The notes beneath the pieces are model-generated. The model was not told the DNA's origin, ran no database searches, and saw nothing but the letters and a program-made list of their open reading frames with translations. Made by a program: the position numbers and the translations under genes. 29,521 bases of DNA. It comes from Fragilaria crotonensis (Eukaryota > Bacillariophyta > Fragilariophyceae > Fragilariales > Fragilariaceae). Positions 1 through 29,521 of the stretch are shown piece after piece (within the stretch, counting starts at the first letter, position 1; the number at the start of each line of letters is the position of its first letter). The DNA lies in NCBI GenBank assembly GCA_022925895.1, contig JAKSYS010000732.1, positions 1 to 29,521 of the forward strand, read 5' to 3'.

Positions 1-159
1 CAACACAGGAGCAGCATTGTAGCTGGAATGCCATTGGCCTAGTATGTCATCTGTGACAATGATGAGGTTGCCCTTGATGACCTTACCCGCAATGACTGGA
101 ACTCTTTTGATGGCAACTTCTTGGTTGATCCTGGAGGGTCAAACCTTCTCGCACAATAG

Positions 160-835
160 CAAGCAGGCATTTGATATCCTCAATTCATTCATTATGGGAA
201 AAAGCAGCTGTTGACATCCTCAATTCATAAATTATCGAGGGACCGGGTTGGCCCATTCTGTGCTGACTTCAAGGCCTCAAAGTCTCAGGCTGAGGGAAGA
301 TCTGCAATTGCCAGAACAAACAAGACAATGACATATTCGATGGTAATAACAATCTTATTCATAGGCAATGAGAAGTTCTCTTATGACCAGCAGTTGGTGA
401 GAAGGCACCAGCAGGCACATAATTAGTTGTTGTTCTAGGAGGAGCCAGTTGCAGAGACCGAGAAGGTAAATGATTTCCTTGCTGCTGTTCGGGATTCTAA
501 GTTGGAGATTTGCTATCCAATGCTAAAGGGGCAATGAGCAGAAGAAGTTGGTATGAGCTGTCTTGTAATAGGATCCGGTTGGGACTTTCCCGCATGAGCA
601 AAAGTTACTTGGTCATTGGTTTGGTGTTGCCTCCTGCTCCAAGATGGTGGAGCCAACAAGGCAACTGTCGTTGGGAGGACGTTATTGTGCATGAATAGTT
701 CCACTTTCTCCACCCAACGCCATTTTATGCCATGATAGGACTTCGAGTACAAAAAGAATTCGAGTCATTTCACTTCTAGAGGGCGGATGGAGGACGTGGA
801 ACCTCCCGTGGAAGAGGTGGGTGAAAGTGATCCGC
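160..835 (+). pseudogene. Degenerate copia-type gag fragment
   Basis: No intact gene. In one forward frame with several stops, residues read like the gag of diatom Ty1/copia elements: a segment containing FSYDQQLVRRHQQAHN (about 395-425), then EEPVAETEKVNDFLAAVRDS (about 439-498), then a glycine/arginine stretch DGGRGTSRGRGG (about 787-825) as at the C-terminus of copia gags. The order (conserved helix, EEPV..T.KV.DFL.. block, GRG-rich tail) matches those elements as I remember them. No long terminal repeat, protease, integrase or reverse transcriptase is visible, and the left end may run off the window. It stops about 20 bases from the IRE1 stop codon, so it probably lies in or near the IRE1 3' UTR. 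The family assignment rests on memory of motif style. Confidence 0.5.
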
Positions 836-855
836 ATGAGCATTATAAATTCTCT

Positions 856-3800
856 CTATACCATGTCAGTTTTCCCGTAGTTCCTAGCAGGCGTCTGATT
901 TGCTTTTGGTTTCGCTTTTCCTGGTGCCAGTTTACCCGTATTCCACTTCCCTTCTTCCTTCCTTGTTGCCTCAATAGATCGAGCGGCCCCATACGTATCC
1001 TCCCCACCTGAGTGCTTAGGGTTCGAGTTGTTGCCATTCGCATCAACAAGCTTTCCCCATCTGGATTTTTTGCCTTCTTTGACACGTAACTCGACCGGAC
1101 CGTGCGCAAAAATACACTTATTTCGTTTTTGCATTGGGCAAAACGTTCCTAAACTGCTATCCCAATGGTTGCACAAACGTGTGCGAAACTTTGAATCATC
1201 AGCGCATCGGGCCAGGTTGCCATCTAACTTCTTCAGATTTGAATCACCTCTTCTGATCCATTCGTCATCAGCACGCAACCAACCGCGACTTTTGAAAGTC
1301 TTCGCGGCCGTGCTTCCGTCCCAGATAACGATATCCCCATCCGGGAGAAGAGGCGCTGTCGCGTCCCATTGTCCTTTTTCCATGTCGACGACGTGATTTG
1401 TGTCGGTGGCAACTTGACATTCGGTACTCTCTACAAGAAAATTGTCATCGCGCACCGCACCATTGAGAGTGTCGAACGTTTCATATTTGCGTTCTTGGTG
1501 CGTGTAGGTGTCCGTGCTAGCCTGAATATTCGCTTCGGGGGTCCGGAATTCGCCCCTGTCGAGGAAATCGTCGCACTCGCCTACGTTTGCTAATTCCTTC
1601 GCTTCAAGTCTCCGCCTAGGAAGAATTGGCGTTGGAATCGAGTACTTCTGCGCCAAGGGATCGTCGGCATCAAGGAATTCTTTGCTCAAGCTAAAGCAGT
1701 GCATCAAGAGTCTAGGGAAGCGACCTTCGAAGTATAAAAGTAAGCCGTCTGGATTTGGACCAACTCTCACCTTGACGTGTCCCGGTAGTTCATCATAGTG
1801 ATGATGTTTGTTGCGGATGAGTCGGAGGAAGTCTCGTACAGATGACGGATCGTAGGTACGAAATTTCGACACATTGCTGATCAGATCAGGGTCGAGGGAT
1901 TGATCCCAGGCTGTGCCAACCACTTGCGCCGCATTTCTCTCTATTGCAAAGACATTTGCAGCGAATCGAGAGGATACCTTTTTGCCCTGCTCCACCAATT
2001 GGGCGTCATTTTCGATTCGATCAGAAATGTCACACAGAAACGCCAGCTTTTTCCGTGGACTCCAGAAGAAGGGATGCTCGCAAACCTCTTGTGCCGTGGG
2101 TCGTTGAGTGGCATCCCTGGAAATCATGGCAGTAATTAGATCGTGCGCATCCGGTGATATGTCAAGGAGCTCTTCTGTTGACGTCTTGTTACGCATGATG
2201 TTAACTTCCCGCTCGTACCAATCTCCAAACGGATGAGTTCCAGGGACGAGGGTGCAATGGAAAATGCACCCTAGTGAAAAAATGTCCACGGAACGACTAG
2301 TTCGAGAAGACATCGCGGCATCAAGAGGAGATGTTTCCATTAACGAGTCAGTACGAGAGTTACTTTCACCAGACTTGACAGACGACGATTCAGCAGACCA
2401 TCGAATCGCCATGACTTCTGGCGCCTGCCATCCGACGCTTCCTGGCCCAGCTCCGACCAAACGTGACTCGCAACCATTCACCGATCCCTGAATCGACGCA
2501 GCTCCCAACGTACTCAGTCCGAAGCTACTTTGCCCTGCAAGCTGTTTGCCAAGACCCATATCAGATATCTTTGCAATGTAGCCTCCTTTCTCGTAGCGAA
2601 CGATAAACTCGTCTTCGCCTTTGAGTCCGTCGGGCGTGAAAGCAGCTTTGACTTTCGTTCGTCCTGACCAAGCCAGCAAGATATTGGCTGGCTTGAGATC
2701 CCTGTTGACAACATCGAGGCGTTAGTTCGCTCGTTGATCGGATGAGTAAGTCGCGCACAGTACTACTTACCTATGCACTATCCTCAGAGAGTGCAAGTGC
2801 CGAACGCCGCACGCAATTTGGTATAAAGTCGCCTGGACAGTTTCCCTTAGCTGGGGGTGCTGCAAGGGACCGGACTCCACTGAATGCCTTCTGAGCTCCG
2901 CAATCAAATCGTGCAACGACATATCACATAATTCTAGAGCCAAATATACAAAGTCTCCTTTGACTTCCTTCAGAAAGTATCGAACAACATTGGGGTGCCC
3001 ATCGCTTTCAATGAGCAGCGAGATCTCTCTGTCAGCACTCGCGTGATAGGCCTTCAGCATTCTCTTGACGGCTACTTGTCGACTATCCAACGTCCCTCTG
3101 TAGACAACAGTCCCATGACCTCCGAAGCCCAAAACGTCATCAGTGACTTGAATGACACCAACATTTCGAACTCCATCGCCGTTGACACTGCTTTCAGCGA
3201 TGGCGCTCGTACTTTCGAGAGATGCCATTGGCTGTATCGCAGTCTCCTTCTCTTTTCGCTTCTTTGCCTTGATTCGTCTTCCCATGTCAAATGCCAAGAC
3301 AAAGAGAAGGGCCATCGTGGGTGGAAGCCAGGATTCCATTAACTTGAAGAAATTACGCTTATTCTTGCGAAATTGTTGTAGCTCCAAGAGGTCGCTTTGC
3401 ATGGAATGCATCTGTTGAAAGGGTAGCACTGCTGTTTGGTCTGCAGTCCCATCACTGTCTAGAAAGGATCCTTCTAAGCTGGACACAAAATCATGATTGT
3501 GGTGAATCCCACCTACCAAACATGCAGGGAAATTAGGGTTCGTTGGTCCACAGGTTTTCTTAGCAAGAGCGGAGACCTTGGAATGTTCGTCAGACTTGTG
3601 AGAATAGGTTCCTGTCGCCGGAGTCTTTGCAAGATTAGGAAGCTTGCTACCTATTGCTTTCGATCCGACAGCTGACGAGGCCGGGGCGGTCGAATGGGGC
3701 AAACCAATCGATGTCACAAGCTTGGCTTGAGAAAGTCGTTTCCCAAGCGGCATGGCGAAGAGCTGTCCACTCGATAGCGCACCAACAATTGTCTGCTCAG

Positions 3801-5028
3801 GTTCTTCGGAGGCTTTTATCAGATCCATTTGCCGTTCCAATTGCCGTGCTACATATTCAGGCGAGCTATCGGGTAAAGGAGCATCCGGTAAGATATCCAC
3901 ACCTAGCGAAGTTCCAGTCGACGCCTCCAACGCAAAAGCAACAGGAGTATCAAAAGTTTCGTCAGACACCCAGTCAATACCTCCTGTGTGCGCGTTCCGG
4001 AGCGCAACGTTCCCATTCGGCGTCGCGATTAGCATGGCTAACTGTTTCTTGGCCTCCTCCTTCGTCGGAAGCATCAGGCGAGGTGCGTGAGGTTGCGAGC
4101 GAATATCCTCAATATCATCAACCATCATATCTCGAACACCCATGATTTCCGAGCTAGAAAATTTGACATCCATAGCGCCACTTCTGGCATCGAACAAGGA
4201 AATCGAATAATCGACGCGGCCCACCCAAACAATGTTCCTCCCTTGAAGGTCTGGACCCTCGTCTTGCGACGATGCCACATCGCCCCCCGTCACAACCCGC
4301 AAGATTTCTCCCGTGTCTCGGTCCATGGCTGCTGCGGTAGCTTGTCGGGATCCGACGTAAAATCGACCTCGGGAGTCGACGAAGGGGGCTCGCGCAACCA
4401 ACTCCTTGAGCGTGGACGTTGCCGTGAGCTCCTTGTCACGACCGGCCGTCAAGAAGACCCGGCCATCAACCGAGGGCACAGCGGCCGTTCGAGAATCGTG
4501 GGAGCTTGATTTAGTGGTTGTTGTGGTAGAGACGAGGGGACTAAGTACTTTGGAAGAGTCTGTGCTGTTGGTGGAATCGTCGTTTGCCGGGAGGTCTGCC
4601 TCCATTAGACAAATACCAGATTGTTTCCACAGAACCTTACCCGTTTGACGTGAGAGACCGGCGATACTTCCATCCACGGTCGCTACAACAATAATTCCTC
4701 GACTGTCGTCATCGTTGATCTCTCCATTTAGGAGGGTTTCCGTGGTCCACGATACGCCATGATCAATGTCGTAGTCGTCAGAGACCTCCAATTCTTGTGA
4801 TTCTGGAAATGGATTGCCTTGCGCATCAATATTGACTGAATTGCTGGCCTTTGCCGCAGAAAGTTGCTTTGAGACTACTGCCAGCGACAAGAGCAACCAG
4901 GTATTGACCCAGAGAGCCTTTCGGAGCAATCGATTTCTGGGGCGAGGAGGAACCGCAACGGCGTCTACAACCATAAGGTCGCTCGAAGCGTTCATTCTAT
5001 ACTTTTTCGATTCTGGAGACTCATTCAC
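856..5028 (-). CDS. IRE1: IRE1-type ER stress sensor kinase/endoribonuclease with C-terminal CCCH zinc finger
   Basis: Two exons, 5028-2771 and 2701-856, joined within the HRD motif, encode about 1367 aa without a frame break. Order of parts: hydrophobic signal/anchor near residues 38-53; lumenal beta-propeller-like repeats (about 110-135, 188-245, 265-290, 335-355) with strand patterns such as IIVVATVDGSIAGL and NVALRNAHTGGIDWV; one membrane segment about 567-583 followed by basic residues; kinase with glycine loop 634-642, VAVK lysine 655, HRD 752-754, DMG 800-802 and APE; then the KEN RNase domain (about 964-1093) with RNKHHHY, where N1050 and H1054 align with the human catalytic N906 and H910. 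After an approximately 160-residue linker comes a finger, Cx10Cx7Cx3H (C1263, C1274, C1282, H1286), inside a conserved-looking block up to SGGEDTYGAARSIE. Known role of the family: senses unfolded protein in the ER and cleaves mRNA. The zinc-finger tail is not part of animal, fungal or plant IRE1 and may add RNA binding. Start chosen at the first Met; Met12 is an alternative. Confidence 0.93.
2702..2770 (-). other. IRE1 intron, 69 bp
   Basis: On the minus strand the donor is GTAAGT (2770-2765) and the acceptor ends CAACAG at 2702. Splicing restores the kinase catalytic-loop reading VHR|DLKPAN across the junction, with the arginine codon split AG|G. Without splicing the frame stops just after the donor. 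Confidence 0.93.
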
Positions 5029-5698
5029 TCCAAGACACCAATTGAAAATTAGCGTTGCGTAGGTATGAGATCGGAAGAAGAGGTACTGACGGAGTGTTGG
5101 TCGCTAGTTTGTGCCTGAGATAAGTGATGATGGCGTCCAATGGTTCCCGTCGTCATCGCTCATAGCAGTTGTCCAATCGTACACACTTCTCAAGTGTAGT
5201 ACTTTGGTACAACGATCTGCAGTAGTGTGGAGTGTACAGTGATAGTACCTTTGGTACTCCGAACCTCATTCTCCAAACTCGGAGTACTTTTACCTCTGTG
5301 TACTGGAGACTGGTCTACTCGTAGTGCAGAACACGTATTTCATTTTTCAGCATGTCGAACTCCGACGACTTCCACCAGCCACCAACTATATGCATTCTAC
5401 GATAGTAGCAAATAGCACCAGGAACTAGTACCAGTGTACCAGTACTTTGTACACGCATGCTGTACCAGAGGTCCTCAAATGCACATGCGACATGGACATG
5501 CGACATGCGAGCGTGTACAGATACAAGTACTTGTACCTCGTACCAGCAGGAATCATACTTGTACGAGGGAAATGGGTCACACATGCGCTGTCCTCAAAGG
5601 AAGCAAGACCCGCTTCTCATTTCTCATTGACAGAGGCCGTGAAGAACAGGAACTGGTTCATCAGAACACGATTGCATTCAATTCCACACTTGACAAAT
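5029..5698. promoter_or_regulatory. Divergent intergenic region between IRE1 and cystatin, GTAC-rich
   Basis: This region lies between the start codons of two divergent genes and should hold both promoters. No TATA box or known unfolded-protein-response element is convincing. The tetranucleotide GTAC occurs 18 times between 5179 and 5564, against about 1.5 expected by chance, often inside AGTACT, GGTACC-like or TTGTACNN contexts. A short ACATGCGAC-type repeat lies near 5482-5515. Forward reading frames across this part look like random translation and are not annotated. Confidence 0.6.
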
Positions 5699-6564
5699 AT
5701 GAGATTACTATTCTCCTCTTCTATCACTTCTACTCTCCTGCTCCTCCTTATCGCTTCTGTTCTTCTGATTCTCCTGACAATGCAAACGGTCGAGTCTCAC
5801 CAGCACCATGAACAATACCACCGTAGCATGCGTATGGGAGCCTACCATGATGCTGATGTGAATGACCCGTTCGTGGTGCGCGCTGTCGAATTCACGAAGG
5901 AAGCTCTGGCGTTGCAATCGCCTTACCCTGGAATTGTGTTGGACGAGACTCCTAATGTGACGTTGCAAGTGGAAAGCGCAGAAATACAGGTACGACTATG
6001 TATGCTGTAATGTGTGAATGATTGTTTTTTTACGAGTGGCAAATGAATGCTGGAATGTTCAGCCAGTCTCACAGAATTCACCTTTGCAATCATTCTTTTG
6101 ACACAGGTTGTTGCTGGAATGAATATCAGGTTGACACTCCAAGTCATGGATGGCGACGAATGCACAAGGGCATTTGACGTTGAAATCTACGATCATTTTG
6201 GGGACATGACAGTAACTAAATGGGGACAAGAACGAACTTGTGAGAAGTCAGATAACGCAGTGAAGTTGGCACCCTCATGTTTGAAGGTACCACTGTTTTG
6301 GGAAACAATGCAAATCAGAAGGATAGCAACTCTGAGGATCCATCTCCGGCTAAAGAGGAGGATCCCGAGGATGCTCATGACTCGAATGACAATGCTGAAG
6401 ACGCAAATGATGATGCTGAAGAAGGAAACGATGATGCCGGAGACGTAGATGATGACACAAAAGAAGCAAACGTCGATGCTGAAGAACCAAACGAGGAACA
6501 AATCCTTGGAGACGACGTGTCGGCTGATACTGACGACGACGCGGAGGTTGAAGAAAATAATTGA
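5699..6564 (+). CDS. Secreted cystatin-family cysteine protease inhibitor with acidic tail
   Basis: Exon 1 (5699-5989) encodes a signal peptide (residues 1-32, very leucine-rich), a candidate N-terminal glycine (G47) and the cystatin helix (PFVVRAVEFTKEALAL). Exon 2 (6107-6286) begins with VVAG, so the family's first binding hairpin QVVAG (97-101) is formed across the intron; it continues through NIRLTLQV and VTKWGQERTC. A third piece (6319-6564, different frame) encodes an Asp/Glu/Asn-rich tail of loose DANDDAEE-like repeats ending at 6564. Cystatins block papain-like cysteine proteases by inserting the N-terminal glycine, QxVxG loop and a C-terminal loop into the active cleft. The move from exon 2 to the tail needs either a 32-nt intron (6287-6318, GT...AG) or a one-base sequence error; with the mini-intron the protein is 238 or so residues. 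The cystatin core is secure; the junction to the tail is not. Confidence 0.82.
5990..6106 (+). other. Cystatin intron 1, 117 bp
   Basis: Donor GTACGA, acceptor ACACAG, phase 0. It sits exactly between Q and VVAG of the inhibitory QVVAG motif, and in-frame stops occur within it, so removal is needed for a cystatin fold. Confidence 0.85.
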
Positions 6565-6617
6565 GGGCCGGATCATCAGCATTGCAAAATGTAACTTCCA
6601 AAATTGATAATTCTATA

Positions 6618-7208
6618 TTACACCTTCATTTTACGACGCACCACCCGAGACAAGATGTAGTACACTGCGGCATAGCCAATGTACTCGTTCAGGCGACGCT
6701 TTCTCTGTCTTCGCCGTGTTCCCCAGCAATCAATGTCTGGCGCACAGTCTGCATCAAGGTCACAGCGGGAAGGCGAGTCACGGCGCACTTTCTTGACCAC
6801 GATGGGTAAGGCGTCATCTTCGTCGACCTCCGCGTGCGTGGTGTACGAACAGTTGGATGGGAGCACCTTTAATTCCAGCTGCACGGCTTCGAAAACGCAG
6901 TCATCAACCTCCTCGTCACTCCTGTATTTCCCTTTCTCTGGTATGTTTGTCTGACGAAAATGTAGGATTCGGTACACCGCGAGGTAGCTGAGGCATAACA
7001 AGCACAACGTTGAGGGAGTCCACGCAGAATACGTGGTAATAAGAGATTCAGAGGCATCGAAGGCAGATATGGTGCGCATGGTGGTGGTGGTGTTCCTGAT
7101 TTTTCTTTGTGATTTTGTGAATTTGTGAGCGTATTCCTTTTCAAGATTTCGTTTATCACGCCACGCTTCCCACGCACCATTTCTTCGCTGACGAGGAAAG
7201 GTAGGCAT
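6618..7208 (-). CDS. Small predicted membrane protein, unknown function
   Basis: An uninterrupted 196-residue frame starting at ATG 7208, convergent with the cystatin gene and ending 54 bases from it. A basic N-terminus (about residues 1-40) precedes one hydrophobic segment around residues 60-80 (STLCLLCLSYLAVYRILHF), then an acidic/cysteine-containing middle (CDLDADCAPDIDC near 148-160) and a very basic end with RRRQRKRR and RRVVRRKMKV. A second, weaker hydrophobic stretch (YIGYAAVYYILSRVV) lies near the C-terminus. An internal Met at TTTTMRTIS could be the true start and would place the first membrane segment nearer the N-terminus. I do not recognise a family. The composition and continuous length support coding, but with less certainty than its neighbours. 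Confidence 0.5.
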   Translation of the reverse strand: MPTFPRQRRNGAWEAWRDKRNLEKEYAHKFTKSQRKIRNTTTTMRTISAFDASESLITTYSAWTPSTLCLLCLSYLAVYRILHFRQTNIPEKGKYRSDEEVDDCVFEAVQLELKVLPSNCSYTTHAEVDEDDALPIVVKKVRRDSPSRCDLDADCAPDIDCWGTRRRQRKRRLNEYIGYAAVYYILSRVVRRKMKV

Positions 7209-7635
7209 TTACTCGCGGACCTGAATATTATCGGGACGTTCTAGCACGCTGCAAGTCGCTACACCATTTGATTTCGGGATTCCTTCCATGGTAGTTGCGA
7301 CTTGCGTCATACAAATAGGGTGAGACGAGACGCGAGACCTGCACGGTATGCGACCATGAATATAAGCGCTTCCATGCTACCCTTACAAGTGAGATCATCT
7401 AGAATCCAGTCCGGAAGTGTACATACGTACAGAGTTGAAATGAATCCAAACAAGGGAACCTCCTGCTAAAGTATGCCGTTCACAGTTCGCATGGTCTACC
7501 GTAGTTGCTGAAAGAAGCGACTACTAATCGAAAAACCATATTCCAGTCCTCGGAATGCAGTACCGGTACAACTTCAGGTACCAGGTACGAATACAAGTAC
7601 TCGAGTGCTCCATTGGAGATTGGTGTACACGTCTA
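7209..7635. other. Intergenic stretch, no gene seen
   Basis: It carries the presumptive promoter of the membrane-protein gene at its left end. Several GTAC motifs cluster from about 7420 to 7630, including GTACCGGTAC and GGTACCAGGTAC contexts. It ends at the TA dinucleotide that flanks the transposon. No conserved coding frame was found. Confidence 0.5.
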
Positions 7636-7657
7636 CTACCGTAAATTGCGCCCATTA
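7636..7657 (+). repeat. Left terminal inverted repeat of the 1.75-kb element
   Basis: Twenty-two bases beginning CTACCGTAAATTGCGCCC; identical to the reverse complement of 9366-9387. TA precedes it at 7634-7635. Confidence 0.85.
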
Positions 7658-8149
7658 GAGAGATCCTCTTTTTATTGTTTACAGTACGGAACCCGTAACC
7701 TTACGAAGATTTGTGTAAACTTGTTCCTGTAATTTACAGTGTAAAATTGATGTCCTCTTTTTAGAAAAAACAAGATAAATTTCACAACTCAGATTCCTTC
7801 GAAATTTCTCTTGTCTGGTACTCAAGTACCACTGATTGCTATTCTCAGTACTCCTACTAGTAGTAGCGGTAGGTACCAGTACAATTGTTCGTTGTTTCTA
7901 TGCACATGTAGACTGCACCTAAATGCCAGTCCTAACTCCTAACACTCCTGACTGGTGCGGAGATGCAACGTGTAGAGTCTATCAGTTGTCCCTCTCCTAA
8001 CTCTTAGACATTACAAAAGGACAGCTAGATTGGCTACTCATCACTACTGCGGCTACCTTTGTCGTTCGGCCATGGCTTCATTGAAAGCCATGAGTATGTC
8101 ATTGTTAGCGGCATTGGCGACGCACAGTTGGGTACTACGTCCTTCATCT

Positions 8150-8805
8150 TTCAACCTCTCAAACCTCGAAGCTGTTCTACAGTTAGATAACCCATTGCAT
8201 CATTGTGACGGGTGTCTGCCTTCTCTTCTTCATCATAGGCTCTTGCAGTGGCCAAGGAGTGTATGTCATCGCTGCATTGTTTGGTGCCGCCAGCATTTAG
8301 CTTCTCACTTGATGGATCCTCATCGCAACCAGAATTCAATGGCATGTTAAAGGAACCGACTCTTCAAGTGATCACGCCCATTGCCCATTGCAAACTGAAG
8401 GGAACACTGCATTTCCATCCGGAGCCGTGGATATGCTCAGATACTTGGCACTTGTTGCCCAGGCTGCCATGCTCTTCCCATGAGGAGCCTCAAACGGTAA
8501 GTCTGCAATCAACTGCCGCACAAGCATGATGTCCATCAAATTTGTGGGATCTGTCAAGAATGGAGCCACCTGCATGACCCTTCCATTCTTGACAGTTGAG
8601 ACTGTTGACGCGGGCAATCACCTCAATCGAGCACGTGACGAAGACGCCAAGTTTCTCGTGTCCACGTTGCCGGAGGAAGATGTCGTTTCTTCCGTTGAAT
8701 CACCCGAAACAAGGGCGATCGAATGACCTACATCGCGATGTGGTTGTTCTAGAACAACCACATCGGAATGGCAAACGTCATCGTCGAGTTCCGATGAGGA
8801 CATGA
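8150..8805 (-). pseudogene. Broken Myb/SANT-like DNA-binding protein gene
   Basis: Three minus-strand pieces in different frames read as one protein: an acidic serine-rich N-terminus (8803-8618), a core with DIMLVRQLIADLPFEAPHGK and SMAAWATSAKYLSIS (8617-8372), and a C-terminal part with ARAYDEEEKADTRHNDAMGY (8345-8151). The core pattern (D.xLxxxVxxxxPFxAxxGxxxxAWxxxAxxL) resembles a Myb/SANT-like domain family that is common in stramenopile genomes and often linked to transposons, as I recall it. It sits inside the inverted-repeat element. At least two frame changes separate the pieces. Whether this was the element's own accessory protein or a captured host gene cannot be decided here. Confidence 0.4.
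8736..8765. repeat. Perfect 30-bp palindrome without a loop
   Basis: The left arm CGATGTGGTTGTTCT (8736-8750) is followed immediately by its exact reverse complement (8751-8765). It lies in the N-terminal part of the broken Myb-like frame, inside the 1.75-kb element. Confidence 0.9.
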
Positions 8806-9087
8806 TACAAGATACAGTTTTTTGTGTTCGCGAACTTCCAGGGACATGCCAAAGCGCGCCGCCTCAATTCAGAGCGCGCCGCACGATGAAAAGTCTACAA
8901 ACTACTAGAACGTACGCTGATATACACATATTGTTTTCCACGTGGAGGTACTTTCCGAACGAAGTAAACACGTGGAACGGAATTTGTTCAGTGTCAAGTC
9001 GAAGGGAAATTCGGGCTTCAAATTTACCAAAGGACCCCAAAATTCATGAAGTTAAGGGAAAATCGAATCTCAATTTTACGAAGCTGA

Positions 9088-9111
9088 GGACCCAGAACCG
9101 GTACTGGGTCC
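9088..9111. repeat. Short inverted repeat (hairpin)
   Basis: GGACCCAG (9088-9095) and CTGGGTCC (9104-9111) form an 8-bp stem around an 8-base spacer AACCGGTA. It is inside the inverted-repeat transposon, with no terminator-like T run, so it is reported only as structure. Confidence 0.7.
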
Positions 9112-9154
9112 CGGAGTTTTGTAAATTTGTATTGTAAAAATTCAAAAGAGGATC

Positions 9155-9370
9155 TCTCTATTAAGAGATGAAGGTGATTAAGAGATTTTGACGGAATTCT
9201 GACGGAATCTTATGTACATCCTAAAATACGCAATGTTGTGGTGATTAAGAGATGCTATACTAGTTGTTGACTACTCCTACTGTCGGGAATCTTGTACATA
9301 CAAAAATTAAAAGTTTGTGGTAATTAAGAGATTTTGAAAGTGATTCATGTACATTCCCCATCTCTTAATG
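9155..9370. repeat. Imperfect repeats with TTAAGAGAT core near the right transposon end
   Basis: TTAAGAGAT recurs at about 9160, 9178, 9245 and 9326, and once in reverse inside the terminal repeat (ATCTCTTAA, 9359-9367). The copies are commonly preceded by GTGATTAAGAGAT or GTAATTAAGAGAT and are associated with TGTACAT and GATTCCGTC-like words, giving degenerate units of roughly 60-80 bp. Subterminal arrays of this sort often serve as transposase-binding sites. Confidence 0.6.
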
Positions 9371-9387
9371 GGCGCAATTTACGGTAG
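9366..9387 (-). repeat. Right terminal inverted repeat of the 1.75-kb element
   Basis: Exact reverse complement of 7636-7657; TA follows at 9388-9389. Confidence 0.85.
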
Positions 9388-9389
9388 TA

Positions 9390-9895
9390 CCTGGTACTCT
9401 ACCGTAGTACAGGTTTATTCATATTATTTCATATGACATATGGACATATTGAGCATGCACAGCATGCAAGATGCAGCATGGTCGCAGTGAGTATGGAGTA
9501 CAGTATGGAGTATGGAGTGTACTGGAGTATAGAGTAATATTAGTGTATGGACATAAGGTATGCATATTCATTTACTAGGACGGCGTACTCGTACCTGTTT
9601 GCGGTTCGCAAGGCGGACCGTTGTTGAGCCATCTGCACACAACAATTGTTTCCGGTGAGGGTTCGCGTCACGGCTAAAACAATAGCACCGTGACAGCTGC
9701 TGATTGTTTGCATATCCTTACAGGAATCTTCGGTCTGCACATGTGTACAAGGAAGAACTTCCATCACCAACTGACAAAAGTGCAGGCATTCCATTCTTGA
9801 TTCTCAAGGCGACTGCACTCGCCAACAGGCTCCACACACATCATCGGTACGCTGTAGCCAGTCAACGCCGCACATCCGAACGACAGAAAACGACA
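9390..9895. other. Intergenic region upstream of succinyl-CoA ligase beta
   Basis: Contains GTAC-bearing words near 9390-9420 and 9585-9597, then GTATGGAGTA-type short repeats around 9490-9535. It presumably includes the promoter of the downstream gene. No coding frame is convincing; the frame open from 9704 only becomes protein-like at ATG 9896. Confidence 0.45.
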
Positions 9896-11437
9896 ATGTA
9901 CTCTTCTCTTCGCATTGCAACCCGTCGAACGGCAGCTCCTTCTCTGGGAGCCGTCCGTAACTTGAATGTCCATGAATACATTTCGATGGAGATTATGAAC
10001 ACTCACGGCATTGCTACACCAAAAGGGTTTGTGGCATCGACACCAGAAGAAGCCGAAAATATTTACTTGAAGGAGTTTGCCAAGCGTACGTTCAACATTA
10101 TTTCTGTCTCTTTGCCTTATGTGTATTGTTCTCCACAAGTAGAAGTTCTTTCATAATTCTTCGGATTGTTCTCACGTACTGAAATGCTCATCTTATTTGA
10201 ATTCCTCAGCCGGATCCACTCCTAAGGATGTCGTCATCAAAGCGCAAGTTCTATCAGGAGGCCGTGGCTTGGGTACCTTCAAGAACGGCTTCAAGGGTGG
10301 CGTCCACATGGTTACCAAGCCCGGCCAAGCCCGTGAGTTTGCTGCGGCCATGCTCGGTCAAGAATTGGTCACCAAGCAAGCACCCAACGGAATCATTTGC
10401 AACAAGGTGTTTTTGATGGAACGCATGTACATGAGGCAAGAAATGTACCTTTCTATCCTCATGGACCGCGCTTCACAGGGTCCTGTTTTGGTTGCATCTC
10501 CTAGAGGAGGAACCTCCATTGAAGACGTTGCCGCATCCAATCCGGAAGTCATCTTTACGGAACCAATTGATTTGATTAAGGGCATTCAGCATGATACCTG
10601 CGTCCGAATGGCGAAGAACCTTGGCCTTGACGAGGGCACGGGACCACATGACAAGGCCGTCGCTTTGATGAAGAATCTTTACAACATGTTTGTTTCCTGC
10701 GATTGCACGCAAGTCGAAATCAACCCATTGGCGGAGACACCAGACGGCGATATTGTCGTTTGCGACGCCAAGGTCAATTTCGACGATAATGCCGAATACC
10801 GTCAGTCCACGATCTTTGCCCGCCGTGACATCACTCAGGAAGATTCGCGAGAAGTTGAGGCGAGCAAATATGATCTGAACTACATTGGATTGGACGGAAA
10901 CATTGGATGTATGGTGAATGGAGCTGGTTTGGCCATGAGCACCATGGTAAGTGTGTCTTGCAAACAGATGATAAAACATTATGTGAGATTAATTTCGGGG
11001 ACGAGGAAGAAACTCACTGGTTGCCTTCTGTCGCTTCTGCCAGGACATTATTCAGCTAAAGGGTGGCAGCCCAGCAAACTTTTGGACGTTGGCGGAGGTG
11101 CTAACGCAACCCAGGTTCAAAAGCCTTTGAAATTCTCAACGCGGACCCTCGCGTCCAAGCAATCCTGGTCAACATTTTCGGAGGTATCATGAGATGTGAC
11201 GTGATTGCGACTGGAATCATCAATGCTGCCAAAAATCGGTCTCTCGAAGCCTATCGTGATTCGTCTGCAGGGTACAAATGTCAATGAAGCCAAGACCCTG
11301 ATTGAGGATGCGGATTCCATATGACGTTGGCAGACGACTTGGAGGATGCTGCCATCAAGGCCGTGGGTGTCGCAGAGATTGCGGCGCAAGCTGCCAAGAT
11401 TCGAGTCGGGATCAAGTTCAATGGATTTCTGTTGTAA
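9896..11437 (+). CDS. Succinate-CoA ligase (ADP/GDP-forming) beta subunit, mitochondrial; exon 3 frame broken
   Basis: Exons 9896-10085, 10210-10946 and 11044-11437 encode the ATP-grasp beta subunit of the TCA-cycle enzyme that converts succinyl-CoA plus NDP and phosphate to succinate, CoA and NTP. The N-terminus ([19 protein letters not shown]) is a basic, acid-free mitochondrial presequence followed by [21 protein letters not shown]. Family motifs are [13 protein letters not shown], the [15 protein letters not shown] block, [16 protein letters not shown] and, in exon 3, the CoA-ligase part with [15 protein letters not shown] and [12 protein letters not shown]. Exons 1-2 are intact. Exon 3 must change frame near 11081, 11120, 11233 and 11311, each beside a short homopolymer, yet stays highly conserved between breaks and ends at a normal C-terminus (KFNGFLL, stop 11435-11437). 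I read this as sequence error, not decay. ADP or GDP specificity cannot be told. Confidence 0.92.
10086..10209 (+). other. Succinate-CoA ligase intron 1, 124 bp
   Basis: Donor GTACGT, acceptor CCTCAG. Joining gives [17 protein letters not shown] in one frame; unspliced reading runs into a stop at about 10156. Confidence 0.88.
10947..11043 (+). other. Succinate-CoA ligase intron 2, 97 bp
   Basis: Donor GTAAGT follows ATG codon 10944-10946; acceptor CTGCCAG at 11043. Joining gives [18 protein letters not shown], the expected family sequence. Confidence 0.9.
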
Positions 11438-11535
11438 AAGGAACGCGTAATAGCAGTTCACGTAAATGACAATTAGACGACGACTCATATGTTTTTGTGC
11501 TCCCTTAAAATATTGCCCTCTTTCATGAATCGTCC

Positions 11536-12280
11536 CTAGCTAAGTGTAATGCGCAACGTCGATCCACCAAGTATCAATTCCACAGGTTCTTCCAACAAGA
11601 ATGCCTCATTTGTAGCCAACGCTCGATCCTTGCAAACAGTACCATTCGTCGATCCGACATCCGTAAAATAGGCTTTGCCAGATATGATTTCGAACTTTCC
11701 GTGGGTGGTTGAAACCTCACTATCCTTGGACAAACTAACTCCCTTCTCTCGAAACTTTTTGCCGGCCGATCGGCCAACTAAGCAAGCAGTGTTGGCTTTC
11801 GGCTGCACTGTCACAGTCATACCAGTATGTGGACCTGTGGTGACTTGAATATGAATGGCTTGCACTTTTTTGATGACAGTAGTATTCAAGGTTGCAAATG
11901 GTTGTTTGGAAATCGCGGCATTATATGCCTTGGCTCCTTTAGATGGAGCGGCAACCATCACGTTCGACGACGAGACGGATGGGACGTTTTCATCAGACTC
12001 CATGATTCTCCACAATTCCTGTTTGCGCTCTTCAAACTGGCGCTGCAGAGATTCAACCAGTTCGGCATGTTTTTGATCCGTCAATGCGTGACTTTGCAAC
12101 AAGTGCCATTGCAAGACATGTTCAACCGACCAATTTTCTGTGGGTTCTATCGTTACGATCGAGAAAGTCAGAAACGGGGTCACAAAAACATGCATTGGAG
12201 TAATCTGAAAAGCAATCGATCTCAAAATACTCACCACTATCTATGGAATGCGGAAAGTCGGGGAAAACGTTGGATGTCAT
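11536..12280 (-). CDS. FHA-domain protein with N-terminal helical region
   Basis: Two exons, 12280-12235 and 12137-11536, give about 215 aa. The upstream ATG exon (MTSNVFPDFPHSIDS) joins by a phase-1 intron to ENWSVEHVLQWHLLQSH, an uninterrupted helical region (about 16-62, rich in E/Q/R). The C-terminal half is a forkhead-associated domain: GR at 137-138, the S-x-x-H block (VSTTHGKFEI, H161), and DVGSTNGT (about 175-182). FHA domains bind phosphothreonine peptides, so this is probably a phospho-dependent adaptor. There is no kinase, RING or other enzymatic part, and the partner is unknown. It converges on succinate-CoA ligase, with 98 bases between stops. If the intron is not removed an alternative start gives an extra hydrophobic N-terminus; the spliced form reads better. 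Confidence 0.8.
12138..12234 (-). other. FHA gene intron, 97 bp
   Basis: Minus-strand donor GTGAGT (12234-12229) and acceptor CCCACAG ending at 12138; the split codon G|AA restores Ser-Glu-Asn-Trp and removes an out-of-frame ATG exon end. Confidence 0.65.
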
Positions 12281-12973
12281 GGCCGTCTAAGAACGCAAAC
12301 TCAGTTTGCAATGGCGAAAAGGTGGCACTGTTACCACATCATGAACCTTCGTTGCCATACCCAGCCGTTACTCGTGAAGCCACTTTGTCAAATTCAAATA
12401 TAAATAACAGAATACCTCGTTTTTGGAGCTCGATACAACCCCCATCGGCCTTGTTTCGCAGTACGCGTACTGTACCTAGTACTTAACCCCTGTGCCCGTG
12501 GAGTATCGTGCAGGATATACTAGCAACTTGTACTTCACACTACTAACTACCAGCAACTATGTACCGGTACCAGAACTCCGAGTTCCGAGCATACAAATTG
12601 CAGTGTGCCCGTACGCAAGTACTGTACTCCAAGCTCGAGGCCACGGCACTCGTTCTCCGAACTGGAGTACGTACTACTAGTACTACACACCACACGGGCA
12701 CAGGCTGCTCTGCACCAGAAAAGCTCATTATCTTGAGAGTTTAGGGTTTAACTCCAATAACGCTCATGGAGCTAATCAACGAACTCGCGAGACGATGTAA
12801 ACGAGAGTCAACGGCTCCGCTCCATCGCTTCAAGGCCTAACGCTAGGTATCTATACCGCAAATGCCTTGTAGGGGTATTTGCACAATAACTTAGCAGCTT
12901 GGAGGCCGCTAACTAGCTAGCAATCCCTTGAAACTCACCGCGCGACGCCGAATTCCCACATCGGTGCAGCTTT
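12281..12973. other. Intergenic region between FHA and Snu114 genes, with GTAC island
   Basis: From 12460 to 12684 GTAC occurs 13 times (under 1 expected), in words such as GTACGCGTACTGTACC and GTACCGGTACC. The rest (12700-12973) is ordinary sequence, and no tRNA or other structured RNA gene was found in it. The left part carries the FHA promoter; the right part holds the 3' end of Snu114. Confidence 0.6.
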
Positions 12974-15900
12974 TCACTGCAACGCGGCATCAATGGGTTG
13001 ATCCTGCACCAAATGCGCCCTCATACCATCATCGAAGAATTTACTGATAGAAACATCTTCTGACAAGCCCTTTCGTCGTCGAGTTTTGATAAGCAGCTCT
13101 CTCGCTAAATGTGGTGGCGGACTGGGTTCCAGTGGATGTAGAATGATGTTCTTATCCAGAGGGTCGCCAGGCACAACATTCCAGTGATCGAACACCGCAT
13201 GAACCATAGCTTGGCCTTGCGTAAACGTCCTTAGATCTGTTTCGAATCCGAAACTATCCAAAACAGGAATGAATCCCTTCACTGAGTACAACATTGACCC
13301 CGAGATTGGACGATCTTGCACAATATGACCTCGCCGCCTAGTCAAAATTGGTTGAATTGAGTCTACCATGTCTCCAGGACATTGAATTTGCAGACGATAG
13401 ATGGGCTCCATGAGACGTGGCGTTGCAGTCAGAAGTGCCGATGCACCGTCCGTCGCGCCGTAGGAATGATTTGACCCCACCTCTATGAATAGGCTTGTCG
13501 GCGAGCGAGGCATTCAGAATCGAATCTTCGTCCCGCGCACCGGTTCTTCGCAGAGGGCCCTCACGAGTCGCCCATTGAAATCCTTGGACAATGCTAGACT
13601 TGCATGTCTTCAAGAGATTCTTGTCAACCTCACTAGGTAGAGTATCATCCAATAGGATGTTCGTTCCATGGGTAGGTGACGCTCCAAATGCCCACACAGA
13701 CCTAGAAGAAAGAAGATCCCAATCAAATTTCTTCTGAAAGAACCGTCCCTGCTTGCGGGTGTCCCAACTTGGATTAATCTTTCCAGCCTCCAGCATCTCG
13801 GCAAGACCGTCGTCTAGTGGCTCTGCAATGAACGTCAACTTGTTCCTCTTATTGGCAGTCTCGGCAAAGCATTTGAGACTGCTGGTTTCAATCACAGTCT
13901 CGCGAAACCCAACGATTGGATCCGAAACCTTGACCTCAATATCAGAGTACACGTGTCGGAGATCGTGCATCATGCAGTCCATGTACAGCTCGCCGGTTCC
14001 AAACAGAACATGCTCCCGCTTTCTTCAACACGGGTTTTCGCCATGGGATACGCCTTGGAGATGCGACGCAACCCCTCCACCATTTTGGCAATTCGCCAGG
14101 ATTTAGCGGCTCTATTGCGAGCTTCATGACAGAGTCACCACCTGCTTGCGGAAACTTGAGCGGCGCAAGATGTGGACCTCATCCTCCTCCTTCGTGGATA
14201 TTGATGCAATCGTGGCTGTTTTGGAGATGGTTGCTTCAATCCCTTCTAACAAGACCCAGTTTCCAGCTGTTGCTCGCGACACAAGAGTTTGTATTCTGCC
14301 ACGGGGGATGGCGACAGCTCCGACAGTCGCGATGCACATATCCTCTTCATCATCCTCGGGAGAGTAACCTTCGCCCAAGACTCGAACTCGTTCCCCCGGT
14401 CGCACGCTTCCTGAATAGATGCGACCAAACGCCGAAAAGTTTTGGCCGTCCTCCGAAGCGTACAGTTTAACAACATGCATCATGAGAGGGCCTTGAGAAT
14501 CGCATTCTAGCATGGCTTGCGCAATCTTTCCGTCCAGCACTCCGCTGTAACACCGTGCCACTTTACCCTTGGCGGCCGCGGATGGAGAAGGGCTGTCAAA
14601 GGGAAAGGGTGACGGTTAGTCCCACAGGGATGCGCCCAAAACTCAAGGAGAATTAGCAGAAGTCACTTACAAGTGTTGCACCACCATATCAACAAAGCCG
14701 CTGGTTGCAGTCTCAAAGAATTTCGAAAGGGCTGCTCGCAACAATGTCCTGGCACTTGCGCGCAATTCGTCCCGGCGTAGCAAAACTCCCACCTTACGCA
14801 GCAGCTTGTTCACGTCCTGTTCTCGTTCTGCCAGACACGCCGAGTACAATTTATAGAGAGGTTCCAACACGAAGGTACAGAACGTGCGCTCGACGCCCGG
14901 AGACTGGCAATTGCGAGCAGATTTGTGAAACAATCTCGATTCCGGATCCAGATAAGAATTTCCCCAGAGGCGCTTGGCAAAGTCGTCAGCTCCAAGATTG
15001 TCGCCCAAGCCATCTTCGCACAAGTGATCAAGATAGAGATTTGCAAAACTTTGTAACGTGAAACACCAACCATGTTGAGCACTAGCAAAGGCGACATTAC
15101 CGCGATCGGGAGATATCTTAGGATAGCGACCGTTCGACGCCTGCGCCACCAAATCATTCACACTCTCCACCAGGTGTAGCAACTTGTAATAGCAGTCACG
15201 CGGCGGCAGTTTTAGTTCCACGATCAATCGGTCCACCTTGTTTATCAACAACGTGATAGGAAGTCCTTCTGAAACAGAATGTCTAACAACCATCTCGGTG
15301 TGAAGCATGATGCCCTCGATAGCATCCAACACAACTACAGCTCCATCGACAGCACGGAGTGCTGCTACACTTTCATCATGAAAGTTGACATGCCCAGGAC
15401 AATCCACCAACGTTACAAGATATGACTTGCCTCTCGTATCAGGCAATATTGTGGAAATGGGTGTGCTGACTAAACTCATTTGGCGTGCTTGTTCACTTTC
15501 CATCTGATCTGCATACCGGGGGCCCTCTCGTGCATTCTGGGATGATACATTGTCTTGCTCGCCGTTGCTATTACTTCCCCACTTGTGTCGTTTCGTCGTT
15601 TCGAGCAGCAAGTCTACAAAGGTTGTCTTGCCCGAATGCAAATGACCAACCAAGGCGAATCCACGTCGGACGCGAGTCGTTTCGTTACCGAATAGAGCAG
15701 TCAAGTAGTTGTCGGTGTATATATAATCGTCTGCTTCGGTGTTTTTGGCTCGATTTGTCTTGGTGGAAACCGGTTCCACGAGTGGTACATTCAAGTCGAT
15801 GGCGTCCTCGTCCAGGACAGCCGTTCGCACGTCATCTCCATAGACTTGGTTCGCACTCGGATAGTGGACCTTATCTTCGTGTAAGACAATGGCTTGCACT

Positions 15901-16094
15901 GGATCTGCTTGACCATCCTGCTCATCATCTTCGACGAGCACCATTTTTTGATCCTGATCGGCCGACACATCAGACGCATCGTCGGGTGCTTGTTCCTCCT
16001 CGTCGTCATCATCATCGGAATCGTCGTCAGAATCCAAGTCCGGACCTATGTAGTTTCCAAACTCGTCGTAGAGATCCTGATCTGCGTCGGCCAT
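12974..16094 (-). CDS. EFTUD2: U5 snRNP GTPase Snu114/EFTUD2 (116-kDa component); second exon frame broken
   Basis: Exons 16094-14671 and 14592-12974. An acidic N-terminus ([20 protein letters not shown]) typical of Snu114 leads into an EF2-like GTPase: G1 GHLHSGKT (150-157), G3 DCPGH (231-235), G4 NKVD (285-288). Then come EF2-like domain II ([19 protein letters not shown]), domain III ([14 protein letters not shown]), domain IV with WAFG and GPL, and domain V ending [19 protein letters not shown], then [19 protein letters not shown]. Snu114 drives U4/U6 unwinding and spliceosome disassembly with Prp8 and Brr2. The first 650 codons are intact. Between about 14160 and 13440 the frame changes at least seven times (near 14160, 14083, 14015, 13550, 13532, 13475, 13440), mostly one missing base in a homopolymer, while protein identity to the family continues. 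Sequence error is the best reading, since the protein is essential. Length after repair is near the usual 970 residues. Confidence 0.93.
14593..14670 (-). other. Snu114 intron, 78 bp
   Basis: Minus-strand donor GTAAGT (14670-14665), acceptor TTTGACAG ending at 14593. Splicing gives [15 protein letters not shown], matching the family's VQH-PSP sequence. Confidence 0.9.
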
Positions 16095-16590
16095 GCTGGG
16101 AGTAACGACTTGCTACTCACGCTTGTGTGGAATGACTCACAACAGCGAAGGAAATGGAAAATGACAAGGCTGTCTCAGCAACCGCAACATGTCGATCCAG
16201 TATGCATAGTCAGATCATACCGCAAATGTATTGGACTGGGAGGTCCGGTAAAATGACGTTTCTTCTCGTAGCTTCTACATGCAATTAATACCAAGCAGAG
16301 GTGCGTGGCCGGACCTTCCTGCCAACATGCCCTCGGAGTGAAATTGATTTTCAATAGACTGTGTAGACAGACAGACGAGCACTTTGGTGCTGAAAATTTG
16401 ACGATCCTACTACAGCCTTCTACAGTACTCCAGTAGTACTACAGTGCATTCTTTGTGTGGCTGTCAGAAACTCCCATCGCGGGTCGCGGTCCGAGGTCTG
16501 ATGTCAGTTCCGTGCGAAATGTGTGATGAATGGAGTTCGATGAAAGCGATGGATAATTATCTCGTTTTCGCTTGGAATCATCATCAATCC
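16095..16590. promoter_or_regulatory. Divergent intergenic region between Snu114 and Cpn10
   Basis: The two start codons are about 500 bp apart and face away from each other, so both promoters lie here. A small group of GTAC/AGTACT words occurs at about 16420-16440. No motif of known function is identifiable. The frame open upstream of 16591 does not look like a presequence, so the chaperonin start is placed at 16591. Confidence 0.5.
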
Positions 16591-17181
16591 ATGATCATGG
16601 TGTTGTTTCGATTTATCACATTCACCGTTCTTGCAGCTCTCCTCGTCTCGGACACACTGGCACTCTCCAGCAATCCGAAACCCAAATTCTTTGGTGGAGC
16701 CGGTGTCGGACGACTAACGTTGGAAGACTTGTCGTCACAAAAGATCGCTTGTCATTATGACATGGTTCTGGTAGAGAGAATTCAAGGTCGTCCCAAGACT
16801 GAATCAGGTCTCTTTGTGCCACAAGAAGACTTGCCAAAGTTACATTTATGTAAAGGTATGCCTCGTCGACTTTTCGTGCCACGAATGATGTTGATTACCA
16901 TTCCTTTTTTTGTCAATTTTTGCTAACCTAACCGATGCAACATTCACATCTCAGTCGTTTCCGTTGGACCCGGCCGAGAAGAAGAGAACGGTATGATCGC
17001 TCCCATGCCAGATCTGTCGGTGGGAGACATTGTGATTGCCAAAAACCCATGGGGAATCGGCCCCAAGGACGAGGAAACGTCGGATGGGAAAAAGTTTTCC
17101 TTTATGAGGTCGCAAGATATTGCGGCGATTGTGACAGGCGGAATCGAAGAATTTGAGCGAGATGATGGTCAATACTTGTAG
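16591..17181 (+). CDS. Organellar GroES-type co-chaperonin (Cpn10) with signal-type presequence
   Basis: Exons 16591-16855 and 16955-17181 give 163 aa. A hydrophobic signal-like N-terminus (MIMVLFRFITFTVLAALLVS, cleavage near DTLALSS) is followed by a short basic stretch, as expected for entry into a complex plastid through the ER; the +1 residue would be Leu or Ser rather than the usual Phe, so plastid location is likely but not certain. The Cpn10 domain (about 55-160) has the mobile loop GRPKTESGLFVPQED and VVSVGPGREEENG, then KNPWGIGP and a terminal strand (IAAIVTGGIEEFE). Cpn10 rings cap Cpn60 during folding of imported proteins such as Rubisco. Single domain, unlike the tandem Cpn20 of plant chloroplasts. 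Confidence 0.85.
16856..16954 (+). other. Cpn10 intron, 99 bp
   Basis: Donor GTATGC, acceptor CATCTCAG; split codon G|TC restores LHLCK-V-VSVGPG. Confidence 0.88.
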
Positions 17182-17826
17182 TTATTCGGAATCGTTTTTA
17201 CAAGCAGAATGATGACGATGGCGACAACAGCAACAAGAACGTTGGAAGAATATAGGAAGTAGTCTATAGCTATAGTAGTAACGGAACACTCGGAGCACTC
17301 CCACGCCAAGCGTAATGATACTACGCCAATTGATGCCTCAGTTCGGCTCATCCAAGACCGTTTTCTGGAGTGAATGAAACAAAAAGTGAGTCTAAATATT
17401 GCAATGTTGGGATAGAGAGACTCTTCAAGGGGCCTTCTGCAGGCCCGAAGACACTCAGCAAACGTTGCAAGCTTTTCTATTCCCCCATTCCATGTAGGAA
17501 CAGAAGGGATACACATAGGCAAGTGTAATCTTCTGTAATTGTCGAGTGCAGGGGATTGTGCTTTCGCGAGAGCGTTTTAACGAGTCCAAGTCAGAAAACG
17601 TACCTCTTCCTATCCTGGGCTTGTAATGTCAACGGCGTCGCCGGAAGACCCGCGTTATGTTTCGATCCAGATACCCATGCAACTGGTACCAGGGAAGAAT
17701 TCCATGCGATATGTCTGAAGTTCGTCGTGCAACGGAGTATCCGACGCCTAGTCGTAGCCCGCGATCAAAGTAAGAAGGGTGAATCTTGATGGCTCGATGA
17801 TTGTAAAACTCGCAGCCGAGGCTTGC
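17182..17826. other. Convergent intergenic region, no gene seen
   Basis: It lies between the stops of Cpn10 (+) and the FAM133-like gene (-), so it holds both 3' UTRs. Short frames present here (for example around 17560-17790) lack coding character. No repeat or RNA gene was recognised. Confidence 0.5.
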
Positions 17827-18405
17827 CTACTCGTCGTTGTCATTACCCTTGGTGAAGAAACTGCTCAGTTTATATCGATCATCCACCTCCTCGTCTTCGT
17901 CGTCCTTTTTCGTGCCCTTTTTCCGCTTCTTCTTCTTGCGTCGTCTCTCTTCCTCACTCGAGGAAGACGAGTCGCTCTCACTGTCATCGTCACGACGTCG
18001 ATGCTTCTTTTTCCGCTTTTTACTCTTCTTATGCTTTCTTCGCCGTCGTTCATCCTCACTGCTGTCGCTGGTATCGCTCTCGGACGAGTCGTGCTTACTC
18101 TTTCGCTTCTTTTTCTTCTTCTTCCTATCTCCTTCTTTATTGTTTGCCGTGTTCCTCCGCGCCAACATCTTCTCCCGTTGTTCATCCAATTCCTTCCGAT
18201 ACTCTTCCATCTTTTGTTGATCGGCACCGCTAAGATTCAACTTGTCTTGATTGTCTTTCTTGTATTGTTCCCATGTCGGACGATTGGAGTCTGCCATCTT
18301 TTCTGCAATCGTTCGTTCTTCCTTGCCAGTCATGAGACGCATGACAGCTTCCATTTGAGACGACATGCGGGTCGGAGGAGTGGCAGTTGTCGGTTTATCC
18401 GACAT
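17827..18405 (-). CDS. FAM133-like lysine/serine-rich nuclear protein
   Basis: An intact 192-residue frame. After a Thr/Pro-rich start and a conserved-looking helix (SSQMEAVMRLMTGKEERTIAEK, about 15-36) comes NRPTWEQYK (41-49) and KMEEYRKELDEQREKMLARR (65-84), which parallel the RPTWEEVKEQL and WKKELEKHREKLL segments of animal FAM133 proteins. The remaining 100 residues alternate lysine/arginine runs with serine/aspartate/glutamate runs (SSESDTSDSSEDE, KKSKKRKKKHRRR), typical of nuclear-speckle or spliceosome-associated proteins and of casein kinase 2 targets. Function of the family is little known. It is a single exon and converges on Cpn10. The large opposite-strand frame over the same bases (17779-18516) mirrors the low-complexity code and is not a gene. 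Confidence 0.75.
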   Translation of the reverse strand: MSDKPTTATPPTRMSSQMEAVMRLMTGKEERTIAEKMADSNRPTWEQYKKDNQDKLNLSGADQQKMEEYRKELDEQREKMLARRNTANNKEGDRKKKKKKRKSKHDSSESDTSDSSEDERRRRKHKKSKKRKKKHRRRDDDSESDSSSSSEEERRRKKKKRKKGTKKDDEDEEVDDRYKLSSFFTKGNDNDE

Positions 18406-18748
18406 TGTATGAATGTGTTGTGCTGTAACCTGTTACGTTATTGCGGATTGGATATCAATGTACGAGGCGTGTGGCTTGTACCAAGAATTGAATGGCAATA
18501 CTCGCTGAGTGAATAGAGGGCGACACAAGCAAATCTGATCTCACTACTTCGTTCTACTGCTGCATCAGGTGCCTTCGTTGCGTTCTAATGTGTTGAATGA
18601 TCAATCACGCTTGCATCAAACACCAACAGCAAACACAGTTGTGGGTTGTGGTAGAGCTGTTGTTATCATCGCCATTTGGTTTCGTGTTACCGTACGTCTT
18701 GCCCTGAACAGTGCAAGTATTCCAAACCGACAGCAGGCAGGACAGCTC
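18406..18748. other. Intergenic region left of the piggyBac-like element
   Basis: It includes the FAM133-like promoter. No coding region or repeat was recognised up to the TTAG target duplication at 18749-18752. Confidence 0.45.
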
Positions 18749-18752
18749 TTAG

Positions 18753-18762
18753 CCCCCGACAT
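18753..18762 (+). repeat. Left terminal inverted repeat of the piggyBac-like element
   Basis: CCCCCGACAT, exact reverse complement of 22095-22104, preceded by target duplication TTAG. Confidence 0.9.
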
Positions 18763-18788
18763 TTTTGTCCTACCGGGTAGGACAAAAA
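18762..18788. repeat. Near-terminal 27-nt palindrome
   Basis: TTTTTGTCCTACC (18762-18774), a single G, then its exact complement GGTAGGACAAAAA (18776-18788). It overlaps the end of the terminal repeat and pairs two of the subterminal TTTGTCC sites head to head. Confidence 0.9.
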
Positions 18789-18851
18789 ACAAAATGTTTT
18801 TCGGATCGCCGAATCCATTTTGTCCTCTGGCGGATTTAGCAATAGGACAAA
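18764..18851. repeat. Left subterminal TTTGTCC/GGACAAA sites
   Basis: Copies at 18764-18770, 18780-18786, 18819-18825 and 18845-18851, in both orientations. Likely transposase-binding sites by analogy with subterminal repeats in other cut-and-paste elements. Confidence 0.7.
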
Positions 18852-19114
18852 AAGTAACCTTATAACCACGGGTTAATCAAGTTTAACACGAAGAACACCG
18901 TGTTGACCATGATCTGATCACACCATTCTTCATGGCTTACTCGCTCAGTGTCACGGATCGTTTCACAACAACCAAACGCACCTCCGGGGTACACTTGTTT
19001 ATGCGTATGCAATCCAGTTTTGACGTTGAATGACGGGTTGGTACGTTATGACAGTATCATGGCATGGTCGTTGAGACAATTTTCGGTGATGAACACGACC
19101 TGAACCTTTGTTAC

Positions 19115-19196
19115 AATGCGAGTTCTTTACTACTCGCATTTCCTTGCAAATTCCATTGCAAATGAAACAGCAACTTCATCATGCACGATGATGAAG
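19115..19196. repeat. Two perfect short hairpins just before the transposase start
   Basis: Hairpin one: AATGCGAGT (19115-19123) with ACTCGCATT (19132-19140), 8-base loop. Hairpin two: CTTCATCAT (19174-19182) with ATGATGAAG (19188-19196), 5-base loop GCACG. The candidate ATG follows at 19198. Confidence 0.7.
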
Positions 19197-19197
19197 T

Positions 19198-21731
19198 ATG
19201 AAAGGTGCTAACGAGGACCTCCTTGGAGGGATTGAAGATGTTGACAACAGCATGATGGAGACCATGTTCAACCTGAGTGCATACGTCAGCGGTAGTAACA
19301 ATGATGAGGACGACGCGAAAGTGATGATGATCGTCTGTCCAGCACGGTGTGAGGACCAATTGCGATGATGTGGCAAGTCAAGGCTGGACGTATCTCACTG
19401 GATGCAACCGTCCAGAAGTTTCCATTTCAATTGATGGCATCGACAACCGTCTGCTTGACAGGGCTCGCGAAGAAGTTACTGTTGTGCTTCTAAACCTGAA
19501 AAAGAGAATTGGTTCAAGACGCGATCGGGATGTTCGTACAATTTCGCCCGGTGACTGCTTGAAGGCCTTCATGGATCCAAACTTTCTGGGATACATGAAG
19601 GCCTTCGTGTTAACATGAAAATAGTAATGATCTTGTATCAAGCTCCGACATAATTGCATTCATTCGTGTCGAGCTCATGATTTCGTTTATAAGGTAAGAA
19701 CATCAGTTATCAACGCCTTCCTTGTGTTTTTAATTTCATCAATGGACTGACCGGCAATTTGCCTTTTTGTTCTCGTCCCTCTTCTTAGGTTTCCCCCTCA
19801 ATGTACTTTGATCCTGCAAATGCAGCAAACTTCCCTTCCTCCACTGGTGGCATGAGTCACTATCGGTACAGCCAAATACTGAAAGCACTCGATACCACCA
19901 ACCGTGCTCCACGAACGCAGGTGGTGTGTGGAACAACTGGTCGTACTATTGATTCGTTAGGAGTTGGGTTTGGAAGCCCTATGACACACAACACAGATAT
20001 GGCAACTGCCATGTCAATCGTTCAGAACATGTGCTGAGATTGCTTTTGTTCCTGGCACAACAGACATCGGGCTCGATGATGATCTGCTACGACTTCGTTC
20101 TAGAAGAGTTGTGCTTGAAGGGTACTCTCAGATAAACAACCCCAACAAGGGGCTGGGCGTCATCCACCATGGCGCTGTCTCCAACTGTACATCTTTGTAC
20201 TGTGGAGGCCATGTCGCATCTAGGAAAGAGTCGACGATTGATTGAAACTGGCTGCATTTTCACCGGATGCAATAGCAGGTGTTCTTGTTGACGGATTGCC
20301 TTCTGGCCCTACGCGTTATGTGGCGTTGGTGGAGATGAAGTCTAAGTGTTCTCAGGCAACGTTAACTGAAGAGTACAAGCTGATTGCGGAGTTTGGAGAG
20401 TATCAAGAAATCAACGCTGACGAGGATCCTGAACTATTCAAACGAAGCATCCCTGATGCGTCGTACCGATGCCAACTGCTCCATGGTATGGCGTCTGGTA
20501 CTCTCGACCATGCATTCTACGTTGTGGCATCGCTACGGAAGATAATCCGTGTTGTTCATGTTCAAGTTAGGTCGTCCTTGATACGAGAACAGTACCTTTC
20601 TGTGATAACAAATTTGGGTCGGCAGCATCTGAATTGGATAGAGGAGGGGATTGTGCCAACTATGACGTTCGAAGCAGGGTCCCACGCAGTTGATCAGCAT
20701 AGCGTCCAGTGCACCTTGGACGTGTGGAGAGCTCTCTGCAAGTTGATTGATGAGCAAATGAAACCTCTTCCGGCAGGTCGCCACCTAATTCCAGAGGTGG
20801 TGGCGACATGGAATAGGGGCAAGGGTCCCATTGATGTCTACAGTCGCTTTCAGAAGAATTGCAAATCGGCACATTCGCATCTCGGTCCGGTGGGTGCAGT
20901 TTGGTTGAGGTTGATCATGACATGTGTCTATAATGCATACCACGCCCACAATCTCAGTCGGACAGTTTCATATCTTCTCAGTGAGGAATGCAAATCATTT
21001 AAGGACTTCCAAAGGTGCCGTTCACGTCAACTCCCATTCCGTCAATTCTGTCTAGAGCTTGCCAATGATTTGAAAATTGAAGTTCTTCCACCGACAATAC
21101 ATGAAAGCGGGAGCGATGATGATAACAATGATGCCAACAAAGGACACATCATTGCTTCAGTTGCTATTACGTACAACAAACGTGAGGCATACTTCTCCAA
21201 ACCACACCTGATTGAGCGGAGGATGAATCGAAGAGTTCTCCACCAACCTTCATCTGTCCAAAGGCAATCCAGTTGCATCTGGTGTTGTCGTATTGATCAT
21301 TCAACCGGTGAGAGACACACTCGACACGGAAGAAAGACGACTTGGGTGTGTTCAACATGTGATGTTCCACTATGCAAAAAGGCCAAGATTCAATGGACAG
21401 AGCTGTTTTGTTCTGTTCCACGAAGCGGAGACATTGTTCGACCCATGTTGTGCCCAGGCACAAAGCTTAGAAGTGTCAGTCCGCTCACACGGCAACCGAC
21501 GTGCTCCACCATCCCGTCGTACCCCCCGACTTGTCTGCTGTGACTGCGGAAGGACCGATAGTGCCGGCCTCTGCCTCACGGAACGATAACGATGATGATG
21601 ACTACATTCCCGGAAATTCCAGCGGTGATGACGATGATGAAAGCAGTCCCAAGCGTCCTGCAACTCGTCGTAGGACATGCAGTACAATAACCATACCCGA
21701 AAGGAGGACAAGACATAGGCGTTTGACGTAA
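19198..21731 (+). pseudogene. piggyBac-like transposase with inserted YqaJ-type nuclease domain, frame broken
   Basis: Read through several frames: an acidic N-terminus from ATG 19198; PGDCLKAFMDPNFLGYMKAF (about 19550-19607); a plausible 95-bp intron (19694-19788, GTAAGA...CTTCTTAG); YFDPANAANFPSSTGGMSHY, like the N-terminal piggyBac domain; LDDDLLRLRSRRV followed by NNPNKGLGVIHHG (about 20073-20165), resembling the first catalytic Asp block; then, from 20242, a PD-(D/E)XK YqaJ-like domain with SPDAIAG, VEMK (E-x-K) and YRCQLLHGMA (Q); then PEVVATWNRGKGPIDVYSRF, resembling the last-Asp GGVD block; and a cysteine-rich end CIWCC...CSTCDVPLC, continued after a frame change at an A run (about 21375) with FNGQSCFVLFHEAETLFDPC. 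No block like the second catalytic Asp is visible between 20165 and 20810. Frame changes near 20030 and 20235 also occur. Probably inactive or internally deleted. Confidence 0.72.
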
Positions 21732-21857
21732 TAGAAAGTGGTGTTGTCGGTAAATTCAGAGATAGCGGTCATGATCATTGTGAAGATGAGATTTAACATG
21801 GGGTTTCACCATGTAAAAATCCGAGGATTGATTTTTGTACGGAGAATTTTGGGATAA

Positions 21858-22083
21858 TTTGTCCTTTCAAGAGCGATGAATTTTAGGACAAACGTTTTTC
21901 GACGACCACAAAATAGGGCTATCTTCAGATCAACGTATCTCAACCATTTTTAGGACAAAATGCAAAAGTAGGACAGTTTTAGAAAGGTAATGAAGTCAGG
22001 AAGAAGATGTACGACTACGATTTTGTTTGTATTCGATATCTGGAGTTAGCGAGTGTCGCCAAAATTTGTCCTCTTTTTTGTCC
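21858..22083. repeat. Right subterminal TTTGTCC/GGACAAA sites
   Basis: Copies at 21858-21864, 21886-21892, 21953-21959, 22065-22071 and 22077-22083, matching the left-end set. Confidence 0.7.
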
Positions 22084-22094
22084 TACGATTTTTC

Positions 22095-22104
22095 ATGTCG
22101 GGGG
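22095..22104 (-). repeat. Right terminal inverted repeat of the piggyBac-like element
   Basis: ATGTCGGGGG, exact complement of the left end, followed by target duplication TTAG (22105-22108). Confidence 0.9.
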
Positions 22105-22108
22105 TTAG

Positions 22109-22450
22109 GTGCGTGGCATGAGTGATGGTTTGGCGGTCGTGTTTCTACGATTTTGCTGGGTGATGGATCTGGTGGAGACGGACGGTAGGAATGTGTCATT
22201 CACCCTGTTGGTGGGTGACACACGTTGGTACGCACGGACAGACGGATTATGGATCCAGGTTCGTAGTTGATTTGCAGGATTCCATTCATCGAAGTTTAAA
22301 GATTTGACACCTCATCACTCCGAGGTCATGCTTTGGGCCTTGGGCCCAGTGCCCTGTGCCCAGGGTGGACTCAGCCTGATGCAAGAGATTGTCGACGCAT
22401 ACACAACACGACACATACACCGCGCATCAACTGGAATTCACTTCAACACC
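22109..22450. promoter_or_regulatory. Upstream region of the lumenal-protein gene
   Basis: This is the sequence between the transposon and ATG 22451; the promoter should lie here. GGGCCTTGGGCCCAGTG...CCTGTGCCCAGGG near 22336-22365 is locally self-complementary. The frame is open from 22304 but its first 49 codons do not look like a presequence, so the start is placed at 22451. Confidence 0.45.
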
Positions 22451-23203
22451 ATGGTCCTTCTATTGACTTTCTTTCTCTCTTTGCAAGTCTCCACCAATGC
22501 CGCATTTCAGGTCGGTACCGGTAACATGCGGTGCAGTCGTCAAATTGAAACCTCGCTGGATGCTACGATTGATACACCTTCACGTCGAACCTTCCTCTCG
22601 TCCTCGACTAGCATCGCCCTTGGTTCGCTGCTGCTACTCAACAACAACAATAGCCCCGCCAACGCCATTGGTCCCACAAAATTGGATCTTGCCAATCCAG
22701 TATATTTTGCCGAACCCTGCCCTCCCAGCAAACCGATTCCGGGAGAGAAGGCCATGAAGGGCCTGCGAGGACTGTGTGTCACGGTCAAGGCAGATTTGAA
22801 GGATACTCCTCCCAAGGATTTGGAAAAGGTGGGCGTCTATGGATTCATCCAAGATGGCGAATCCGGCGATTCGGTGCTGGCCAACAATCCCGATCTCAAT
22901 TCCGATGCCGGACAGTTCGCCATGATTGAAAGCGTCAAGACGACCGATAAGACAGTCACGTTTGAATTCATTGCTGCCATTCCCATGGAACGAGACTTGT
23001 CTGGGTTTGAGAACGGCATCGGGCCGCTCAGTTTTTCGAGTCTGCGCATTGTGAGTTATCCTGGTGGACAACAATTCGGTGCAATCAGTCCGTGCGAGAT
23101 GAACGAGTTCAGTGAAGAATGCGAAGCGTGGGAGGCAGAGAACGGCGAATATGAGAAAGGAAAATTCATGGTTGACAGTAATCAACGTACCAAGGGACGA
23201 TGA
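22451..23203 (+). CDS. Predicted thylakoid-lumen protein, twin-arginine targeted, unknown function
   Basis: Single exon, 250 aa. The N-terminus is a signal peptide (MVLLLTFFLSLQVSTNA) with cleavage before AF (residues 16-19 NAAF), the diatom plastid-entry context. A transit-like stretch rich in Ser/Thr/Arg follows, then a second targeting signal: SRRTFLSSS (RR 45-46), a hydrophobic run (IALGSLLLL) and a lumenal-type cleavage site ANA near 70-72. The mature part begins IGPTKLDLANPVYF and has the conserved-looking blocks CPPSKPIPGEKAMKGLRGLCVTV, GVYGFIQDGESGDSV and PLSFSSLRIVSYPGGQQFG, and ends in charged residues. This order is what a lumenal protein imported by the Tat route needs. I do not recognise the mature domain. 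It directly neighbours the transposon and converges on 6PGDH. Confidence 0.8.
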   Translation: MVLLLTFFLSLQVSTNAAFQVGTGNMRCSRQIETSLDATIDTPSRRTFLSSSTSIALGSLLLLNNNNSPANAIGPTKLDLANPVYFAEPCPPSKPIPGEKAMKGLRGLCVTVKADLKDTPPKDLEKVGVYGFIQDGESGDSVLANNPDLNSDAGQFAMIESVKTTDKTVTFEFIAAIPMERDLSGFENGIGPLSFSSLRIVSYPGGQQFGAISPCEMNEFSEECEAWEAENGEYEKGKFMVDSNQRTKGR

Positions 23204-23352
23204 AAGTACCAACGCTTATGCGCGCTACGATATTTACATGAGATGATTAGATTGCCTGTGAGCTAGTAGGACCAGTTAGATGGAAAGAAGTAATACAAAG
23301 TTGATGATTAACCAACAACGACAAGTGACTTCCACAACGAGATGCCATTCCT

Positions 23353-24809
23353 TTAGAGCTCTCCAGCTGTACGACCAGCCAAATCGCCTAGATCCTTGTG
23401 CGCTGCAGTCCAAGCCGTATGGAAAGTTCCTTTTCTGTCAGTACGCTCATACGTGTGTCCACCGAAGAAGTCACGTTGAGCTTGCACCAAATTGGCAGGA
23501 AGCGATTCGCGACGGTATTGATCGTAGTACTGGAGGGAGGCCGAAAGAGCCGGGCAGGCAATGCCCGAGGCAATGCTCAGAGTGACGATGCGGCGCCAAG
23601 CCATTTGGCGGGAGTTGATTTCCGACGCAAAGTTGGGTCGACCAAGAGATTAGGAAGTTCACGGTCGAGGGCAGAGCATGCTGGATCTTGCCCAACAGTT
23701 GAGCGCGGATGATGCATCCACCACGCCACATGCGAGCACAGGCTGAGAGGTCAACGTTCCAGTTATGCTTCTCGGAGGCGGCCTTGATGATTCCCATACC
23801 TTGGGCGTATGAGATAACTTTGGCACAGTAGAGCGCGCCCTGAAGATCAGCAATCACCTGGTTCTTGTCAACAGCTGGTTTCTCGGCTGGTCCCTCGAGA
23901 ACATTCGACGCAGCAACGCGCTCAGTCTTTCGCCCTGAGATGCAGCGAGCGTCGAGAGAGGCTGCAATTGTTGGCGCAGCAACGGACAATTCGGCAGCCT
24001 CTTGAACTGTCCAGCGACCTGTTCCCTTCATGCCCGTCTTGTCGAGCACGTAGTCGACGACTTCACCCTCACCGGTGAGATCGTCTTTCTTGGCAAGGAT
24101 CTTGTATGTAATTTCAATCAAGAAGGACTCGGGTCACTCTTATTCCATTCCTCGAACAACTTAGCCATTTCTTCGTTCGACAAACCGACCACTTGTTTTG
24201 GGATGTCGTAAACCTCACTAATGAGCTGCATGTCACCATATTCGATACCATTGTGGACCATCTTAACATAGTTTCCAGATCCAATGGGACCAACATACCA
24301 GTGCAGGCTTCGGTGCCAATTTTCGCTGCGCATTTGACCAGAATGGGTTCCAAAGATCGTAGGCCTCCTTCGGACCACCCGGCATGAGCGATGGTCCATT
24401 TCTAGCACCCTCTTCGCCTCCAGAGATGCCCATACCAACAAACAAAATACCCTTCTTCGCGAGCTCTTCTCACGACGAATCGTGTTGGGAACCACTCGTT
24501 GCCTCCATCGACAATCACATCGCCTACTTCCAAAAATTCGGACAGCTTGGCAATGGTTTCGTCCACAGGATTTCCGGCTTGAACAAGAATAACAATCTTG
24601 CGAGGCTTGCTGAGTTTGGAACAGAATTCCTCTGGCCCATTGGCTCCAACAATGGGGAGATCACCCTCATCCTTAGCACGCGCAACGGTTGCAGTCACTT
24701 TTTCGTAAGAACGATTGCCGACGACAACCTTGAAGCCGTGTTCGGCCATGTTGAGAGCAAAGTTCTGGCCCATGACCGCCAGGCCCCAGAGTCCAACATC
24801 GCAAGACAT
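23353..24809 (-). CDS. PGD: 6-phosphogluconate dehydrogenase (decarboxylating), frame broken
   Basis: The oxidative pentose phosphate enzyme: 6-phosphogluconate plus NADP to ribulose 5-phosphate, CO2 and NADPH. It starts [20 protein letters not shown], where the family's Rossmann GxAVMG..LALN appears, then [30 protein letters not shown], the [20 protein letters not shown] block, [17 protein letters not shown], the [11 protein letters not shown] segment, [10 protein letters not shown], and a C-terminus with [18 protein letters not shown]. No targeting presequence is seen, so cytosolic. All blocks are in order but spread over frames, with at least six changes (near 24460, 24360, 24295, 24120, and two or more at 23630-23680). 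Between breaks the match is excellent. The gene is probably intact in the organism. Confidence 0.93.
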
Positions 24810-25774
24810 CGTATGATTTTCGGGTGGTGAAGTTGCCAGCTATGAACGCATCGAACAACGTTGAGTCAGAAATGAAGAACAAACAGGTAAACGTCAACAT
24901 CTAAATCAATGGAGAATCGCGACCTAACGAAAACGGCGCTCAGCTAGCCCCTCGTTCCCTTCGAGCAGGAACAACGGCACCCTCGAGCACTATCATGAAG
25001 AGAATGCTTTGTTAACGAGATGGAGATTGAATGAACTTTGCGGCGGCATTCGGTTCCTCAAACGATTGTAGTACTCTTGAACGCAGATACTGACCTGAAT
25101 CTTTTTGTGAGAGTTCGCAAAATCAACATAAAAATGTAGGATTTGTGACTCAGGCTCTCGGGCTGCAATAGCCTTTTCTTCGTCGTTCCAATAAGATAAA
25201 CATTCGTGTGCAGAACCTACTGGTACTGTAGTACGTGCTACAAGTACAAGGAACGAGTACAGGGTGTGGTGCAGTAGGATACTCCAGTATATGATACCGG
25301 TAGCGTCGGTATCTGATCCACACGTACAAGTACCAGTACACGTACAAGCAAAGCGTGCATTGTGCAAGCACGAGGATTGCATCTGCTCGCGAACATTCCC
25401 ATGGCTTCGATCCGGGTTGTCGAGAGGGTTCCGGATTCGTAGTGTTGGATTTTGCTCATGCATCATGCAGACACGCATGCACTGATGTAATGCGAGTGAT
25501 CAACAGATATACAGTGCTGTCGACTATGGCAACAGGTACAAACGGAATGACTACGGCTATCTGCGAGACTGCTCCCTTGTGATACGCCGTTGAACAAAAC
25601 TCATTCAACAAGTGATCAAGAATTAGAATTCCACCTACCTATTGATTCTTTCCCCAATAGTGTACTTCGGTTATTGCGCACTATACTATACCCGTTGCAC
25701 TGATCCGTCATTATTGTTGCTTTAAAATTGCTTCATATTTGGTCCTCCAAAGTAATGTTGTGCTTTCTTCCTCG
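24810..25774. other. Intergenic region with GTAC-rich segment
   Basis: Upstream of 6PGDH. GTAC words crowd 25215-25350 (for example AGTACGTGC, GTACAAGTACAAGG, GTACAAGTACCAGTACACGTAC). Minus-strand frames at 24993-25478 coincide with this composition and have no family features. No RNA gene was found. Confidence 0.5.
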
Positions 25775-26469
25775 TTACGCCTCTGCGAGACCTAGTTTGC
25801 GTTTCTTGGGAATGGCAGGTGCATCATCTTCGTCATGTCGATTTTTCTTTTCATCGTCGAGCTTTGCGGTGACTTCCTTGGCCTTGGATGTCAAGTCTTC
25901 CACGTTTCCTTCGCCTTGAAAAGCTTGGTCACCTTGTCGCTCGGACGTGTGCCGGCACTAAGGTATAGTGCGTCGCGCAATGGCTAGTTGTTCCATCGTC
26001 GCGCCGAGTTCAGTGCGATGACGCTGAGCTCAGCAAGTTTGACTGGAGATCTTTCAATTCTTGTTCGGCCTTTGTCAACTCCTCTTGGGATGGAATCTGA
26101 TCAGACGTTGGATACTCGACCGAAGATGTCATGATGTTCTCTTTGTTGTCAGGAATATCCGGAATTTCAGGTAGTGTATTTGTCACGAACGCCTCAACAA
26201 CCTTTCTTCTTCTCGATGGAGGCAGCGATTGAATTGAAAAATGTTGCGCGCCATGTATGCCTCGGAAGATTGACGTTGCGACGTAGACCTTGCAAGCATT
26301 TGCAGCAGAGCTTCTTCTTTTTTGGCAATCTGGGCAACGATGAAGCGCCCTCCACCAACGCTGCATCAATAGCATCCATCAGTTTATCACTGATTGCAAA
26401 TGTCTTTGTTCCAAACAAGACCCTGTCTTCCTGGGGAAGTGTGTCGTTGTCGGTCGATTCATCGTTCAT
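25775..26469 (-). CDS. Unrecognised nuclear helical protein, frame broken
   Basis: Pieces in different minus-strand frames read as one acidic, helical protein: from ATG 26469, MNDESTDNDTLPQEDRVLFG, SDKLMDAIDAALVEGAS, then RRKVVEAFVTNTLPEIPDIP, SQEELTKAEQELKDLQSNLL, DKVTKLFKAKE and EDLTSKAKEVTAKLDDEKK, ending with the basic cluster PKKRKLGLAEA and a stop at 25775-25777. The PKKRK motif is a classical nuclear localisation signal and the C-terminal half predicts coiled coil. At least three frame changes are needed (about 26330, 26210 and 25990). The IPSQEEL...L..L pattern weakly recalls the kinetochore protein Mis12, but I cannot support that without a profile search. Confidence 0.5.
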
Positions 26470-27153
26470 GGTGCAACGCTGCTCGATGTATTGCAATGCC
26501 GCGCCAATTAAGTGTGGAAAATTCAAATCATTTATTTCGTACTACAGTACGGGAGTATTAATTTCTACATGGTGCAACGAATCATTGACAGTAGACTGTA
26601 CTCTGAGTATACAGTATACAGTGTATGTACAATACTCAGAACTTGAATACTTCGAACTACGAACGTCTATGTACTATCATATGTATCTATGTACGAGTGT
26701 ATGATGTCAGAGTTACTGATGTACAGTCCATTCGGTACGATGCCAAAGTACAACTACCGTAGATACAGTACCCCACAGGTACGCCGTACTGGAGTATCGG
26801 AGTACCTGGTACAGGATACAAGTGTATGTACAGTATGTATGAATACTGTAAAAAATTGAATGTTCCAAGTTCGCATTTGGTACAAATACAAGTACAAGTA
26901 CTTGTATGTTCATAGTTGGTAGTGTGAGAGAGGACTGTGCCATACAGTACAGTACAAACATGAAATACGACTCAAATCATCATAATCTTCTCCTCGACTC
27001 TCGGATGTATATGCATGTATCATGGGACTTGGTTTGCATTTCCTCGTCGTCTGAAAGATTGCTGCACTTATCACATGCATAACAACTACTCTCGACCTGT
27101 GTTACTGTAGCTGATTCATTTGCGTTAGGTGACGACGATATACTGAAGCAAAA
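26470..27153. other. Divergent intergenic region, densest GTAC island
   Basis: GTAC occurs 20 times between 26539 and 26955 (about 1.6 expected), with TACAAGTACAAGTACTTGTA and ACAGTACAGTAC as local repeats. It lies between two divergent genes and must include their promoters. No coding frame or RNA gene is seen. Confidence 0.6.
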
Positions 27154-28874
27154 ATGCCAGTACCGCCAGCGCTGTTTGTGTTGGGTGGTCCCACGCTCAT
27201 GGCTGCCAAAACTATGGCATTTGAAATGCTGCCTGCTGTAACATCCGCATCAGTGGCTGCGATTTTGGCGAGACTCCTATGGAAACGCCTTCCAGATTGG
27301 GTGAAGGAAGACGTTTCATTTCGCAACAACAGCTCAGGTCATCGTCCGATGTTGAGCGACTTGCGGCGGTACTGGACCGGATACAGGCTTGGATCGAGGC
27401 GTGCTCGGAACAACTCCAACGGCCGGTACCACATTTGTACGCGTCATTTTGATATACTGGCAGCTCATGGCGCAGCATCAGAGGCAAAGATTACTGCGGC
27501 AGAGGAAACAGACCCATCGGATGGTGGGGATAAGCCGGCGTTGGTTGAGGTGACCTCGTCCATGCCAGCGCTGATGTTGACTTTGAAAACTTGAAAGATG
27601 GCGAACTTGGCCCGTGGGCTTACTATATTGATGATGCCGCTGACTTGCAAGCGAGTGGAGACCTTGCACTTTGGTCTCAAGACGTGTGTCTTGCCATCCC
27701 GGCCGGGATCTGTTGGATATTACGTGGCCATCGGAGAGCAAGCCGATGACTCAGCAACAAATGTCTCTCCTGACCAGCCAAAATCGACCATGATACTTGG
27801 AATTCGAGGAACCTCTACTCTGGAAGAACTGCTAACTGATGCGTGTGGCAGGTCAGTATCCTACGAGGGTCCCAATCGCTATGCGGAGGATTCTGGCGAG
27901 GGAATTGGTAACAGTATTCGAATTGAAGTAGTAGCTCGCGAGGTAGATCAAGTGTGTTTTGGCTCAGAATTCGATCGGGTCGGCGACGAATGGGAAGGAG
28001 AAGTGGAAGTAGTCAGTGGTCACGAACGCGTATGTGTTGAACAAGATGGAAATCAGCTTGATGAACACCTCGGCGATTCAAAACACTTACCTGGTAGACC
28101 GCTCCTTCGACGATCTTCGAATCTTGATTCACAAATACGATGTCACGAGGGGATACTGATTTCAGCAAGGCGGCTGTTCTGGCAAGTGCGACCGATAGTC
28201 GAAGAAAAGATTGTTCGGGGATCATCGGCTTGTTATTGTTGGCCACAGTTTGGGGCCAGTGCTGGGTGCTTGTTGGCCTTGATGCTCAGATCTATGTACC
28301 CAGAATTGATCCAAGCAGACCGGTTACATGTCTACGCATTTGGACCTCCGCCAGTCTTGGACTACGACTCGGCCATTGGGGCGTCTACCTACGTCACATC
28401 CATTGTTCATCAATCCGATCTGATTTCGAGGTGCAGTCTAGCTAATTTGACTGTTTTCCTGGAATTCCTAAGAACAGTGTCGTCCGAAGTCTTGGTTGCG
28501 CAAGACTTGGCACCGTCGAACCCTCGAGCTGCTGGAGCTCTACTGATGCAGCTTTCAAAGGGTGACAAAGTGAGCCGTTCTGGTCCGAACAAGATCTTGC
28601 CGACGCCCTGGCTGCGGCACGGGATAAAAGTAGCAATGCGCGACCCAGATCATTTGTATGTTCCTGGTAAAGTCCTTCTTTTGGAATCGACAGGAACGTC
28701 AATCCTCAGCAAGACCTGCAGAATCCTTCTATTGTCGGATCCCGGCGGTACTACTGCTTGTAACTGACGGAAGTACCCCATCTTTGAGTGATTGAAATGA
28801 ACGGGTACCAAATGCTCGGTGACCACACGACAGCATCATACATGGCTGCGATTGATTCGTTGGCTGAAAGTTAG
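27154..28874 (+). CDS. Class 3 lipase, sn1-specific diacylglycerol-lipase type, frame broken
   Basis: Conserved blocks in order, but in several frames: N-terminal helical region (VERLAAVLDRIQAWIEACSE); GPWAYYIDDAADLQASGD; STMILGIRGTSTLEELLTDA, the lipase-3 beta strand with the oxyanion-side RGT; HEGILISARRLFWQV; the nucleophile elbow LVIVGHSLG (28241-28255); GCLLALMLRSMYPEL; VYAFGPPPVLDYD; and YVTSIVHQSDLISRCSLANL, as in diacylglycerol lipases. The probable C-terminus is TASYMAAIDSLAES with stop at 28872-28874. Such enzymes release a fatty acid from the sn1 position of diacylglycerol. Frame changes occur near 27300, 27450, 27570, 27705, 28215, 28255 and 28700-28790. An intron is possible between GRSVSYEG and HEGILIS (27852-28140), where the reading is unlike the family. 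The four-helix membrane part of animal DAGL is not obvious. Confidence 0.82.
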
Positions 28875-29521
28875 TCGATTCCAATCAATGGGTCCTTTAC
28901 ATGCCGCGTCGAATATGCCGATTAGAGGCCATCTTTTTGCGTCAAGGACGAGACGTACATCGATGTCACTTCGTCTGCAATGCAACGGAGTAAGCAGGAG
29001 TCAGAACATTGCCAGCAGTCCGAATCAGTCCATGCTCCAAAAGGCAAGGACTGCCTCTACCTGCAAATCCACTAGAAGCAAATATCAAAACCACAGCTAC
29101 CTAGGAAATGGATGGCCAATGGTCAACATCAGTTGGCAGGTGAGATTGAAACACGCAGGATCCTACACGAGACCATACTCGGAGACGCACCAAACCGGAA
29201 TTAGAAATAAGGCTGGTTGTGCCGATCAACGCATTCCTAATAGGATTAACTTATCTTCAATTAACCGCCAGCCCACCCCAGGAACAATCAAGCTCCGGGT
29301 GTGTTGGTGTTGGTGCTTGGGAAAAATCAACCGAGACCAAGTCTTGGAAACGCCAACCACCAGTCCCAATCTGCCCTAGCAACACCCGCCTAGTAGAAAC
29401 TACTACTAAGTGGAACAACGCGGAGTGAAGACGGAGAGCCCCACTGGGCGATATCGTTGCCTGCATCGTTGAGACGTTCCTGATCTCCACTACTGCACTT
29501 ACGTATTACAAGTACGGTGCC
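28875..29521. other. Right-hand end, no gene assigned
   Basis: Forward frames here (28819-29379 and 29219-29428) show no family motif and lean on unusual Ser/Thr/Arg/Asn composition. They could be 3' UTR, a remnant or noise. GTAC appears at the final bases (29512 onward), suggesting another such island begins at the border. Confidence 0.4.

Follow-up and report, generated by a model that had tools for sequence, protein, structure and literature searches.

A conserved zinc-finger module behind the RNase domain of diatom IRE1 and its possible role in mRNA docking

A minus-strand gene in a 29,521-nucleotide stretch of the Fragilaria crotonensis genome (the window) is, as judged from its predicted domains, the IRE1 of a diatom, and its protein runs on for 267 residues beyond the KEN RNase, 132 of which form a conserved module containing a CCCH-type zinc finger. 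In this module the tail of diatom IRE1 is better conserved than the kinase or the KEN domain, which suggests that it physically docks or selects the mRNAs to be cut. IRE1 is the enzyme that cleaves mRNA upon failure of protein folding. Canonical IRE1 ends shortly after KEN, a trait of layout and not something required of an IRE1, and it has long been asked how the enzyme picks its other mRNAs, apart from the splicing substrate with its twin hairpins. An RNase with a dedicated, strongly conserved module of apparently RNA-binding type would make target choice by IRE1 directly testable, and would represent a little-described layer of stress signalling in diatoms, a major group of primary producers.

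The zinc-finger tail of diatom IRE1 is little known, and the predicted architecture differs from that of canonical IRE1. The open full-text literature, searched through titles and abstracts (subscription papers and preprints lie outside this scope), yielded no description of the tail among the papers listed, and none stands in the accessible portions of PMC9902392, PMC4736632, PMC6025073, PMC4245714, PMC12898128, PMC7955679 and PMC8297711. A C3H1 label may already stand in database annotations of such proteins.

Gene structure and domains

The gene occupies positions 4995 to 856 of the minus strand and encodes 1356 amino acids from the first in-frame ATG once the intron is removed (Table 1). 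The single frame from KEN to finger that the first-pass annotation had claimed is exon 2 (2701..856, minus strand); reading-frame analysis finds no stop between KEN and the tail, and no splice is needed to join them. The observation of the tail is confirmed as real, with its frame and coordinates right. The KEN residues that had been named N1050 and H1054 are present; those numbers start from the GTG at 5028, upstream of the ATG, and counting from the ATG gives N1039 and H1043.

Table 1. Features of the IRE1 gene, with positions in the window and residues counted from the first in-frame ATG
Feature	Position	Residues	Strand	Remarks
Exon 1	2771..4995		minus	ATG at 4995; signal-like segment, lumenal region, membrane span, kinase N-lobe to HR|D
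Signal-like hydrophobic segment		about 27-43	minus	within exon 1
ER-lumen region	3316..4818	60-560	minus	overlaps the membrane span at its end; propeller-type matches are weak
Membrane span	3280..3330	about 556-572	minus	hydropathy peak near 552-572, followed by a basic cluster
Protein kinase	2062..3162	612-955	minus	PF00069; intron inside
Intron	2702..2770		minus	69 nt, GT-AG; falls in codon 742, so that HR|D in the catalytic loop of the kinase is split
Exon 2	856..2701		minus	kinase C-lobe, KEN, linker, module, C-terminus, stop
KEN RNase	1660..2049	960-1089	minus	PF06479; Y1025, R1038, N1039, H1043
Acidic variable linker	1336..1659	1090-1197	minus	108 residues; 21 D+E, 11 K+R
Conserved C-terminal module	940..1335	1198-1329	minus	132 residues
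Finger with lead-in KFRTRL and trailer ELRV	1081..1191	1246-1282	minus	Cx10Cx7Cx3H
Finger C-to-H core	1102..1173		minus	C1252-x10-C1263-x7-C1271-x3-H1275
Variable basic C-terminus	859..939	1330-1356	minus	short

The kinase is recognized by PF00069 with 118.7 bits (cut-off 31.7), and the KEN domain, which adjoins it directly, by PF06479 (Ribonuc_2-5A) with 115.3 bits (cut-off 23.3). The lumenal region matches two propeller-type families, PF13570 (E 5.7e-6) and PF13360 (E 8.3e-4), both under the cut-off. Residues Y1025, R1038, N1039 and H1043 align with the yeast Ire1 structures 2rio and 3fbv, and the corresponding Tyr, Arg, Asn and His are invariant in an alignment of 67 rows (A1, the window exon and 66 relatives); by their role we take these to be the KEN catalytic residues. 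The KEN domain is modelled by AlphaFold with pLDDT values of 82-97 by ten-residue blocks. Like canonical IRE1/Ire1 of yeast, metazoa and plants, the domain order of which is given in the accessible portion of PMC6025073, the protein has a putative lumenal region, one predicted membrane span, a kinase and a KEN domain with the catalytic residues; unlike canonical IRE1, it adds the conserved 132-residue finger module after KEN.

The locus has been assembled twice, once in the contig of the window (C705) and once at the end of contig C136 (85,386 bases). Across 2721 aligned columns the two copies share 98.8% identity and differ by 5 mismatches and 22 gap openings, a pattern typical of unpolished long reads; the duplicate (L002) has the identical intron sequence. 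A frameshift lies within the finger of the C136 copy, of which the GenBank protein P0012 from Fragilaria crotonensis is the product. On these sequence differences the C136 copy looks like an unpolished duplicate assembly rather than a second gene, and a second IRE1 paralogue in the genome was rejected, the candidate being an indel-laden duplicate at a contig end. According to the available part of its description (PMC9476933), the genome of F. crotonensis SAG 28.96 was assembled from nanopore reads by Canu, polished by Pilon, and comprises 61.85 Mb in 879 nuclear contigs at 81% completeness; the genome searched here holds 881 contigs and 62.1 Mb. A search of this genome for the module at E<=1 hit the IRE1 locus, in both of its assemblies, and no other place, and a zf-CCCH search returned 27 places at E<=1, with the IRE1 finger not among them.

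Organization of the tail

The tail begins with a linker that is predicted to be disordered for the most part: of the 108 residues, 74 (exon 2 residues 381-454) have an AlphaFold pLDDT below 50. Earlier this linker had been given as about 160 residues long; roughly 108 of these are indeed variable, whereas the remaining 48 or so are better conserved and form part of the module. The Cx10Cx7Cx3H finger noted after KEN was located at C1252 to H1275, and its spacing is wider than Cx8Cx5Cx3H as had been said. One finger is present in the protein, with 7 K+R against 2 D+E, and the flanks of the module are conserved as well, namely a GW/EW segment before the finger and WGKL...GGEDTYGAA after it, with invariant Trp and Gly positions. 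AlphaFold gave no confident fold for the module, either alone (mean pLDDT 53.5) or in context (pLDDT 45-73 by blocks), and Foldseek run with the low-confidence module model returned 0 matches, a result of no weight in either direction.

Occurrence and conservation among relatives

Relatives were sought with three queries, in protein searches that reach relatives within a length range sharing 5-residue words, so that remote or tail-less IRE1s may escape. With the last 175 residues of exon 2 as query, 473 candidates gave 129 matches at E<=1, the best 120 of which were taken; their E values, down to 6e-100 and with the weakest among the matches listed at 6e-41, put the similarity of the tail well outside what chance would give. 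The module in its full-length context matched 149 proteins at E<=10 among 268, of which the best 120 were taken (weakest among the matches listed 1e-52); non-diatom relatives could be among the 9 and 29 weaker matches beyond those listed. The KEN domain alone, a query that avoids choice by the tail, drew 55 matches at E<=10 out of 233 candidates, and the listing of these 55 is complete.

The tail and the KEN domain occur together with great regularity. In the tail searches the KEN Pfam family is present in 234 of the 240 listed rows (230 distinct proteins); in five of the six tail matches without it (P0031, P0035, P0040, P0042, P0044 and P0075) the last part of KEN lies close to the N-terminus. 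Conversely, the finger is present in 54 of the 55 KEN-only matches, the remaining one (P0236) stopping inside KEN, so that the absence of the tail from all related IRE1s, envisaged by the first-pass annotation as the mark of a local fusion, did not come true. Overall, R[TS]RLCx10Cx7Cx3H is found in 234 of the 236 relatives (all fetched), with P0012 and P0236 as the exceptions, and a strict KEN motif with the finger downstream in 226 of them. In these 226 proteins the KEN Tyr and the finger stand 159 to 892 residues apart, with a median of 226. Eleven relatives carry labels of MMETSP, a transcriptome project, six being named for MMETSP transcripts (P0127, P0153, P0169, P0191, P0195 and P0204) and five being MMETSP-numbered EukProt entries (P0132, P0134, P0145, P0229 and P0235). 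All 11 have the strict KEN motif and the finger in one protein, which excludes a separate gene for those organisms; transcripts ending before the finger, considered earlier as a possibility, are thus not what these relatives from other species present.

The named sources are diatoms, both pennate and centric, apart from one dinoflagellate label. The genera are Fragilaria, Thalassionema, Stauroneis, Entomoneis, Amphora, Seminavis, Nitzschia, Pseudo-nitzschia, Cylindrotheca, Epithemia, Attheya, Chaetoceros, Skeletonema, Cyclotella and Thalassiosira, with taxids checked for five of the named species. The exception, P0222, is labelled Alexandrium tamarense and groups with Skeletonema, Cyclotella and Thalassiosira on the kinase and KEN tree; because it clusters there with diatom sequences, the label is likely due to contamination. 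No relatives were found in the viral contigs or the prokaryote genome contigs searched. Among the relatives reached, the proposed stramenopile-specific finger family amounts to a module of diatom IRE1.

The tail had been called conserved-looking, and the module is in fact conserved across relatives above both the kinase and KEN. All sequences were aligned to the window protein, and in the KEN-selected set together with the window the pairwise identity averages 0.85 for the finger and 0.72 for the module, as against 0.65 for the kinase, 0.56 for KEN, 0.37 for the lumenal region and 0.15 for the linker; the part of the module before the finger (0.59) lies at about the level of KEN. Choosing sequences by KEN should favour KEN, so the high conservation of the module does not stem from sampling by the tail. 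Finger and module are again highest (0.83 and 0.70) when all 237 sequences are taken, with the kinase at 0.64 and KEN at 0.54. The Cys and His ligands of the finger are practically invariant in an alignment of 231 rows, and two more Cys are common, at position 1213 (201 of 231 rows; Ser in the protein described here) and at position 1241 (195 of 231). Distances between modules correlate with those between kinase and KEN portions (Mantel r 0.72, reached by 0 of 999 permutations, n=129 sequences), which indicates that kinase, KEN and module descended together.

Relationship to known CCCH fingers

The finger is best described as a TTP/UNK-like CCCH-type finger on the strength of weak sequence scores, from which binding specificity is not transferable. 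Against the PDB (E<=10) the single module sequence gave four matches, all CCCH proteins: 9y10 (0.0032), tristetraprolin (0.071), butyrate response factor 2 (0.37) and Unkempt (1.2). A profile of 12 modules gave six matches at the same threshold, five of them CCCH, namely tristetraprolin 1m9o (8e-4), 6nzl (1.2e-3), 9y10 (6.7e-3), 1rgo (0.022) and Unkempt 5elh (0.49), the sixth being a fibronectin type III protein (E 0.62). The tristetraprolin value of 8e-4 sums the two fingers of the chain, its best single stretch having E 0.11.

In the Pfam scan no finger family cut-off was reached by the IRE1 finger or by the 12 modules, and no Pfam model covers the conserved module above its cut-off in the modules scanned. 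At E<=1 the 12 modules gave nine matches to zf-CCCH_UNK (PF25427; best 0.0015), three to zf-CCCH_2 and one to zf-CCCH, along with two to TSP_1 and single ones to three further unrelated families, apparently by chance. The F. crotonensis module itself matches thrombospondin type 1 with E 0.014, better than any finger family (0.15), and its protein scores 12.5 bits with PF25427, where the cut-off is 31.1.

Fingers of the TTP/ZFP36 family (TTP, TIS11d/BRF) share with the diatom finger a lead-in K-F/Y-x-T-x-L before the first Cys and a FAHG..ELR trailer, and TTP is the best profile match among solved structures, if a weak one for any single finger. They differ in having x8-x5-x3 spacing and a tandem arrangement, whereas diatom IRE1 has x10-x7-x3 spacing and a single finger, accompanied by large conserved flanks and fused to an RNase. 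The lead-in KTEL of TTP carries the usual glutamate, and TTP fingers usually have an aromatic residue at the second position after the second Cys; in diatom IRE1 these positions are Arg (231 of 231 rows) and Met (222 of 231), so that a preference for AU-rich RNA should not be presumed. All 231 rows share the Phe at the second position after the third Cys. Unkempt (UNK), a protein of six fingers and a RING domain, resembles the diatom finger in its wider spacing (x9-x6-x3 in the aligned finger of 5elh) and in FAHGPxxLR, with the difference that the IRE1 finger falls under the PF25427 cut-off. A parallel in working is offered by Regnase-1/ZC3H12A, an ER-linked mRNA endonuclease with a CCCH finger of its own and a PIN nuclease. 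The diatom protein differs in having KEN as its nuclease, and its Pfam matches include no PIN family.

Possible functions of the module

It seems rather probable that the module, built around one TTP/UNK-like finger, serves as a tethered RNA-docking part for the decay or splicing targets of IRE1. The basic finger with its TTP-like lead-in and trailer suggests that the module may bind RNA. A single finger usually binds RNA weakly. The conserved flanks might enlarge the RNA surface, set its orientation or bring in a partner. Tethering would enrich particular mRNAs in the vicinity of oligomerised KEN domains; IRE1 oligomers would gather many tails near the KEN sites, and RNA held by the module would be cut. 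In this way the module might select or hold substrates for regulated decay, and also for bZIP mRNA splicing, if diatoms splice. A constant module on a variable tether predicted to be disordered is the pattern expected of a docking domain, and substrate docking would appear to be the cheapest account. Some yeasts, according to the accessible portion of PMC6025073, run regulated decay without a HAC1-like factor, a setting that docking would suit. A bolder form of the docking proposal, put forward tentatively, is that diatom IRE1 is a self-guided endonuclease, the tail of which reads a short linear motif and so defines the regulon, instead of this being left to hairpin recognition by KEN alone, and that the module is a diatom invention private to IRE1.

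The module could, with rather lower probability, be mainly a protein-interaction or oligomerisation part, through which a decay, ribosome or translocon partner is brought in or IRE1 clustering is controlled, the finger being structural. The extent of the conserved region would fit such a role, as its 132 residues, with invariant Trp and Gly on both sides, far exceed the finger and received no assigned fold from AlphaFold or Foldseek; CCCH proteins of the TTP and Unkempt families, moreover, also recruit decay factors. The finger proper is nevertheless the best conserved part, and it is basic, which speaks against such a role. It is improbable that the module gates the RNase as a sensor of cytosolic zinc or redox state: the near-invariant ligands and the further Cys at 1213 and 1241 would be in keeping with a sensor, yet any zinc finger is expected to keep its ligands invariant. 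An artefact of gene model or assembly, in which a separate CCCH gene is read through from IRE1, might be suspected from the frameshifted second copy, but it was rejected as having next to no chance in view of the open frame from KEN to tail, the 226 relatives and 11 transcriptome-labelled entries with both parts, and the confinement of the module to the IRE1 locus in its own genome.

Splicing targets and ligation machinery

The search for a splicing substrate covered bZIP genes within about 3.1 kb each, at 30 loci (all matches at E<=0.01, of which 26 exceed the cut-off of the family) and four strictness settings, and so leaves out distant, intron-spanning and non-bZIP targets. It found 0 twin hairpins of the XBP1 type at these loci and 0 or 1 on the reverse strand, with a scanner that recovered a human XBP1 control.

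The ligation genes do not decide between splicing and decay. Neither RtcB nor archease was matched in the F. crotonensis genome, their controls matching in 9 and 6 of 14 genomes, respectively, and two further RNA-ligase families gave no match, but neither did their controls. As the published assembly is only 81% complete by the available part of PMC9476933, such absences are weak. Present in the genome are a tRNA endonuclease and Tpt1 (E 5e-56), the latter compatible with a ligation path of the yeast or plant type.

C-terminal extensions and upstream context of IRE1

In six of the IRE1 relatives (P0031, P0035, P0040, P0042, P0044 and P0075) the reading frame runs on beyond the tail of the finger and enters a signal-like stretch of hydrophobic residues; the extra region also carries the motifs CxNKDCC and CLSQC. 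Three of the six (P0031, P0042 and P0075) were scanned, and each displayed a weak, below-cut-off likeness to thioredoxin-like [2Fe-2S] ferredoxin. The extra region represents either a further fusion or read-through into an adjacent gene. At the other end of the gene, the TGA of a short upstream ORF overlaps the IRE1 start codon (ATGA), an arrangement that could possibly allow termination-reinitiation control.

A duplicate and a probably mislabelled IRE1 sequence

The second assembly of the IRE1 locus, in the same genome assembly, contains 22 gap openings relative to the window locus. The finger is broken in the GenBank protein that matches this copy (P0012), and the annotation there is therefore misleading. 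The IRE1 labelled Alexandrium tamarense (P0222) clusters with proteins of Skeletonema, Cyclotella and Thalassiosira, and is probably diatom contamination of the Alexandrium dataset.

RNA ligation and neighbouring genes

Within the diatom genome assembly (G000) neither RtcB nor archease yielded a match, and the Tpt1 2′-phosphotransferase was clearly matched; judged from gene content, tRNA ligation in this diatom may follow the yeast/plant route. Among the other genes in the window, the EFTUD2/Snu114 type is represented by ORFs, one with the EFTUD2 N-terminus and GTP_EFTU and another with EFG_C.

Positions of the duplicate locus, the upstream ORF and other genes
Feature	Sequence	Positions	Strand	Remark
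IRE1 locus, second assembly (L002)	G000, contig C136	82693-85386		duplicate of window locus
Upstream ORF	window	4992-5024	-	10 codons, ATG at 5024
EFTUD2/Snu114-type ORFs (U5 snRNP GTPase)	window	12974-16094	-	domain matches
ATP-grasp protein	window	10197-11192	+	PF08442, as in succinyl-CoA ligase beta
Class 3 lipase	window	27598-28767	+
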